Shown in pieces: positions 1 through 64,000 of a stretch of 64,000 bases of DNA. Numbering within the stretch: position 1 is the stretch's first letter; each line of letters starts with the position of its first letter. The notes beneath the pieces are model-generated. The model ran no database searches and was not told where the DNA came from. It saw only the letters and a program-made list of their open reading frames with translations. The stretch is from contig LBCK01000002.1 of NCBI GenBank assembly GCA_000980705.1, forward strand, positions 496,001 to 560,000. Reading direction: 5' to 3'. The translations under genes were made by a program, and so were the position numbers. The stretch is from Ruminococcus sp. UNK.MGS-30 (GTDB taxonomy: Bacteria > Bacillota > Clostridia > Oscillospirales > Ruminococcaceae).

Positions 1-410
1 AGATAGGATGTGATCTGGAACGTGAAAAAGCTGATGCCCAGGGGCATGATGATAGATGCCTTTGGAATAGCAACGTGAAAGACCGACAGCAGGGAATTCA
101 GATTGCCGATCAGGAAGTTGGTGTATTTGAACACCACCAAAAGCCCGAAGTTGTAGATCAGACCGCCGATCAGATAGTGCTTTGCCTGCTGCGGATGCCT
201 TGCGTGCGAACCGCTGATAAGCCGGGAAAGCCCGTAGTTGATGACCAGGGACAACAGCAGGAGCAGGGTATACCAGCCGCTGCCGATGGCGTAGAAAACA
301 AGGCTGCCGATGATGAGTGTGATGTTTCGGTATTTCTGCGGTGTAGCATAGTATGCCAGCAGGAAAATCGGCAGAAATTGAAACAAGAATTCAATTGTGC
401 TGAAAACCAT
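1..410 (-). CDS. MBOAT-family O-acyltransferase, N-terminal part (cut by window edge)
   Basis: The first 136 residues of a polytopic membrane protein that reads off the left edge of the window. The N-terminus (MVFSTIEFLFQFLPIFLLAY) followed by YNFGLLVVFKYTNF and IIMPLGISFFTFQ is the classic start of DltB/AlgI-like membrane-bound O-acyltransferases, which move acyl groups from a carrier or thioester onto extracellular polymers such as teichoic acid or polysaccharide. The catalytic His lies downstream, outside the window. The ATG at 408-410 is preceded by AGGA at a usable distance. Family is well supported; substrate is unknown. Confidence 0.85.
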   Translation of the reverse strand, partial: MVFSTIEFLFQFLPIFLLAYYATPQKYRNITLIIGSLVFYAIGSGWYTLLLLLSLVINYGLSRLISGSHARHPQQAKHYLIGGLIYNFGLLVVFKYTNFLIGNLNSLLSVFHVAIPKASIIMPLGISFFTFQITSY

Positions 411-627
411 ATATGATTCCTCAATTCCCCTTCGATATTTTTTTCTGTTTTGCGGTGCTGCTTTTTATCTATTCTATGCAGGCAAACACAAATAACAACA
501 CCCCGACAAGCGAGGTGTCTCACATTATATCATAAGAAAAATCTGTCGTTTTTTCAAGAACGATGTCATAACAAATGAGTTACAATTCAATGACAAATCC
601 AGTTTGTCCCAGATGCAGAACAGGCGC
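411..627. other. intergenic stretch with a weak hairpin
   Basis: No gene is seen here. A short inverted repeat (ACACC/GGTGT, about 497-520) and a TATAAT-like hexamer on the minus strand (near 523-528) could form the promoter and 5' leader region of the MBOAT gene, but I see no convincing -35 at the right spacing. Confidence 0.3.
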
Positions 628-2217
628 TTAGTCCTTCTTTTCCGCAGCCGGTGCATAGCAGGTGAAAACATTTTCCACGTGGTCGGTGTCCTTTACCTTG
701 GTGCAGGCGCTGACCAGCGGAACCACGATCAGAGAAAGCAGCATTGCAATTGCGCCGGCATTGATCGGGGATGCCAGATTCAGCGGCAGGCTTGCGACAG
801 CCTTGGACAGTTCCGGGTTCCAGCCAAAGCCGAACAGGAACATATGTACCAGCGTCAGACCGATGCCCAAGATAAAGCTGCACCATACTGCCGGCTTTGT
901 GACCTTCTTGCTGAACAGACCATACATGAACGGTCCCAGGAATGCGCCTGCCAGTGCGCCCCAGGAATAGGACATCAGCGTGGAGATCGAGGCGTTCTTG
1001 TTGAACGCCAGCAGAACGGAGATCACCAGGAATACGGCGATCAGCACACGCATGATAAGCATTTCCTTTTTGTCGGAGCATTTCTTCATGTTGGGCTTGA
1101 TGAGGTCAATGGTCAGCGTGGAGCTGGAGGTCAGCACCAGCGACGACAGGGTAGACATGGATGCCGACAGCACCAGAACAACGACCAGACCAATGAGGAT
1201 ATCCGGCAGTGCCGTGTGCAGCAGAGACGGGATCATGGCGTCAAAATCCGGCTTGCCGTTGGACAGGGTGGAGATCACTGTCTTGTCGCTGCCGTCTGCG
1301 CTCAGCGTGCAGAACAGCCGGTCGAAACCGCCCAGCAGATAAGAACCGCCGGCAACGATCAGTGCAAAGACGGTGGAGATCACAGCGCCCTTTTTAATAT
1401 CGTTTTCGCTCTTGATGGCATAGAACTTGTGTACCATCTGGGGCAGACCCCAGGTGCCGAGTGATGTCAGAACCACAACGCCCAGCAGATTCAGCGGATC
1501 CGGTCCGAATACGGAGTTCAGCGTGTTGGTCTTGCCGTTGACTTCAATATCGCCCAGTGCAGCCAGTGCAGCAGTCATGCCGCCACGGTTGTGGATCGCA
1601 CAGATCACTACGGCAGCGATGCCCACCAGCATGACAATGCCCTGGATAAAGTCGTTGATCGCAGTTGCCGCATAGCCGCCCAGGATCACGTAGATCGCCG
1701 TCAGCAGCGCCATAACAATAATGATGATCTTGTATGCGCCCTCGGACTCGATCTGGAACGCCATGTTAAACAGACGGGACAGACCGTTGTACACCGATGC
1801 GGTATAGGGAATCAGAAAGATAAAGACGATCACAGCAGCTGCAACTTTTAGTCCTTTGGAGTTCCAGCGCTTTTCGAAGTATTCCGGCATGGTTTTTGCG
1901 CCCAGCGACTGCGTCATGATGCGGGTGCGCCGTCCCAGGACGATCCATGCCAGCAGACTGCCCAGCAGGGCGTTGCCGATGCCGACCCATGCGGCAGAAA
2001 CGCCGTATGTCCAGCCGAACTGTCCGGCATAGCCGATGAAGACTACAGCGGAAAAATAAGATGTGCCGTAGGCGAATGCGGTGAGCCATGAGCCGACGCT
2101 GTGACCGCCAAGGACAAAATCACTGACGGAGCGAGTCTGCCGTGCGGTGTAGACGCCAATGCCCATCATGATCGCCACATAAATGATGATCATGCCAATG
2201 GTAATTGCGGTTGTCAT
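628..2217 (-). CDS. sodium:solute symporter (SSS family, PutP-like)
   Basis: A 529-residue integral membrane transporter with about 13 hydrophobic segments. The early segment ending in FVLGGHSVGSWLTAFAYGTS and the later GGYAATAINDFIQGIVMLVG match the sodium:solute symporter signatures found in PutP/PanF-type carriers, which use the sodium gradient to import proline, pantothenate or related organic solutes. The open frame extends 20 residues further upstream, but I chose the ATG at 2215-2217 because GGAGAGG lies just upstream of it. A strong promoter lies about 85 bp further upstream. The gene appears to be monocistronic. Substrate cannot be assigned from sequence reading. Confidence 0.9.
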   Translation of the reverse strand: MTTAITIGMIIIYVAIMMGIGVYTARQTRSVSDFVLGGHSVGSWLTAFAYGTSYFSAVVFIGYAGQFGWTYGVSAAWVGIGNALLGSLLAWIVLGRRTRIMTQSLGAKTMPEYFEKRWNSKGLKVAAAVIVFIFLIPYTASVYNGLSRLFNMAFQIESEGAYKIIIIVMALLTAIYVILGGYAATAINDFIQGIVMLVGIAAVVICAIHNRGGMTAALAALGDIEVNGKTNTLNSVFGPDPLNLLGVVVLTSLGTWGLPQMVHKFYAIKSENDIKKGAVISTVFALIVAGGSYLLGGFDRLFCTLSADGSDKTVISTLSNGKPDFDAMIPSLLHTALPDILIGLVVVLVLSASMSTLSSLVLTSSSTLTIDLIKPNMKKCSDKKEMLIMRVLIAVFLVISVLLAFNKNASISTLMSYSWGALAGAFLGPFMYGLFSKKVTKPAVWCSFILGIGLTLVHMFLFGFGWNPELSKAVASLPLNLASPINAGAIAMLLSLIVVPLVSACTKVKDTDHVENVFTCYAPAAEKKD

Positions 2218-2300
2218 ATTCCTCTCCTTTGTGGCAGCAGGAACGCTGCCAAAACATAAATTTGCGGCATCTTTCAAAAATCCGAAAATGCGCTTCTCCC

Positions 2301-2329
2301 ATTATAATGGAAATGTCGGTTTTTGTCAA
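2301..2329 (-). promoter_or_regulatory. sigma-A promoter of the sodium:solute symporter gene
   Basis: On the minus strand TTGACA (2324-2329), 17 bp, TATAAT (2301-2306): a consensus promoter reading toward the symporter. Confidence 0.8.
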
Positions 2330-2430
2330 CCTTTTTTCTGCTTTTCGGGCGAAATGCTGTAAAATGATGAAACGGCTTGAGAATTTACATATTGTTCACT
2401 GGATTTTTTGCAGAAAATTCCGAAAAAGGC

Positions 2431-2459
2431 TTGACAAGCCGTCAAATGTATGCTATCCT
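2431..2459 (+). promoter_or_regulatory. sigma-A promoter of the DUF2325 leader transcript
   Basis: TTGACA (2431-2436), 17 bp, TATCCT (2454-2459). An inverted repeat sits directly downstream, over the expected transcription start. Confidence 0.75.
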
Positions 2460-2461
2460 AT

Positions 2462-2479
2462 AGTTAGTCAATGCTAACT
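2462..2479. promoter_or_regulatory. operator-like inverted repeat AGTTAG-N6-CTAACT
   Basis: A perfect 6-bp inverted repeat (AGTTAGTCAATGCTAACT) placed immediately after the -10, where a bound repressor would block initiation. TTAG/CTAA half-sites recall binding sites of DtxR-type metal-dependent repressors, so metal control is a possibility. That link is inference only. Confidence 0.5.
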
Positions 2480-2484
2480 CTTGA

Positions 2485-2630
2485 AGAAGCAAAGATCCCC
2501 AGCTGTGCGGAACATGGCTGACGAGTCGTGAAACGCACAGTTCTTGATGACGAGGGTCTGCTTGGCTGCCAGAAATATCGACGGGCTGCGGCGTGTGCCG
2601 CAAAAGCCCAGGAACTTTGTGAGGTGAAAT
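2485..2630 (+). ncRNA. structured 5' leader of the DUF2325 gene (unrecognised)
   Basis: About 150 nt between promoter and start codon can fold well: an outer helix (about 2487-2500 with 2552-2563), an inner helix of nine pairs (2501-2509 with 2534-2542) closing a loop with the conserved-looking string CTGACGAGTCGTGAAA, and a second hairpin (GGGCTGCGGC 2583-2592 with GCCGCA/AGCCC 2597-2609). I do not recognise it as a named riboswitch class. There is no T-run before the start codon, so if regulatory it would act on translation or RNA stability. Confidence 0.45.
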
Positions 2631-2636
2631 TATCCA

Positions 2637-2927
2637 ATGAGCGTTGTGATTATCGGAGGAAACGAGTGTATGAGCCGCCAGTATGCCGATGTGTGTATGG
2701 CGCACGGCTGTACGGCAAAGGTGTTCCCGAAAGAGACCGGACCCATCGAAAAGAAGATCGGTTCTCCGGATCTGATGATCCTGTTTACCCGTACTGTATC
2801 CCATAAGATGGTACAGGGCGCTGTGAAGGCAGCGAAGAAAAATTCCATTCCCATTGCCAGAGTGCAGAGCAGCAGTATTTCTGCACTGCGTGCGCTGCTG
2901 GGACAGCGTGGCATGGTAGAGGCATAA
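2637..2927 (+). CDS. DUF2325 domain protein
   Basis: A 96-residue soluble protein that is essentially one DUF2325 domain: a Rossmann-like start (VVIIGGNECMSRQYADVCMAHG) followed by a LMILFTRTVSHKMVQGAVKAAKK segment and a C-terminal RVQSSSISAL motif. Members of this family are small and of unknown function. GAGGTG lies upstream of the chosen ATG, and a strong terminator follows, so it is a single-gene unit with a long structured leader. The operator and leader suggest tight conditional expression, perhaps by a metal or small ligand (inference). Confidence 0.85.
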   Translation: MSVVIIGGNECMSRQYADVCMAHGCTAKVFPKETGPIEKKIGSPDLMILFTRTVSHKMVQGAVKAAKKNSIPIARVQSSSISALRALLGQRGMVEA

Positions 2928-2985
2928 GTGCTTTTCGTCTGCGGTGAGCGTGAGATGCTGCTGCGAAAAAGCTTTTGCATACAAG

Positions 2986-3022
2986 AGACCGGCGTTTTGG
3001 AAGAGAGCGCCGGTCTTTTTTT
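2986..3022 (+). terminator. intrinsic terminator after the DUF2325 gene
   Basis: Nine-pair stem AGACCGGCG / CGCCGGTCT followed by a run of T. Confidence 0.9.
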
Positions 3023-3086
3023 GCAGCTGTGCGTCTGTTCTGGTTGTGAAGTTGCACAAAAATTTTGATAAAACGCTTGATTATTC

Positions 3087-3115
3087 TTGACAAAGTTCCG
3101 CCGATATGGTATGAT
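3087..3115 (+). promoter_or_regulatory. promoter of the GH9 cellulase gene
   Basis: TTGACA (3087-3092), 17 bp, TATGAT (3110-3115). A small stem-loop (CCGGCA / TGCCGG, about 3136-3158) lies in the 5' leader. Confidence 0.75.
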
Positions 3116-3183
3116 AAAAATGTACGTAAACGTAACCGGCATTCTGTGTTGTGCCGGAAATGAAGAATTGGAGTGAAGACGAA

Positions 3184-5457
3184 ATGAATCGGAAAGGGAA
3201 TTTGAAAACAAAGCTGGCAGCAGTATTTTCTGCCGGCGTACTGGCTGTTACGGGAACTGCATCGGCAGTTTCCGGGATGACAGTCTCGGCACAGCCGTCA
3301 GCCGGTACATACGGAGACGCACTGAAACTGTCTCTGTACTTTTTTGACGCAAACCAGTGCGGCGCAGATGACAACGTGCTGACCTGGCGTGGAAAGTGTC
3401 ATACCTATGATGCAGAAGCATCGCTGAGCAGTGCCAAGGGACTGTCCTCCAGCTCCATGGCAGCGATCAAAGCGGCAAACGGCGGTTCGGATACGGTAGA
3501 TGTGTCCGGCGGCTATCACGATGCAGGAGACCATTTGAAGTTCTCGAACACAATGGGATATTCCTGCACCAATCTGGCATGGTCTTATTTTGAAAACCCG
3601 AATTCCTATAAGGAGACCGGAAGTGAAGACCACCTGCTGTACATTCTGAAAAAAATGTGCGATTACTTTATGAAAGTGACCTATCTGGATGACAGCGGCA
3701 ATGTCATTGCGTTCTGCTATATGGTAGGTGACGACCAGGATCACAACATCTGGACTGCACCGGAAGTGCAGACACAGAACAGACCGACATACTGGGCAGA
3801 TGCGTCCAACCCGTCAGTAGATGCGTCCGGTCATATGGCAGCAGCTCTGGCAGCAACTTCTCTGGCATTCCGGGATAAGAATGCAGATTATGCAGATGCC
3901 TGCCTGAAGTATGCAAACGCACTGGAAAAGTTTACAGAAAAATATCCGAAAGCAACCTATGAGGGAATCGGTAGCTACTATTCCTGCGGCAATATCGAAG
4001 ATAAGGTAGCATGGAGTGACCTGTGGTGTGCGATCGCCAACAACAACGGAAAACTGCCGGATTCCTACCAGGCACAGTATACACCGTCCAACGGCGTATA
4101 CAACGGCAGTATCTACGATTACTGGGTTTATTCCTGGGATAAGGTATGGGGCGGTTATTCTGCTCTGCTGTACTCCATGGATCCTCAGAAGTACAGTGCG
4201 CACGGCAGCGAGCTGGTGTTTGACATGGATCAGCTGGTAGGCAACAAGAACCAGGCATATTATCCGGTCGGCGGCGGCTGGGGTGCATCCCGTTACAACT
4301 GCGCATGGCAGATGTATGCTTTGACTTATGCAAAGTATACCAGCGGACAGGACAAATACAATGAATATGCGCAGGGTCAGATGGACTACCTGCTGGGAAA
4401 CAATCCGGCAAACCGCAGCTATCTAATCGGCTTTGGCGATTCTTATCCGCAGCATATCCACCACAGAGCAGCAAATCCGGATAAGGGTACTGCGAAATAC
4501 ACTCTGTATGGTACACTGGTCGGCGGTCCGACAGATGCCAACGGTTCTTATGACGATAACACGGACTCTTATTCCTGCACAGAACCGGCGCTGGATTACA
4601 ATGGCTGCTTTGCACTGGCAATTGCCGGACTGTATGCCGTTTACGGCGGTTCGACAACAGCTGCACAGAGTGCAATTGCATCTGCTTCTGAAATCAACAG
4701 CGACTTTGTATTCAGCTATGGCGGCGGCGAGACTCCTCAGCCCGGCACAACCGAGACCACGGAGCAGACCACGACCACAACAGAAGAGACAACAACGACA
4801 GCAGAAACTACCACAACAGAGGACACTACCGAGACACCGGATCCGATGGCAGCGTGGGAAAAGGTACCGGATTCTATGATCGTCGGCGAGACCGCTGAGG
4901 CATCTGTTACCTATTCCATCATCAGCAACGACTTCGATTGGGCATCCTCTGACCCGGATATTCTGAGCGTAGAAGGAAACGGCAACAAGGCAACGCTGAC
5001 GGCAAAACAGCCGGGTGTTATTGCGCTGACTGCATCCAACGGCTTTGAAACGCTGCTCAAGGAAATTACCGTATATCCGGCAGAAACAACTGCAACAACG
5101 GTAGAGACCACCACAGAAACAACCGAAACCACTACCGTTTCGAATGAAACCGAAACCACAGTTTCTGAAAGTGATACCACAGCAACTTCTTCTGAAACCA
5201 CGACAGAGACCACAAACACCACAGCTACCGGCGCTCCGGCTGGCACACTCTACGGTGACATCAATCTGGACGGCAGAGTAGACATCACCGATGCCGTACT
5301 GCTGAACAAGGTCGCTGCCGGCGCAGTGACCCTGGATACCCCGGAAAAACAGGCAAACGCAGACTGCGATGCCAACGGCGAAGTGGACGGCAAGGACGCA
5401 GTTGTCCTGCTGAAGTTCCTGGTATCTCTCATCAAGACCCTGCCCAGCGCAGAATAA
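3184..5457 (+). CDS. secreted GH9 cellulase with Ig-like domain and type I dockerin
   Basis: A 757-residue modular endoglucanase-type enzyme for plant cell-wall cellulose, exported and docked onto a cellulosome scaffoldin. Order: signal peptide (about 1-37), GH9 catalytic module (about 40-500) with the catalytic-base motif YHDAGDH and the acid motif SCTEPALDYN, a Thr-rich linker, a bacterial Ig-like domain (around WASSDPDILSVEGNG), a second Thr/Glu-rich linker, and a C-terminal dockerin with two calcium-binding repeats (DINLDGRVDITDAVLLNK and DCDANGEVDGKDAVVLL). No carbohydrate-binding module is evident. I chose the ATG at 3184, preceded by GGAGTG, over the upstream in-frame codon at 3151. 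The dockerin implies a scaffoldin gene elsewhere in the genome. Confidence 0.95.
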   Translation: MNRKGNLKTKLAAVFSAGVLAVTGTASAVSGMTVSAQPSAGTYGDALKLSLYFFDANQCGADDNVLTWRGKCHTYDAEASLSSAKGLSSSSMAAIKAANGGSDTVDVSGGYHDAGDHLKFSNTMGYSCTNLAWSYFENPNSYKETGSEDHLLYILKKMCDYFMKVTYLDDSGNVIAFCYMVGDDQDHNIWTAPEVQTQNRPTYWADASNPSVDASGHMAAALAATSLAFRDKNADYADACLKYANALEKFTEKYPKATYEGIGSYYSCGNIEDKVAWSDLWCAIANNNGKLPDSYQAQYTPSNGVYNGSIYDYWVYSWDKVWGGYSALLYSMDPQKYSAHGSELVFDMDQLVGNKNQAYYPVGGGWGASRYNCAWQMYALTYAKYTSGQDKYNEYAQGQMDYLLGNNPANRSYLIGFGDSYPQHIHHRAANPDKGTAKYTLYGTLVGGPTDANGSYDDNTDSYSCTEPALDYNGCFALAIAGLYAVYGGSTTAAQSAIASASEINSDFVFSYGGGETPQPGTTETTEQTTTTTEETTTTAETTTTEDTTETPDPMAAWEKVPDSMIVGETAEASVTYSIISNDFDWASSDPDILSVEGNGNKATLTAKQPGVIALTASNGFETLLKEITVYPAETTATTVETTTETTETTTVSNETETTVSESDTTATSSETTTETTNTTATGAPAGTLYGDINLDGRVDITDAVLLNKVAAGAVTLDTPEKQANADCDANGEVDGKDAVVLLKFLVSLIKTLPSAE

Positions 5458-5488
5458 CGCACCTGACGGAACAGGAGGTTTGTGTCTC

Positions 5489-6001
5489 ATGAATCGAAAA
5501 GCCCTGCAAAAGCTGTCTTACGGGGTGTACCTGGTGACGACAGCGCAGAACGGAAAATCCTATGGCTGTGTGGCGAACAGCGCCATGCAGATCACCTCTT
5601 CTCCGGCACAGATCGCCGTGAGCATCAACCATGACAATGCCACCCACGACCAGATCGCACAGAGCGGAAAGTTTGCCTTGTCGATTCTGGCAACAGACAC
5701 TGACCCGGCGCTGATCGGCGGATTCGGGTATCGTTCCAGCCGGGATGCAGACAAATTTGCCGGCGTTCCCAGCGCAGAACATGACGGTATGCCGGTGCCG
5801 GATGCGGCAATGGCTTGGATCACCTGCCGGGTGGTAAAGATCATGACCGCCGGAACACACACCATTTTTCTGGGCGAGGTAACAGACTGTGAGCTGAACC
5901 GTGCCGACGGCATTCCCATGACCTATCTGTATTACCATACGGTCATCAAGGGAAACAGCCCGAAAAATGCACCGACTTATGTTCCGCCGGAGGAAAAGTG
6001 A
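5489..6001 (+). CDS. flavin reductase-like FMN-binding protein
   Basis: A 170-residue split-barrel flavoprotein of the flavin reductase-like family. It shows the typical start MNRKALQKLSYGVYLVTT, the SPAQIAVSINHDNATHDQI segment and the HTIFLGEVTDCE motif. Such proteins reduce or bind FMN and often act with rubredoxin- or oxygen-linked enzymes in anaerobes. AGGAGG (5473-5478) decides the ATG at 5489. It follows the GH9 gene by only 31 bp without a terminator and could be read through from it, though the functions look unrelated. Confidence 0.85.
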   Translation: MNRKALQKLSYGVYLVTTAQNGKSYGCVANSAMQITSSPAQIAVSINHDNATHDQIAQSGKFALSILATDTDPALIGGFGYRSSRDADKFAGVPSAEHDGMPVPDAAMAWITCRVVKIMTAGTHTIFLGEVTDCELNRADGIPMTYLYYHTVIKGNSPKNAPTYVPPEEK

Positions 6002-6029
6002 GCAGATCAATGAAAAAATCAAAAATTAC

Positions 6030-6058
6030 TTGACATTTCAAAAAAAGTGTGGTATACT
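6030..6058 (+). promoter_or_regulatory. promoter of the queuosine-precursor operon
   Basis: TTGACA (6030-6035), 17 bp, TATACT (6053-6058). Confidence 0.85.
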
Positions 6059-6069
6059 GTTTGTCGATT

Positions 6070-6190
6070 GATATCGACAGTTCGTTTGCGCCATCCTGTC
6101 GTTAAATAAAACCAGGGCATCCGAAACAGTAAACTACCGGGGACGGGATTGTTCCTGTGTGCAGGCGATGCCTGTTTGAAATGAATTTTG
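6070..6190 (+). promoter_or_regulatory. probable preQ1-III riboswitch in the leader of queDE-folE-queCF
   Basis: The leader of a preQ1-making operon starts with a helix CGACAG (6075-6080) / CTGTCG (6096-6101) whose 5' arm is followed by TTCG and whose 3' arm is followed by AAATAAAACCAG. This arrangement recalls preQ1-III aptamers, which are known mainly from Ruminococcaceae. Downstream, GCATCC (6117-6122) can pair with GGATGC (6190-6195), which overlaps the first arm of the terminator and would give a simple on/off switch. Class assignment is from memory of the consensus and needs a covariance-model search. Confidence 0.55.
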
Positions 6191-6226
6191 GATGCAGCCG
6201 TATGTTGATGCGGCTGCATTTTTTTG
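6191..6226 (+). terminator. leader terminator (attenuator) before queD
   Basis: Stem ATGCAGCCG / CGGCTGCAT followed by seven T, placed between the aptamer and the queD ribosome-binding site, so it controls entry into the operon rather than ending one. Confidence 0.85.
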
Positions 6227-6241
6227 TTAGGAGGAAATCTG

Positions 6242-6661
6242 ATGTTTGAACTCAAGACATCTGCCAGCTTTGACAGTGCACATTTTCTGTCCGGCTATCA
6301 GGGAAAATGCGCCAATCTCCATGGACACCGCTGGAAGATCGAAGTGACCGTAGGAAAAGAGACCTTACAGGAAGAGGGCAATTACCGGGACATGGTGATC
6401 GACTTCGGCGATGTGAAAAAGGCTGTCCGTGACCTGGCAGACAGCTATGACCATGCGCTGATCTATGAAGAGGGTACGCTCCAGCGGGCAACGGTAGAGG
6501 CACTTCTGGCGGAGGGATTCCGTCTGATCGCCGTGCCGTTTCGTCCCACTGCGGAACAGTTTTCCAAATGCTTTTATGAAAAACTGTCCTCCGACGGTCT
6601 GCCTGTCCGCCGGGTGGCAGTGTATGAAACACCGGAAAACTGTGCTGTATACGAGGTGTGA
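6242..6661 (+). CDS. queD: 6-carboxy-5,6,7,8-tetrahydropterin synthase
   Basis: Second committed enzyme toward preQ0: it turns 7,8-dihydroneopterin triphosphate into 6-carboxytetrahydropterin. The 139-residue protein has the zinc-binding His residues in FDSAHFL and CANLHGHRW, the catalytic Cys in KCANLHGH, and the C-terminal VYETPENCAVYE motif of the QueD branch. AGGAGG upstream sets the ATG at 6242. It is the first gene after the attenuator and is followed by queE after 3 bp. Confidence 0.95.
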   Translation: MFELKTSASFDSAHFLSGYQGKCANLHGHRWKIEVTVGKETLQEEGNYRDMVIDFGDVKKAVRDLADSYDHALIYEEGTLQRATVEALLAEGFRLIAVPFRPTAEQFSKCFYEKLSSDGLPVRRVAVYETPENCAVYEV

Positions 6662-6664
6662 GCC

Positions 6665-7330
6665 ATGAATTCGTATGCAGTAGCTGAGAAATTTGTCAGC
6701 ATCAACGGCGAGGGAAAGCACGCCGGGGAATTGGCAGTGTTCCTGCGGTTTCGTGGCTGTAACCTGGCGTGCGGCTTTTGCGATACCAAGTGGGCAAATA
6801 CTGCCGCAGCTCCGGCAGTGCGGATGACGACCGATGAACTGGTGGCATATGTCCGGGAAACTGGCGTGCGGAATGTGACGCTGACCGGCGGCGAGCCGCT
6901 GCTCCAGCCGGGCATTGATGAGTTGATTACGGCGCTGGGTGCGCTGGGCTATCGGGTGGAGATCGAGACGAACGGCAGCGTTTCGCTCCAGCCTTTTGCG
7001 TCCCTGTCGTTCCGTCCGTGCTTTACCATGGATTATAAGCTGCCGGGGAGCGGCATGGAACAGACCATGCTGCCGGAGAATTTTTCCCTGCTGCGCAGCC
7101 GGGATGCCGTGAAATTTGTGGCAGGCAGCCGGGCAGATCTGGAACGGGCGCTGGAAATCATCCGGAAATACGGTTTGATCGACCGCTGTACCGTGTTTTT
7201 CAGCCCGGTATTCGGCTCGATCGAACCGGCGGAGATCGTGGAATTCCTAAAAGAACATACGCTGAATGGAGTACGGCTGCAGCTGCAGCTGCATAAGTTT
7301 ATCTGGGATCCCTTGCAGCGTGGAGTATGA
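6665..7330 (+). CDS. queE: 7-carboxy-7-deazaguanine synthase (radical SAM)
   Basis: Radical SAM enzyme that contracts 6-carboxytetrahydropterin to 7-carboxy-7-deazaguanine. The 221-residue protein carries the CxxxCxxC cluster motif as CNLACGFC (about residues 32-39), with the preceding FVSINGEG and the TLTGGEPLLQ motif that binds SAM. Length fits the short Gram-positive QueE group. It sits 3 bp after queD and 12 bp before folE. Confidence 0.95.
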   Translation: MNSYAVAEKFVSINGEGKHAGELAVFLRFRGCNLACGFCDTKWANTAAAPAVRMTTDELVAYVRETGVRNVTLTGGEPLLQPGIDELITALGALGYRVEIETNGSVSLQPFASLSFRPCFTMDYKLPGSGMEQTMLPENFSLLRSRDAVKFVAGSRADLERALEIIRKYGLIDRCTVFFSPVFGSIEPAEIVEFLKEHTLNGVRLQLQLHKFIWDPLQRGV

Positions 7331-7342
7331 GGAGTAAAAAGC

Positions 7343-7903
7343 ATGGATACAAAAGCAATTGAAACACATATCCGGGGCATTTTAGAAGCGATCGGCGAAG
7401 ACCCGGATCGGGAAGGTTTGCGGGAGACGCCGCAGCGTGTGGCGAGAATGTACGAGGAGATTTTTGCCGGTGTGCAGTATTCCAATCATGAGATTGCTGA
7501 GATGTTCGGAAAAACCTTTGATGCCCCTTCTCCCAGCCAGTCCCAAACTGCAGTGGTCATGAAAGATATCAGCGTGTTCAGTTATTGTGAGCATCACATG
7601 GCGTTGATGTACGATATGAAAGTCAACGTGGCATATGTGCCACGGGGCAGGGTGATCGGTCTGAGCAAAATTGCCCGGATCTGCGACATGGCGTCCAAGC
7701 GTCTGCAATTGCAGGAGCGCCTGGGACAGGATATCGCAGAGATTTTGATGGAGGCGGTGGGAACACCGGACGTTGGCGTAGTCATCACCGGCTCGCACAG
7801 CTGCATGACGGCTCGTGGCATCCGCAACGTCTCATCTCGAACCACAACGAAAACCTTCTGCGGCGCATTCCAGACGGATCACGCTTTGCAGGAATTACTC
7901 TAG
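7343..7903 (+). CDS. folE: GTP cyclohydrolase I
   Basis: Opens the GTP ring to give 7,8-dihydroneopterin triphosphate, the entry compound for both folate and queuosine. The 186-residue protein has the zinc ligands in YCEHHMA and HSCMTARGI and the substrate-binding region VIGLSKIARI. Its place between queE and queC indicates that here it feeds preQ1 synthesis. Confidence 0.95.
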   Translation: MDTKAIETHIRGILEAIGEDPDREGLRETPQRVARMYEEIFAGVQYSNHEIAEMFGKTFDAPSPSQSQTAVVMKDISVFSYCEHHMALMYDMKVNVAYVPRGRVIGLSKIARICDMASKRLQLQERLGQDIAEILMEAVGTPDVGVVITGSHSCMTARGIRNVSSRTTTKTFCGAFQTDHALQELL

Positions 7904-7916
7904 GAGGATAGATCAT

Positions 7917-8603
7917 ATGAAAGCATTGGTTCTTTTCAGCGGCGGCGTAGACAGTACAACCTGTCTGGGGCTTGCTGTGGATAAGTACGGCGCAGACCAG
8001 GTGCTGGCGCTGTCGGTATCTTACGGACAAAAGCATCAGAAAGAGGTAGAGGCTGCCGGAAAAATTGCGGCGCACTACGGCGTAAAGTGGCAGCAGCTGG
8101 ACCTGTCCGTGATTTTTGCGGACTCCAACTGCTCTCTGCTCAGCGGTTCTACCCAGGAGATTCCCAAGGAGACTTACGCAGAACAGCTCCAGGAGACAAA
8201 CGGCAGCCCGGTTTCCACCTATGTGCCGTTCCGGAATGGTCTGTTTCTGTCCAGTGCGGCAAGCATTGCCTTGTCCAACGGCTGCGAAGTGATTTATTAC
8301 GGTGCGCACAGCGATGACGCCGCCGGAAACGCATACCCGGACTGCAGCACTGCATTCAACGATGCCATCAGCCAGGCAATCTATCTGGGCAGCGGCAACC
8401 AGCTGCACATTGAGGCGCCTTTTGTCACCTGGACAAAGGCAGACGTTGTGAAAAAGGGTCTGGAACTGGGCGTACCGTATGAACTGACCTGGAGCTGCTA
8501 CGAAGGCGGAGACAAGCCCTGCGGCGTCTGCGGCACCTGCCGTGACCGTGCGGCGGCTTTCGCAGCAAACGGTATCCAGGATCCGGCACTGGGAGGTGAA
8601 TGA
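7917..8603 (+). CDS. queC: 7-cyano-7-deazaguanine synthase
   Basis: ATP-dependent conversion of 7-carboxy-7-deazaguanine to preQ0. The 228-residue protein has the PP-loop SGGVDSTTC near the N-terminus, the motif [12 protein letters not shown], and a C-terminal zinc site with four cysteines ([16 protein letters not shown]). TAGGAGGA sets the ATG at 7917; the open frame extends upstream into folE but without support. Confidence 0.95.
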
Positions 8604-8604
8604 A

Positions 8605-9102
8605 ATGGCAGGAAGAAGTAAAGAAGAAACCGGCGATATCACACTGCTGGGCAATCAGAACACCAAGTATTCCAGCGATTATGCCCCGGAGGTGCTGGAG
8701 ACATTCCCGAATAAGCATCCGGGACGGGATTATTTCGTCAAGTTCAATTGTCCGGAGTTCACCAGTCTCTGCCCCATCACCGGGCAGCCGGATTTTGCGA
8801 CGCTGTATATCTCCTATGTTCCACGAGAGATCATGGTGGAGAGCAAGTCGCTGAAACTGTATCTGTTCAGTTTCCGGAATCACGGCGATTTCCACGAGGA
8901 CTGTGTCAACATCATCATGAACGATCTGATTCAGCTGATGGAGCCGGCATATATCGAGGTCTGGGGCAAGTTCCTGCCCCGTGGCGGCATTTCCATTGAC
9001 CCGTACTGCAACTACGGCAGACCGGGAACCAAGTGGGAACAGGTGGCATGGGACAGACTGACCCATCATGACCTGTTTCCGGAAAAGGTGGATAACCGAT
9101 AA
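8605..9102 (+). CDS. queF: NADPH-dependent 7-cyano-7-deazaguanine reductase
   Basis: Reduces the nitrile of preQ0 to preQ1, the last step before tRNA insertion. The 165-residue protein is of the short, single-domain QueF type, with the catalytic Cys in [10 protein letters not shown], the NADPH-binding motif [16 protein letters not shown] and the C-terminal [20 protein letters not shown] overlaps the end of queC. A terminator follows, so the operon ends here; the tRNA-guanine transglycosylase is not in this window. Confidence 0.95.
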
Positions 9103-9137
9103 TTCCGCTTTGGAAAAAATAACAACCACGAACAATG

Positions 9138-9187
9138 GCGTTCGGCGTTACAGGATTTTTCTGTCCTGTCGTACCGGACGCTTTTTT
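9138..9187 (+). terminator. intrinsic terminator of the que operon
   Basis: Outer stem GCGTTCGG / CCGGACGC (one G-T pair) enclosing a second stem ACAGGA / TCCTGT, then six T. Confidence 0.8.
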
Positions 9188-9238
9188 GTATTATGCTATT
9201 GCGATAAAAAGTTTTTTTGGAATTTTGCACAATTTTTC

Positions 9239-9267
9239 TTGCAATCCATACGGAAGTATGGTATAAT
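9239..9267 (+). promoter_or_regulatory. promoter of the alanine symporter gene
   Basis: TTGCAA (9239-9244), 17 bp, TATAAT (9262-9267). Confidence 0.7.
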
Positions 9268-9385
9268 AAAAATGTTTTTTTCTGACACTGTCGGAATATG
9301 CAGAAAGAAGGTGCATTTCGCCGCCTTTATCATCCGGCGTTCTGCACACATATCTGCGGAAAAATAATAAAGGAAGTGAACACAA

Positions 9386-10804
9386 ATGGAAACGTTGACA
9401 AACGTCATCAAACAAATTGACGCATGGGTGTGGGGCATTCCGCTGATCCTGCTGATCCTGCTGTGCGGCATCTGGCTTACCATTCGTGTCCGTGGATTAC
9501 AGGTGCGCCGCATTGGTCTCGCCTTGAAGTTCATGGTAAAGAATGAAGAAGAGGGCGAAGGCGAGGTCACCAGCTTCGGCGCACTCTGTACCGCATTGTC
9601 TGCCACCATCGGTACCGGCAACATTGTCGGTGTTGCAACTGCGATCGCTGCCGGCGGTCCGGGCGCACTGTTCTGGATGGAAATTGCTGCCCTGTTCGGT
9701 ATGGCGACCAAGTATGCCGAGGGTTTCCTCGCCATCAAGTATCGTACTGTTGACAAAGAGGGACATTATCTGGGCGGTCCGTTCTACTATATTGAAAATG
9801 GTATGGGTTCTCGCTGGAAGTGGCTGGCAAAGCTGTTCGCCCTGTTTGGCGTGCTTGCCGGACTGCTGGGCATCGGTACGATTACCCAGATCAACGGCAT
9901 TACCTCTGCGGCAAACAACTTCTTTGATGCCAAGAGCGAGCATATCGCATTCACACTGTTTGACACAGACTATACCTGGACGACAGTCATCATGGGGCTG
10001 ATTATCACGATCTGTGTTGCGCTGGTTGTTATCGGCGGTCTGAAGCGTATCTCTCAGATCTCCCAGGTAGTTGTACCGTTTATGGCAGTGGCATATGTGC
10101 TCTGCTGTCTGATTATGATGATTTGCAATGTGACTGCCATTCCCCACGCTGTTGTGGAAATTGTAAAGAGCGCATTCGGTATGGATGCGGTTGCCGGAGG
10201 CGCACTGGGTGCTATGATCGTGGCAATGCAGAAGGGTGTTGCAAGAGGTATCTTCTCCAATGAGGCTGGTCTGGGTTCTGCCCCGATCGCAGCTGCCGCA
10301 GCCCGTACCAAAGAACCGGTTCGCCAGGGTCTGGTAACCATGACCGGTACTTTTATTGATACCATTGTGATCTGCACCATGACCGGTCTTTCCATCGTCA
10401 TTTCCGGCGCATGGCAGAACCCGGATCTCCAGGGCGTACAGATCACAGACGCAGCGTTCCAGCACGGTCTGCCGTTCCCGGCACAGGTTTCTTCCTGCAT
10501 TCTGATGCTCTGCCTGATCTTCTTTGCATTTACCACCATCCTGGGCTGGAGCTATTATTCTGAGCGCTGTCTGACCTACCTGCGTGGCAAGGCAAGCCAT
10601 ACGCTGACACTGGCATTCCGCTGGCTGTACATCGTGGCAGTTTTCATTGGACCGTATCTGACGGTTGAGGCGGTATGGGATACTGCCGATGTCTTTAACG
10701 GTCTGATGGCATTCCCGAACGTCATTGCATTGATTGCATTGTCTGGCGTTGTGGCAATGGATACCAAACAATACTTCGCAGAAAAGCAGCATCAGCTGCG
10801 GTAA
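9386..10804 (+). CDS. sodium:alanine symporter (AGCS family)
   Basis: A 472-residue polytopic carrier that couples alanine or glycine uptake to sodium. Family marks are LSATIGTGNIVGVATAIAAGGPGALFWM, FGMATKYAEGFLAIKYR, LGGPFYYIENGMG and the later RGIFSNEAGLGSAPIAAAAA stretch. AAGGAAGTG precedes the ATG. It is monocistronic between its own promoter and a strong terminator. Confidence 0.92.
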   Translation: METLTNVIKQIDAWVWGIPLILLILLCGIWLTIRVRGLQVRRIGLALKFMVKNEEEGEGEVTSFGALCTALSATIGTGNIVGVATAIAAGGPGALFWMEIAALFGMATKYAEGFLAIKYRTVDKEGHYLGGPFYYIENGMGSRWKWLAKLFALFGVLAGLLGIGTITQINGITSAANNFFDAKSEHIAFTLFDTDYTWTTVIMGLIITICVALVVIGGLKRISQISQVVVPFMAVAYVLCCLIMMICNVTAIPHAVVEIVKSAFGMDAVAGGALGAMIVAMQKGVARGIFSNEAGLGSAPIAAAAARTKEPVRQGLVTMTGTFIDTIVICTMTGLSIVISGAWQNPDLQGVQITDAAFQHGLPFPAQVSSCILMLCLIFFAFTTILGWSYYSERCLTYLRGKASHTLTLAFRWLYIVAVFIGPYLTVEAVWDTADVFNGLMAFPNVIALIALSGVVAMDTKQYFAEKQHQLR

Positions 10805-10836
10805 CTGCGGAATCGTATACGAATCTGAAACAGATC

Positions 10837-10872
10837 ACAGGACGGGAGCAAAAACTCCTGTCCTGTTTTTTT
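10837..10872 (+). terminator. intrinsic terminator after the alanine symporter
   Basis: Stem ACAGGACGGGAG / CTCCTGTCCTGT (one mismatch) and a T-run. Confidence 0.9.
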
Positions 10873-10892
10873 GTGAAAATTCAGTGGAAATG

Positions 10893-10922
10893 CTGGACAA
10901 CTGCGCCGGAATATGCTATAAT
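10893..10922 (+). promoter_or_regulatory. promoter of the Cache-domain gene
   Basis: TGGACA (10894-10899), 17 bp, TATAAT (10917-10922). Confidence 0.6.
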
Positions 10923-11003
10923 AACAAAAGTATATTTTCGGCAGCATCCGCAGGATTTGCGCAGTGCTGCCTTTCAGAAAAGGGCAGGTGTGTTTTTACA
11001 AAA

Positions 11004-11939
11004 GTGGTAAAACGATTTGTGAAATTATATCGCTGGGTCATGCTGAGCATGGCAGTCTGCATTGCGGTTCTGGCAATTGCAGCCGGCTATACCGTGGGCG
11101 TTGTCAGCCAGAATAATGTGATCGCACAGATCGATGTCAACATTGGCTCGATCGAGACGTATCTGGAGAAAAACCACAACGCAACCCAGCTGCTGACAGA
11201 CGAATTCAAAGAGGATTACTCCGCCAAAACCAGAACCATTGCCATGCTGCTGGCGCAGGACAGTTCGTTCATCACCGATGACCGGACGCTGGAAGAACTG
11301 CGTGTCACAGTCAATGCCGATATGATAAGCGTTGCAGATGCAGACGGCAATGTGGTGGCAAGTACCGACCCGTCCGGCGCAGGCACTTCCATCCGTGAGG
11401 AGTTCCGGTCACATCTGGAAGAAGATGTATACACCGATGCGCTGTTCCTGCTGGATTCCGATACGCCTACCATCGTGGCGGCATCGTCGCTGGACGGCGG
11501 ACACGGCATGGTGCAGATCACATTTTCAGCGGATTCCGTGGTCTCGCTTTTGCAGGATGCAGACCTGGCAAACATTGCGTCCAGTATGCCGCTGTACTCT
11601 TCCGGCACTACCGCCATTCTGGAGGCGGACACCATGAAGTATATCAGCTGCACCGATACGGATCTGATCGGACAGACAGCCGATTTTGACAAGAGCAGCA
11701 TGAAACGCAACAAGGGCAAGTTTGACGTGAAAGATGCAGACGGCAAGACCAATATGGTACACTATCAGTCCAGCGGCGACTACATCATTATGGCGACAGT
11801 ACCGTATGCAGAGGTTTACCGTGTCCGGAACATCGTTGTCGGATGGGTCATTGGCGGCGGCATCGGCATCCTGGCAGTAACCTGTCTGGCACTCCGGATG
11901 GAACTGCTCCGGCAGGATGCGAAAAATGCGAAAAAATAA
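11004..11939 (+). CDS. membrane protein with extracellular Cache-like sensor domain and no output domain
   Basis: A 311-residue protein with an N-terminal membrane segment (MLSMAVCIAVLAIAAGYTVGVV), a large external region, and a second membrane segment near the C-terminus (IVVGWVIGGGIGILAVTCLAL) that ends after about 16 cytoplasmic residues. The external part (DSSFITDDRTLEELRVTVNADMISVADADGNVVASTDPSGAG) looks like a dCache ligand-sensing domain as in chemoreceptors and histidine kinases. No kinase, HAMP, GGDEF or methyl-accepting region follows. The start is uncertain: GTG at 11004 with AGGTG 13 bp upstream is the best candidate; there is no ATG before 11040. Confidence 0.7.
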   Translation: MVKRFVKLYRWVMLSMAVCIAVLAIAAGYTVGVVSQNNVIAQIDVNIGSIETYLEKNHNATQLLTDEFKEDYSAKTRTIAMLLAQDSSFITDDRTLEELRVTVNADMISVADADGNVVASTDPSGAGTSIREEFRSHLEEDVYTDALFLLDSDTPTIVAASSLDGGHGMVQITFSADSVVSLLQDADLANIASSMPLYSSGTTAILEADTMKYISCTDTDLIGQTADFDKSSMKRNKGKFDVKDADGKTNMVHYQSSGDYIIMATVPYAEVYRVRNIVVGWVIGGGIGILAVTCLALRMELLRQDAKNAKK

Positions 11940-11956
11940 AGTACAGTATTGCAAAG

Positions 11957-11988
11957 GTCATCTCCCCGGCGAGGTGGCTTTTGTTTTT
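11957..11988 (+). terminator. probable terminator between the Cache gene and the GNAT gene
   Basis: Stem GTCATCTC / GAGGTGGC (two G-T pairs) followed by TTTTGTTTTT. Confidence 0.55.
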
Positions 11989-12004
11989 GGGAAAGGAATC
12001 CGCT

Positions 12005-12454
12005 ATGAAAATTCGTGAAGTACAGGACAGAACCGCACCGCTTATGACGGCGCTTTTGGCAGTCTGGGAGAAGTCTGTCCGGGCAACGCATACATTTCTC
12101 TCTGAGGAAGAGATCGAACACATCAAGACCTATGTTCCCACGGCATTTCACAGCGTGCAGCACCTGCTGACTGCGGAAACGGCATCGGGCGAGCCGGTTG
12201 CCTTTATGGGCATCACGGGAGACCGTCTGGAAATGCTGTTTCTTTTGCCGGAGGAAAGGGGAAAGGGGCTGGGCAGACAGCTGCTGGAATACGGCATCCG
12301 GAATTACGGCGTCGGGGAAGTGACCGTCAACGAACAAAATTCCCAGGCAGTGGGGTTCTATCAGCACCTGGGCTTTGTCACGTACCGAAGAACTGACCAC
12401 GACGAAGAGGGCAATCCCTATCCGCTGTTGTATCTGAAATTGCCCCAGGCATGA
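12005..12454 (+). CDS. GNAT family N-acetyltransferase
   Basis: A 149-residue single GNAT domain. The acetyl-CoA-binding segment LEMLFLLPEERGKGLGRQLLEYGI carries the R/Q-x-x-G-x-G/A loop, and VNEQNSQAVGFYQHLGFVTYRR is the usual C-terminal motif. The closest type is the small PhnO/YjaB-like acetyltransferases acting on small molecules or proteins. AAAGGA sets the ATG at 12005. Substrate unknown. Confidence 0.85.
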   Translation: MKIREVQDRTAPLMTALLAVWEKSVRATHTFLSEEEIEHIKTYVPTAFHSVQHLLTAETASGEPVAFMGITGDRLEMLFLLPEERGKGLGRQLLEYGIRNYGVGEVTVNEQNSQAVGFYQHLGFVTYRRTDHDEEGNPYPLLYLKLPQA

Positions 12455-12489
12455 TTGGAAAAGTGATTGTCGATATTGCACATTATGTA

Positions 12490-12518
12490 TTGACATTTCT
12501 TGAAATATAATGTATAAT
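12490..12518 (+). promoter_or_regulatory. promoter of the alcohol dehydrogenase gene
   Basis: TTGACA (12490-12495), 17 bp, TATAAT (12513-12518): full consensus. Confidence 0.85.
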
Positions 12519-12577
12519 ATGTTTGTACACCAGAAATGGCAGTACCAATGAAACTTTTATCGTGAGGTGCATGAATT

Positions 12578-13726
12578 ATGGCAAATCGTATTGTATTGAA
12601 CAACATTTCTTATCATGGAAAAGGTGCGATTCAGGAAATCGTCAACGAAGTAAAAACTAACGGCTATCAGCACTTGTTTGTTGCAACAGACCCGGATCTG
12701 CTGAAATTCGGTGTGACGGCAAAGGTGACAGATATTCTGGACAACGCCGGCATTGCATACACGGTTTACTCGAAGATCAAGCCCAATCCCACCATCCAGA
12801 ATGTGCAGGAGGGTGTAGCGGCTTTTCAGGCGTGCGGAGCGGATGCCATTGTTGCCATCGGCGGCGGCTCTTCTATGGATACCGCAAAGGCGATCGGCAT
12901 TATCATTACCAATCCGGAATTTGCGGATGTGCGTTCTCTGGAGGGCGTTGCGCCGACGAAGAATCACGCTGTTCCCACCATTGCAGTTCCCACAACAGCC
13001 GGCACTGCCGCAGAAGTTACCATCAACTATGTCATTACCGATGTGGAAAAACAGCGTAAGTTCGTCTGCGTGGATACCAACGATATCCCGGCAGTTGCCA
13101 TTGTTGACCCGGATATGATGTCCTCCATGCCAAAGGGACTGACCGCCGCAACTGGTATGGATGCGCTGACTCACGCCATCGAGGGCTATACCACAAAGGC
13201 AGCCTGGGAAATTCCGGATATGTTCCATATCGAGGCGATCCGTCTGATCTCGGAGAATCTCCGGGATGCAGTGGAAAACAAGCCCAGCGGCAGAGAGGGC
13301 ATGGCACTGGCACAGTACATCGCCGGCATGGGATTCTCCAACGTAGGTCTGGGCATCGACCACTCCATGGCACATACGCTGAGCGCACACTATGATACAC
13401 CGCACGGCGTAGCCTGCGCAATGCTGCTGCCCATTTCCATGGAGTTCAACCGGGATTATACCGGCGAACGCTATCGTGCCATCGCCAAGGCAATGGGCGT
13501 AGAGGGAACCGAGACCATGTCCCAGGAGGAATATCGTGACGCAGCCATTGCCGCAGTTCGCAAGCTCTCCAAGGATGTGGGAATTCCGGAGAAAAACGAA
13601 CGCATTAAGGAAGAGGACCTGGAACAGCTGGCAAAGGATGCTCTGGCAGATGCCTGCTATCCGGGTAATCCCAGAGAGGCAACTCTGGAACAGGTCATTG
13701 AGATGTTCCGTATGCTGATGGTCTGA
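12578..13726 (+). CDS. fucO: iron-containing alcohol dehydrogenase, lactaldehyde reductase type
   Basis: A 382-residue group III alcohol dehydrogenase. The NAD-binding GGGSSMDTAKAIG motif and the iron ligands in ATGMDALTHAIEGY, GIDHSMAHTLSAHYDTPHG are all present. The sequence layout follows FucO (lactaldehyde:1,2-propanediol oxidoreductase), which regenerates NAD during deoxy-sugar fermentation; a broader role in ethanol or propanediol formation is equally possible. The consensus promoter suggests high expression. No fucose genes are nearby, so the exact substrate is inferred. Confidence 0.88.
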   Translation: MANRIVLNNISYHGKGAIQEIVNEVKTNGYQHLFVATDPDLLKFGVTAKVTDILDNAGIAYTVYSKIKPNPTIQNVQEGVAAFQACGADAIVAIGGGSSMDTAKAIGIIITNPEFADVRSLEGVAPTKNHAVPTIAVPTTAGTAAEVTINYVITDVEKQRKFVCVDTNDIPAVAIVDPDMMSSMPKGLTAATGMDALTHAIEGYTTKAAWEIPDMFHIEAIRLISENLRDAVENKPSGREGMALAQYIAGMGFSNVGLGIDHSMAHTLSAHYDTPHGVACAMLLPISMEFNRDYTGERYRAIAKAMGVEGTETMSQEEYRDAAIAAVRKLSKDVGIPEKNERIKEEDLEQLAKDALADACYPGNPREATLEQVIEMFRMLMV

Positions 13727-13750
13727 TCGTTTGACTGGAAAGGAGATACC

Positions 13751-14542
13751 ATGAAGAAAGTCGGCATATTGCTTTTGACAGGAACGCTGCTGCTGTGCAG
13801 CTGCGGACAAGCGAAAGAAACTGCGGAAAACAGTGCAGATGTCCCGGAAACCATTCAGACGAATCTGACGGCAAATCCTTATTTTGATATTTCTGATCTG
13901 ACTTATGACGGCACAGAAACGCAGAATATCGCCATTGGATATTCCTTTGAAGATCCGGCAGACAATGACCCTGTTCTGACCTATGACCGCTATCTTTCGG
14001 CGGACGGCGAGACGTTCTGTTTTGATGCTGACGGACGGCTTTGCAAGTATGAGAAAGGCGATGCTGATACAGCTGAAAAAGCAGAAAGCGGTTCGATGAC
14101 GGCAGCATACACGATGGCGCAGCGCCAACATCGCAGTCTCGATGTGGCAGAGAGCCTGCTGGCGGAAGATACCCAACTGGAAGTCTCCTCTTTCGGCAGC
14201 GAATATCTGGTGACCAACGATGCTGTTACACCGGAAAACGAGGCGCCGTTCTCTGCCATTGTGGATGTGGACAGCAAAGGAGAAGTGCGTCAGCTCAGTG
14301 TCAGCTATAACACGCTGTCTGCGCCTATCGACTATGACTATTTCCAGCAAAAGCTGGATGCGTATATCGAAGAGGCAAAGCAGACCTGGGATATTGTGGA
14401 CTATACAGTAGAACCACGGTATCAGCAGATCGGCAATAAGATCTACGCCATGTATACGGTGACGTTTACAGAGGCAACAGATGAGCCGGAAGGTGCAAAT
14501 TTCTGTGAATGCGTCGGCTTTACCCAGAAAATTGAGAGTTAG
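13751..14542 (+). CDS. putative lipoprotein of unknown function
   Basis: A 263-residue exported protein with a type II signal peptide (MKKVGILLLTGTLLLCSC) whose Cys 18 would be lipidated. The rest is acidic and soluble, with no domain I recognise. It begins 24 bp after the alcohol dehydrogenase with AAGGAG upstream of the ATG, so the two may be co-transcribed, without any obvious functional link. Confidence 0.75.
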   Translation: MKKVGILLLTGTLLLCSCGQAKETAENSADVPETIQTNLTANPYFDISDLTYDGTETQNIAIGYSFEDPADNDPVLTYDRYLSADGETFCFDADGRLCKYEKGDADTAEKAESGSMTAAYTMAQRQHRSLDVAESLLAEDTQLEVSSFGSEYLVTNDAVTPENEAPFSAIVDVDSKGEVRQLSVSYNTLSAPIDYDYFQQKLDAYIEEAKQTWDIVDYTVEPRYQQIGNKIYAMYTVTFTEATDEPEGANFCECVGFTQKIES

Positions 14543-14550
14543 TTCCGGTT

Positions 14551-14635
14551 TTTACAATTTTTTCTTGCCCTGTTGTGGTAAGATAATACTCGAACAAAGG
14601 AGTTCAGATGAATCAGACATCTGAACTCCTTTTTT
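14551..14635 (+). promoter_or_regulatory. promoter-like region directly followed by a terminator hairpin
   Basis: A TTTTTACAATTTTTT string (14549-14563) precedes a GATAAT (14582-14587), and within a dozen bases a 13-pair stem (AGGAGTTCAGATG 14598-14610 / CATCTGAACTCCT 14618-14630) with a T-run follows. It may just end the lipoprotein transcript, or act as an attenuator for the oxidoreductase operon that starts about 70 bp later. Confidence 0.6.
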
Positions 14636-14703
14636 ATTTTGTTTGCATGGAATCGTTCCGGTACACACAGGCGTGCGCCGGCGTTCCGGAGGAGGTATTT
14701 CAG

Positions 14704-15837
14704 ATGAGCTATCCAGAAGTTGATTTTTTGTATCTGAACGAAGAGGATATGGTTGCAGCCGGTGTCAAGGATATGGCAGGCTGTATTGATGCGATGGAAG
14801 AAATGTTCAAGCTGATGAAGGTGGGCGACTATCGCATGGGCGGCGCAAACGGCAATTCCCACGGATGTATGGTCATGTTTCCGCCGTCCTCTCCTTTCCC
14901 GGAAATGCCGGTAGACGGACCGGACAGACGCTTTATGGCGATGCCGGCGTATCTGGGCGGTGTGTTCGATATGGCAGGCATGAAGTGGTACGGTTCCAAT
15001 TGTGCCAACAAGGAAAAGGGACTGCCCCGTTCCATTCTGATGCTGACGCTGAATGACAAAGACACCGGCGCACCGGTGGCATATATGTCCGCCAATATCC
15101 TTTCCGCATACCGCACCGGCGCAGTTCCGGGCGTGGGATACAAGCACCTGTCGAAACCGGATTCCAAGGTAGCTGCCATTATCGGACCGGGTGTTATGAG
15201 CAAGACGGCGCTTGCAGCGATCATGGCAGTCCGTCCCGGCATCGAGACCATTAAGGTCAAGGGCAGAGGAAAGGCATCCCTGGAAAAGTTCATTGCCCAT
15301 GTGAAGAAAGAATATCCCCAGGTGAATGTGTATGCTGTGGATACCATGGAAGAGGCAGTCCGGGATGCGGATATTGTTTCGGCAAGCACCTCAACGCCTA
15401 CCGGAGACCCCAGCCAGTATCCGTACATCAAGGAGGAGTGGATCAAGCCCGGCGCACTCATCAGTTCTACCGCAGCGCTCCGGTTTGATGATGACTTTAT
15501 CATCCATCGTGCAAGAACCGTGACAGACAACATTAAGCTGTATGAGGCGTGGGAAGAGGAAATGAAGCCCAACGCCTACAATACAGTTCCGATTCCGGCA
15601 GTTCACGTGATGGATCTGATTGCAGAGGGCAGGATGAAACCGGAGCAGGTGGATGACCTGGGCGATATCCTGATGGGCAACATTCCGCTGCACCGGAAGG
15701 ATGACGAGATCATCGTGTACTCCATCGGCGGTATGCCGGTAGAAGATGTGGCTTGGGGTACGATGGTTTACCGCAATGCACTGAAAAAGGGCATCGGCAC
15801 AAAGCTGAAGCTTTGGGATGTCCCGCAGATGGTATAA
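14704..15837 (+). CDS. ornithine cyclodeaminase / mu-crystallin family protein
   Basis: A 377-residue Rossmann-fold protein of the ornithine cyclodeaminase/mu-crystallin family (KHLSKPDSKVAAIIGPGVMSKTALAAI for the nucleotide site; AGMKWYGSNCANKEKGLPRS and SAYRTGAVPGVG for the substrate side). Members deaminate ornithine or reduce cyclic imines such as pyrroline-2-carboxylate. It leads an operon whose other genes encode HcnABC-like oxidase subunits; databases sometimes label such proteins tyramine oxidase subunit B, which I cannot confirm. The open frame extends to 14608 but that would overlap the terminator hairpin; GGAGGAGG sets the ATG at 14704. Confidence 0.82.
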   Translation: MSYPEVDFLYLNEEDMVAAGVKDMAGCIDAMEEMFKLMKVGDYRMGGANGNSHGCMVMFPPSSPFPEMPVDGPDRRFMAMPAYLGGVFDMAGMKWYGSNCANKEKGLPRSILMLTLNDKDTGAPVAYMSANILSAYRTGAVPGVGYKHLSKPDSKVAAIIGPGVMSKTALAAIMAVRPGIETIKVKGRGKASLEKFIAHVKKEYPQVNVYAVDTMEEAVRDADIVSASTSTPTGDPSQYPYIKEEWIKPGALISSTAALRFDDDFIIHRARTVTDNIKLYEAWEEEMKPNAYNTVPIPAVHVMDLIAEGRMKPEQVDDLGDILMGNIPLHRKDDEIIVYSIGGMPVEDVAWGTMVYRNALKKGIGTKLKLWDVPQMV

Positions 15838-15857
15838 ATAAGACAGGAGGAGCAGAC

Positions 15858-16184
15858 ATGAGAATACAGGAACATCCGATTCTGGGAACATATGAAAAGG
15901 GACAGCTGGTTTCCTTTACTTTTGATGGAAAAACACTGGAAGGCTATGCCGGAGAACCCATTGCCATGGCACTGAAAAATGCCGGCGTAATGGTTCACCG
16001 CTATACCAGAAAAGAACATAAGCCGAGAGGAATCTTCTGCGCCATCGGGCGCTGTACCGACTGTGTTATGGTCGTCAACGGACAGCCGAATGTGCGGACG
16101 TGCATCACGCCGCTGGAAGAGGGCATGGAGATCCGGACACAGTACGGTGTGACAGCAGAACAGCCGGGAGGTGCAGCAAAATGA
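15858..16184 (+). CDS. 2Fe-2S subunit of an amine/imino-acid oxidoreductase (HcnA-like)
   Basis: A 108-residue plant-type ferredoxin-like subunit. The cluster cysteines are in IFCAIGRCTDCVMVVNG (C-x4-C-x2-C) with a fourth in VRTCITP, matching HcnA and the small subunits of opine and D-hydroxyproline dehydrogenases. CAGGAGG precedes the ATG. Its last codon overlaps the start of the next gene (ATGA), indicating translational coupling. Confidence 0.85.
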   Translation: MRIQEHPILGTYEKGQLVSFTFDGKTLEGYAGEPIAMALKNAGVMVHRYTRKEHKPRGIFCAIGRCTDCVMVVNGQPNVRTCITPLEEGMEIRTQYGVTAEQPGGAAK

Positions 16185-17770
16185 TGAAACGTTATGATAT
16201 GATCGTGGTCGGCGCAGGACCGGCAGGTTTGTCCGCAGCCATTGAGGCGGCAAAAAAAGGTATGCACGTTGTAGTATACGATGAAAACGCAAAGCCCGGC
16301 GGACAACTGTTCAAACAGATCCACAAGTTCTTTGGCTCTAAGGAACACAAGGCGAAGATCCGTGGATTCCATATCGGCGAAGAACTTCTGGCAGAGGCAG
16401 CGTCTCTTGGTGTTGAAGTTGTTCTGAATGCTATCGTGATCGGCATTTTCCCGGAAAAGGAAGTTACTGTAAAGGTGGAGGATCATGTGATCCACGTCAA
16501 GGGTGATACCATTCTGATCGCCACCGGCGCAAGCGAAAACATGGTCACATTCCCGGGCTGGACACTGCCGGGCGTCATCGGCGCAGGCGCAGCGCAGACC
16601 ATGATGAACCTCCACGGCACACTGCCGGGCAAGCGTGTGCTGATGCTGGGGTCCGGCAACGTGGGTCTGGTGGTCAGCTTTCAGTTGATGCAGGCAGGCT
16701 GCGAAGTGGTTGCCGTGGCAGATGCAGCGCCCCGTGTCGGCGGCTACGGCGTCCATGCCGCAAAGGTCGCAAGATGCGGCGTGCCGTTCTATCTGTCGCA
16801 CACCATCATTTCCGCTGACGGCGAGGATTGCGTAACAGGCGTGACCATCGGAGAAGTGGACAAGAACTGGCAGATCATTCCGGGGACGGAAAAGCACTTT
16901 GATGTGGATACCATCTGCCTGGCGGTAGGACTGTCTCCCATGTCCAAGCTTTGCGATATGGCAGGATGTGCCATGGAGGACAATCCGGCAAAGGCAGGAT
17001 TTGTTCCCACAGTGGATGAATACGGTGAGACCTCTGTTCCCGGCATCTATGCCGCCGGCGATGTTTCCGGCATTGAGGAGGCATCCAGCGCCATGATCGA
17101 GGGAAGGATCGCCGGCATTGCCGCAGCGGCAAGACTGGGATTCATCTCAGAGGAGACCTGCAAAGAAGAGACTGCCAAGCAGGAGGCTGCGCTGGCTGGT
17201 CTGCGGCAGGGAATGTTTGCACCGGGAATGCGTGGCAAGCAGATCACCGAGACCGAAGAGGGTGTGGAAATCTCGCAAAACCTGTTGAAACATGGCTTTG
17301 TGGCAGAGGAAGAGATCGAGCGTTTCCCTGGTGTGACCCACAGCAGCGGCGTGCATCCGGTCATTGAATGCACCCAGAACATTCCGTGCAATCCATGTCA
17401 GGATGCCTGCCCCAAGCACTGTATCCGCATTGGCAGCAACATCACAGCGCTGCCGGCAATCGACCCGGAGAAAAAATGCACTGGCTGCGGAATGTGCGTG
17501 GCATCCTGTTCCGGTCAGGCAATTTTCCTGGTCAACGAGGACTGCGGCGACGGCACTGCAGAAGTGACACTGCCGTATGAGTTCCTGCCCCTGCCGAAAA
17601 AAGGTGACAAGGGCGTGGCATTGAACCGAAAGGGCGATAAGGTCTGTGACGCAGAGGTAGTCAATGTGCGGAGCGCAAAGGCGTTCGACCATACCAATCT
17701 GCTTACCATGAAAGTGCCGAAAGAATATGCCATGAAAGCAAGATTTTTTCGGGAGGAGGAGACAGCATGA
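16181..17770 (+). CDS. FAD-dependent pyridine-nucleotide-type oxidoreductase with 4Fe-4S ferredoxin domain (HcnB-like)
   Basis: A 529-residue subunit. The N-terminus has the FAD motif VVGAGPAGLSAAIEAAKKG, a second nucleotide motif VLMLGSGNVGLVVS near residue 150, and the IYAAGDVSG motif near 290. The C-terminal part holds a ferredoxin module with clusters in CTQNIPCNPCQDACP and CTGCGMCVASC. It resembles the A subunit of opine oxidases, but carries added iron-sulfur centres and has its BFD-like domain as a separate gene. Two tandem ATG codons (16181 and 16184) are possible; GGGAGGTG fits 16181. Confidence 0.85.
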   Translation: MMKRYDMIVVGAGPAGLSAAIEAAKKGMHVVVYDENAKPGGQLFKQIHKFFGSKEHKAKIRGFHIGEELLAEAASLGVEVVLNAIVIGIFPEKEVTVKVEDHVIHVKGDTILIATGASENMVTFPGWTLPGVIGAGAAQTMMNLHGTLPGKRVLMLGSGNVGLVVSFQLMQAGCEVVAVADAAPRVGGYGVHAAKVARCGVPFYLSHTIISADGEDCVTGVTIGEVDKNWQIIPGTEKHFDVDTICLAVGLSPMSKLCDMAGCAMEDNPAKAGFVPTVDEYGETSVPGIYAAGDVSGIEEASSAMIEGRIAGIAAAARLGFISEETCKEETAKQEAALAGLRQGMFAPGMRGKQITETEEGVEISQNLLKHGFVAEEEIERFPGVTHSSGVHPVIECTQNIPCNPCQDACPKHCIRIGSNITALPAIDPEKKCTGCGMCVASCSGQAIFLVNEDCGDGTAEVTLPYEFLPLPKKGDKGVALNRKGDKVCDAEVVNVRSAKAFDHTNLLTMKVPKEYAMKARFFREEETA

Positions 17771-18087
17771 ACGACAGAAACCGTGAACTGAAACCGTTTG
17801 TTCCTCAGCCGGATGACGATATGATCGTCTGCCGCTGTGAGGAGATCACGAAAGGGGAGATCCGGCGTGCTGTGCATGACGGTATGTTTACCCTCACCGA
17901 GATACGCCGCTATCTGCGGACGGGTATGGGACTCTGCCAGGGGCAGACCTGTACAAAACTGGTAAAAGGCATCGTCGCACGGGAACTGGGTGTGCGTCCA
18001 AACGAACTCGGACCTGCTACCGGCAGAGCGCCCATGCGTCCCATCGAAATGAAAGTGCTGGCAAGAGATAAGGAGGAGACAAAATGA
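17767..18087 (+). CDS. BFD-like 2Fe-2S protein of the oxidoreductase complex
   Basis: A 106-residue protein with the bacterioferritin-associated-ferredoxin-like pattern: CRCEE near residue 22 and GLCQGQTC about 35 residues later, the four ligands of a 2Fe-2S centre. In HcnB and opine oxidase A subunits this is the C-terminal domain; here it is free-standing. It overlaps both neighbours by 4 bp (ATGA), so the subunits are made in fixed proportion. Confidence 0.85.
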   Translation: MNDRNRELKPFVPQPDDDMIVCRCEEITKGEIRRAVHDGMFTLTEIRRYLRTGMGLCQGQTCTKLVKGIVARELGVRPNELGPATGRAPMRPIEMKVLARDKEETK

Positions 18088-19196
18088 ATGCAGAAGTCAT
18101 TATCGTTGGCGGCGGCATCATCGGATGCGCTGCGGCATATAACCTTGCAAAAAATGGTGTCTCCGTCCTGGTGCTGGAGGGCAGCGAAAATATCGGAAAC
18201 GGCGGCTCTACCAGAAACGGCGGCGGCGTTCGCCAGTCCGGCCGTGACCCCAGAGAACTGCCGCTGGTGATGTACTCCATCCAGCACATCTGGCCGCAGC
18301 TGTCCGATATGCTGGACACCAACGTGGAGTACTACCAGGAAGGCAACCTTCGTCTGGGCAGTACGCCGCAGCATCAGAAGATCCTGGAAGGTCTGGCAGA
18401 CCGTGCCGCAGCCTGCGGCGTGGATGTGCGCATGATCTCCGGCGATGAGGCGAGACGCATCAACCCGTATCTGTCCGACGCTGTGACCTGTGCAAGCTGG
18501 TGTCCCACGGACGGTCATGCCAATCCGCTGATGGCAACCATGGGCTACTATAAGATGGCACGCCGTCTGGGTGCGCACTTCATCTCCGGTGAGAAAGTTG
18601 TGGAGCTGCGGAAGATCAAGGGCGCTGCACGACAGGTGGTGACCGAATCCGGCAATGTGTATGAGGGTGACAAGATCATCCTGGCGGCAGGCTATGAGAG
18701 CCGTTTCATTGCATCGACTGTGGGCATTGATGTTCCCATGCAGCCGGTGCTGCTGGAAACGCTGGTCACCGAGGCAGTCGCTCCGATGTTCTGGCAGATG
18801 CTGGGTACTGCTGCAGCCGATTTCTACGGTCACCAGACAGAGCATGGCTCGTTCGTCTTTGGCCTGAACTCCGGTCTGGAACCGTATGCAAAACCGGGCA
18901 AGCCCCTGTCCTCCAGCATCGCAGCATCGGCTGCCTGCCGTGGCATCATGCACTATTTCCCTGATCTGGCAAACATCAAAGTCGTCCGCAGCTGGGCAGG
19001 CTGGATGGATGCCTGTGCAGATCATGTGCCGGTTATCAGCACCGTGGACGAAGTGCCGGGACTGATTCTGGCGTGCGGCTTTACGGGACACGGTTTCGGC
19101 ATCTCGCCGGCTGTCGGTCTGGTTCTGGCGCAGCTGGCAATGGAGCAGGAAACGGCAGTGGATCTGTCCGCACTGCGGTATGACCGTTTTCAGTAA
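18084..19196 (+). CDS. FAD-dependent amine/D-amino-acid oxidase family subunit (HcnC-like)
   Basis: A 370-residue DAO-superfamily flavoprotein, the likely catalytic subunit. FAD-binding motif IIVGGGIIGCAAAYNLAKNG at the N-terminus, then GSTRNGGGVRQSG, and the C-terminal FTGHGFGISPAVG that closes the flavin site. Related enzymes oxidise sarcosine, glycine, D-proline, D-hydroxyproline or opines. With the cyclodeaminase-family protein it could turn a D-imino acid into a cyclic imine and then into the L-form (inference). Confidence 0.85.
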   Translation: MNAEVIIVGGGIIGCAAAYNLAKNGVSVLVLEGSENIGNGGSTRNGGGVRQSGRDPRELPLVMYSIQHIWPQLSDMLDTNVEYYQEGNLRLGSTPQHQKILEGLADRAAACGVDVRMISGDEARRINPYLSDAVTCASWCPTDGHANPLMATMGYYKMARRLGAHFISGEKVVELRKIKGAARQVVTESGNVYEGDKIILAAGYESRFIASTVGIDVPMQPVLLETLVTEAVAPMFWQMLGTAAADFYGHQTEHGSFVFGLNSGLEPYAKPGKPLSSSIAASAACRGIMHYFPDLANIKVVRSWAGWMDACADHVPVISTVDEVPGLILACGFTGHGFGISPAVGLVLAQLAMEQETAVDLSALRYDRFQ

Positions 19197-19208
19197 GAGG
19201 TTCTGTTT

Positions 19209-19301
19209 TTTACAATTTTTTAGAGAGCGCATCTGTTATAATAAGAGTGCAGAAAGACAAAGATGTCGAATTTCCTGGAAATTCGGCATCTTTTCTTTTT
19301 T
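19209..19301 (+). promoter_or_regulatory. promoter-like region followed by a terminator hairpin before the PII gene
   Basis: The string TTTTTTACAATTTTTT precedes a TATAAT (19237-19242), and a 16-pair imperfect stem (AAAGATGTCGAATTTCC / GGAAATTCGGCATCTTT, 19259-19292) with a T-run follows. It resembles the leader at 14551-14635. It can end the upstream operon and may also attenuate the PII-permease transcript. Confidence 0.6.
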
Positions 19302-19336
19302 GGGAAAATTTTTTGAAGTTGTTGGAGGAATTCGTT

Positions 19337-19699
19337 ATGAAATTATCCAGAGTTGAGATCATCACCGGCATTTCCAAAATCGAACCGCTGAAAAAGGCGC
19401 TGGGAAAGTTCCATATCACCGGTATGACGGTATACCAGGTGCTGGGATGCGGCGTACAGCACGGTACCCAGGAATTTGAGGTGGAGGAGAAGAACAAGGA
19501 GATCAGTCTGCTGCCCAAAGAGGTCGTCATGATCGTTCTGCCCACAGAAGAACTGGACGGGCTGCTGGAATTCGTCAAGAAAGAACTGTACACCGGGCAT
19601 ATCGGTGACGGCAAGATCTTCGTCTCGGATGTGACCAATGTCATCCGTGTCCGCACCGGCGAAGAGGGCATTGACGCACTGCTGTACGGTGAAAAATAA
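19337..19699 (+). CDS. PII-family nitrogen regulatory protein
   Basis: A 120-residue PII protein: ITGMTVYQVLGCGVQHG before the T-loop and the C-terminal signature TGHIGDGKIFVSDVTNVIRVRTGEEG. PII trimers sense 2-oxoglutarate and ATP/ADP and gate transporters or enzymes. The T-loop residue equivalent to the uridylylated Tyr-51 of Escherichia coli GlnB aligns with Phe (GTQEFEVEE), so covalent uridylylation looks impossible. It is followed by an amino-acid permease, not AmtB, suggesting that permease as the partner. GGAGGAA precedes the ATG. Confidence 0.9.
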   Translation: MKLSRVEIITGISKIEPLKKALGKFHITGMTVYQVLGCGVQHGTQEFEVEEKNKEISLLPKEVVMIVLPTEELDGLLEFVKKELYTGHIGDGKIFVSDVTNVIRVRTGEEGIDALLYGEK

Positions 19700-19729
19700 G
19701 GATTTGTCCCAGAAAAGAGTTGAGAGATT

Positions 19730-21205
19730 ATGCAGGAGAAAAAACTAGGCTTACCCAGTATTGTGGCAACTGGCGTAGGGTTGATTATTGCCACCAGCTG
19801 TCTGCTCTCCATCGGGCAGGGCGCATCTGCCATCGGACTGCCGTTTATCATCACCATGGCGATTGCCTGTGCATTCAACATTCTGACGGCGTTTTCCATC
19901 TGTGAGCTGAACGCACTGATGCCGAATTTGACCGGCGGTATGGCGCAGTATACGCTGGCGTGCTTTGGACCGTTTGTTTCCATTGTCATTACCGTCGGCG
20001 GCTATCTGACCTGTCAGACCATCATGGGAAGTTCTGAGGCGGCAATGTTCGGCAACACACTGAACAGCGTCTTTACCGGCGTTCCCATTCCGGGAGCGGT
20101 GTATTCCATTGTGCTGATTCTGATTCTGCTGGGGCTGAACCTGTTCGGCGTGGATATGTTCGCAAAGGTGCAGAATATTGTGGCATACGGACTGATCGGT
20201 TCGCTGCTGTTCCTGGGCATCATGGGTGCGCTCAAGTTCGGCACAGGACAAGTGGTGGAACAGCCGGAGGTGCTTTCCTCAAAACCCGGCGATGTGTTCT
20301 CTCTGCTGGGACTGGCGTTCTTCCTGTTCATCGGCGTAGAGTTCATTGTTCCCATTTCCACCCAGGTCAAGAATCCCCGGAAAAAAGTGCCGCTGGGCAT
20401 GGTCATCAGTCTGCTTGCAATTCTGGTCATGCAGGTCTTTGTGGTAATTGGTTTCAGCCACTATACACCGTGGGAGGAGCTGAGCGTCAGCACCGTACCT
20501 CACATCCTGTACGGCACTCTGCTGTACGGCAAGGTCGGCACCATCTGGATGACAGTCATTTCTCTGCTGGCAGTTGTCAGCACCCTGAACACTGCTATGT
20601 TCTCCATTGCGCAGATCTGTTCCGGTATGGCAAAGCTGAAACTGCTGCCCTCTGTGTTCATGCGGAAGAATCAGCGTGGCACACCCTATGTGGGACTGCT
20701 GTTGGTAGCGGCAGCTATGATTCTGATTAACGTTACCGGACTTTCCACCAGCGACCAGCTGACGTTCCTGATTCTGACCGGATGTACCTTCTGGATCTTC
20801 TCGTATATCATCCTGCACTGCGATGTGCTGATCCTGCGGAAACGTCTGCCGAAGGCACCCCGTACCTTTAAGCTGCCCTTTGGTCCGGTGATCCCCATGA
20901 TCGGCATTCTGGGCAACGCCTTTATGATCTACAATATTGACTCCAGCTGGGAGGTCAAGAAACGGATCTATCTGATCTTTGTGATAACGGTAGCGATCCT
21001 GTCGGTCTATGCTGTGATTTGGATCAAGTGTGTCATGAAACGCCTCATGTTCAAGGCGTATCAGATCAAGGAAGTCATGGCGATGGAATCCGACCTGTAC
21101 CAGATCAATCATAATCCGGAGGTGGCGAAGAAACTGCACCTGGATGCAGTTCCGGAGATCGAGAGTATGCCGGCGGATGTCAACACCGGTACTCGTCCGG
21201 AATAA
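19730..21205 (+). CDS. APC-family amino acid permease
   Basis: A 491-residue amino acid-polyamine-organocation family transporter with 12 or more membrane segments; the first reads GLPSIVATGVGLIIATSCLLSIGQG, with the conserved glycine-rich unwound helix. The soluble C-terminal tail of about 50 residues (YQIKEVMAMESDLYQINHNP...) is longer than usual and is a plausible docking place for the PII protein encoded 30 bp upstream. Substrate unknown. Confidence 0.88.
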   Translation: MQEKKLGLPSIVATGVGLIIATSCLLSIGQGASAIGLPFIITMAIACAFNILTAFSICELNALMPNLTGGMAQYTLACFGPFVSIVITVGGYLTCQTIMGSSEAAMFGNTLNSVFTGVPIPGAVYSIVLILILLGLNLFGVDMFAKVQNIVAYGLIGSLLFLGIMGALKFGTGQVVEQPEVLSSKPGDVFSLLGLAFFLFIGVEFIVPISTQVKNPRKKVPLGMVISLLAILVMQVFVVIGFSHYTPWEELSVSTVPHILYGTLLYGKVGTIWMTVISLLAVVSTLNTAMFSIAQICSGMAKLKLLPSVFMRKNQRGTPYVGLLLVAAAMILINVTGLSTSDQLTFLILTGCTFWIFSYIILHCDVLILRKRLPKAPRTFKLPFGPVIPMIGILGNAFMIYNIDSSWEVKKRIYLIFVITVAILSVYAVIWIKCVMKRLMFKAYQIKEVMAMESDLYQINHNPEVAKKLHLDAVPEIESMPADVNTGTRPE

Positions 21206-21268
21206 GCGCCTGTTGCCTTAGGACAACTTTCCATAAAAAAGCACACACTCCCTGTGAATATTCTGTCG

Positions 21269-21318
21269 AAAAGGCAGTCTTACGGAAAAAAGGTTTTTCT
21301 GTAAGACTGCCTTTTTTT
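21269..21318 (+). terminator. intrinsic terminator after the permease
   Basis: Stem AAAGGCAGTCTTACGGAAAA / TTTCTGTAAGACTGCCTTT followed by T-run. Confidence 0.9.
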
Positions 21319-21330
21319 CATCAGCTGCAC

Positions 21331-21359
21331 TTGAAAAATGCCGGCATCTGTACTATAAT
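21331..21359 (+). promoter_or_regulatory. promoter of the AraC-family regulator
   Basis: TTGAAA (21331-21336), 17 bp, TATAAT (21354-21359). Confidence 0.7.
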
Positions 21360-21411
21360 ATGAGAGAAATCACCGGAAGGAGGGAAGTACTGCATAGAAA
21401 AACAGATCTAC

Positions 21412-22224
21412 ATGACACCGAAACAGCCGTTTTTCGTGACCTCTTCCCGTTCTTATGAAAAGCTTATTTTGAACCGGTTTGGCATTGTTCACTTTTACCA
21501 CTGCTTTACCGGTACAGAACCCCGATATGCGATTCCGGATGGATGCGTGGACATGGTGTTCTGCTGTGACCCGAACCATCCTTATGCGGAAATCTGCGGC
21601 ACAGTTCTTTCGCCCCAGGTGGTGCTTTCCGAGTGCAACACCACCTATTTCGGCGTGCGTTTCCTGCCGGGGTATAATCCGGTTCTGGGCAGTGCGGATA
21701 TTATGGCGCATCTGGTCAACCACCGCATTCCGCTGGATGATCTGATCCAGGACAGGCGGATGCTGGAGGGTATTTGGGGCGCATCAGATTTCCGGCAACA
21801 GATCCGTGTGTTTATGCGTTCCTACATGAACATCTATCGCCGAGTCTGTCCCCAGGAACATCAGAATCTGCTGGTGCTCCACTCTTCCAATTTGATGATC
21901 CGCTCCGGCGGCGGGATTTCCGTGGAACAGCTGGCGGAGGATACCGGTTATACGCCCAGATACATTGACAAGTGTTTTCGGAATGAGACCGGACTCAGCC
22001 CCAAACAGCTGGCGAAGATCGTCCGGTTTCAAACGGCAGTGTCTGCGCTGAACCAGAACCAGCACACGGGACGCTCTCTGACCGAGATCGCCGCCGACCT
22101 GGGGTATTTTGACCAGTCCCATTTTGTACACGATTTCAAGACATATACCGGGCTGACACCGAAAAAATACCAGATGCTGCTGCGGAACGATGCCTTTGAC
22201 GAAAAGCTGCGCATTGTGCAGTAA
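21412..22224 (+). CDS. AraC-family transcriptional regulator
   Basis: A 270-residue regulator with an N-terminal DUF6597-like sensing half (IPDGCVDMVFCCDP) and a C-terminal AraC DNA-binding domain with two helix-turn-helix motifs (ISVEQLAEDTGYTPRYIDKCFRNETGLSPKQ and SLTEIAADLGYFDQSHFVHDFKTYTGLTPKKY). The strong ribosome-binding site AAGGAGGG (21377-21384) is 27 bp upstream of the ATG, too far for normal use; an in-frame ATA at 21394 stands at the ideal distance and would add MEKQIY. Target genes are not evident. Confidence 0.85.
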   Translation: MTPKQPFFVTSSRSYEKLILNRFGIVHFYHCFTGTEPRYAIPDGCVDMVFCCDPNHPYAEICGTVLSPQVVLSECNTTYFGVRFLPGYNPVLGSADIMAHLVNHRIPLDDLIQDRRMLEGIWGASDFRQQIRVFMRSYMNIYRRVCPQEHQNLLVLHSSNLMIRSGGGISVEQLAEDTGYTPRYIDKCFRNETGLSPKQLAKIVRFQTAVSALNQNQHTGRSLTEIAADLGYFDQSHFVHDFKTYTGLTPKKYQMLLRNDAFDEKLRIVQ

Positions 22225-22260
22225 AAAACGGTTTCTCTTTGGAAAAGGGAAACCGTTTTT
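22224..22260. terminator. bidirectional terminator between the AraC gene and the sensor kinase
   Basis: Perfect stem AAAAACGGTTTC / GAAACCGTTTTT; T-runs on both strands serve the two convergent genes. Confidence 0.9.
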
Positions 22261-22267
22261 GTCGTTT

Positions 22268-23533
22268 TTATGATTCTGAGGAAATGCTGTGTTCCGGCTG
22301 GTACAGGATCACGTTGACCTCGTACCAGTCTTTTTCCGTCACAGTCCAGATTTTTCCATGATAGCGGTCTACAATGTCCTGGACACTTTTCATGCCCAGA
22401 CCGTGCCGCTTTTTGTCGGGCTTTCTGGTACCGCTTTCATCCGGCAGGATGTTGTCATAGCGGTTGCGTATGTTCAGCTGCAATGCGCCGAACTTTACCC
22501 GCATTTTCAGAATGATATGCCGCTGTTCCTTCGGAAAGACCTTTTCAGTCGCCTCTGCGGCGTTGTCCAGCAGATTTCCCAGCAGCACAGTCAAATCAAA
22601 CGGCGCATAGGGCAGTTCTTCCGGGAGACGAATGTCAATGTCCAGGTTGGTATCATCCAGCTGCAGCGGCATGAGTTTGTAGTTCAGAATGCTGTTGATC
22701 TGCTCGTGCTGTGTGTACGTGGTACTGCGTGCCAGGTCTAAGTGATATTCCGTGTCGCTGATGTAGCTGCGCAGTCCGTCGATGTCGTTGGTGTCCAGAT
22801 AGTGCTGCATCTGAAACAGGTGGTTCTTGATGTCGTGCCGCAGAAACCGCAGCCGCATCTGAGACTGCTGTACCGCTTTGATCTGTTCCTGGTATGTTTT
22901 GTTCTGCTGTTCGATCAGATGAACGGTGTGCTGTTTTTTCATCAGACCGATCAGATGGTCGTACAGAGAGAAAACGCTGATATTCAAAAGCAGCAGGATG
23001 ATGGCTGCGATGAGCGAGCGCCAGGAGAGCGTCCGAGCAATGTAGTGCGCCAGAAAGATACTGCCCAGGGGAATAAAGAGAATGTTGATAACGTAAAATA
23101 TACCCAGCCTGGGGACAACTTCTTTCCGGTACAGCTTGAAATGTGCGGCAATGCGTGCCACGATCAGCAGCAGAAGCGCTGCCGCAAATCCGCTGGTAAA
23201 GAACAGGGTATAGTCAAACCAGATGGAGACTGTGGCGCAGAGAATGTCGATCGCCATGCTGACGATATAGATGGAAAAAACGCTGAGGATGCGGTGTGAC
23301 CAGGTAGTGGGATAAAACAAGGTGATGCAGAAAAAAGGAATCAGATTGCTCAGAACATTCCATATGATGCTGTGGAAATAGACAAAGCAAAAGCTGTTGA
23401 TCTGGAAATAGAGAAAATACAGGATAAACTCCAGCAGCTTTCGGTTGGGCTTTTTCTGAAAGAGCAGCTGTGAAAACTGATAGACAGCATAGATATGAAA
23501 TATGTTCGCAATAATGGTGATGTAATGTGCCAT
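22268..23533 (-). CDS. GHKL sensor histidine kinase (AgrC/VirS-like)
   Basis: A 421-residue kinase with six or so N-terminal membrane segments and a cytoplasmic GHKL catalytic half. The phosphoacceptor is in LRHDIKNHLFQMQ, the N-box is LLDNAAEA, and the G-box is KKRHGLGMKSVQDIV. This layout is that of peptide-sensing AgrC-type kinases. It lies 4 bp downstream of the LytTR regulator. No AgrB/AgrD peptide genes are seen next to it, so the signal is unknown. Confidence 0.9.
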   Translation of the reverse strand: MAHYITIIANIFHIYAVYQFSQLLFQKKPNRKLLEFILYFLYFQINSFCFVYFHSIIWNVLSNLIPFFCITLFYPTTWSHRILSVFSIYIVSMAIDILCATVSIWFDYTLFFTSGFAAALLLLIVARIAAHFKLYRKEVVPRLGIFYVINILFIPLGSIFLAHYIARTLSWRSLIAAIILLLLNISVFSLYDHLIGLMKKQHTVHLIEQQNKTYQEQIKAVQQSQMRLRFLRHDIKNHLFQMQHYLDTNDIDGLRSYISDTEYHLDLARSTTYTQHEQINSILNYKLMPLQLDDTNLDIDIRLPEELPYAPFDLTVLLGNLLDNAAEATEKVFPKEQRHIILKMRVKFGALQLNIRNRYDNILPDESGTRKPDKKRHGLGMKSVQDIVDRYHGKIWTVTEKDWYEVNVILYQPEHSISSES

Positions 23534-23537
23534 AGGC

Positions 23538-24311
23538 TTAGTGCTGCATCAGCCACTTTTCAACCAGCGGCTGATAAGTCCGGCTGATGGGGAGCTGTTC
23601 GCCTGCCTTTCCCTGCAAGTATACCGTGTTTGCGGAAATGTGGTCGATATAGTCCGGGTTGACGACGTAGGATTTGTGAATAGGGACAAAGTGCGCAAAA
23701 CATGGCTTTTTTTGTACCTCGCTGAGCTTTCCGTAAAAGCTGATGGTGGTCTCATTGGTTTGCAGATAGATCTTTCTGCCGCAGCTGTTCAGATACCGGA
23801 TCTTTGAGACCTGGACGTGTACCGGCGAGTTGTTGCAGGTAAATTCGAATACACGCCATGAGATGTCCCGATAATATAGTGCATCGTCCAGTGCGTTTGA
23901 GATCTTCTCATAAGTCACCGGCTTTTGCACCAATGCTGCCGGTCGGTTCGGAATGGTGTGGATGGCATAATTTTCAAAAGAGGTCACGTAGATAATGTCA
24001 AAATAATTATGTCCCAGCCGATTGCGCAGATGTGCGCCCAGTGCGATGCTGTTATCGCATCGCTCCCGTGTTGTGTCAAATAAGCTGAAATGCTTTACCG
24101 GTTCTGTTCCGCCGGAAAAGTCGATATCCATAAAAACAAGGTCATAGCGTTTTTGGGTGAAGTCGGTATTGTAAAGCGTGGCGCAGTCCGTATAAATGTC
24201 CGGGTCATCTATGTCGATGTCCTTTTGGGTGCTGTACTGCATCAGGCATTCCTGGATCTGCTGGCAAATATACCGGTCATCATCTGCAATCGCCGTCTTT
24301 AGGGGAATCAT
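23538..24311 (-). CDS. LytTR-family response regulator
   Basis: A 257-residue regulator: receiver domain with acidic pocket DDD near residues 9-11 and phosphoacceptor Asp in LVFMDIDFSGG, then a LytTR DNA-binding domain (VQVSKIRYLNSCGRKIYLQTNE ... FVPIHKSYVVNPDYIDHI). The receiver has an insertion after the phosphorylation site, common in agr-type regulators. GGAGGTT (24321-24327) decides the ATG at 24311; the reading frame is open to 24419, but without support. It pairs with the kinase downstream. Confidence 0.9.
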   Translation of the reverse strand: MIPLKTAIADDDRYICQQIQECLMQYSTQKDIDIDDPDIYTDCATLYNTDFTQKRYDLVFMDIDFSGGTEPVKHFSLFDTTRERCDNSIALGAHLRNRLGHNYFDIIYVTSFENYAIHTIPNRPAALVQKPVTYEKISNALDDALYYRDISWRVFEFTCNNSPVHVQVSKIRYLNSCGRKIYLQTNETTISFYGKLSEVQKKPCFAHFVPIHKSYVVNPDYIDHISANTVYLQGKAGEQLPISRTYQPLVEKWLMQH

Positions 24312-24420
24312 GTGACGTTGAACCTCCGTTTCTTTTTTGGCGTCTGCTCTCTGCCGGAAGGACATCCGGCTCTGAAACAAACCCGTTTCGGCAAAGCTGG
24401 GTTGCCGCTGGAACTTCATA

Positions 24421-24444
24421 TTAGTTGGAAAATATTCCTACTAA
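24421..24444. promoter_or_regulatory. operator-like palindrome upstream of the LytTR gene
   Basis: Arms TTAGTTGGAA and TTCCTACTAA match at nine of ten positions around AATA. It lies in the 5' leader of the two-component operon and may be a regulator site. Confidence 0.4.
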
Positions 24445-24509
24445 AGTTATAGATATTTCATAAAATTATTTTCTACAAGAAATGTTTGAACTACATGAAG
24501 TTTACTATT

Positions 24510-24538
24510 ATTATACCATGACGTATTGAAAATTGCAA
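24510..24538 (-). promoter_or_regulatory. promoter of the two-component operon
   Basis: On the minus strand TTGCAA (24533-24538), 17 bp, TATAAT (24510-24515). The leader to the start codon is about 190 nt. Confidence 0.65.
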
Positions 24539-24574
24539 TAGAAATTCATGTTTTTTCCATTGCAGAAGGCTCGA

Positions 24575-24601
24575 TTCGACAGGATTCGACAAAATTCGCA
24601 A
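24575..24601. promoter_or_regulatory. tandem TTCGACA boxes, 10-bp period
   Basis: TTCGACA at 24575 and 24585 and a degenerate TTCGCAA at 24595, one helical turn apart. The same box occurs upstream of both cas promoters (29370, 31957) and in the prophage (50557). TGTCGAA is the core of a Spo0A box. Confidence 0.5.
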
Positions 24602-24679
24602 AATATTCCAGCGCAAAAACGATGTGTCAACGCAGAAAAATCGAAAAAAGATGACAGTTATGCAGGGCGGTTAGCCGAT

Positions 24680-24708
24680 TTGACATTTGCATTCGAATGT
24701 GCTATAAT
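24680..24708 (+). promoter_or_regulatory. promoter of the cation efflux gene
   Basis: TTGACA (24680-24685), 17 bp, TATAAT (24703-24708). Confidence 0.85.
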
Positions 24709-24761
24709 AGGCAGAATGTTTGCAGAAAGAAATCTGATTCCGTGGAAATGGGGGAGCGGTC

Positions 24762-25934
24762 GTGTTGGAACGTTTTTTGCGGCGGTTTGTGCCGAATTAT
24801 GAAAGTGTCGAGGACCCGGCGGTGCGGAAAGCTTATGGGACATTCAGCAGCGTGGTGGGGATCTGCTGCAATGTGGTGTTGTTCCTGCTGAAATATGTGA
24901 TGGGTTCGCTTTCCCACTCCATCGCCATTGTATCGGATGCGTTCAACAACCTGTCGGACTGTGCCAGTTGTCTGATTACCATGTTCGGGTATAAGCTGGC
25001 GGCAAAGCCGGCGGACAAGGGACATCCGTTCGGACATGGGCGCATGGAATATCTGACCTCGCTGGTGATCGCCGTCATGATCGCCCTGATGGGCTTTGAA
25101 CTGCTGCGGAATTCCGTGGAAAAGATCATCCATCCGGATGCGGTGCAGTTTCGCTGGCTGACCCTGGGCGCATTGGTGCTTTCCATTGGGGTGAAGTTGT
25201 GGATGGCATGGTTCAACACCCGGCTGGGGAAAAAGATACGCTCTTCGGTGATGATCGCCACGGCGAAGGACAGCCGCAGCGACGTGGCAGCCACGGCGGC
25301 AACCATTCTGGCACTGCTGCTCTCTCTGGTGACAACGCTCCCGGTGGACGGCATCATGGGTACGGCGGTCTCGCTGTTTATTTTGAAAACGGCATTCGAT
25401 ATCATACGTGATACGGTGGGAGATCTGCTGGGGCGACCGGCAGATGCCGAGACGGTGCAGCAGCTGAAAACGCTGGTGCTGTCACATGATAAGATCGAGG
25501 GTATCCATGATCTGATCCTGCACAATTACGGCCCTGGACGCACCATCGGCAGCTGCCATGTAGAGGTGCGCAGCGACTCCAATTTTGTGGAGGTACACGA
25601 GGTGGTGGATACCATTGAGCGTGAGATCGAAGAGAAACTGAAAATCATGATGACCATACATATGGATCCCATTGAACTGGATAACGAAACGGTCAACCAC
25701 TATCGGGGTATGACGCAGCAGGTCGTGGAAGGACTGCATCAGAAACTGAGTCTGCACGATTTCCGGCTGGTGTCGGGGGAGAACTCCAACCGGCTGATTT
25801 TTGATCTGCTGGTGCCGTTCGAGTGTGATTATACAGATGAGGAACTGTTGGAGATGATTTCCGGAGAGCTGCACCGGATGGATCAGACCTGTTCTGTCAG
25901 CATTACATTTGACCGGGACTTTACAGAGGAATAA
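24762..25934 (+). CDS. cation diffusion facilitator family transporter
   Basis: A 390-residue CDF exporter for divalent metals such as Zn, Mn or Fe. Six membrane segments; the metal-site motifs are SIAIVSDAFNNLSDCAS in helix 2 (D-x3-D pattern) and AKDSRSDVAATAA in helix 5, with the HPFGHGRMEYL loop between helices 2 and 3. The C-terminal part holds the cytoplasmic dimerisation domain and about 90 further residues. Translation likely starts at GTG 24762 behind GGGGAG; a TTG follows directly. It is monocistronic. Confidence 0.9.
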   Translation: MLERFLRRFVPNYESVEDPAVRKAYGTFSSVVGICCNVVLFLLKYVMGSLSHSIAIVSDAFNNLSDCASCLITMFGYKLAAKPADKGHPFGHGRMEYLTSLVIAVMIALMGFELLRNSVEKIIHPDAVQFRWLTLGALVLSIGVKLWMAWFNTRLGKKIRSSVMIATAKDSRSDVAATAATILALLLSLVTTLPVDGIMGTAVSLFILKTAFDIIRDTVGDLLGRPADAETVQQLKTLVLSHDKIEGIHDLILHNYGPGRTIGSCHVEVRSDSNFVEVHEVVDTIEREIEEKLKIMMTIHMDPIELDNETVNHYRGMTQQVVEGLHQKLSLHDFRLVSGENSNRLIFDLLVPFECDYTDEELLEMISGELHRMDQTCSVSITFDRDFTEE

Positions 25935-25953
25935 AGGCAGCACTGCAAAACAA

Positions 25954-25996
25954 AAAACGTCTCCGTATCTGTTTTGGAACGATACGGAGACGTTTT
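25954..25996. terminator. bidirectional terminator between the efflux gene and galT
   Basis: Perfect 16-pair stem AAAACGTCTCCGTATC / GATACGGAGACGTTTT. Confidence 0.92.
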
Positions 25997-26013
25997 GTCT
26001 TTTATTTTACACT

Positions 26014-27513
26014 TTAAGATTGATGAACCAGATCGACAAAGCGCATAAACTGTGCCTTTCCGGTTTCTGTTCGCTTGAATACGCCGGCATCCAGCAGAAC
26101 CTGTTCGAATACTGCGCCGATCTCTCGGCGGATGATGTCCGGTGCAGTTTCAGCGTCTGCCTCCGGATGGCGAGACTTGACCTCTTCCAGCCAGTCTGCG
26201 TGGCTGGCGAGAGACGGCGTCTGAGTAAGGTCGGTGTCGCTGTACAACGCCTTTTCTAACAGCGGCAGTTCGTTCGCAAGGCGAGCCGGCAGAACTGCCA
26301 GACCCATAACTTCGATCAGACCGATGTTTTCCTTTTTGATGTGGTGCAGGGATGCGTTGGGGTGGAACAGTCCCAGGGGACGTTCCGGTGTGGTGCGGTT
26401 GTTGCGCAGTACCAGGTCGCATTCATACAGCCTGCCACGCATCCGGGCGATGGGGGTAATGGTGTTGTGCGGTGTGCCGTCAGTCTCTGCAAAGATATCC
26501 GCCTCGGCATCGGTGTAATTTCGCCACAGTGTCAGCACATGGTCGCAGGCGGCAGCAAGTGCAGAGCGATTTTCACTTTGCAGGCGAATCACAGACATGG
26601 GCCACTTTACAATGCCTGCCTGGACTTCCGGCTGGTTCTGCAGCAGGAACGGTGTCTCAATGGGCGCTTTTGCCATGGCGAAGGTGTAATGACCGCCCTG
26701 GAAATGCTCGTGGCTCAGAATCGAACCGCCTACAATGGGCAGGTCAGCGTTGGAGCCAATGAAATAATGGGGGAACATATCCAGGATATCGAACAGCTTT
26801 TCAAAAACGGCGGCGTCGATCACCATGGGGATGTGCTTTTGGTTGAACACGATGCAGTGTTCGTTGTAGTAGCCGTAAGGGGAATACTGAAATGCCCAGG
26901 GTTCGCCGTGTACCTGAATCGGAATGGGACGGAGATTCTGCCGTGCCGGGTGCGTCAGCGTTCCGGCAAAGCCGGTGTTTTCGATGCAGAGCTGACACGC
27001 CGGATACTTGGTCTGGGGCTGGTTCTTGGCGGCGGCAATGTCTCTGGGATCTTTTTCCGGCTTGGAACGGTTGATGGTGATATCCAGCGTGCCGTAATCG
27101 CAGTCATACGTCCAGCGCATATCCTTGGCAATCCGTCCGGCACGGACATAGTTGGTGTCCTTGCTGTACTGATAGTACCAGTCGGTCGCCTCCTCCGGAC
27201 TCTTGTGGTATGCGGTGAAAAATGCACGGTTTACGGTGTGCGGCATATCGGTCAGCAGTCCCATGATGCGGGTGTCGAACAGATCCCGTGCTGCGTTGGA
27301 ATCCGCAATGATGCCGTTTTCTGTGGCATAGGAGACCAGTTTGTCCAGAATCTCGTCGATCGAGGGCAGGACCTCCGGCAGCGCCGGTGTTTCCCAGGAA
27401 GAGAGCCGGAGCAGATCCATCAGCTGATTGCGCAGGAAAATGCTGTCCTCTTCCGTCACCAGCTCTTTTGCAATGCCGTACTGGATCAGTTCCTGAATGC
27501 TTTGTTCGATCAT
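26014..27513 (-). CDS. galT: UDP-glucose--hexose-1-phosphate uridylyltransferase (class II GalT)
   Basis: Leloir pathway enzyme exchanging UMP between UDP-glucose and galactose-1-phosphate. The 499-residue length and the start MIEQSIQELIQYGIAKELV are those of the Gram-positive class II family. The nucleophile motif appears as GGSILSHEHFQGGHYTF (HEHFQGG), with NEHCIVFNQKH upstream. It lies 15 bp after the GH43 gene in the same direction, so galactose units released from plant polysaccharide may be handled together (inference). Confidence 0.93.
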   Translation of the reverse strand: MIEQSIQELIQYGIAKELVTEEDSIFLRNQLMDLLRLSSWETPALPEVLPSIDEILDKLVSYATENGIIADSNAARDLFDTRIMGLLTDMPHTVNRAFFTAYHKSPEEATDWYYQYSKDTNYVRAGRIAKDMRWTYDCDYGTLDITINRSKPEKDPRDIAAAKNQPQTKYPACQLCIENTGFAGTLTHPARQNLRPIPIQVHGEPWAFQYSPYGYYNEHCIVFNQKHIPMVIDAAVFEKLFDILDMFPHYFIGSNADLPIVGGSILSHEHFQGGHYTFAMAKAPIETPFLLQNQPEVQAGIVKWPMSVIRLQSENRSALAAACDHVLTLWRNYTDAEADIFAETDGTPHNTITPIARMRGRLYECDLVLRNNRTTPERPLGLFHPNASLHHIKKENIGLIEVMGLAVLPARLANELPLLEKALYSDTDLTQTPSLASHADWLEEVKSRHPEADAETAPDIIRREIGAVFEQVLLDAGVFKRTETGKAQFMRFVDLVHQS

Positions 27514-27528
27514 CAGTGTTCCCTCCTG

Positions 27529-29013
27529 TTATGCAAGATACAGTTCCTTGACAGCCGCTTCGCCGCTGCCCTGGAAGAACAGATACAGCGGATGCTTGCC
27601 GTCAGCGATTTGCAGGGCGGTTCTGACCTCGCTCCATGTCTCCGCCGGCGTTACCGGAATTTCAGCTACGATATTTTTGCAGCCGATGTCATCCGATACC
27701 ACGAACTTACCGCTGCACGTGCCACGGTACTGAATGCCGATCTCCTTTGCGCCGGAAAACTGGAAATACTTGTAGCCCAGCATGGTGCCGTCTTGGATCT
27801 CGCCCACAAAGCGATCCTCGCCGCAGTTTGTCACGTTTGGGAAACTATCGGTGTAGATCTTGTTGGAACCGTGGGGCATATGACCGTTGGTGATGTTGCA
27901 GGCGATCACTGCCGGATAAGTTCCCTTTCCCTCCAGCGGCTTGCCGTTGAGACCGCAGGAGGTTATCTCTACCTGGGGGATGCTGCCGTCCGGCAGAATG
28001 GTGATGGGTTCTGCACACGCCTGGCGGCTGTAGTCGGATTTGTGAGTCAGACGGTGATAGAAAACGTACCACTGACCATTGATGTTTTCGATGCTGCCGT
28101 GGGTCGTTCCGGTCATGTTCAGGCGGTCTTTTTCCGCTCTGCCCTGGTATCCCACATCGCCGTTGGAAACGATCGTGCCGCCAAAGACAAAGTCACGGTC
28201 GGGATAGTCGCTGGTGGCATAGCACAGCTCGTGGTTCTGCCAGGAGGAATAGATGAAGTAATACTTTTCGCCTATCTTGCGGATAGAGCTTGCCTCAAAG
28301 AACGGATGCGCCGCAAAGCTGGTGCCGGTGACATCTGCCGGGATAATGTGTCTCGGCTCGCTGGTGACAGTCATCATGTCGTCGCCTACGGTAACTGTGC
28401 AGGGTCCCATCACACTGCCCTCGGTGTCCAGAACTTCGTTGCGGCTCTTGTGATAGCGCTGCATAACGGTCTGGATCAGATCTTCCTTGTTCCGGAAATC
28501 CTTGTCCAGCTGTTCGTCCGACCATGTGCCGTAGTAGATGCGGATGGTGCCGTTGTCGTTGATAACGCCCGGGTCAAAGCAGACATACTTCAGCATAGGG
28601 CTGCCGTCCGGATAGCGGACGAAACCCAGATAGCGGAACGGACCAGCCGGAGAGTCACTGACAGCCACGCTGATCGGACCGTTGTAGCCGCCGAAGCCGG
28701 CTCTGCCGGACATACAATAATAAAGGTAGAATCTGCCGTCGTTGCCCTGTACCACATCCGGGGCATACATGAATTTGCGGTCTGTGGGGTATGCCGGATC
28801 CTGGTCGGCACGATAGATCGTACCCTCACAGCGCCAGTCGGAAAGGTCGGTCACCGGTGCAGAATATGTGGTGTAGTCCAGCATACAGAAGGTCTCGCCG
28901 CCTTCTTTGTCGTGTGAGCCATAGATGTATACACGGTCGCCGAATACGTGCGGCTCACCGTCCGGAATACATTCATACAGGGGAAGATACGGGTTGTAAA
29001 CTTGTTGTTTCAT
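27529..29013 (-). CDS. GH43-like glycoside hydrolase with C-terminal CBM6-like domain
   Basis: A 494-residue five-bladed propeller enzyme without signal peptide. Family marks are the start YNPYLPLYECIPDGEPHVFGDRVYIYGSHD, PDVVQGNDGRFYLYYCM with the catalytic-base region, CFDPGVINDNGTIRIYYG, and the EASSIRKIGEKYYFIYSSW acid region. The last 130 residues (NCGEDRFVGEIQDGTMLGYKYFQFSGAKEIGI) look like a CBM6-type beta-sandwich. Such enzymes release xylose, arabinose or galactose from oligosaccharides; being intracellular, it would act on imported material. GAAAGGAA precedes the ATG. Confidence 0.85.
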   Translation of the reverse strand: MKQQVYNPYLPLYECIPDGEPHVFGDRVYIYGSHDKEGGETFCMLDYTTYSAPVTDLSDWRCEGTIYRADQDPAYPTDRKFMYAPDVVQGNDGRFYLYYCMSGRAGFGGYNGPISVAVSDSPAGPFRYLGFVRYPDGSPMLKYVCFDPGVINDNGTIRIYYGTWSDEQLDKDFRNKEDLIQTVMQRYHKSRNEVLDTEGSVMGPCTVTVGDDMMTVTSEPRHIIPADVTGTSFAAHPFFEASSIRKIGEKYYFIYSSWQNHELCYATSDYPDRDFVFGGTIVSNGDVGYQGRAEKDRLNMTGTTHGSIENINGQWYVFYHRLTHKSDYSRQACAEPITILPDGSIPQVEITSCGLNGKPLEGKGTYPAVIACNITNGHMPHGSNKIYTDSFPNVTNCGEDRFVGEIQDGTMLGYKYFQFSGAKEIGIQYRGTCSGKFVVSDDIGCKNIVAEIPVTPAETWSEVRTALQIADGKHPLYLFFQGSGEAAVKELYLA

Positions 29014-29071
29014 AAGCGTTCCTTTCTATCGCCGACCTGCATCAGAACCTGTGCAGAATCATATTTGTTTG

Positions 29072-29239
29072 CTTAAGAGTCTGTTTCGTATCTTTTTTGG
29101 AACGTCTTTTCGGCAGATTTTGCCGCTGACTGCGTCAAAAATCCTTGCCATACGATAGTATGCCTGCGGATTTTTTCCTTGTCACCGACAAAATCATGCT
29201 CGAAAATCCGCACATAAAAAATACGAACCAAACTCTAAG
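29072..29239. repeat. 168-bp imperfect inverted-repeat element in the GH43 leader
   Basis: The ends pair: CTTAAGAGTCTGTTTCGTAT at the left against the complement of ATACGAACCAAACTCTAAG at the right, and the interior contains more hairpins (AAAAATCC / GGATTTTT around CCATACGATAGTATG). It carries no reading frame. Placed between the GH43 promoter and gene, it forms most of the 5' untranslated region. It has the look of a MITE-like mobile repeat, but could be a structured leader. Confidence 0.5.
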
Positions 29240-29242
29240 TTC

Positions 29243-29271
29243 ATTATAGGGTATTTTACAACATCTGTCAA
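29243..29271 (-). promoter_or_regulatory. promoter of the GH43-galT operon
   Basis: On the minus strand TTGACA (29266-29271), 17 bp, TATAAT (29243-29248). Confidence 0.85.
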
Positions 29272-29369
29272 TAGCGTTTTTCCTTAAAAAAGTAAGGGAA
29301 CGTTTCATAAATATGGTGCGTTTGCCGGAGAATGTGAAATCGTTTCACCATTGCGAAGCAATCGTTCAA

Positions 29370-29387
29370 TTGTCGAAAATTCGACAA
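29370..29387. promoter_or_regulatory. inverted pair of TTGTCGAA boxes before the cas3 promoter
   Basis: TTGTCGAA-AA-TTCGACAA, with perfect arms, ends 9 bp upstream of the -35. Each arm contains TGTCGAA, the Spo0A box core. A site in this position suits an activator or an upstream regulator. Confidence 0.6.
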
Positions 29388-29396
29388 GCAGTTTTA

Positions 29397-29425
29397 TTGT
29401 ATTTGAAAAACTGCCGTGGTATAAT
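29397..29425 (+). promoter_or_regulatory. promoter of cas3
   Basis: TTGTAT (29397-29402), 17 bp, TATAAT (29420-29425). Confidence 0.8.
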
Positions 29426-29480
29426 AAAACTATGAAATCGAAGAAATCGAAAAAACAGATACCAGAGGAGGGAATCTGAA

Positions 29481-31934
29481 ATGGATTTTACTGCACATAT
29501 CCGGGAATCGGATGGCATGGAACAGTCCGTCACCGAACACTGCCGAAATGTGGCGGCGCTGGCGGAATCATACGGGGAATCCGTGGGGCTGGGAAAGCTG
29601 GCAAGACTACAGGGAATCTTTCACGATGCCGGAAAGCTGAACCGGGATTTCTATGCGTACATCCACGGAGACAGCCGCTTTCATCGTGGTGAGATCGACC
29701 ACTGCTATGCCGGGGCAAAGTATCTCTGCGCCTTTTCAGACCGGCACTTTCCGGATCAGGAGATGCCGTACCGCACCTCCCGTCTGATCGCTCGGACGAT
29801 TCTGTCACACCACGGACTCCACGACTGGCTGACGGAGAGCGGAGACGACTACTTCCGAATCCGCAACGCCAAGGTGGAACGCTATGAGGAGATCGAGCCG
29901 AATCTGGATGCGATGCTTGCGGAAATGGGATATTCGGAAGCATCACTGAAAGCACTGCTGGAGGATGCCAGTGAAGAGTTTGCGGCAGTGTACCGCAGGA
30001 TCAAGGAACTGCGCAGTGAAAACCGCAAGGCATTTGATGCAGGAAACAAAGCGGAAAAGCAGAACCGCAGGACAGAATTCACATTTTATCTGGGAATGCT
30101 GGAACGCCTTTTGCAGTCGATTCTGATGGATGCCGACTGTGTGGACACCGCTGACTTCATGAATGATTGTCAGACGGAAAAGCATTATGATGCGGCGCAG
30201 GTCTGGGAACGGATGGAGCTGGCGATGCAGCGAAAGCTGGACGGATTTTCCGGCAGGACGGATGCGATTTCCCGACAGCGGCAGGATATTTCCCGGCGCT
30301 GTGCAGAATTTGCGGCGCATCCGGTGGGAATCTGCCGTCTGATCGTTCCCACCGGCGGCGGAAAAACCCTGTCATCTCTGCGATTTGCCATTCGCTATGC
30401 AATGCGTCCGGAAAACGGCATCGAGAAAATCGTGTACACAGCGCCGTTTATGTCCATTCTCGAACAGAACAGCCAGGATTTCCGGGAAATTTCCGGGGCG
30501 GAGAATTTTCTGGAGCATCACTCCAACGTGGTCTTTGATGACAGCGAGGAAGTGGAAGAGGAACTGCGCAAGTATGAGCTGCGCACGGAAAAATGGGATG
30601 TGCCGGTTCTTGCCACGACGCAGGTGCAGTTTTTGCAGGCACTGTTTGACGGCAAGAACACTTCGGTGCGCCGGATGCACCGGCTTTGCCGTGCGGTGCT
30701 GCTCATCGACGAGGTGCAGTCCGTTCCGCTGAAATGTACCTATCTGTTCAACCTGGCGATGAACTTTCTGTCCCGTATCTGCGGCTGTGCAGTGGTGCTT
30801 TGTTCGGCGACACAACCACTGCTGGAAAAGCAGAAATATCCCATTTTGCTGGATGCACAGGAGAGCATGACCGGAGACTATCATGAGGACTTTTCTGTAT
30901 TTCAGCGGACGAAACTGGAATATCTCACGGACAGCTATGACAATGCACAGGCGGCGGATTTCTGCTGGGAACAGTTCAAGGTGCATCGCAGTGTTCTCAT
31001 GGTTGTCAATACCCGGAAAACCGCAGCTGACCTGTACCGCCGTCTCAAAGAACGAGTGGAGGACGGAGAAGAAAATGTCCATCTGATTCATCTCAGTACC
31101 AATATGTGTCCGGCACACCGGGAGAACGCCATCCGGGAAATGCGGAAGTATTTGCAGGACGGGGAAAACGTCATCTGTGTGACTACCCAGCTGATTGAGG
31201 CAGGGGTGGACATTTCCTTTGGCTGCGTGGTGCGTTCTAAGGCTGGATTATCCAATGCGGCGCAGGCGGCAGGACGGTGCAACCGGCACGGGGAAATGAG
31301 AAAGATCTGTCCGGTGTATCTGATGAAACTGACAGAGGAAAACATTGACCGGCTGAAGGAAATCGTCTCTGCGCAGAATGTGACCAGCGCTGTCTGGGAT
31401 TCTCTCTGTATGCAGCAGAAAGAGAAGGAGACTGATCTGCTGTCCGTGGAGACCCTGTCCCAGTATTTCCAGAAACTCTACCAGGAGAATCAAAAGGAAC
31501 TGTCCTTTCCGCAGTCCGAAAACGACCAGGATCTGCTGAAACTGCTTTCCACCGACAGCAAACGGGCAGAACTGGGAAAAGGAAACCGCTCCAAATATGA
31601 CAAGTTTTCCCTACAGGCGTTTGCCACAGCTGGAAAAGCGTTTCATGTAATTGAGGATGCCGGAGAAAGCGTGATTGTGCCGTATGATGAAGATGCCGGG
31701 CAGATGATCCGGGATCTGAACGGCGACCTGGAATTCGGACAGATGCAGAAACTGCTGCGGTCGGTGCAAAAGTATACGGTTTCAGTTTACGCCGGGGACA
31801 AACGGAAACTGGCAGAGGCAGGCGCACTCTGTCCGCTGCATTGCGGAGCGCTGGCACTGGAAGAGAACTTCTATGACAAGACAGCGCTGGGACTGCTGAC
31901 AGAGGGACAGGAACGTCCGTTTTTGGATTTATGA
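29481..31934 (+). CDS. cas3: CRISPR-associated helicase/nuclease Cas3, type I-C
   Basis: The effector that unwinds and shreds DNA marked by Cascade. In this 817-residue protein the HD nuclease comes first (His20 in TEHCRNVA, His48-Asp49 in GIFHDAGK, later His residues in FHRGEIDHC), then the superfamily 2 helicase: Walker A VPTGGGKT near residue 288, the DEVQ box in LLIDEVQSV near 408, SATQP near 441, and motif VI AAGRCNRHGE near 596. The C-terminal domain fills the last 180 residues. GAGGAGG precedes the ATG. A separate promoter follows before cas5c, so cas3 can be regulated apart from the rest. Confidence 0.97.
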   Translation: MDFTAHIRESDGMEQSVTEHCRNVAALAESYGESVGLGKLARLQGIFHDAGKLNRDFYAYIHGDSRFHRGEIDHCYAGAKYLCAFSDRHFPDQEMPYRTSRLIARTILSHHGLHDWLTESGDDYFRIRNAKVERYEEIEPNLDAMLAEMGYSEASLKALLEDASEEFAAVYRRIKELRSENRKAFDAGNKAEKQNRRTEFTFYLGMLERLLQSILMDADCVDTADFMNDCQTEKHYDAAQVWERMELAMQRKLDGFSGRTDAISRQRQDISRRCAEFAAHPVGICRLIVPTGGGKTLSSLRFAIRYAMRPENGIEKIVYTAPFMSILEQNSQDFREISGAENFLEHHSNVVFDDSEEVEEELRKYELRTEKWDVPVLATTQVQFLQALFDGKNTSVRRMHRLCRAVLLIDEVQSVPLKCTYLFNLAMNFLSRICGCAVVLCSATQPLLEKQKYPILLDAQESMTGDYHEDFSVFQRTKLEYLTDSYDNAQAADFCWEQFKVHRSVLMVVNTRKTAADLYRRLKERVEDGEENVHLIHLSTNMCPAHRENAIREMRKYLQDGENVICVTTQLIEAGVDISFGCVVRSKAGLSNAAQAAGRCNRHGEMRKICPVYLMKLTEENIDRLKEIVSAQNVTSAVWDSLCMQQKEKETDLLSVETLSQYFQKLYQENQKELSFPQSENDQDLLKLLSTDSKRAELGKGNRSKYDKFSLQAFATAGKAFHVIEDAGESVIVPYDEDAGQMIRDLNGDLEFGQMQKLLRSVQKYTVSVYAGDKRKLAEAGALCPLHCGALALEENFYDKTALGLLTEGQERPFLDL

Positions 31935-31956
31935 TGTACAGAAAATATTGGAATTT

Positions 31957-31974
31957 TTGTCGAATATTGTCGAA
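31957..31974. promoter_or_regulatory. tandem TTGTCGAA boxes before the cas5c promoter
   Basis: Two direct copies (31957-31964 and 31967-31974), exactly 10 bp apart, 25 bp upstream of the -35. Ten-base tandem spacing is how Spo0A dimers bind adjacent boxes. Confidence 0.6.
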
Positions 31975-31999
31975 TCGACTATAAATCCATCTAAAATTG

Positions 32000-32028
32000 T
32001 TGACGATTGTGTAAAGATGTGATATAAT
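32000..32028 (+). promoter_or_regulatory. internal promoter for cas5c-cas8c-cas7c-cas4-cas1-cas2
   Basis: TTGACG (32000-32005), 17 bp, TATAAT (32023-32028), in the 164-bp gap after cas3. Confidence 0.8.
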
Positions 32029-32098
32029 TGAATTGTAATTCCGGAAAAAATACCCTGGTGTGCTTTTCCGGAACAAATTGCGGAAAGGAGGCTGCAGT

Positions 32099-32851
32099 AT
32101 GAGTCAGACGATTCATAGAAATACCATTGAGTTTGAAGTGTGCGGAGACTACGCACTGTTTTCCGATGTGCTGACGAGACCGTCCGGCGAAAAGTGTACC
32201 TATGACATCCCGACCTATGAGGCAATCAAAGGGATCGTACACAGCATTTACTTTAAGCCGACCATTTTGTGGAAGGTGGATGCGGTTCGCATTATGAATC
32301 CCATCCGGACGGAGCGGAAAGGAATGCGTCCCTTAAAGATGAACGGTGAAAACGACCTGGCGTATTACACATATCTGCGCAATGTCTGTTACCAGGTGCG
32401 TGCGCACTTTGAGTGGAACGAAAACCATCCGGAACTGGCGTGCGACCGCAACGAGAACAAGCATCACAACATTGCAAAGCGCATGGTTGCCCGTGGCGGC
32501 AGACGGGATATTTTTCTCGGCACAAGAGAATGCCAGGGCTATGTGAAACCCTGCGTGTTCGGCGAGGGAGAAGGATACTATGACAACAGCGGCGAAATGC
32601 CGTACAGTCTGATGTACCACGGCATTACGTATGCAGACGAGGCAGAGCTGCCGGAGGACAAGGGAAAAATGACGGTTCGCTTTTGGAAACCGGTGATCCA
32701 GGACGGGGTGATCCAGTTCCTGCCGCCGGCAGAATGTACCATCAAGCGGCATATCAAGAAAATGTCTGTGAAGAAGTTCGGAAAGGAACAGGGCAACTTT
32801 AGCGGACTGGAAGAATTCACGGGAGGTGAAACAGATGAGCTGGACGAATGA
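32099..32851 (+). CDS. cas5c: Cas5c, crRNA-processing Cascade subunit
   Basis: In type I-C systems, which lack Cas6, Cas5c cuts the precursor transcript inside the repeat and stays on the crRNA 5' handle. The 250-residue RAMP protein shows the usual start NTIEFEVCGDYALFSDVLTRPSGEKCTYDIPTYEAIKGIV and the RGGRRDIFLGTRECQGYV region. GGAAAGGAGG sets the ATG at 32099, 13 codons inside the longest open frame. Its end overlaps the start of cas8c by 17 bp. Confidence 0.95.
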   Translation: MSQTIHRNTIEFEVCGDYALFSDVLTRPSGEKCTYDIPTYEAIKGIVHSIYFKPTILWKVDAVRIMNPIRTERKGMRPLKMNGENDLAYYTYLRNVCYQVRAHFEWNENHPELACDRNENKHHNIAKRMVARGGRRDIFLGTRECQGYVKPCVFGEGEGYYDNSGEMPYSLMYHGITYADEAELPEDKGKMTVRFWKPVIQDGVIQFLPPAECTIKRHIKKMSVKKFGKEQGNFSGLEEFTGGETDELDE

Positions 32852-34766
32852 ACTGTACCAGGTGTATGAGAACTTTCACGACCAGACGGAATTTCCGGTT
32901 TCCATGGTGCCGATCTACCATTCGTCCACCAAGGTGCAGATCGAGATCTCCATTCGTGAGGACGGCGAGTTTTCTTCTGCCAGACGGCTGACAAAAGAGG
33001 AAGAGCTGACGGTTCTCCCGGTTACGGAGGATTCCGGTGCGAGAAGCAGCGGCATTGCGCCCATGCCCTTTACGGAAAAGCTAATCTATCTGGCTGCGGA
33101 TTATGCCAAATATGTGGATGCAAAGCGTGCGGAAGAGTGCCACAAGGCGTATATGGAACAGCTGAAAGACTGGGATGAGAGCGACTGCACCCACCCGGCA
33201 GTTCACGCCCTTTTGCTGTACTTGCAGAAAGGCAGCGTCATGCAGGATCTGATCCACGCTGTGGGCAGCGATGGGAAAAGTGTGCTGAAATGGGATGAGT
33301 CCTCCGGAGAACTGGGAAAGGACAGCATCAACGGCGTGGACCAGGGGAAAGCCTTTGTGCGGTTTCGCATCCATTATACGGATATGCTGCGCAACAGTGA
33401 GACCTGGAACGACACAGAATTGCAGGATGCCTTTATCCGGCTGCGCCGGGAACAGATGCAGGATATGCCGAAACGGCTGTGCTATGCCACCGGCGAAGAT
33501 GCGATCATTACCTATAAGCATCCCTCAAAAATCGTGCTTTCCTCGGCAAATGCCCGGCTGATCTCTGCCAACGATGACAGCGGCTTTACCTACCGTGGAC
33601 GGTTCAGCAATAAGGAAGAGGCATTCGCCATCGGCTATGAGTATTCGCAGAAGGTCCACAATGCACTGAAATGGCTGATTGCTTTGCAGCCCAAAAATCC
33701 TTTTTGCGACCTTTCTCTGGTGATCTGGTCCAGCACCATGCAGGAGCTGCCGTCCATTTACAAGAGCGCCTTGCAGCTGGCAGACAAGCAGGACGAAGAT
33801 GAGGACGAGGACGAAGAAGATCCGCCCACCATCGGTACGGCATATGCCGATATGGTTCACCAGATGATCTACGGATATCGGGACAAAATGGAGATTCCGG
33901 ATAAGGTCATGGTGCTGGGTTTGGAGGCATCGACGGAGGGTCGTGTTTCGATACCGATGTATGCAGAACTGAAAGGTTCACAGTTCCTGGAAAATCTGGA
34001 ATACTGGCATCTTTCCACAGGGTGGAAAAGCTATTATTCCAAGGCGAAGGGTTATCTGGTGAACTCGGTCTCGCTGTATGATGTCATTCTGTGCGCACAC
34101 GGGGTGGAGCAGAACGGAAAGCTCACCTGTAAATCGAAACTGTTCGGCAGCGAGATGCTGCGGCTGCTGCCGTGTATCATTTACGGTAAGCACATTCCGT
34201 CAGAACTGGTGCAGAATCTGGCACAGCGTGCATCGGCACCGCTTGCCTTTGATCCCAAATTCTATAATCACAATCGGGTGCTGAAAACAGCCTGTGCATT
34301 GATACGGAAACAGAAACTGGAAGAACATCCGGAACGATTGGAAGGAGCGAATGACGTGGATAAGTTGTTAGACCTCGACAAAACGTATACAGACAGAAGC
34401 TATCTGTTCGGACGGCTGCTGGCAGTTGCGGACAAGCTGGAACGGGATACATTTGATGCGGGAGAAGATCGGGTGACCAATGCCAAGCGGCTTTGGAATA
34501 TGTTCTCCGTTCGTCCCTACTATACCTGGGGAATCCTTCGGGGACGGCTGATGCCCTATATCAACAAGCTGGGAAAAAAGGCAGACCGCTATCAGATCGA
34601 GATGCAGGAGATCAGCAGCATGATGTCTCCCGAAGTGTTCTCCAGCACGGCACGCCTGTCTTCCCTGTATCTGCTGGGATACGATCACGAGATGAAGTAT
34701 CTGTTTACCAAGAAGGAAAAACTTTCAAACAATGAAACCGCTAAAAACGGAAACGAGGAGGAATAA
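32835..34766 (+). CDS. cas8c: Cas8c (Csd1), large Cascade subunit
   Basis: The large subunit that recognises the PAM and holds the displaced strand. The 643-residue protein has the Csd1 features FVRFRIHYTD, a central acidic run (DEDEDEDEEDPPTIG) and a helical C-terminal half that can also be translated as an internal small subunit in I-C systems. GGGAGGTG sets the ATG at 32835, inside the end of cas5c. An internal ATG behind GGAAGGAG near 34350 could start such a Cas11c product (ATGACGTGG), but its frame would need checking. Confidence 0.93.
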   Translation: MSWTNELYQVYENFHDQTEFPVSMVPIYHSSTKVQIEISIREDGEFSSARRLTKEEELTVLPVTEDSGARSSGIAPMPFTEKLIYLAADYAKYVDAKRAEECHKAYMEQLKDWDESDCTHPAVHALLLYLQKGSVMQDLIHAVGSDGKSVLKWDESSGELGKDSINGVDQGKAFVRFRIHYTDMLRNSETWNDTELQDAFIRLRREQMQDMPKRLCYATGEDAIITYKHPSKIVLSSANARLISANDDSGFTYRGRFSNKEEAFAIGYEYSQKVHNALKWLIALQPKNPFCDLSLVIWSSTMQELPSIYKSALQLADKQDEDEDEDEEDPPTIGTAYADMVHQMIYGYRDKMEIPDKVMVLGLEASTEGRVSIPMYAELKGSQFLENLEYWHLSTGWKSYYSKAKGYLVNSVSLYDVILCAHGVEQNGKLTCKSKLFGSEMLRLLPCIIYGKHIPSELVQNLAQRASAPLAFDPKFYNHNRVLKTACALIRKQKLEEHPERLEGANDVDKLLDLDKTYTDRSYLFGRLLAVADKLERDTFDAGEDRVTNAKRLWNMFSVRPYYTWGILRGRLMPYINKLGKKADRYQIEMQEISSMMSPEVFSSTARLSSLYLLGYDHEMKYLFTKKEKLSNNETAKNGNEEE

Positions 34767-34769
34767 CTC

Positions 34770-35630
34770 ATGAGTGTACTGGAACATAAGATTGACTTCG
34801 CAGTGCTGGTCACTGCCGCAAACGCAAACCCCAACGGCGATCCGCTGAACGGAAACCGTCCCAGAGAAAATTATGACAGCTGCGGCGAAATTTCGGATGT
34901 GTGCATCAAGCGGAAGATCCGGAACAGACTGCAGGACATGGGCGAGAATGTGTATGTGCAGTCGAAAGACCATGCCCGTACCGATGACTTTACCAATCTG
35001 AGCGACCGTGCCACGAAAAATGGACATCTTAGCCAGCTTGTCAAGGGTAAGGATACCGACCAGGATGCCTTTGCAAAAGCTGCCTGCGAGGAGTGGATCG
35101 ATGTGCGCAGCTTTGGACAGGTTTTTGCAATCAAAGGCGGTATCTCTGTTGGCGTGCGTGGACCGGTTTCGATTCACCAGGCAGTCAGCGTTTCTCCGGT
35201 GAATATTGTAAGCCTGCAGATCACCAAGTGTGTCAACGGCGAAAGCGGCAAAAATGCCAAGTCCTCGGATACCATGGGCATGAAGCATATGGTGGAGTTC
35301 GGACTTTATGTAATCAAGGGCAGCATCAACTGTCAGCTGGCAGAGAAAACCGGCTTTACCGAAGAGGATGCGGAGAAAATCAAAGAGGCGCTGAAAACGC
35401 TGTTCGAGAATGACAGCTCTGCGGCACGTCCGGACGGCAGCATGGAAGTCTGCCGGCTGTACTGGTGGGAACATGACTGCAAAACGCCGAAGTACACTTC
35501 TGCCAAGGTACACCGTTCGCTGAAAATCAAAGCAAAAGAAGGCGTGGAAAATCCCAAGTCTTTGGATGATTATGACATCACACTGGAAACACTGGACGGC
35601 TTGACACCGGAAGTGATCGATTTGGTATAA
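34770..35630 (+). CDS. cas7c: Cas7c (Csd2), Cascade backbone subunit
   Basis: Forms the helical filament that covers the crRNA spacer. The 286-residue protein begins with the Csd2 signature IDFAVLVTAANANPNGDPLNGNRPR and contains RTDDF, SFGQVFAIKGGISVGVRGPVSIHQAVSV and TMGMKHMVEFGLYVIKGSI. It follows cas8c after 3 bp and precedes cas4 by 6 bp. Confidence 0.97.
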   Translation: MSVLEHKIDFAVLVTAANANPNGDPLNGNRPRENYDSCGEISDVCIKRKIRNRLQDMGENVYVQSKDHARTDDFTNLSDRATKNGHLSQLVKGKDTDQDAFAKAACEEWIDVRSFGQVFAIKGGISVGVRGPVSIHQAVSVSPVNIVSLQITKCVNGESGKNAKSSDTMGMKHMVEFGLYVIKGSINCQLAEKTGFTEEDAEKIKEALKTLFENDSSAARPDGSMEVCRLYWWEHDCKTPKYTSAKVHRSLKIKAKEGVENPKSLDDYDITLETLDGLTPEVIDLV

Positions 35631-35636
35631 GCTGCA

Positions 35637-36299
35637 ATGGAATATCGGGAAGAGGAGTATCTACAGCTTTCCGGCATCCAGCATTTTGTGTTTTGCCGGC
35701 GGCAGTGGGCGCTGGCGTATCTGGAACAGCAATGGGTGGAAAATGAGCGTACCGCAGACGGCAGGATCATGCACCGTAATGTACATGACAGCTCGTTTCG
35801 GGAAAAGCGTGGCGATCTGCTGATCGTCAGAGGAATGAAAGTATCATCTGCCCGTCTGGGGCTGAGCGGAGAGTGCGATGCGGTAGAATTCCGGCGCTCT
35901 CCGAAAGGCGTTCCCATTTTCGGACAAGAGGGTACTTATACAGTAACACCTGTGGAGTACAAACGTGGCAAACCCAAGGAAGACGAATGCGATATTGCAC
36001 AGCTCACAGCACAGGCAATGTGCCTGGAAGAGATGTTGTGCTGCGACATACCGGTCGGATTTCTGTATTATGGGGAAACACGGCATCGTACCAGGGTGGA
36101 GTTTACGCCGGAACTGCGGAAACGAGTGGCAGATACTGCCGAAGAGATGCACCAGCTTTGCCGGAAAAGGCATACGCCCAAGGGAAAGCGGACGAGAGCC
36201 TGCAATGCCTGTTCTTTGAAGGATATCTGTTTGCCGGTGCTTTGCGGAAAGAAAACCGCAGGCGGTTATTTGCAGAAAATGCTGGGAACAATGGAGTAA
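35637..36299 (+). CDS. cas4: Cas4 adaptation nuclease
   Basis: Trims prespacers and selects the PAM during spacer uptake together with Cas1-Cas2. The 220-residue protein has the first cluster Cys in FCRRQWALAYLE, three more in CNACSLKDIC, and the RecB-type nuclease residues in GECDAVEF and PVEYKRGK. Presence of an intact Cas4 suggests correctly oriented, PAM-checked acquisition. Confidence 0.96.
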   Translation: MEYREEEYLQLSGIQHFVFCRRQWALAYLEQQWVENERTADGRIMHRNVHDSSFREKRGDLLIVRGMKVSSARLGLSGECDAVEFRRSPKGVPIFGQEGTYTVTPVEYKRGKPKEDECDIAQLTAQAMCLEEMLCCDIPVGFLYYGETRHRTRVEFTPELRKRVADTAEEMHQLCRKRHTPKGKRTRACNACSLKDICLPVLCGKKTAGGYLQKMLGTME

Positions 36300-36306
36300 A
36301 AATGCC

Positions 36307-37335
36307 ATGAAGAAGTTGCTAAACACCATTTATGTGACAAATCCGGACAGTTATCTCTCACTGGATGGGGATAATCTGGTTGTCATGCGGGAGGAAAAGA
36401 AAGTACGGATGCCGCTGCACAATGTCGAGCGCATCATGACCTTTGGCTATACCGGTGCAAGTCCGGCGCTGATGGGCAGATGCGCAAAGGACGGAAGAGA
36501 ACTGGTCTTTATGACAAGCTCCGGAAAATTTCTGGCACGGGTCGAGGGCGCTGTCAACGGCAATGTTTTACTGCGGCGGCATCAGTATCGGGTGGCAGAT
36601 GATGCAGATGCCAGTCTTTCGATTGCCCGGAATATGATCGTCGGAAAGCTGTTCAACAGCCGCTGGGTGCTGGAACGCATGATACGGGACCATGCACCGA
36701 GGATCGACACAGAAACATTTCGGCAGAAGTCTCAGTTTTTGCAGCGGTCTATTTCCAAGGCGGCAGAGGCAGATTCAGCGGACACGCTCCGTGGCATAGA
36801 GGGCGAGGCGGCGTTGGTATACTTTTCGGTTTTCGACGACATGATTCTAAAGGAAAAGGCAGCGTTTGCATTTCACGGCAGAAACAAGCGGCCTTCGCTG
36901 GATCGGGTCAATGCAATGCTGAATTTTGCCTATTCGCTGATGACGGGAATGTGTTCTGCGGCGCTGGAGTCCGTGGGGTTGGATCCCTATGTGGGCGTAC
37001 TGCACACAGACCGTCCGGGTCGACCGTCTCTTTCTTTGGATCTGGTCGAGGAATTTCGTGCGCTCTGCTGTGACCGTTTTGTTCTGACGCTCATTAACCG
37101 TGGCATGATCTATGCAGAGGACTTCGATGTCCAGGAGGACGGCGCTGTTTCGCTGACGGAGGACGGACGGCGTACATTCCTGCGGGCATGGCAAAAGCGC
37201 AAGGATGATATGATTCAGCATCCGTTTCTGGAAGAAAAAGTGGAATGGGGCTTGCTGCCCTATGTGCAGGCACTTTTGCTTGCACGCTATCTCCGGGGCG
37301 ATCTGGATGCGTATCCGCCGTTTTTGTGGAAGTGA
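36307..37335 (+). CDS. cas1: Cas1 integrase, type I-C
   Basis: Joins new spacers at the leader-repeat junction. The 342-residue protein has MKKLLNTIYVTNPDSYLSLDGDNLVV at the start and the metal-binding residues in RGIEGEAALVYF (Glu), VGVLHTDRPGRPSLSLDLVEEFR (His and Asp/Glu). It lies between cas4 and cas2 with gaps of 7 and 6 bp. Confidence 0.97.
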   Translation: MKKLLNTIYVTNPDSYLSLDGDNLVVMREEKKVRMPLHNVERIMTFGYTGASPALMGRCAKDGRELVFMTSSGKFLARVEGAVNGNVLLRRHQYRVADDADASLSIARNMIVGKLFNSRWVLERMIRDHAPRIDTETFRQKSQFLQRSISKAAEADSADTLRGIEGEAALVYFSVFDDMILKEKAAFAFHGRNKRPSLDRVNAMLNFAYSLMTGMCSAALESVGLDPYVGVLHTDRPGRPSLSLDLVEEFRALCCDRFVLTLINRGMIYAEDFDVQEDGAVSLTEDGRRTFLRAWQKRKDDMIQHPFLEEKVEWGLLPYVQALLLARYLRGDLDAYPPFLWK

Positions 37336-37341
37336 GAGCGT

Positions 37342-37632
37342 ATGCTGGTAGTTGTAGCGTATGATGTAAATACAGAGACCAAAGAGGGAAGAAAGCGCCT
37401 GCGCCACGTGGCGAAGATCTGTACCAACGTGGGCATTCGGGTGCAGAATTCTGTCTTTGAGTGTCATGTTGATGCGGCGGAATGCAAGGTACTCAAGCAT
37501 CGGCTGGAACAGGCGATTGATACAGAAAGGGACAGCCTGCGGTTTTATTACCTGGGAAATCGTTATCAGTCGAAGGTGGAACATATCGGTGCAAAGGAAA
37601 CCATAGACATGGAAGAGCCGCTGATTCTGTGA
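37342..37632 (+). CDS. cas2: Cas2 adaptation protein
   Basis: Structural partner of Cas1 in spacer integration. The 96-residue ferredoxin-fold protein starts MLVVVAYDVNTETKEGRKRLRHVAKICTN, with VQNSVFECHVD and the C-terminal DSLRFYYLGNRYQSKVEHIG that is typical of type I-C Cas2. It is the last gene before the leader. Confidence 0.97.
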   Translation: MLVVVAYDVNTETKEGRKRLRHVAKICTNVGIRVQNSVFECHVDAAECKVLKHRLEQAIDTERDSLRFYYLGNRYQSKVEHIGAKETIDMEEPLIL

Positions 37633-37825
37633 GAGAAGTCTGAGGGAAAATGTCGGTGCGAATCATAGGCGCACAGAAAGATGCTGGAGGTTTCGCACCG
37701 AATTTTTCTCCCTTTTTTCGAAAAAAATCATTTTTTCGGGTGCAGAATGTAGTCTTTTGCATCCTTTTTTGCAGGATTGTACAAGGATAGGCGAAATGAA
37801 AAACGCTTTCCTGTGCAGTTTTGCT
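37633..37825 (+). promoter_or_regulatory. CRISPR leader, type I-C
   Basis: The 193-bp stretch between cas2 and the first repeat is T-rich near the array. It holds the inverted motif GGTGCGAA (37655-37662) / TTCGCACC (37692-37699), a hallmark of I-C leaders that I recognise from other systems. It should contain the array promoter and the integration signals. Confidence 0.88.
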
Positions 37826-40800
37826 GTCTCCCTCCATACGGAGGGAGTGGATTGAAATTTCAATACGATTTTCCGGCTTTGTGTATCAATTGTGTCTCCC
37901 TCCATACGGAGGGAGTGGATTGAAATCCCTGTATCAGCCGCCACGTCAACAGCTTGGAAGTCTCCCTCCATACGGAGGGAGTGGATTGAAATCTTTCCGC
38001 AAAAAATACGGATCTATGATACAAGTCTCCCTCCATACGGAGGGAGTGGATTGAAATGAAATCTCATGTGGTGTACACAGATGGAAAATATAAAGTCTCC
38101 CTCCATACGGAGGGAGTGGATTGAAATGACAAGGAGGAAAAAGAAAATGACGATCAAAAACAGTCTCCCTCCATACGGAGGGAGTGGATTGAAATGTGCC
38201 GGAAACGAAAGTTGTGAAAGGAACCGTGAAGTCTCCCTCCATACGGAGGGAGTGGATTGAAATACGCCCTCACCGGGAAAATTAACTGCGGATATTGGTC
38301 TCCCTCCATACGGAGGGAGTGGATTGAAATGTCTAGTGTACGCAATGCCCTCCCATTCCCAACAGTCTCCCTCCATACGGAGGGAGTGGATTGAAATTTG
38401 CTTAGGTGTGTACAAGTGGGCATCTCTATCCACGGTCTCCCTCCATACGGAGGGAGTGGATTGAAATGTCTACTTCTAACGTCGTTGCGATCACTGGCAA
38501 GTCTCCCTCCATACGGAGGGAGTGGATTGAAATACATATCTCGAACAAGATGTGCAGCAGCTACAACAGTCTCCCTCCATACGGAGGGAGTGGATTGAAA
38601 TGCCTTATGCTTATGCACAAAACCTCTTACCTTGTGTCTCCCTCCATACGGAGGGAGTGGATTGAAATGCTGGTGGTATATCCGTTAATTCGTGGGTTAT
38701 TTGTCTCCCTCCATACGGAGGGAGTGGATTGAAATTTTGGGTCCGGTCTATACTTACCCTGCTGCTCAAGTCTCCCTCCATACGGAGGGAGTGGATTGAA
38801 ATATTCGGTGCAACCTGCTTTATCAATTCTCCCATATGTCTCCCTCCATACGGAGGGAGTGGATTGAAATCTCGTACAGCTGATTGCCGATGGTCGTACC
38901 GGACGTCTCCCTCCATACGGAGGGAGTGGATTGAAATGACAGCTACAAATGCACTGAACCGTGGCAGGAACGTCTCCCTCCATACGGAGGGAGTGGATTG
39001 AAATAGCTTGTCTTGTTGTGTGGTGGCATTGCTAATATGTCTCCCTCCATACGGAGGGAGTGGATTGAAATAGCCATGCTGTGCGGTATTCCGGGCTGTT
39101 GCGAGTCTCCCTCCATACGGAGGGAGTGGATTGAAATATCCGACAGTAGGTGACAATGGCACGACTGACCAGTCTCCCTCCATACGGAGGGAGTGGATTG
39201 AAATGACAATTTGGGCGATCTGGCTGATGCGGTAGGAGTCTCCCTCCATACGGAGGGAGTGGATTGAAATGGCTAAGCCTTGCCCGGAACAGCGGATTAA
39301 AAGAGTCTCCCTCCATACGGAGGGAGTGGATTGAAATATCCTGCTGCCCAGGATCTCTACAAGTCAACCGGGTCTCCCTCCATACGGAGGGAGTGGATTG
39401 AAATGTCGCTAATCAGTTCTATGCTAACGGCAAGGAGCGTCTCCCTCCATACGGAGGGAGTGGATTGAAATGCGATATATGCGGACATCTGATCGCCCAG
39501 CTGGGTCTCCCTCCATACGGAGGGAGTGGATTGAAATACTGCGGCAAAAAGACGATGTGCGTGACATATGCCGTCTCCCTCCATGCGGAGGGAGTGGATT
39601 GAAATTTTTCCGGCTCTCTCTTGGTTTCTGCCGCTGTAGCGTCTCCCTCCATGCGGAGGGAGTGGATTGAAATTGACGATGCAAAAATGGCAGACTGGCA
39701 GGGCGAGTCTCCCTCCATGCGGAGGGAGTGGATTGAAATAAGGAAAGATTGCTCCGATCCAGCAAAAAGCAGGTCTCCCTCCATGCGGAGGGAGTGGATT
39801 GAAATGATTTCGTGGCAATTCCAATCCGCAGGAATTTCCAGTCTCCCTCCATGCGGAGGGAGTGGATTGAAATCTTTCGCAGCGGCGGCGCTAGATTCCA
39901 GTTCTTTCAGTCTCCCTCCATGCGGAGGGAGTGGATTGAAATGCAGAAACCTACGAAGGCGACGACTATGCCGGAATCGTCTCCCTCCATGCGGAGGGAG
40001 TGGATTGAAATGCCTCTTCCCGATCCAGCTTGAGGGAATGACGTACGTCTCCCTCCATGCGGAGGGAGTGGATTGAAATGATTTTCTTCTATATTATGAT
40101 TGTTATTATTACTGGTCTCCCTCCATGCGGAGGGAGTGGATTGAAATTGAACGTGCGTGCCATGCGCACAGATACTTACTGTCTCCCTCCATGCGGAGGG
40201 AGTGGATTGAAATTGGAATTATGGAAAAACGTCCCGAAAATCTGGCGTCTCCCTCCATGCGGAGGGAGTGGATTGAAATGTAAAATCCGATCTGTCTGAT
40301 TCTGAGCGTGAAGTCTCCCTCCATGCGGAGGGAGTGGATTGAAATGTTGACGGTATCGTGGACGGTTTCACTGGTAAAGTCTCCCTCCATGCGGAGGGAG
40401 TGGATTGAAATTTTTTCCGCAGTGCGGGCATTTGAGATTATCATGGGTCTCCCTCCATGCGGAGGGAGTGGATTGAAATGCAATAGAGATTATACAAGTG
40501 CGTTCCCATTTCCGTCTCCCTCCATGCGGAGGGAGTGGATTGAAATGATATGCCTGCGCAAACATTTCTTGATATTTCTGTCTCCCTCCATGCGGAGGGA
40601 GTGGATTGAAATGCTTGGGGCGGCGCACATGGGGCGCTGCTGAAATATGTCTCCCTCCATGCGGAGGGAGTGGATTGAAATACGAAAGACGATCCCGGCT
40701 ACGATCCGTACATCAGTCTCCCTCCATGCGGAGGGAGTGGATTGAAATAATTGACGTGGATGATTTCGAACAATCCGAAATGTCTCCCTCCATGCGGAGG

Positions 40801-43800
40801 GAGTGGATTGAAATCAGTTGGTGCTTACTGGTATTCTTACGCCATGAGCGGTCTCCCTCCATGCGGAGGGAGTGGATTGAAATGCACTGGAAGAGGGCAT
40901 CGAAGAAAACGTGCATGTCTCCCTCCATGCGGAGGGAGTGGATTGAAATTGGAATTATGGAAAAACGTCCCGAAAATCTGGCGTCTCCCTCCATGCGGAG
41001 GGAGTGGATTGAAATGTAAAATCCGATCTGTCTGATTCTGAGCGTGAAGTCTCCCTCCATGCGGAGGGAGTGGATTGAAATACACTGGTGCTGGAAAATG
41101 CGGACGGCGAGCAGCGTCTCCCTCCATGCGGAGGGAGTGGATTGAAATATGGTGGAAATAAGCTGACCGCGTATCGAATTGAGTCTCCCTCCATGCGGAG
41201 GGAGTGGATTGAAATTCCAATGCGGCACTGGTATACCGGGAGAACCCCGAGTCTCCCTCCATGCGGAGGGAGTGGATTGAAATGCATCTTCCAGAGAAGC
41301 CTGTGTGTTGTACACCGTCTCCCTCCATGCGGAGGGAGTGGATTGAAATACCGGTGCTGCGGTGGATCTGAGTGATCCAAACAAGTCTCCCTCCATGCGG
41401 AGGGAGTGGATTGAAATGTTTGGTGATTCAGATTCAGATGATTCTGATGTTGTCTCCCTCCATGCGGAGGGAGTGGATTGAAATGTCTGGTATCGTATAA
41501 ATTGATTCACGGGGGTGGTCTCCCTCCATGCGGAGGGAGTGGATTGAAATCTTCTGATCTTGGTCTGACTGGTACTATCTATCAAGTCTCCCTCCATGCG
41601 GAGGGAGTGGATTGAAATGATGGCAGCAAGGCTGCTGGCGTTACGGCTACTGTGTCTCCCTCCATGCGGAGGGAGTGGATTGAAATACCGGCTGTTTTTA
41701 CGTCCTAAATCAGCCCCCGGAGTCTCCCTCCATGCGGAGGGAGTGGATTGAAATGGAAAGGAGGTGTATAAGATGGGAATGCTGTCTAAGGTCTCCCTCC
41801 ATGCGGAGGGAGTGGATTGAAATGATGGCAGCAAGGCTGCTGGCGTTACGGCTACTGTGTCTCCCTCCATGCGGAGGGAGTGGATTGAAATACCGGCTGT
41901 TTTTACGTCCTAAATCAGCCCCCGGAGTCTCCCTCCATGCGGAGGGAGTGGATTGAAATGATCGTGCTGTAACTGCGACGGATCTGGACAGATGTCTCCC
42001 TCCATGCGGAGGGAGTGGATTGAAATATCGGTCCTGTCTATACCTATCCTGCTGCCCAAGTCTCCCTCCATGCGGAGGGAGTGGATTGAAATATGAAATC
42101 AACGCAATTTCGGGACTTTTCCGGTCGTCTCCCTCCATGCGGAGGGAGTGGATTGAAATTCATGGTCTTTTCGTGGATTCTTTTACGCTCGGCGTCTCCC
42201 TCCATGCGGAGGGAGTGGATTGAAATGCTTGCCGCTTATTATTCTGTATCGGTTGTGCTGGTCTCCCTCCATGCGGAGGGAGTGGATTGAAATCTGTCGG
42301 GTGATGCTTTGCCCCGTCTGCCAGTGGGTCTCCCTCCATGCGGAGGGAGTGGATTGAAATTGTGTGCGGCGATTATGTACGCACACAGCTGCCGGGTCTC
42401 CCTCCATGCGGAGGGAGTGGATTGAAATAGTTGCTGCATTCGGAGTTTCACCTGCTCCTGTGGTCTCCCTCCATGCGGAGGGAGTGGATTGAAATGATTA
42501 GATACCCGTTCTCACGCATCCAAGCAAATGTGTCTCCCTCCATGCGGAGGGAGTGGATTGAAATGCGAATGACACGCAGATGGCGGCTTACGCCGTGGGT
42601 CTCCCTCCATGCGGAGGGAGTGGATTGAAATTTCTGAATATCTGCGCTTGCGTCTGGCTTGTAACGTCTCCCTCCATGCGGAGGGAGTGGATTGAAATTA
42701 GTGTCTGCATATATACAAGCTTGTACTTGGTATGGTCTCCCTCCATGCGGAGGGAGTGGATTGAAATCCCACGTTGACAGATTCTAACCTTGCCGCCGTG
42801 GTCTCCCTCCATGCGGAGGGAGTGGATTGAAATACTTTTTCCTCCTTTTTTTCCTCCGGAACATCATGTCTCCCTCCATGCGGAGGGAGTGGATTGAAAT
42901 GGGAGATCGATTGTTCGGAGCAATGTCCCTCTAAAGTCTCCCTCCATGCGGAGGGAGTGGATTGAAATGTCCAGTCCGCCATATCTGCGGCGGACAGAGT
43001 GGTCTCCCTCCATGCGGAGGGAGTGGATTGAAATCCGTTGTCGCCTTGTACACACTCTGGAATGTTTTCGTCTCCCTCCATGCGGAGGGAGTGGATTGAA
43101 ATACCTTGCCAATATGGCGGTGTGCAACGTTCCGGATGTCTCCCTCCATGCGGAGGGAGTGGATTGAAATATATTTTTCCGTTTGACAACACTGCAACTG
43201 GGCGCGTCTCCCTCCATGCGGAGGGAGTGGATTGAAATCATTCTGATAACTCAGTCTTATAATAACTTAGATCGGTCTCCCTCCATGCGGAGGGAGTGGA
43301 TTGAAATTGCATATCAATGTTATACGAAAGCCTCTCCCGTTGTCTCCCTCCATGCGGAGGGAGTGGATTGAAATAGACTAGAAGGGGAGGAGGTTGTCAA
43401 GTATGTTCGTCTCCCTCCATGCGGAGGGAGTGGATTGAAATGTTCTTGATGTCGATAATATATGGCAGTGTGTCAGTCTCCCTCCATGCGGAGGGAGTGG
43501 ATTGAAATGTTTTTGTTTTCGGCTTTCGCCGCAGTTTGTCTGTCTCCCTCCATGCGGAGGGAGTGGATTGAAATATGGAACATTGCGTTCGGCTGACAAA
43601 GTCGCCGTAGTCTCCCTCCATGCGGAGGGAGTGGATTGAAATATTTCAAATCCGGCGATTTTCAAAAAGGTCGTTGTCTCCCTCCATGCGGAGGGAGTGG
43701 ATTGAAATATAACAATGCAGACGGATTAAAGCAACTAGAAGATGTCTCCCTCCATGCGGAGGGAGTGGATTGAAATATCAGATATATGTTGTTCTGCTAA

Positions 43801-46800
43801 CTGCTGCACAGTCTCCCTCCATGCGGAGGGAGTGGATTGAAATTCCACATTGATAACTCCTTACATACCTCTGCGGCGTCTCCCTCCATGCGGAGGGAGT
43901 GGATTGAAATGCTCAAAAGCTAGCACAAGCGAGAAAAGATGCCGGAGTCTCCCTCCATGCGGAGGGAGTGGATTGAAATTTGGTTGAGGGGAATGGTGGC
44001 ACAACCGTTTCTGTCTCCCTCCATGCGGAGGGAGTGGATTGAAATGATATTGTCGCTGCAGTCGGTTCCGACGAAATCGGTCTCCCTCCATGCGGAGGGA
44101 GTGGATTGAAATGGGACTGGTTCCTATGCAGCGAACGGTGACGGCAGGTCTCCCTCCATGCGGAGGGAGTGGATTGAAATCCCAGAGTCTCCGGATATAG
44201 CACATCCGGTGATAGTCTCCCTCCATGCGGAGGGAGTGGATTGAAATTCGCTGCCGCAACGTTTCCGCATACTGCATAGCGGTCTCCCTCCATGCGGAGG
44301 GAGTGGATTGAAATCCCCTCATGCGGCGGTAGGTACGATGCCGCCGCAGGTCTCCCTCCATGCGGAGGGAGTGGATTGAAATAACGCCGTTGACAGTTCT
44401 TCTCAAGCGTCATTCTTGTCTCCCTCCATGCGGAGGGAGTGGATTGAAATCCAAAATATCAGCTCCTCTCTATTATAGTATATCAGTCTCCCTCCATGCG
44501 GAGGGAGTGGATTGAAATAAAAGCGCTGTAGCCAAAGCCCACACGCATGACAATGTCTCCCTCCATGCGGAGGGAGTGGATTGAAATGTCTTGGAACAAG
44601 CAGACAGCGGCTAATACTTGGCGTCTCCCTCCATGCGGAGGGAGTGGATTGAAATGACTCTCTCTTGCAGGGTGTCGGCTGGTCTTCTGTCTCCCTCCAT
44701 GCGGAGGGAGTGGATTGAAATACAGCGGTTTTCCGCTTACTGCGACTGATACGACGTCTCCCTCCATGCGGAGGGAGTGGATTGAAATGTCCGGTCTCCG
44801 TCTGGACATCCAGTCAGAGGATGTCTCCCTCCATGCGGAGGGAGTGGATTGAAATGGGCTGGTGAGTGTCTCGCTATAGTGGTTGGTCTGTCTCCCTCCA
44901 TGCGGAGGGAGTGGATTGAAATATTCTGTCGTCTGTACCTCCGTGGTTGTGTCGGGGTCTCCCTCCATGCGGAGGGAGTGGATTGAAATGATTTTGTTTT
45001 GTATCCTCAGCATCCGGTATATGTCTCCCTCCATGCGGAGGGAGTGGATTGAAATGATTTTGTTTTGTATCCTCAGCATCCGGTATATGTCTCCCTCCAT
45101 GCGGAGGGAGTGGATTGAAATATGAATTTGTGAATTAGATAATTTCCCACTGCGGTCTCCCTCCATGCGGAGGGAGTGGATTGAAATGCATGGGGCGGCG
45201 CACATGGGGCGCTATTGAAATGTCTCCCTCCATGCGGAGGGAGTGGATTGAAATGCAGAGCCTATGAAACTATCTCCCAATCTCATATGTCTCCCTCCAT
45301 GCGGAGGGAGTGGATTGAAATATCAACTACAATGCCGCTCATTGCAGCATTGGTAGTGGTCTCCCTCCATGCGGAGGGAGTGGATTGAAATCCCGTCCGG
45401 ACATCGGACCGTTGCGAGACTATGAAGTCTCCCTCCATGCGGAGGGAGTGGATTGAAATAGGCCCTTATCTGATTCTCGGAAATGGTACATCCGTCTCCC
45501 TCCATGCGGAGGGAGTGGATTGAAATGTTTCTTGTACTGTCCGGAGCGGATTGCAAGCTGGGTCTCCCTCCATGCGGAGGGAGTGGATTGAAATCCAACC
45601 GTCTGATACACGCCGTCGGAAACGAGTCGTCTCCCTCCATGCGGAGGGAGTGGATTGAAATTGCTACACCTCGCTGCACATGAAGTGTTAAAGCTGTCTC
45701 CCTCCATGCGGAGGGAGTGGATTGAAATATGCAGACACCCCCAAATACCACCGGACGAATACGTCTCCCTCCATGCGGAGGGAGTGGATTGAAATTTAGA
45801 GCAATACCTTATTGCAGAAGGTGTGGCAAGTCTCCCTCCATGCGGAGGGAGTGGATTGAAATTGATAACTGAGTGGGGCGATAAAATGCAATATTGGGTC
45901 TCCCTCCATGCGGAGGGAGTGGATTGAAATTCTTCTTCCTCCAAATCATCCCCAAATAGATCAGAGTCTCCCTCCATGCGGAGGGAGTGGATTGAAATGT
46001 TCTGCGATTGGACAAGCTGAAATTGTCACTAGTCTCCCTCCATGCGGAGGGAGTGGATTGAAATCTCTTGTCAAGAAATTCAAAAAGGGCTAATTAGGTC
46101 TCCCTCCATGCGGAGGGAGTGGATTGAAATTATCTACATTCTACGGAGGGAAAAATCATGAAAGTCTCCCTCCATGCGGAGGGAGTGGATTGAAATAACT
46201 CGTCTGCCTTCTTATACGTAGCACTTTCAAAGTCTCCCTCCATGCGGAGGGAGTGGATTGAAATATGGTCAGTCACAAAAAAATACACCTACTTTCAACG
46301 TCTCCCTCCATGCGGAGGGAGTGGATTGAAATTCCGAATGGATCTGGGAAGATGCAGACCGTCGGGGTCTCCCTCCATGCGGAGGGAGTGGATTGAAATC
46401 CAATGCGGCACTGGTATACCGGGAGAACCCCGACCGTCTCCCTCCATGCGGAGGGAGTGGATTGAAATACAGTCAATGCAGACGGCACAGCCAATGAAGT
46501 GGTCTCCCTCCATGCGGAGGGAGTGGATTGAAATTCTATTCCGCATTGCCCAGACACCGCAGGCTATCCGTCTCCCTCCATGCGGAGGGAGTGGATTGAA
46601 ATACAGTGAATGCAGACGGGACAATCACACACGTTGTCTCCCTCCATGCGGAGGGAGTGGATTGAAATGTCGTGCAACATGGGTTCTGCGGTGTCCGGCG
46701 ACGAGTCTCCCTCCATGCGGAGGGAGTGGATTGAAATACTCCCTAGATCAGCCCCCGGAAGAGAGAATACAAGTCTCCCTCCATGCGGAGGGAGTGGATT

Positions 46801-48290
46801 GAAATATGCAATGTACTTATTTTGACAAGACTTCCTGCAGTCTCCCTCCATGCGGAGGGAGTGGATTGAAATGTGCTGATGATCCAGACTGGTACGAAGC
46901 CGGAAAGTCTCCCTCCATGCGGAGGGAGTGGATTGAAATGCCCATTTTGGATTTAAGATTTCGTCAAATCTGATGTCTCCCTCCATGCGGAGGGAGTGGA
47001 TTGAAATGTGTGCTTGTGTGCCTATCTTAGATACACAAGCGGTCTCCCTCCATGCGGAGGGAGTGGATTGAAATGGTGTGTATCACCAGTTCTCCGTGTA
47101 TTGTCATAGTCTCCCTCCATGCGGAGGGAGTGGATTGAAATTGTACTTTTACCGAAAACTCCTCCGGCACACCGCGTCTCCCTCCATGCGGAGGGAGTGG
47201 ATTGAAATTCGCCACAGCACGGGTATAGGCACTGTCTGCGGCTCGTCTCCCTCCATGCGGAGGGAGTGGATTGAAATACTTTGCGGCATTTTTCTGTGCT
47301 TCTACCGCAGCGTCTCCCTCCATGCGGAGGGAGTGGATTGAAATTCTATTCCGCATTGCCCAGACACCGCAGGCTATCCGTCTCCCTCCATGCGGAGGGA
47401 GTGGATTGAAATGATAATTCCAAGGTGTGGTTTATGTTTGATGCGATTGTCTCCCTCCATACGGAGGGAGTGGATTGAAATACCGGATCGGAAAAAATGC
47501 TGCGGCTTGGCGGTCGGTCTCCCTCCATACGGAGGGAGTGGATTGAAATGTTTTTCGCCGGTCAAAATGAACGCTTTCCGCAACGTCTCCCTCCATACGG
47601 AGGGAGTGGATTGAAATGGACTGAACGTCGAAATGCAAAAAGGTGATGTCGTCTCCCTCCATACGGAGGGAGTGGATTGAAATGTTCAGATCGACGTTTC
47701 CAGAAATGCCGTATACCGTCTCCCTCCATACGGAGGGAGTGGATTGAAATTCGCCAGGTGTGGATTTGCGGTAGAGATTATACAAGTCTCCCTCCATACG
47801 GAGGGAGTGGATTGAAATCCGTTTTCGGTGTCTTGGTATCCGTGTTGGTTTCGTCTCCCTCCATGCGGAGGGAGTGGATTGAAATTTTTCTGTTGCCCCC
47901 CACAGGGGCGCCGGGGGACGTCTCCCTCCATGCGGAGGGAGTGGATTGAAATCACACCCGGCAGCACAAACAAGGACGTGACGGACGGTCTCCCTCCGTG
48001 TGGAGGGAGTGGATTGAAATATCGAAGTTATGCTTACTGAACTCGATTATGCAGTCTCCCTCCATGCGGAGGGAGTGGATTGAAATAGGAGACAAACGGC
48101 GTTCAGACCGGTGCCGGCGTGAGTCTCCCTCCATGCGGAGGGAGTGGATTGAAATGCTCCGTCACGCAGTGCCTGTTCCTGCATCTCGAGTCTCCCTCTA
48201 TGCGGAGGGAGTGGATTGAAATACTGTTAACCCGGACGGCAGCGTGACACACGTCGAGTCTCCCTCCGTATGGAGGGAATAAATTGAAAT
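37826..48290 (+). CRISPR. type I-C CRISPR array, 156 repeats and 155 spacers
   Basis: The 33-bp repeat begins GTCTCCCTCCAT and ends GTGGATTGAAAT; its 8-pair stem CTCCCTCC / GGAGGGAG closes a four-base loop. Spacers are 32-37 bp. I located every repeat start by eye, from 37826 to 48258. Position 13 of the repeat is A in repeats 1-26, G in 27-143, A in 144-149, and G again from 150; the last five include decayed copies (47988, 48190, 48258). Exact duplicates: spacers 36/47, 37/48, 57/60, 58/61, 107/108, 130/142. Orientation is set by the leader and the decayed far end. Size and full cas set argue for an active or recently active locus. Confidence 0.97.
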
Positions 48291-48610
48291 TTCAAATAGT
48301 CCGCATAGATCGGATTCCGGCAACCCTGCTGCGCCACAAACTTGTCCAGCTTGGCACTGTACTCCATCTGCTGCATCTGATTCTGTGCAGCCTCGTACTT
48401 CTTCTGCCAGTCGGCAGCGGACTGCTTGATGCCGTCAATATCCATTTCGGTGTACGACTGGATTTTGCTGTTCGCATCGTTCAGCTGCCCTGTGACAGCA
48501 TCCAACTTTGCCTGCAGTGCGTTGTAGTCCTCTTCGCTGTAGGTCTTTGCCTGCGGCTCCGGCGCCTGCTCCTGCTGCTGTGTCGGCTCGTTTTTGGTTT
48601 CGTCTTCCAT
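48291..48610 (-). pseudogene. truncated phage scaffold-like gene abutting the array end
   Basis: The minus-strand frame starting MEDETKNEPTQQQEQAPEP has its own AAAGGAATG ribosome-binding site, is rich in Gln/Glu and coiled-coil forming (YNALQAKLDAVTGQLNDANSK), and ends with YSAKLDKFVAQQGCRNPIYADYLKFQF, as in phage scaffolding or DUF4355/GP20-like minor structural proteins. After about 107 residues it runs into the last, degenerate repeat and continues only as translated repeat. It is therefore a 5' remnant whose 3' part was lost where the array now ends. Confidence 0.7.
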
Positions 48611-48846
48611 GTTCTTTCATTCCTTTCTGAAAATGGGTATAAAAATAGCACCTGATTGCTCAGATGCTGATTTTTCAATATAAGAACGCCGTACCCGTGT
48701 GAGTTGACAAGGGAAACGTAAAAAGGTTGAAAAGGGTGGAAAAGGGTGGAATTGAATTGGAAGGGGTAAAAAGCGGCGAAAATGCGTGATGTTTTGGGTG
48801 GAATGAGATAGAAACAGAAAAGTGAACGAAAATTGAAGTGTCAAAA

Positions 48847-48891
48847 AAATCGCTCGGAAAATGAGGATGTCCTCTGTTTTCCGGGCGATTT
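48847..48891. terminator. bidirectional terminator
   Basis: Fifteen-pair stem with a single G-T, A-rich on one side and T-rich on the other. Confidence 0.75.
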
Positions 48892-49049
48892 CGTTTTGGT
48901 GTTTAATTTTTGAGGGCAGCGTTTTACCGGCGTTTGAAAAGTGTTTGAAAGTGTTCAAAACGGCGGAAATACGCTGCTTTTTTGCTTTTGTGGTTTTGAA
49001 CAGTTCGTTTTAGAAAAAACAAGCATCTTTAATCAAAAAATATTTTTAA

Positions 49050-49101
49050 GGATAGGAACATAGGAACTGGAACCAAATAGGTTTGGAACAAGTTCCTATC
49101 C
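49050..49101 (-). terminator. hairpin terminator of the 161-residue minus-strand gene
   Basis: Perfect arms GGATAGGAAC / GTTCCTATCC with a smaller inner pairing, 1 bp after the stop codon, followed on the minus strand by an A/T-rich tail. Confidence 0.6.
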
Positions 49102-49102
49102 C

Positions 49103-49588
49103 TTACTCATTTATCAGTGTTTTTTCTTCCAATTCTTTTAAGTGTTTAAGGTTTCCCTTTGTATAGAGAACCCCATTATAATGCTTTTCTTTTTTGCCGT
49201 TTCCAGTCCAGAAAGTATTCGCAAGTTCAAATGCAGCAAACATTGAATCAAAAAATTTTTCCCAATTGTTTGTTTTTGCTGTCTGAGTTTTTAGGCTTGC
49301 TATTTTCTTTTTCTTTTCGGTGTATGCACGATCAATAAATCCATTCACGTGACTTTCAAGGTTCTTTGTAATGTTTTTCAAAACATCTGAGGGCTTTTCC
49401 GGATGAAAAATATCATATTTCTCATAATCTTTCAAATTTAGTAAGCAATCAAATAAGAAATTCAATCTTCCAAAGAATACAGTTGGATTAGTTGTTCGAT
49501 TGACAATGGTCTCACTTTCATGCACCTGTTTAAGCAAGTTGTTTATGTAATCGGCATCAAAAGCAGTCAATTTCTTTTTTCCAAACAT
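49103..49588 (-). CDS. hypothetical protein downstream of the prophage repressor
   Basis: A 161-residue Lys-rich soluble protein (MFGKKKLTAFDADYINNLLKQVHESE...) with no domain I recognise. Base use is more A/T-rich than in the chromosomal genes to the left. GGAGG precedes the ATG. It shares an operon with the XRE regulator 6 bp upstream, so it is probably expressed in the lysogen; genes in this place often give superinfection exclusion or other lysogenic conversion, which is only a guess here. Confidence 0.65.
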   Translation of the reverse strand: MFGKKKLTAFDADYINNLLKQVHESETIVNRTTNPTVFFGRLNFLFDCLLNLKDYEKYDIFHPEKPSDVLKNITKNLESHVNGFIDRAYTEKKKKIASLKTQTAKTNNWEKFFDSMFAAFELANTFWTGNGKKEKHYNGVLYTKGNLKHLKELEEKTLINE

Positions 49589-49594
49589 CGATAA

Positions 49595-50002
49595 TCAATC
49601 CTCCATTTTTCCTTTTTTATAACTTTCCTCGAAGTCATATATCATATTCAGAAGTTTGCTGCGTTCTTTTAGTGGAAGGCTTTTTAGGATTTTAGCCAGT
49701 TCTTTGGCGAGTTCATCCTCGCTTTCGCTTGAATTTTGGATATTTACTGTACCTGTTGAGTGCTCTCCCATCGCACCGATTGCTGAATTAGTGATATTTT
49801 GAACCGGGGCATCATTTCCATAAACCAAATAGTCAATAGAAACGCCAAAAAATTCAGAGATTTCAATAAGATATTTGCGGTACGAATTGCTCTTACCGGA
49901 TTTCCAATCTGTAAATGCACTCTTTTTCAAGTGAAGATAATCTGTCAATTTCTTCTGGTCTTGCTCTCCAAGTAACTCAACAATTCTATCTAAAATGCTC
50001 AA
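49595..50002 (-). CDS. XRE-family regulator, probable prophage repressor
   Basis: A 135-residue protein with an N-terminal helix-turn-helix (ILDRIVELLGEQDQKKLTDYLHLKKSAFTDWKSGKSNSYRKYLIEISEFFGVSIDYLVYG) and a short C-terminal helical tail. The frame is open upstream, but GGAG spaced 8 bp from TTG 50002 is the only good start signal. It is divergent from the early prophage genes across a palindromic operator, the standard position of a lysogeny repressor. Confidence 0.75.
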   Translation of the reverse strand: MSILDRIVELLGEQDQKKLTDYLHLKKSAFTDWKSGKSNSYRKYLIEISEFFGVSIDYLVYGNDAPVQNITNSAIGAMGEHSTGTVNIQNSSESEDELAKELAKILKSLPLKERSKLLNMIYDFEESYKKGKMED

Positions 50003-50047
50003 AATTATAACTCCTTTTTTGTTCGTAACGCTGAAAATAAGATTTTT

Positions 50048-50089
50048 TCGTACTCTGATATTGACAGTACGATATTTTCGGACTATAAT
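50048..50089 (+). promoter_or_regulatory. early prophage promoter overlapped by a palindromic operator
   Basis: TTGACA (50061-50066), 17 bp, TATAAT (50084-50089). Perfect arms TCGTACT (50048-50054) and AGTACGA (50066-50072) cover the -35, and a further TCGGACT-like half-site touches the -10. This suits control by the XRE repressor encoded next to it. Confidence 0.7.
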
Positions 50090-50178
50090 ATTAGCATACC
50101 AATACAACAGGGTATAAAAAGCCTTATGATAATTGTACCACAAAGTAAGGCAAAAGTAAATGAAAAGGAGGAAAAAAT

Positions 50179-50316
50179 ATGAGTGAAGAACAATATAAAA
50201 AAGTTATAGACGCTCTTGTTGATTTTGTGCTTAGAGTAGCCACAAAAAATGAAGCGACCACCGAAACAGAAATTGCGGTTCTGCCGGCAATCGCTTACAT
50301 TCTTAGCCAAATTTAG
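50179..50316 (+). CDS. small early prophage protein (45 aa)
   Basis: Starts MSEEQYKKVIDALVDFVLR and ends AIAYILSQI; an amphipathic helical protein too short for domain assignment. AAGGAGG lies at ideal distance from the ATG and the early promoter is about 90 bp upstream, so it is the first gene on the early side. Confidence 0.65.
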   Translation: MSEEQYKKVIDALVDFVLRVATKNEATTETEIAVLPAIAYILSQI

Positions 50317-50319
50317 AAA

Positions 50320-50499
50320 TTAATCTCTGGAGAGATCCTGTTTTAGTGTTTCAAAAATCGACTTGTAAATTGCGTTGTAGAAAGCGGCAACTTGTTTACC
50401 ATTTTCTTCGGTAGCAGAATATGAGGAGTTCGACATTTTTGAAACAACAATTTCTTTGGCTATGTCTGCTGCTTTTTCAGCAACATTCCAATCGTGCAT
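50320..50499 (-). CDS. small hypothetical protein (59 aa)
   Basis: Minus-strand gene beginning MHDWNVAEKAADIAKEIVVSK, with AAAGGAGG upstream of the ATG and its own consensus promoter. The frame is open a little further upstream but the ribosome-binding site decides the start. It points against the early genes, tail to tail with the 45-residue gene 3 bp away. Function unknown. Confidence 0.65.
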   Translation of the reverse strand: MHDWNVAEKAADIAKEIVVSKMSNSSYSATEENGKQVAAFYNAIYKSIFETLKQDLSRD

Positions 50500-50523
50500 T
50501 TTATTTCCCTCCTTTCCTGCTCC

Positions 50524-50573
50524 ATTATAACACAATCCGGCAGGAAATACAACGGATTCGACAAGAATCGACA
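50524..50573 (-). promoter_or_regulatory. promoter of the 59-aa gene with upstream TTCGACA boxes
   Basis: On the minus strand TTGTAT (50547-50552), 17 bp, TATAAT (50524-50529). Two boxes, TTCGACA (50557) and ATCGACA (50567), 10 bp apart, lie just upstream of the -35, the same element as at the cas promoters. Confidence 0.6.
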
Positions 50574-50606
50574 GGATATTATCACATTTTGAAAGGAGCG
50601 GTTTTC

Positions 50607-50822
50607 ATGTTACCGAGAATTTTACACACCTATTACTGTGTTACCACGACCTATTCGCCTACTGGAAAAACTGTCCGTCTGACAACGGTGCAGACCGGCG
50701 ACAAGCCCAACAGCAGCTATTGTCTGGACGGGAAGCAGAACATCTATCGGGACTATTTCACCCAGCGGCTGATCGCAGAGCAGTTCGCCAAAGCCATGGG
50801 AGGCGATACAGCGTGGACGTGA
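50607..50822 (+). CDS. hypothetical prophage protein (71 aa)
   Basis: Begins MLPRILHTYYCVTTTYSPTGKTVRLTTVQTG; probably a small beta-rich protein. GAAAGGAG is 8 bp before the ATG. It overlaps the next gene by 10 bp. No family recognised. Confidence 0.65.
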   Translation: MLPRILHTYYCVTTTYSPTGKTVRLTTVQTGDKPNSSYCLDGKQNIYRDYFTQRLIAEQFAKAMGGDTAWT

Positions 50823-51004
50823 CTGAAAATCCCACGGCTTTGCAGATCGCTGCCAGTGCAAGGTTTCACGGAACAGATGCGGCAAGCATCGGGTATCTGT
50901 ATGACTGGTATGACGCTATCCCGGAGATGCTGGAAACCAAGGAAGCACTGAAACAACGTATTCTGAAAACCAACGGCGTACACAGGAAGGATGATGAAAA
51001 ATGA
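50813..51004 (+). CDS. hypothetical prophage protein (63 aa)
   Basis: Begins at GTG 50813 behind GGAGG (MDVTENPTALQIAASARFHGTDAASIGYLYDWY) and is acidic in its first half. It overlaps the following helix-turn-helix gene by 4 bp (ATGA). An alternative GTG stands two codons later. No family recognised. Confidence 0.6.
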   Translation: MDVTENPTALQIAASARFHGTDAASIGYLYDWYDAIPEMLETKEALKQRILKTNGVHRKDDEK

Positions 51005-51237
51005 CCCCGAAGACATTCGGCAAACAGCTGCTGGAGATCCGCACTACGCTGGGACTGAGCCAGACGGAGGTTGCAGAGGCGGCAGAGGTATCCCAGAGCT
51101 ATGTTTGTCAGCTGGAACAGGACAAGTTTGTGCCGAGCATCACGGTGGTGCTGCGGCTGGCAAAGGCACTGCGTGTGCCGGTGGAGCGTCTGCTCCCCAC
51201 AGAACCGGAATCGAAAAAGCGGAGGTGTGCATCATGA
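51001..51237 (+). CDS. small XRE helix-turn-helix protein (78 aa)
   Basis: One Cro/CI-type DNA-binding domain: TFGKQLLEIRTTLGLSQTEVAEAAEVSQSYVCQLEQDKFVPSITVVLRLAKALRVPVERLL. It sits third in a run of overlapping small early genes. It could be a Cro or Ner-like early regulator; small helix-turn-helix genes in such runs also occur as anti-CRISPR-associated (Aca) regulators. Confidence 0.82.
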   Translation: MTPKTFGKQLLEIRTTLGLSQTEVAEAAEVSQSYVCQLEQDKFVPSITVVLRLAKALRVPVERLLPTEPESKKRRCAS

Positions 51238-51524
51238 AAATCAAAATCGGAACGGTGATCGAGAATCACCTGATCTATGCCATTTACGGCACGGAGCACT
51301 GCATTGCCAGACCGATCCTGCCGGACGGCGAATTCGTGGTCTGGCACATTGATGAGGACGGCAAGGGCGTGTGGGGCGGTTCTTATTTCCCCGATCAGAT
51401 GGATGCAGAACGGGCGTATGTCACACGGTGTTTCCCATGGCTTTCAGACAATGTTCTGTTTGCAGCCAGTGAGGAGGATGACGAGATCGATGAAACCTTT
51501 GCGGAATTCCCCGATCTTCCGTAA
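51234..51524 (+). CDS. hypothetical prophage protein (96 aa)
   Basis: Begins MKIKIGTVIENHLIYAIYGTEHCIARPILPDGEFVVWHID and ends in a strongly acidic tail (EEDDEIDETFAEFPDLP). GGAGGTG precedes the ATG, which overlaps the previous stop. The acidic surface would suit a nucleic-acid mimic, but this is speculation. No family recognised. Confidence 0.65.
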   Translation: MKIKIGTVIENHLIYAIYGTEHCIARPILPDGEFVVWHIDEDGKGVWGGSYFPDQMDAERAYVTRCFPWLSDNVLFAASEEDDEIDETFAEFPDLP

Positions 51525-51544
51525 GCAGACAGAAAGGACACAGG

Positions 51545-51736
51545 ATGAGAAAACTGCATCAATGGGGCGGAACGCCGCCCAGAAAGTCACAAAGACTGCG
51601 AAAAACCGTGCGGCGAATGAAGAACTGCGGCTGTACAGACTGGGCGATCCTCCACGAGATCCGCACCAGCGACTGTTCCAAAACAGAACAGGACAGGCTC
51701 CTGAAAGAGCTGCATATGGAGGTAAATGTGCTGTGA
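51545..51736 (+). CDS. hypothetical basic protein (63 aa)
   Basis: Begins MRKLHQWGGTPPRKSQRLRKTVRRMKNCGCTDW, very rich in Arg and Lys, so it may bind nucleic acid. AAAGGACA lies upstream of the ATG; the end overlaps the next gene by 4 bp. No family recognised. Confidence 0.55.
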   Translation: MRKLHQWGGTPPRKSQRLRKTVRRMKNCGCTDWAILHEIRTSDCSKTEQDRLLKELHMEVNVL

Positions 51737-51990
51737 AGGTAATCGAAGATGTGCAAGACAAGTACGGCAACTACTGCATCATTTTCAAAAGCACGAATCT
51801 CAGGCTGATCTACGACTGGCTGCACACGCACTACAGCGGAAACGGATTTAAGTTTGCAATCGTAATTGACCTGAGTATCGACTGCGACTATGAAACACCA
51901 ACGGAAACGGTAGTCTACTTCTTAGATGCGATCACAGAAGAAGTGCTGGACTATGCCGGATTCAAGCTTGCAAATACAGATGAAACATAA
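51733..51990 (+). CDS. hypothetical prophage protein (85 aa)
   Basis: Starts at GTG 51733 behind GGAGG and reads MKVIEDVQDKYGNYCIIFKSTNLRLIYDWLHTHYSG. It is mixed alpha/beta and acidic toward the end (IDLSIDCDYETPTE). Expression is coupled to the previous gene by overlap. No family recognised. Confidence 0.6.
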   Translation: MKVIEDVQDKYGNYCIIFKSTNLRLIYDWLHTHYSGNGFKFAIVIDLSIDCDYETPTETVVYFLDAITEEVLDYAGFKLANTDET

Positions 51991-52072
51991 AAGCCGAAAC
52001 AGCGGCAGAGAGCCGCTGTCTGCCGGAACTGGTCTACCGGCACTGATGATGGCAGACCGGAAAGGAGGAGCT

Positions 52073-54076
52073 ATGGACTACTTATCAGTAGAAGAAGCAG
52101 CAGTCTTGAAAAACTGTTCTGCAAGGTATATCCGAAAACAATGTAAAAACGGTGTTTTACCGGCGGTTATCCAAGAACATCCGCAGAACCATAAACCCTG
52201 TTATCAGATCCCGGTCTCCGCATTTCCGGAGCCGTTGCAGGCGAGATACTATCAGCAAAAGCGGCAGGAAATGGGCGTGATGCCCACGCCCATTCCGGCG
52301 GAAACGAAACCACAGAAGCCGAAGAAGAAGGCAAAAGCCGTGCGGCAAATGACCATTGAGGACTGCACCGAAGCACAGCGGCAGGAGCTACAGGTATGGA
52401 CAGAGATCCTGCGAGAGTGGCAAGCCGGACGAAAGGGGTACGCCAAAAAGACCGACTATGACAAGCTGTATGTGGGCAAGTGTCAGCTGGAACACCCTGA
52501 CCTACAGATCTCCACGGGGATCCTGTACCGAAAATGGAAGGCATATCTGGAACATGATCTCGCCGGAATGCTGGGGATCCGAGGGGGCAGCAACAAAGGC
52601 AGCAGCGAGATCCCACAGCTGGTGTGGGAGGCGTTTCTGTGGTTCTGGCTGAGCGAGAACCAGCCCACTGTCTGTGCCAGCTATCGCAACACCATCACAT
52701 GGACAGAGGACTTTCATCCGGAGCTGGTGGCTTGTATCCCATCAGAGCGAAGCTTTCGGCGGCGGATCGACCGAGATGTGGCAGAGGCAACCAAAATTCT
52801 GATGCGTGAGGGCGAAAAGGCGTTTTCTGACCGCTGTATGCCGTACATCATGCGAATGTACGACCAGCTGGAGCCGAACGATGTCTGGATCGCCGACAAC
52901 CACACACTGGATATTCAGTCACTGGACGAAAACGGCACCATTCACCGCCTGTATCTGACCGCATTTCTGGATGCGAAGTCCGGTGTCATTACCGGCTGGA
53001 ACGTGACGGAATCGCCGGATTCCCAGTCCACCATTCTGGCACTTCGGCACGGCATTCTGCGGTTCGGCATTCCGAAAGCGGTGTACTTCGACAACGGTCG
53101 GGAATTTCTCACCCACGATGTGGGCGGAAAAGGACACCGCACCCGAAAATCTGACCAGAACCGACCGGAGCCGCCTACCATTTTGCAGCGGCTGGGCATT
53201 GAAATGCACAACGCCATTGTGCGGAATGCAAAAGCAAAGCCCATCGAGAGAACGTTCTACACGGTCAAGAGCCAGTTTTCCAAATCGTTCAGCGGATTTT
53301 GCGGCGGCACGATCTTAGAGCGTCCGGAAAGTCTGAAACGGCGGATCAAGAACAAAAAGCTCCCCCAGGACTATGAAGTCCGCAGTTATCTGAATGACTG
53401 GATCGACGGCGAGTACAATCTGGAGGAGTACGGCGGTTCTGAGGCAAAGTACCGGGGTATGAGCCGTCTGGATGTCTGGAACGGAGCGATCCGTTCGGTT
53501 CGCAAAGCGGCGGAGGCGGAGCTGAATCTGATGCTGATGCGTTCCACCAGAACCCAGAAGATCAAGCGGAACGGTGTGTATATCACCTTTGCCGGCGAAA
53601 AGATCTGGTACATGAAACCGGAAGAAACTATTCTGCGTCTGGGCGAAGAAGTCTATGTGCGGTATGATCCGGCAGATCTGAAAACCGTCCGGCTGTACAA
53701 CACGAAAGACCAGTATTTGTTTACCTGGGAACTGGCAGACGCACTGATGCTGGATTATCTGACCTCTGATAAGGTGGAAATCGCCAATGCAGAGCAGACG
53801 ATCCGCCACACCAGAACGTTTGTACGGAATCAAGCCAAGGGTATCACGGCTGATCTGACCAATGCACAGCGGATCGACTATCTGGACGCTACGATCCGGA
53901 GAGCCGGAGAGGCAAGGAAGAAACATTTCCAGATCAGAATGCCCAAGACGATCGAACCGGTGCGAGCCGGAGAACCGCTGGAGGAAAACCACATGGTTTC
54001 CGGCAGCGAATTTCTCCCCGTGTCCATTGATCTGAAGAAAATGCAGAAAAATGCGAAAAAGCGAAAGGAAGAATAA
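52073..54076 (+). CDS. MuA-like DDE transposase
   Basis: Integrates and replicates the phage by transposition. The 667-residue protein has an N-terminal MuA-type winged-helix segment (MDYLSVEEAAVLKNCSARYIRKQCKNG), a central RNase H-like core with catalytic residues in WIADNHTLDI (Asp near 274), AVYFDNGREF (Asp near 339) and AKPIERTF (Glu near 392), and a C-terminal MuB-contact domain. AAGGAGGAG sets the ATG at 52073, about 50 codons inside the longest open frame. MuB follows 3 bp later. Confidence 0.93.
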   Translation: MDYLSVEEAAVLKNCSARYIRKQCKNGVLPAVIQEHPQNHKPCYQIPVSAFPEPLQARYYQQKRQEMGVMPTPIPAETKPQKPKKKAKAVRQMTIEDCTEAQRQELQVWTEILREWQAGRKGYAKKTDYDKLYVGKCQLEHPDLQISTGILYRKWKAYLEHDLAGMLGIRGGSNKGSSEIPQLVWEAFLWFWLSENQPTVCASYRNTITWTEDFHPELVACIPSERSFRRRIDRDVAEATKILMREGEKAFSDRCMPYIMRMYDQLEPNDVWIADNHTLDIQSLDENGTIHRLYLTAFLDAKSGVITGWNVTESPDSQSTILALRHGILRFGIPKAVYFDNGREFLTHDVGGKGHRTRKSDQNRPEPPTILQRLGIEMHNAIVRNAKAKPIERTFYTVKSQFSKSFSGFCGGTILERPESLKRRIKNKKLPQDYEVRSYLNDWIDGEYNLEEYGGSEAKYRGMSRLDVWNGAIRSVRKAAEAELNLMLMRSTRTQKIKRNGVYITFAGEKIWYMKPEETILRLGEEVYVRYDPADLKTVRLYNTKDQYLFTWELADALMLDYLTSDKVEIANAEQTIRHTRTFVRNQAKGITADLTNAQRIDYLDATIRRAGEARKKHFQIRMPKTIEPVRAGEPLEENHMVSGSEFLPVSIDLKKMQKNAKKRKEE

Positions 54077-54079
54077 GCG

Positions 54080-55000
54080 ATGGAATACACAGAGCATCAA
54101 CAGAACCTGCTCCGGAAGCTGGAGCAGATGCAAAAGGACGAGGGTCTGAGCCTGAGTGCATTGTCTGCACGTCTGGGCATCTCCAAGGGAGCGATCTCTC
54201 AGTTATTCAGCGGCAGCTATCAGGCGAATCCGCAGAAGATGTTTGCCAAGCTGGAAAGCTATTTCGGCGTGAAGGAACAGGCAAAGCAGACCTATCAGGA
54301 ATCCGGCTATGCAGATACCAGTATTTCTACAGAGATCTATGACATCATCGGTGTCTGCCAAATCAAGGGCGGTCTTGCCATTGCCGCCGGAGATGCCGGC
54401 ATCGGAAAGACCAAGGCGGCACAGCACTTTGTGGCAGAACATCCGAACAACAGCGTACTGATCACGCTAAATCCCTGCCTGACCAGCATCAAGTCCCTGC
54501 TGCGGCTGATCGCCGACCGCATCGGTGCTCCCATGGAGCGTTCCAGAGATGCCCTGTGGTATGCGATCCGGCAGAAGCTGAGTGACGGCACGGTGCTGAT
54601 CTTCGATGAATCCCAGCACCTGCCGCTGAAAACCATTGAGGTGCTGCGAAGCTTTTCCGATGATTTCGCAGACCACGGGCAGACGATGGGCATTTGCTTT
54701 ATCGGGAACTTGGAAACGGTGACACGCATCGGCAGCAAGAAGGCAGAGTTCGCACAGATCGCCAACCGCACCAAGCAAAAGAAGCTGTACACCCGTTCCA
54801 AGATCCAGCGTGAGGACATTGCCAAGCTGTTCCCCATGCTGAACGGACGGGAAGAGGAACTGGATCTTCTGTATCACATCGCACAGACACCGCAGGCACT
54901 CCGTGGCGTGGTCAACCTGTTCTCCAATGCCTATGACAACGAGGACTACAGTTATGAGGGGCTGGTGGCAATGGCAAAGTACATGGATATGGAGGTCTGA
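54080..55000 (+). CDS. MuB-like AAA ATPase, transposition target selector
   Basis: Coats target DNA and activates MuA. The 306-residue protein has an N-terminal Cro-like helix-turn-helix (LSLSALSARLGISKGAISQLFSG), Walker A GDAGIGKT (104-111), Walker B VLIFDE (near 170) and the C-terminal lid. The segment LYHIAQTPQALRG (54868-54902 in DNA) is nearly the same as the peptide encoded by CRISPR spacers 130 and 142 (LFRIAQTPQAIR). Confidence 0.93.
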   Translation: MEYTEHQQNLLRKLEQMQKDEGLSLSALSARLGISKGAISQLFSGSYQANPQKMFAKLESYFGVKEQAKQTYQESGYADTSISTEIYDIIGVCQIKGGLAIAAGDAGIGKTKAAQHFVAEHPNNSVLITLNPCLTSIKSLLRLIADRIGAPMERSRDALWYAIRQKLSDGTVLIFDESQHLPLKTIEVLRSFSDDFADHGQTMGICFIGNLETVTRIGSKKAEFAQIANRTKQKKLYTRSKIQREDIAKLFPMLNGREEELDLLYHIAQTPQALRGVVNLFSNAYDNEDYSYEGLVAMAKYMDMEV

Positions 55001-55001
55001 G

Positions 55002-55175
55002 ATGAAAAACGGCAAACGCCCCACCAAGGCACAGAAAAAGATCCTGGCATTCTACGGATTCCATCCGGAGGACTGGCTGATCTCCAAGAATACCAGCACG
55101 GAGCTGGTCATTCTCCACCGGTACACAGAACGCACCAGACATATCCCGAAGCATCGGGATACAGAAATCACATAA
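55002..55175 (+). CDS. small DUF6906-like phage protein (57 aa)
   Basis: MKNGKRPTKAQKKILAFYGFHPEDWLISKNTSTELVILHR matches the pattern of a small family common in Clostridial phages (MKxGKxPTxxQK... NPxNWLVxKxT). GGAGGTCTGAG precedes the ATG, 1 bp after muB. Its last codons form a perfect hairpin in the RNA (TATCCCGA / TCGGGATA, 55142-55161). Function unknown. Confidence 0.75.
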   Translation: MKNGKRPTKAQKKILAFYGFHPEDWLISKNTSTELVILHRYTERTRHIPKHRDTEIT

Positions 55176-55409
55176 TCCCCCCTGAGAGGAGAAACGCTCC
55201 TCTCGCCTAATGCAGCCAAGGACGGTGACAAGCCCGTAAAAGCCTGTTTTGCATCTTCTCGCACGCATTTTGCTTGCATACGTCAGATGCAAAACACGCT
55301 CTAGGAATGCAGAGTCGGCAATCTATTACGGAAGTCTATTTTTATGACAGGCAGGGTGATTCCTCCGGATGCTCCATATGGAGCATCCACCTCCCTTTTC
55401 AAGGGAGGC
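55142..55409. repeat. cluster of five perfect inverted repeats in the prophage
   Basis: TATCCCGA/TCGGGATA (55142-55161, inside the previous gene), GAGAGGAG/CTCCTCTC (55184-55204), TGTTTTGCATC/GATGCAAAACA (55245-55296), a perfect 22-bp palindrome centred on CCATATGG (55367-55388), and CCTCCCTT/AAGGGAGG (55391-55409). The 296-bp gap between genes holds no other feature. None ends in a T-run, so these are not simple terminators. Confidence 0.7.
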
Positions 55410-55471
55410 AATGCGTGAAAAAGATTTCCGTTACCATTCATTCTTTTATTTTCATACAGGAGGTATTTCTT

Positions 55472-55771
55472 ATGGCAAAGGCAAAACTGACACTGAAACA
55501 GGAAGCGGATATGCTTTCCGCCGTCAATCAGATCAAGGAACTGGAAGCAGCCGGAAAGAAGCTGAAAAAAGAGGCGGACGAGCTGCGGAGCAAGGTCAAG
55601 GCGATGATGGACAAGAAGCAGCTGGAGGAAATGGAGGTGGGCACCTTTACCGTACGGTACACCACTGTTGTCAGCAGCCGGTTCGACAGCCGTGCATTTC
55701 AGGAGACACACCAGTCCCTCTATGACCAGTACTGTGTGGCTTCGGAAAGCAAGCGGTTCACGATCTCGTGA
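55472..55771 (+). CDS. hypothetical coiled-coil phage protein (99 aa)
   Basis: The first 60 residues (MAKAKLTLKQEADMLSAVNQIKELEAAGKKLKKEADELRSKVKAMM) form a coiled coil; the rest is a short beta-rich part ending FQETHQSLYDQYCVASESKRFTIS. CAGGAGGT sets the ATG. The place in a transposable phage early operon suggests a DNA-metabolism helper. Family not recognised. Confidence 0.7.
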   Translation: MAKAKLTLKQEADMLSAVNQIKELEAAGKKLKKEADELRSKVKAMMDKKQLEEMEVGTFTVRYTTVVSSRFDSRAFQETHQSLYDQYCVASESKRFTIS

Positions 55772-55781
55772 GGGGGAACAT

Positions 55782-56084
55782 ATGAGAAAACCAAGCAACA
55801 CGGGAAACGACTGTTTCGACCGGTTCTGGGCGGCGTATCCCCGAAAGGTGGGCAAGGAGAAAGCCAGACGTGCTTTTGAAAAGCTGCACCCCGGTGAAGC
55901 GGACTTGCAGCAGATGCTGGAGGAACTGGAACGGCAGCGGAACGCCTATCACTGGGGCAAGGAAAACTGGAAGTTCATTCCGCATCCTGCCACATGGCTG
56001 AATCAGAGAAGATGGGAGGATGAGACCATTGCCGCAGAAGATGACATTCCCGAAGATGACGACTACGGGGCTTTCCTATACTGA
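55782..56084 (+). CDS. small replication-associated phage protein (100 aa)
   Basis: Contains FDRFWAAYPRKVGKEKARRAFEKLHPGEADLQQMLEELERQ and FIPHPATWLNQRRWED, the conserved C-terminal module of many phage replication-initiation or helicase-loader proteins, here as an independent gene. AGGGGG precedes the ATG. It overlaps the DnaC-like gene, so the two likely work together. Confidence 0.78.
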   Translation: MRKPSNTGNDCFDRFWAAYPRKVGKEKARRAFEKLHPGEADLQQMLEELERQRNAYHWGKENWKFIPHPATWLNQRRWEDETIAAEDDIPEDDDYGAFLY

Positions 56085-56808
56085 TCTGATGCAGATGCGT
56101 GTGGATGCGTACAATGCACAGTCCGGCACGCTGACCGGCTACGACTGCAAAACGTGCCGCAACAAGGGCATGACCGCAGAGATCCGGGACGGCTATGAGG
56201 TCATGTGCTTGTGCAGCTGTATGAAAACCAGAGACACCCTGCGGCGGATCCATGAATCCGGTCTGGAATCCCTGCTCCGCATCTGTACCTTTCAGAACTA
56301 CACCGCAGAACAGCCGTTTCAGCAGCATATTCTCCAGTGTGCCAAGGCATACTTGCAGGAACGGCACAAGTGGTTCTATATCGGCGGTCAGACCGGATGC
56401 GGCAAGACACACATCTGCACCGCCATTGTGGGCGGTATGATCCGGAATGGGTTTTCGGTACGGTACATGGTGTGGCGTGAAGCGTCCAATCAGTTGAAAG
56501 CTGCTCTGACGGACGGCAGCTATGCCGCACAGATCGCAGCGTACAAGGAAGCCGATGTGCTGTACATAGATGATCTGTTCAAGACCAGCAGCACCGCAGA
56601 GGTATCCGGTGCAGATGTCCGTCTGGCATTTGAGATACTGGACTATCGTGCCAGAAACCAGATGCCGACCATTCTCTCTACAGAATGGCTTTTGCCCCAG
56701 CTGCGGCAAATTGACGGAGCAATCGGCGGCAGGATCATACAGATGTCCAGAGGATATGCGTTTGAGATCCGACCGGACAACCAGAAAGATTATCGGCTGA
56801 GGAAGTGA
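56020..56808 (+). CDS. DnaC-like AAA ATPase
   Basis: A 262-residue (longest frame) helicase-loader-type ATPase: Walker A GGQTGCGKTH, Walker B DVLYIDDLFK, sensor region PTILSTEWLL, and an N-terminal four-Cys knuckle (CKTCRNKG...CLCSC) as in DnaC/IstB relatives. The start is unclear: ATG 56020 directly abuts GGGAGG, while TTG 56029, three codons in, has ideal spacing from it; ATG 56038 and 56053 are also possible. It overlaps the previous gene by 65 bp or less. Confidence 0.85.
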   Translation: MRPLPQKMTFPKMTTTGLSYTDLMQMRVDAYNAQSGTLTGYDCKTCRNKGMTAEIRDGYEVMCLCSCMKTRDTLRRIHESGLESLLRICTFQNYTAEQPFQQHILQCAKAYLQERHKWFYIGGQTGCGKTHICTAIVGGMIRNGFSVRYMVWREASNQLKAALTDGSYAAQIAAYKEADVLYIDDLFKTSSTAEVSGADVRLAFEILDYRARNQMPTILSTEWLLPQLRQIDGAIGGRIIQMSRGYAFEIRPDNQKDYRLRK

Positions 56809-56813
56809 AGCAT

Positions 56814-57290
56814 ATGGCGAAAGGACAAACCCAGACACTGTACAGCCTTGCTGCTGTGCTGGGGCTGGTAGAATCAGGAAACAAGGAAGACCCGTTTCAC
56901 ATGATCGTCTACCGTATCAGCGGCAAGACCTCTGTCCGGGAACTCACCCCACCGGAGGCAGCGGCGGTGGAAGCAGAGCTGCGGCGGCAGCTCCGGGAGC
57001 AGCGTCCCAAAAAGAAAGCGGCATCACCGGAGTATCCGGGAAAAATGACAGCCGGACAAAAGGCATATGCCTGGCGGCTGCTGTACGATCTGGCAAAGCT
57101 CTCGCCCTCTGCGGTGCCGGTGGGCGAACGCATGGCAGGCATCGTCCGAAAGGTATTGCAGGAAGACCCCTGCCCCGGTCATCCGCTGAACTGGGTCAAA
57201 CGGGAGGACGGAGCGAAACTGATCGAGGCACTGAAACGGTATCTGCGAAACGCAAAGCGAAAGGCGGCGAAAGCACATGACTCTGGATAA
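56814..57290 (+). CDS. Mu Gp16-like (GemA family) regulator
   Basis: A 158-residue protein with KMTAGQKAYAWRLLYDLAKLSP and the C-terminal KVLQEDPCPGHPLNWVKREDGAKLIEALKRYLRN seen in the Mu Gp16 (GemA, DUF1018) family, implicated in host gene modulation. The overlapping order GemA-Mor is the same as in Mu-like phages. Start taken as ATG 56814; GTG 56805 is an alternative. Confidence 0.82.
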   Translation: MAKGQTQTLYSLAAVLGLVESGNKEDPFHMIVYRISGKTSVRELTPPEAAAVEAELRRQLREQRPKKKAASPEYPGKMTAGQKAYAWRLLYDLAKLSPSAVPVGERMAGIVRKVLQEDPCPGHPLNWVKREDGAKLIEALKRYLRNAKRKAAKAHDSG

Positions 57291-57573
57291 ACTGACCATG
57301 GAACAGCTGCACGGCAGTCAGCTGGAAATTGCGGAGGTCATCGGCATCGAGGCATACCGGAAGCTGGTCGCCAGCTACGGCGGCAGCAGCATCTATATCA
57401 GCAAGGCGGATTCTGTGATGAATGGTCTGAGAGATGCGGAGATCTTCCGCCGGTTTGACGGTTCCAATTATCTGGAACTGGCACACGCATTCAATCTGGC
57501 GGAGAACACCATCCGGGACATCATCTACCGCCAGAGCACCGACCGGGAAGCACACCAGATGACGTTCTTCTGA
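57277..57573 (+). CDS. Mor-family middle-operon transcription activator
   Basis: A 98-residue protein with IAEVIGIEAYRKLVASYGGSSIYISKAD (dimerisation half) and FDGSNYLELAHAFNLAENTIRDIIYRQ (helix-turn-helix), the Mor/C family of Mu. In Mu it turns on the middle promoter. It overlaps the GemA-like gene by 14 bp. A terminator follows at once, so its target promoter must lie after or within this region. Confidence 0.9.
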   Translation: MTLDKLTMEQLHGSQLEIAEVIGIEAYRKLVASYGGSSIYISKADSVMNGLRDAEIFRRFDGSNYLELAHAFNLAENTIRDIIYRQSTDREAHQMTFF

Positions 57574-57633
57574 ACCCGAAAACTCATTGAAATTCCTGAA
57601 AAATCTGCCTTATTTGCAGAACCGTTCTTTTCT

Positions 57634-57675
57634 GTGCTATCATTACAGTAGAAGTAATGATAGCACTTTTCTTTT
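57634..57675 (+). terminator. strong terminator after mor, directly before the next operon
   Basis: Perfect 13-pair stem GTGCTATCATTAC / GTAATGATAGCAC with TTTTCTTTT. It ends about 15 bp before the start of the next gene, leaving no room for a promoter between them; expression of that gene needs readthrough. Confidence 0.9.
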
Positions 57676-57690
57676 GGGGAGGGAGATACA

Positions 57691-58002
57691 GTGACACAGG
57701 AACTGATCCTGTTTATCATCACCACGGTGATCACCGTGATCCTTGGGATCATCGGCTATTTTCTGAAACGCACCATGGATCGCAATGACAAGAACGAAAT
57801 GGCAGTGCAGGAGCTGCGTGACAATCTGCTGACGCTGTCGGACAAGTACGCCACCAAGGCAGAGATCCGGGAGATCAAGGCATCTATGGAAAAATTGTCG
57901 GAGAACATCGACTACATCAAGGAACACACCACCAAGAACGAGGATTTTATCCGCACCATGGCAAGGCTGGAAAGCAAGATCGACAGCTATTGCAGCAAGT
58001 AA
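57691..58002 (+). CDS. membrane-anchored coiled-coil phage protein (DUF2730-like)
   Basis: A 103-residue protein: one N-terminal membrane segment (LILFIITTVITVILGIIGYFL) and a coiled coil. Mu-like phages have a DUF2730 protein of this build (Gp25) in the same place. GGGAGGGAG precedes a GTG start. Confidence 0.7.
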   Translation: MTQELILFIITTVITVILGIIGYFLKRTMDRNDKNEMAVQELRDNLLTLSDKYATKAEIREIKASMEKLSENIDYIKEHTTKNEDFIRTMARLESKIDSYCSK

Positions 58003-58014
58003 GGAGGAACGGCA

Positions 58015-58344
58015 TTGGAGCAGGCAGAAATGATAGAGCGAATCCGGCAGAAGGCATTTTTCAAGAATAACGGCATGGTGCTGAAAGCCGTGAATCTGCT
58101 GCGTGACAAGTTTGTTGCATTGACGGACATCCGCTATGCACTGGAACCCAGCATGACTGAGGCGGAATTCCGGGACAGCATCAACTATCTGACGGAATCC
58201 GGATATATCCGGCTGCGGCACATGGATTCCAAGGCGTGTACGACACTGGCAGACACGGCAATGGAGCAGCTGGAAGCCAAGGTATCGGCGGACGGTATCA
58301 AGATCATTGCCTGTGTCCGCAAGGACGAATGTATTGACGTGTGA
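58015..58344 (+). CDS. Mu Gp26-like phage protein (109 aa)
   Basis: A soluble protein with a winged-helix look (IRQKAFFKNNGMVLKAVNLLRDKFVALTDIRYALE ... LTESGYIRLRHMD). AAGGAGG precedes a TTG start. It is placed between DUF2730- and DUF3486-type genes as in Mu, where Gp26 stands. Function unknown. Confidence 0.65.
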   Translation: MEQAEMIERIRQKAFFKNNGMVLKAVNLLRDKFVALTDIRYALEPSMTEAEFRDSINYLTESGYIRLRHMDSKACTTLADTAMEQLEAKVSADGIKIIACVRKDECIDV

Positions 58345-58352
58345 GGTGCTGC

Positions 58353-58898
58353 ATGGGACGCAGAAAGCATTCTAAGATCGACAATCTGGAACCGGCAGTC
58401 AAAGAGACCGTAGACGAGATGATCAAGACCGGTGCCTATTACCGGGAGATCGTGGACTATATCCAGTCCCACGGCGTGAGCATCTCTCTGGCAGCGGTGG
58501 GAAAATATGCGAAAAATCTCATGAGTACGCTGGACGCACTGCGGCTCAGTCAGGAAAACTTCCGGGCGATTATGGAAGAAACCGACCGCTATCCGGATCT
58601 GGACATGACAGACGGCATTCTCCGCCTGCTCTGCAATCAGATGCTGGATGCCATCAACAAGCTGCCGGAGGAACGGCTGTCGGAGATCGACTTTGACACC
58701 CTATCCAAAAATGCCGTGGCACTCACCCGTGCAGTGGCGTACAAGAAGAACGTGGACACCAAGACACGGGATCTGCTGGAAAACGGTGCAGAGCAGTTCA
58801 AGGATCTGATCTATGAAGCCATGGCAGCAGAACGACCGGATCTCTACAAGGAAGTCAAAAAATTCGTAAAATCGAAAACCAAGGAGGGAAAGGCATGA
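58353..58898 (+). CDS. Mu Gp27-like (DUF3486) protein, possible small terminase
   Basis: A 181-residue protein starting MGRRKHSKIDNLEPAVKETVDEMIKTGAYYREIVDYIQSHGVSISLAAVGKYAKNL, the DUF3486 signature with its helix-turn-helix, followed by a long helical part. In Mu this family (Gp27) is thought to help packaging. GAGGTG precedes ATG 58353; GTG 58341 is possible. It overlaps the NusG-like gene by 4 bp. Confidence 0.82.
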   Translation: MGRRKHSKIDNLEPAVKETVDEMIKTGAYYREIVDYIQSHGVSISLAAVGKYAKNLMSTLDALRLSQENFRAIMEETDRYPDLDMTDGILRLLCNQMLDAINKLPEERLSEIDFDTLSKNAVALTRAVAYKKNVDTKTRDLLENGAEQFKDLIYEAMAAERPDLYKEVKKFVKSKTKEGKA

Positions 58899-59386
58899 GT
58901 ATGTATGTGGTGCAGGTAAAGCCCGGCACAGATCTGCAAGTGGCTGTGCTGCTGCGGAAAAACGGGCATCTGGTACGCTGTCCGCAGCGAACCATGGACA
59001 TCCGGAAGAACGGGAAATGGAACAGTATCACAGAACCTGTCTTTCCCGGCTATCTGTTTCTGGAGGAAGAAATCGACCGGCAGAAGTATGACAGCGTGGT
59101 ACAGTCAGACGGCGTGATCGGATTTCTGAAAGTGTCCGGCTGTACGCTGGGCAAGCTGCAGCCCCACGAGGAAGCATATATCCGGTGGCTCTGGAACGGC
59201 GGCAAACCCATTGCCCCGTCCCGCATCTATACCACATTGCAGGGGGACAAGATGGTCTTGTCCGGCGTGCTCCGGGAGTATTGGAACAATGTGGTGCGGC
59301 TGGATCTCCGGCAGCGGCGTGCCCGTGTGCGGCTCTCCATCTGCGGACATGACTACACGGTCACACTGCCGGTAATCGGCATTTAA
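58895..59386 (+). CDS. phage-encoded NusG-like transcription elongation factor
   Basis: A 163-residue protein with the two NusG-family parts: an NGN domain (MYVVQVKPGTDLQVAVLLRKNG ... EPVFPGYLFLEEEIDRQKYDSVVQSDGVIGFLKVSG) and a C-terminal KOW-like barrel (LQGDKMVLSGVLREYWNNVVRLDLRQRRARVRLSI). The PGYLF and GVIGFL motifs are those that contact RNA polymerase in NusG, RfaH and LoaP. It is inserted between the packaging genes, overlaps DUF3486, and is followed by a 324-bp leader holding a hairpin and a terminator. It is probably a specialised paralogue that lets polymerase read into the late operon. Confidence 0.88.
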   Translation: MSMYVVQVKPGTDLQVAVLLRKNGHLVRCPQRTMDIRKNGKWNSITEPVFPGYLFLEEEIDRQKYDSVVQSDGVIGFLKVSGCTLGKLQPHEEAYIRWLWNGGKPIAPSRIYTTLQGDKMVLSGVLREYWNNVVRLDLRQRRARVRLSICGHDYTVTLPVIGI

Positions 59387-59710
59387 GAGCGTGTGTGAAA
59401 CAAATCAGTATGCCTGTCGCTGCTGTGGTTGATTCGTCCCACAGGGTTCGGTATATGGTATAAAGGCAATACTTCTTGCAGCTCTTTGTGCGGTATTGCC
59501 TGAACCCCGAACGGAACTTTTCCAAAAAGATTCCGAATGGCGAAGCATACCCTGTTTAAGAACGTTCAGAGGGCGTTTAGAATCGTTTGAAGATTTTTCT
59601 GCGAAAAATAACACCCAAAAAGAATACACACAATATACGGGCGTACAGCGTCCGTATTTTTTTGACCATTTTTTCTGAGTTGACCATTTTTCTGAAAGGA
59701 GTGACTGCAA
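59387..59710 (+). promoter_or_regulatory. structured non-coding leader of the packaging/head operon
   Basis: No gene. It holds a perfect 9-pair stem AGGCAATAC / GTATTGCCT (59464-59501) with a long loop, and an intrinsic terminator near its end. TTGATT (59428) 17 bp before TATATG could be a promoter. This is the arrangement expected of a target leader for a NusG-type antiterminator. Confidence 0.6.
59635..59663 (+). terminator. intrinsic terminator before the terminase genes
   Basis: Stem ATACGG-GCG / CGT-CCGTAT with small loop, then seven T. It stands about 50 bp before the start codon of the next gene. Confidence 0.8.
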
Positions 59711-60052
59711 ATGAACAGCCGAAAGAAAAAGAGCATCCACCAGCTGGCAGACGGTATCCTGCAATTTGAGGACAAGCGGAAATCCATTCCGCAAGCCGAC
59801 TTTACCGATTTGCAGACGTTCCTCTCTGCCTACCTGAATACCCCGGAGCCGAAGAAACGGAAAAAGCTGGCGGAGGAATTCCGGAAGCGGCACATGGAGT
59901 TATACGAGTTCCTGCAAAGCAATCCGGAGTTGATCCGGGCAGAAACCAAGATCACCGCCACCCTACAGGCGGCGGCATCCGGAGCAGCCGAAGAAGACGA
60001 CAACGGACAGATCACCAATCTGTTTGAGAAATTGCAGGAGGGACTGGCATGA
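59711..60052 (+). CDS. hypothetical protein upstream of the large terminase (113 aa)
   Basis: A helical, charged protein (MNSRKKKSIHQLADGILQFEDKRKSIPQADFTDLQTFLSAYLN) with AAAGGAG upstream. It overlaps the terminase start by 4 bp. The place would suit a small terminase or packaging partner, but I see no diagnostic motif. Confidence 0.65.
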   Translation: MNSRKKKSIHQLADGILQFEDKRKSIPQADFTDLQTFLSAYLNTPEPKKRKKLAEEFRKRHMELYEFLQSNPELIRAETKITATLQAAASGAAEEDDNGQITNLFEKLQEGLA

Positions 60053-61344
60053 TCTATCAACCTTTTTCCCCCAAGCAGATACAAGCCATGCTCTGGTGGG
60101 CAATGCCGAAATTCCGGCAGTATGATGCTATCATCTGTGACGGCTCTGTCCGTTCCGGCAAGACCATGGCAATGAGCATCGGCTATCTGCTGTGGAGTAT
60201 GCGGAGCTTTGACCATGAGACATTTGCCTTTTGCGGCAAGACCATCGACAGCCTGAAACGCAATGTGGTCACGCCGATCCAGAAGTGGATGGCTGGTGTG
60301 ATGCAGCCGAAGATCAACCTGTCCAAGAACTATATGGACGTGGAATGGCAGGGACATCACAACCGCTATTATTTTTTCGGCGGCAAAGACGAAAGCAGCT
60401 ATGCTCTCATTCAGGGTATCACCCTTGCCGGTGTCCTGCTGGACGAGGTGGCACTGATGCCCCGTTCTTTTGTGGATCAGGCAACGGCGAGATGCTCTGT
60501 CACCGGTTCTAAGATCTGGATGAACTGCAACCCGGACGGCAGCGAGGAACACTGGCTGTACAAGGAATGGATCGACAGCGTACACGGGAAAGCCGGCGAA
60601 AAGAACCGGCTGCACCTGCATTTCACCATGGAGGACAACCGTGCTCTCTCTGTATCTGTCCGGAAACGGTACGAGCGGATGTATTCCGGTGTGTTCTATG
60701 ACCGGTATGTACTGGGCAAGTGGGTCATGGCGGACGGTCTGGTGTATCCGCAGTTCCAGAAGCTGCGGCACGTCATTCCGGACACGGTGCCGGATGTGCA
60801 TTCCGGCGAGTTCTATCTCAGCTGTGACTACGGCACCCTGAACCCGACCTCTGTCGGCTTATGGCACCTGTCCGGAGATGGCTATGCCACCCGAATCCGG
60901 GAGTACTATTATGATGCCCGAAAAGAGGGACATTCCCGAACGGACGAGGAACACTACGCTGCACTGGAACAGCTTGCCGGAGATATTGCCCCCTATGTGC
61001 GGTATGTGATCGTAGACCCGTCTGCCGCCAGCTTTATTGAATGTATCCGGCGGCACGGGGTATTTCGGGTGCGGAAAGCCAACAACAGCGTTCTGGACGG
61101 CATCTGTGACACGTCCACGCTGCTGCAAGCCGGACGCATTCACATCTGTGAAGGCTGTACGGATATTATCCGGGAATTCGGGCTGTACTGCTGGGACAAT
61201 CAAGCCAAAGGGAAAGATGCTGTGGTCAAGACCAACGACCACGCCATGGACGATATGCGGTATTTCGTCCGGACGGCGATGCAGCGGACGCTGCGGGAAT
61301 ACCGGATGCCGCCGGCAGATGACAACGAGGAGGTGATGCCATGA
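60049..61344 (+). CDS. large terminase subunit (PBSX/XtmB type)
   Basis: ATP-driven motor and nuclease that packages phage DNA. The 431-residue protein starts with FSPKQIQAMLWWAMPKFRQYDAIICDGSVRSGKTMAMSIG (adenine motif and Walker A), has Walker B in GVLLDEVALMP, the coupling motif MNCNPDG, and an RNase H nuclease with FYLSCDYGTLNPTS, YVIVDPSAASF and TNDHAMDDMRYFV. This is the PBSX family, not the Mu Gp28 type. Confidence 0.93.
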   Translation: MIYQPFSPKQIQAMLWWAMPKFRQYDAIICDGSVRSGKTMAMSIGYLLWSMRSFDHETFAFCGKTIDSLKRNVVTPIQKWMAGVMQPKINLSKNYMDVEWQGHHNRYYFFGGKDESSYALIQGITLAGVLLDEVALMPRSFVDQATARCSVTGSKIWMNCNPDGSEEHWLYKEWIDSVHGKAGEKNRLHLHFTMEDNRALSVSVRKRYERMYSGVFYDRYVLGKWVMADGLVYPQFQKLRHVIPDTVPDVHSGEFYLSCDYGTLNPTSVGLWHLSGDGYATRIREYYYDARKEGHSRTDEEHYAALEQLAGDIAPYVRYVIVDPSAASFIECIRRHGVFRVRKANNSVLDGICDTSTLLQAGRIHICEGCTDIIREFGLYCWDNQAKGKDAVVKTNDHAMDDMRYFVRTAMQRTLREYRMPPADDNEEVMP

Positions 61345-62684
61345 TCGATGCAACCCAGATCGCCGCAGCCATGCAGGTGCCCTGCCTGCTCAGCGGCGAC
61401 ATGATACAGCAGATGCAGCTGTGGGAGGAATTATATCTGAACCGTGCCGGCTGGATCCGGAACCGCATCCGTTCCTGTCACATTCCGGCGAATATCGCAC
61501 AGGAGCTGAAACGGCTGACACTGACGGAATTTTCCGCCACGGTACACGATGCGGCAGAACTGGAACAGGCGGTCAGCCGTGTGCTGCCGAAGCTGCGGCG
61601 GAAAATGGACTTCGGGCTTGCCATTGGCGGCTTGCTGCTGAAACCCTATTTCACGGCACAGGGCGTTTCGGTGGACATTGTGCCGCAGAACGCCTATCTT
61701 CCGGTGAACTACACGGACGATTCCTGTGATGCGGTGGTGTGTCCGGAGGAAATTTCCATCGGCAGGGACTATTTCACCCGTCTAGAGCTGCACGTCTATT
61801 CCCGGTTGCGGCAGACACACACCATTCAGAACCGCTGCTTCCGGTCTGCCAGTCCGGGATCACTGGGCACAGAGTGCAGTCTGGATGCAGTGCCGCAGTG
61901 GGCGGATGTATTGCCGGAAAAGGTGTATGAAAACGTACAGCGTCCGCTGTTTGCCATTTTTCAGACACCGGATTCCAACAACATCGACCCCACTTCACCG
62001 CTGGGCGTTTCGGTCTTTGCCGATGCCGTGGACTTTATCCGGGATGCGGATGAGCACTGGGAACGAATCCTGTGGGAACTGGAATCGTCCGAACGTGCCA
62101 TTGATGCCACCGAGGATCTGTTCCGGTACAAGGACGGCAAGCCGGTACTGCCCAAGGGCAGAGAGCGGATGTTCCGCAGCTATGAGAAAACGGACGGGCA
62201 GTCCTTTATCAATACCTTTTCTCCGGAAGTCCGGGACACTGCCTATTTCCATGCGTTCAATCAGATTTTGCGGCGGATCGAAAATGCGGTGGGGCTTTCC
62301 TACGGCACACTTTCCGAAGTATCCGATGTGGAGAAAACCGCAGAGGAAGTGCGAAGTTCCAAGCAGCGGAGCTTTTCCCGTGTAAAAGACATTCAAGAAA
62401 ATCTGCGGAACGCACTGGAGCAGATGCTCTATGGGATTCAGTTCTATCAGGATTACTACTGCAGTCAGAACAGTCCACCGGTCAAGGCAACCTTTAACTT
62501 CGGGGACGGTGTGCTGGAAGATCCGGACGTGGAGTATCAGCGGCGTGTGCAGATGGTACGGGACAAGCTATTGCGTCCGGAGCTGTTTCTGGCGTGGTAT
62601 TTCGACTGCTCCGAGGAAAAGGCAGCACAGATGATGCCGGAGCGACAGGATGACGGCGGTTTATTTTCCGGTGGTGAGATCTGA
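61341..62684 (+). CDS. phage portal protein (A118/SPP1-like)
   Basis: A 447-residue protein that forms the portal ring at the head vertex. Marks include GLAIGGLLLKPYFTAQGVSVDIVPQNAYLPVNY, a central SPLGVSVFADAVDFIRDADEHWERILWELE and SDVEKTAEEVRSSKQRSFSRVKDIQENL near the C-terminal stem, as in portals of A118-like Listeria phages. It overlaps both neighbours and so is coupled to terminase and minor capsid. Confidence 0.88.
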   Translation: MIDATQIAAAMQVPCLLSGDMIQQMQLWEELYLNRAGWIRNRIRSCHIPANIAQELKRLTLTEFSATVHDAAELEQAVSRVLPKLRRKMDFGLAIGGLLLKPYFTAQGVSVDIVPQNAYLPVNYTDDSCDAVVCPEEISIGRDYFTRLELHVYSRLRQTHTIQNRCFRSASPGSLGTECSLDAVPQWADVLPEKVYENVQRPLFAIFQTPDSNNIDPTSPLGVSVFADAVDFIRDADEHWERILWELESSERAIDATEDLFRYKDGKPVLPKGRERMFRSYEKTDGQSFINTFSPEVRDTAYFHAFNQILRRIENAVGLSYGTLSEVSDVEKTAEEVRSSKQRSFSRVKDIQENLRNALEQMLYGIQFYQDYYCSQNSPPVKATFNFGDGVLEDPDVEYQRRVQMVRDKLLRPELFLAWYFDCSEEKAAQMMPERQDDGGLFSGGEI

Positions 62685-64000
62685 TGCAGAATTATGAGCC
62701 GGATGTGACTCAGCTGCTGGGGCTGTATCAGCAGCTGGAAGATGATATTGTGGCAGACATGGTGCGGCGGATGCTGCGTATGGGGTTTGTGTCAGAAACC
62801 ACCGCCTATCAGGCAGAGGTGCTGCAAACTGCCGGTATCCTGTATGATGACATTTTGCAGATGATCGCAGACCGGACAGATGCCAGTGTGGCACAGGTTC
62901 GGGTGATGTTTGAGGATGCCGGTGTGCAGACGGTGGAGATCGACAACGACACCCACGAAGCAGCCGGCGAAGCTCCGGCGGATATCCGGCAGGACGGCGG
63001 CATGAAGCAGGTGCTGGATGCCGGATACCGGAAAACACTGGGAACCATGCGGAATCTGGTCAGCACCACGGCGAACACCACGCAGACTGCTTTCCTGCAA
63101 GCCTGTGACCGGGCGTATATGCAGCTGTCCTCCGGAGCGTTCAGTTATCAGGATGCCATACGCATGGCGGTGCGAAATCTGGCGGACGGCGGAGCATATG
63201 TGACCTATCCCACCGGACACCGTGACCGCATTGATGTTGCAGTGCGGCGGTGTGTGCTGACGGGCGTGGGACAGACTGCGGCGGCAGTGGCAAAGAAACG
63301 TGCAGAGGATTCCGGATGCAAGTACATGGAGCTGACAGCACACGGCGGAGCAAGACCGGAGCACGCCAGATGGCAGGGGCAGCTTGTCCAGATACAGGGC
63401 AAACGCACCAAGAAGGTCATTGACGGGCTGAAAGTCTTTACCCTGAAAGAGATCGGCTATGGGGACGGCAGAGGCTTTAAGGGCTGGAACTGCCGGCACA
63501 ACTGGCACCCGTATTATCCGGGACTGTCCACGCCGAATTACACGCCGGAGCAGATCGCCAAGCTGGACGAGAAAAGCATCTCTTACAACGGCGAAAAGTA
63601 CACGGCGTATGAGATCAGCCAGATGCAGAGAAAGGGCGAGCGGAAGGTCAGAACACTAAAGCGGCGAGCGGCAGCGTTGGAGGAAGCGGCGAAGAACACA
63701 GATGATCCGGCGTTAAAACAGGGTTTGAACGATGATTTTTCGGCGGTTTCTGTGCGTTTGAAAGATGCGGAAAAAACGCTGAAAGACTTCTGCCGGCAGA
63801 CCGGACAGCGGAGAGATCCGTTCCGGGAGCAGGTCAATGGGTTCGGACGGTCTACGGCTCAGAGGGCGGTGCAGGCGGCGAAGCGGCAGCAGGCAGCAAG
63901 CCAGACTGCCGGAAATGTCCCCAGTGGACACGCTGTGGAAGTTGCACCGCCTGAGCCAAAGGACAACGGTGGTACGGGAAAGACGTATTCGCCGGAGAAG
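62684..64000 (+). CDS. phage minor capsid protein (phage_min_cap2 type), 3' end beyond window
   Basis: An open frame of 439 codons without stop, cut by the window edge. It starts MQNYEPDVTQLLGLYQQLEDDIVADMVRRMLRMG and contains ELTAHGGARPEHARWQGQLVQI and GRGFKGWNCRHNWHPYYPGLS, the conserved core of the minor capsid protein 2 family that follows the portal in A118-like phages. The ATG overlaps the portal stop by 1 bp. The C-terminal part seen is Ala/Lys-rich and helical. Confidence 0.88.
   Translation, partial: MQNYEPDVTQLLGLYQQLEDDIVADMVRRMLRMGFVSETTAYQAEVLQTAGILYDDILQMIADRTDASVAQVRVMFEDAGVQTVEIDNDTHEAAGEAPADIRQDGGMKQVLDAGYRKTLGTMRNLVSTTANTTQTAFLQACDRAYMQLSSGAFSYQDAIRMAVRNLADGGAYVTYPTGHRDRIDVAVRRCVLTGVGQTAAAVAKKRAEDSGCKYMELTAHGGARPEHARWQGQLVQIQGKRTKKVIDGLKVFTLKEIGYGDGRGFKGWNCRHNWHPYYPGLSTPNYTPEQIAKLDEKSISYNGEKYTAYEISQMQRKGERKVRTLKRRAAALEEAAKNTDDPALKQGLNDDFSAVSVRLKDAEKTLKDFCRQTGQRRDPFREQVNGFGRSTAQRAVQAAKRQQAASQTAGNVPSGHAVEVAPPEPKDNGGTGKTYSPEK

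Follow-up and report, generated by a model that had tools for sequence, protein, structure and literature searches.

A LoaP-type NusG paralogue and a RAGATH-28-like leader RNA as probable partners in late gene expression of a Mu-like prophage

LoaP, a NusG paralogue of B. velezensis, binds the dfn leader at a UNCG hairpin, and readthrough requires this hairpin (PMC12691694). In the accessible portion of that paper, the hairpin is the only loading site named, and E40, R41, and I143 (B. velezensis numbering) are given as the residues that bind RNA. NusG paralogues have a common site on the polymerase (PMC7819879, in excerpt), and rfaH-like genes occur on prophages (PMC7593976, in excerpt). On the RNA side, a 2024 paper (PMC11061315, in excerpt) states that the functions of 33 RAGATH RNAs were unknown before the RAGATH-18 result; a literature search found no published function for RAGATH-28, and Rfam gives none. 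In the literature searched, part of it accessible only in excerpt, no report was found of a phage LoaP/NusG antitermination system of this kind.

Here we describe a Mu-like prophage that, in the reading we consider likely, runs its late genes by two switches in series, first a Mor/C-type activator and then a LoaP-type protein acting at RAGATH-28. What we claim, from sequence comparison, is phage antitermination of the LoaP type at an RNA site that aligns to RAGATH-28; the system would work like LoaP, with protein and RNA each scoring below the cut-off of its family.

The window, that is, the whole 64,000-nucleotide stretch of Ruminococcus DNA that was analysed, holds the left part of the prophage. 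Its left end lies at about 48698, where homology to the copy in R. callidus ATCC 27760 (L255) begins and the flanking DNA differs; the R. callidus copy is the same phage at another insertion site. Outside this end, a long CRISPR-like repeat array (about 43861-48220) can be recognized by eye in the ORF list, and the prophage is inserted just past the adjoining ORF. A shortened minus-strand ORF beside the array (48227-48610) appears phage scaffold-like by eye. The genes and the hairpin of the late region, together with the transposase, are as follows.

51926-54076: transposase with Mu domains; an AAA ATPase comes next
57277..57573, + strand: gene for a Mor/C-type late transcriptional activator (phrog_532, 2.1e-18; phrog_836, 2.9e-16)
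57634..57675, + strand: terminator, a 13-bp hairpin followed by a T run (hairpin 57634-57666 by scan, z -5.2)
57691..58002, + strand: small late-operon gene, the first past the hairpin (phrog_462, 'lipoprotein')
58341..58898, + strand: gene for Gp27 / terminase small subunit, TerS (PF11985, 2.5e-16; phrog_426, 5.4e-31)
58895..59386, + strand: gene for a LoaP-type NusG paralogue of 163 aa, the proposed antiterminator
59711..60052, + strand: first gene past the leader, 113 aa, without a family match in Pfam or PHROG
60049..61344, + strand: gene for the terminase large subunit, TerL (TIGR01547, 2.4e-57)
61341..62684, + strand: gene for a portal-like protein (TIGR01542, 1.6e-37, below cut-off)

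This gene order is conserved, to the extent of the contigs, in nine relatives (L001-L009, which comprise two viral contigs, R. callidus as L003, and six Ruminococcus MAGs); among them, the 57691 homologue went undetected in L008. Relatives in viral contigs were confirmed with a protein alignment as the query, and a search of viral contigs with the single NusG-like protein confirmed none. A type II hammerhead ribozyme (RF02276, 49 bits) is present at 51992-52061, ahead of the point where the Mu-type transposase probably starts. It also occurs, at varying positions, in 5 of the 6 relatives scanned with Rfam (L002, L003, L004, L006, and L007), and it is absent from the sixth, L005.

An earlier note on this DNA had placed a NusG-like gene, with NGN and KOW domains, among the packaging genes of a Mu-like prophage; the gene is real and belongs to the late operon. 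The 163-residue product contains the NusG domain of Pfam (PF02357, 1.9e-9, above cut-off) and matches phrog_6386, 'transcription antiterminator' (4.5e-44); phage members of the family are thus already catalogued in PHROG. When the NusG, RfaH, and LoaP models are compared, as that note had suggested, LoaP ranks first, as it does among all NCBIfam models, though below its cut-off: NF033641 gives 5.3e-25 and 88.5 bits where 125 are needed, followed by NusG at 37.2 bits and RfaH at 32.5 bits (threshold 144.5), both also below cut-off. The LoaP cut-off is reached in none of the genomes of 7 relatives. An AlphaFold2 model (alignment A1, 17 sequences; mean pLDDT 84.6) has an NGN-like domain and a C-terminal domain made up mostly of beta strands with one short helix, consistent with a KOW-type architecture; the same domain of RfaH is alpha-helical in the free state, a contrast to be read with the proviso that prediction may miss a fold switch. 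The folds closest to the model are solved NusG-family chains, and the top PDB match is 8F5G, titled 'NusG-RNA complex', which we take to be the crystal structure of LoaP with dfn RNA.

In a tree of 57 proteins, which included just 2 NusG rows, the 32 phage proteins form one branch (99/96), while the 23 LoaP rows need two changes. At the positions aligned with the ER motif, which were assumed from the motif itself to equal E40-R41 of B. velezensis LoaP, the phage proteins keep R in 29 of 32 cases and E in 5 of 32; in the window protein, E is replaced by I. The 58895-59386 product resembles LoaP more than it does NusG or RfaH.

A leader of 324 bp separates the NusG-like gene from the gene at 59711 and contains the following features.

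59423..59546, + strand: match to RAGATH-28 over the whole model (1-85), 42.1 bits
59423..59444, + strand: UNCG hairpin, first half of the element (CUGUGG-UU-GA-UUCG-UC-CCACAG), with covariation in 32 sequences
59464..59501, + strand: 9-bp hairpin, inserted into the spacer that separates the first half from the second; stable, z -4.1 versus shuffles
59512..59546, + strand: second half of the element, a small stem CGGAA/UUCCG and then the near-invariant AUGGCGAAGC (59537-59546), from alignment A3 (29 sequences, without L003, L153, and L165)
59553..59593, + strand: four imperfect CGTTTAAA-like repeats spaced by 10-11 bp
59635..59664, + strand: intrinsic leader terminator (hairpin 59635-59657 by scan, z -4.2 versus shuffles)

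The RAGATH-28 score is just below the gathering threshold of the Rfam family (RF03052, 45.3 bits), which we attribute to the longer spacer in the window, and one relative, L007, is above it at 46.3. No non-standard pair is marked in the alignment, in which both the hairpin and the AUGGCGAAGC core are aligned, and the window holds no second copy of RAGATH-28 at E <= 0.05. The leaders have in common the UNCG hairpin, a variable spacer, the small stem, and AUGGCGRAGC; most of them also have GTTTAA repeats and a terminator.

Comparison of 32 sequences indicates that the UNCG hairpin covaries as RNA. The six outer pairs are standard in 32, 31, 31, 24, 24, and 26 sequences, respectively, and the third takes all four Watson-Crick types (GC 15, CG 11, AU 4, UA 1). 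The loop is UUCG in 22, UACG in 5, UCCG in 3, and UGCG in 2, and the inner A-U is swapped for G-C in L153 and L254; since the patterns that located the hairpins prescribe UNCG along with most of the GGTTGA core, the agreement in the loop and the inner pairs is in part built in, and the pairs from outer pair 3 onward are the evidence free of the search pattern. A second pattern was required for the hairpins of L154, L157, and L166, and two near-copies (L003 and L159) were excluded from the stem, covariation, terminator, closing-stem, and GTTTAA counts. RNAalifold, applied to a MAFFT alignment in which the spacer is poorly aligned, returns just three pairs, each with compensatory changes. The small stem of the second half outscores the mean of its shuffles at 26 of 29 loci (averages 13.9 versus 9.1), with p below 0.02 at 9 of the 29 when taken singly; the number is 29 because this run preceded the addition of L154, L157, and L166. 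A long-range stem closing the second half was considered and discarded, since its score exceeds the mean of the shuffles at just 17 of 32 loci.

Past the element, 27 of 32 leaders have a terminator-like site, versus 13.2 expected from shuffles; 20 of these sites lie at a distance of 93-114 nt and 7 at other distances, and 5 leaders have none. The terminator hairpins that had been noted at 59635 and 57634 are both found by scan and fold better than shuffles. GTTTAA or GTTTTAA occurs 55 times in the leaders, versus 1.4 expected, and is present at 24 of 32 loci with spacings that are all 9-12, 20-21, or 31 bp. These helix-phased repeats point to a further, DNA-level function; the repeat-array scan itself is unspecific, giving comparable scores elsewhere in several loci. 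A similar CGTTTAAA-like array is found at 48920-48962, about 220 bp inside the left end of the prophage.

The gene and the RNA are paired across genomes. Within 396 related genomes, a protein-alignment search (E <= 1e-12) identifies the gene in 22 genomes at 24 places, and an RF03052 search (E <= 0.001) identifies the RNA in 23 genomes at 25 places, 11 of them over gathering. RAGATH-28 is present in all 22 protein-positive genomes, and at 24 of its 25 places the RNA shares contig and strand with the gene and follows it at 23-287 nt, counts that are inflated by the common descent of one phage module. In the longer gene-RNA gaps that were read, a small ORF apparently intervenes. At the 25th place (G261) the gene is split: its tail and the RNA are on one contig and its head, after Gp27, is on another. 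RF03052 is absent from all 14 control genomes. In a class-wide draw of 245 genomes, LoaP is above cut-off in 41 and RF03052 is found in 2 (G001 and G418), neither of which is among the 41; in both, a phage-type gene lies directly upstream of the RNA. The faecal phage record MT836860 carries the gene, at 34% identity, and the same element by pattern. Together, the comparison gives the protein family, the RNA family, a strict pairing and order, covariation of the hairpin, and a usual terminator.

A control search with Gp27 finds 32 places in 27 genomes. The NusG-like gene adjoins 24 of them, one more is the split G261, and the remaining 7 (two of which are short fragments) have no protein or RF03052 match; thus, leader, RNA, and gene occur as a set or not at all. 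At four gene-less loci that were read closely, the next ORF begins 1-58 nt after Gp27 and is TerL in two and portal in one. At two gene-less loci, TerL belongs to another PHROG family, phrog_38, so these are distant loci and not close controls.

These observations bear on the alternative that the element in the leader serves packaging (as a pac/cos-like site) or autoregulation of terminase and that the NusG-like protein acts elsewhere. Such a role would suit the position of the element, which in the loci read is flanked by Gp27/TerS and TerL, as well as the GTTTAA array, which looks like a DNA-binding array and has a similar array near the prophage left end. However, the scan behind that resemblance is unspecific, the hairpin covaries as RNA and carries the type of UNCG loop that is the published LoaP target, and the Gp27 loci without the NusG-like gene, distant as they are, are also without the RNA. 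We consider a packaging or autoregulation site improbable.

Less probable again is that RAGATH-28 is an independent small RNA, or some other RNA of the phage module, that is merely co-inherited with the NusG-like gene. Rfam classes the family as gene/sRNA, and every pair comes from related phages; yet proteins that have diverged to about 25-35% local identity still come paired with the RNA, loci lacking the gene lack the RNA as well, and the terminator follows at a steady distance.

The LoaP model (E <= 0.001) finds two NusG-family genes in each of 7 host genomes, one being the phage gene and the other taken to be the housekeeping NusG. This second gene, together with the polymerase site common to NusG paralogues (PMC7819879, in excerpt), would be compatible with a protein whose main role is in trans, on transcription of the host or in competition with the host's NusG, the adjacent RNA being autoregulatory. 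We regard such a role as very unlikely: RF03052 has no copies beyond one per NusG-like gene in the 396 genomes at E <= 0.001, and a site dedicated to the protein, ahead of the structural genes, is the simpler target.

The earlier note had also supposed that the phage factor takes the place of the Mu C-protein route. This is contradicted by the ORF at 57277-57573, which matches two Mor/C-type families (phrog_532 and phrog_836) and is present in 9 of 9 relatives (L001-L009). Judging from this gene content, the factor most likely acts in series with the Mor/C-type activator rather than replacing it. We propose that 57634-57675 combines a terminator with an embedded late promoter. Within the 5' arm of the hairpin, 57635-57643 reads TGCTATCAT, an extended -10-like sequence, and a hairpin plus T run with TGNTATNNT in its 5' arm is found upstream of the late genes at 10 of 10 loci. 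RNA initiated about 7 nt past the -10 would be missing the 5' arm, so the full terminator would presumably be met only by read-through from the early operon. Such an arrangement could be a promoter that escapes its own terminator yet blocks read-through from the early operon. A Mor/C binding dyad upstream of the promoter beats shuffles at the 5% level in 0 of 10 loci (for L006, a different -10-like match was used).

A factor that recognizes the 9-bp hairpin at 59464-59501 and acts in place of the Mu C route is hardly credible, for although this hairpin is stable and lies in the right leader, a Mor/C-type gene is present here and in all nine relatives, and among the leaders read the hairpin recurs only in L003, a near-identical R. 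callidus copy, with a different insert at its position in L146. The hairpin is thus real as a structure and was set aside as a regulatory element; the part conserved among relatives is instead the UNCG hairpin at 59423-59444 with the RAGATH-28 match. What survives of the initial proposal is the control of the structural genes by a phage NusG-type factor, which gains from the pairing, the covariation, and the terminator spacing; the choice of RNA element and the replacement of C do not.

Chromosomal LoaP loci provide a further comparison. UNCG hairpins of the phage shape are found beside none of 30 such loci; UNCG loops do lie beside some of the chromosomal loaP genes, on hairpins with a different inner stem, and an Rfam scan of 15 LoaP loci gives only three weak, irrelevant matches. 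The second half of the element does occur. GGCGRAGCNNUG is present on the loaP strand, no more than 250 nt from the gene, at 8 of the 27 loci with full flanks (8 matches in 13.5 kb), against a background of 3 in 68 kb farther off and 0 in 94 kb of the opposite strand; the other 19 loci are without it. UGUUNCGGC is found 12 times on the loaP strand, of which 9 (at 9 loci) are within about 175 nt after loaP and 3 elsewhere, and 5 times on the opposite strand of all 30 loci. A stem scan flagged 7 of the 9 post-loaP sites as hairpins, two of the loci (L169 and L171) apparently being near-copies. At L183, L187, L191, and L197, the second half (GGCGAAGCUAUG or a near match) lies about 50 nt before loaP, and the 5' hairpin there is of a different, AATCGTTG..GGGTCACGTT-like form.

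These chromosomal sites support the idea that the phage element is a LoaP-type site, and their sequences suggest that its second half is more general than the phage leaders. On balance, we lean toward a wider statement, that RAGATH-28 is the loading site of an entire branch of NusG paralogues in phages, serving late genes in Mu-like phages of Clostridia, and that GGCGRAGC is a general, unnamed part of phage and chromosomal LoaP sites. Our estimate for this wider statement was lowered slightly because the second half of the element is found at only 8 of 27 chromosomal loci.

The proposed sequence of events would begin with the Mor/C-type activator, which would switch on the late promoter embedded in the terminator hairpin. 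The LoaP-type paralogue, being encoded among the first genes of the late transcript, would be made early. It would then load on the nascent RAGATH-28 (the UNCG hairpin plus the AUGGCGAAGC half) in the leader past its own gene, and the polymerase so modified would continue past the terminator of the leader into the genes for terminase and structural proteins. Gene and RNA thus probably cooperate to carry transcription past a stop signal into the virus-particle genes. That a phage NusG-type antiterminator acts at the terminase/structural leader is well supported by the comparative evidence, from which we infer binding, readthrough, the promoter, and the timing. This reading offers a function for one orphan RAGATH RNA and makes a NusG-type factor the probable controller of late genes in phages of gut Clostridia. 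It also supplies a large set of naturally varying RNA sites of the LoaP type, second conserved half included, for testing how NusG paralogues recognize RNA.

Among known systems, LoaP with its dfn/mln leaders shares several features with the prophage locus: the NusG paralogue gene adjoins its likely target, and a UNCG hairpin is followed by an intrinsic terminator, with the determinants all within the leader. In the prophage, however, the gene lies upstream of the element on the same probable transcript, and there is a second conserved half, AUGGCGAAGC, which is unnamed in the accessible portion of PMC12691694. Unlike LoaP of B. velezensis, which serves antibiotic clusters, the phage protein would serve a phage late operon; the inner stem is GA/UC, the protein scores below the LoaP cut-off, and it belongs to a separate branch of the tree. 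The leader RNA resembles RAGATH-28 in that the whole model is aligned with matching hairpin and AUGGCGAAGC core, and whereas Rfam lists no function, an antiterminator loading site is proposed here. As in Mu, a Mor/C-type gene lies directly upstream of the late genes; unlike Mu, the prophage has in addition, farther downstream, a terminator in the leader and a factor of the NusG type. Lambda Q also acts by processive antitermination of a long operon. The same holds for lambda N and RfaH (PMC7819879, in excerpt), with which the proposed system shares this principle; the prophage factor differs from lambda N in being a NusG-family protein rather than an N-like peptide, and from RfaH in that its likely loading site is an RNA hairpin rather than ops DNA.
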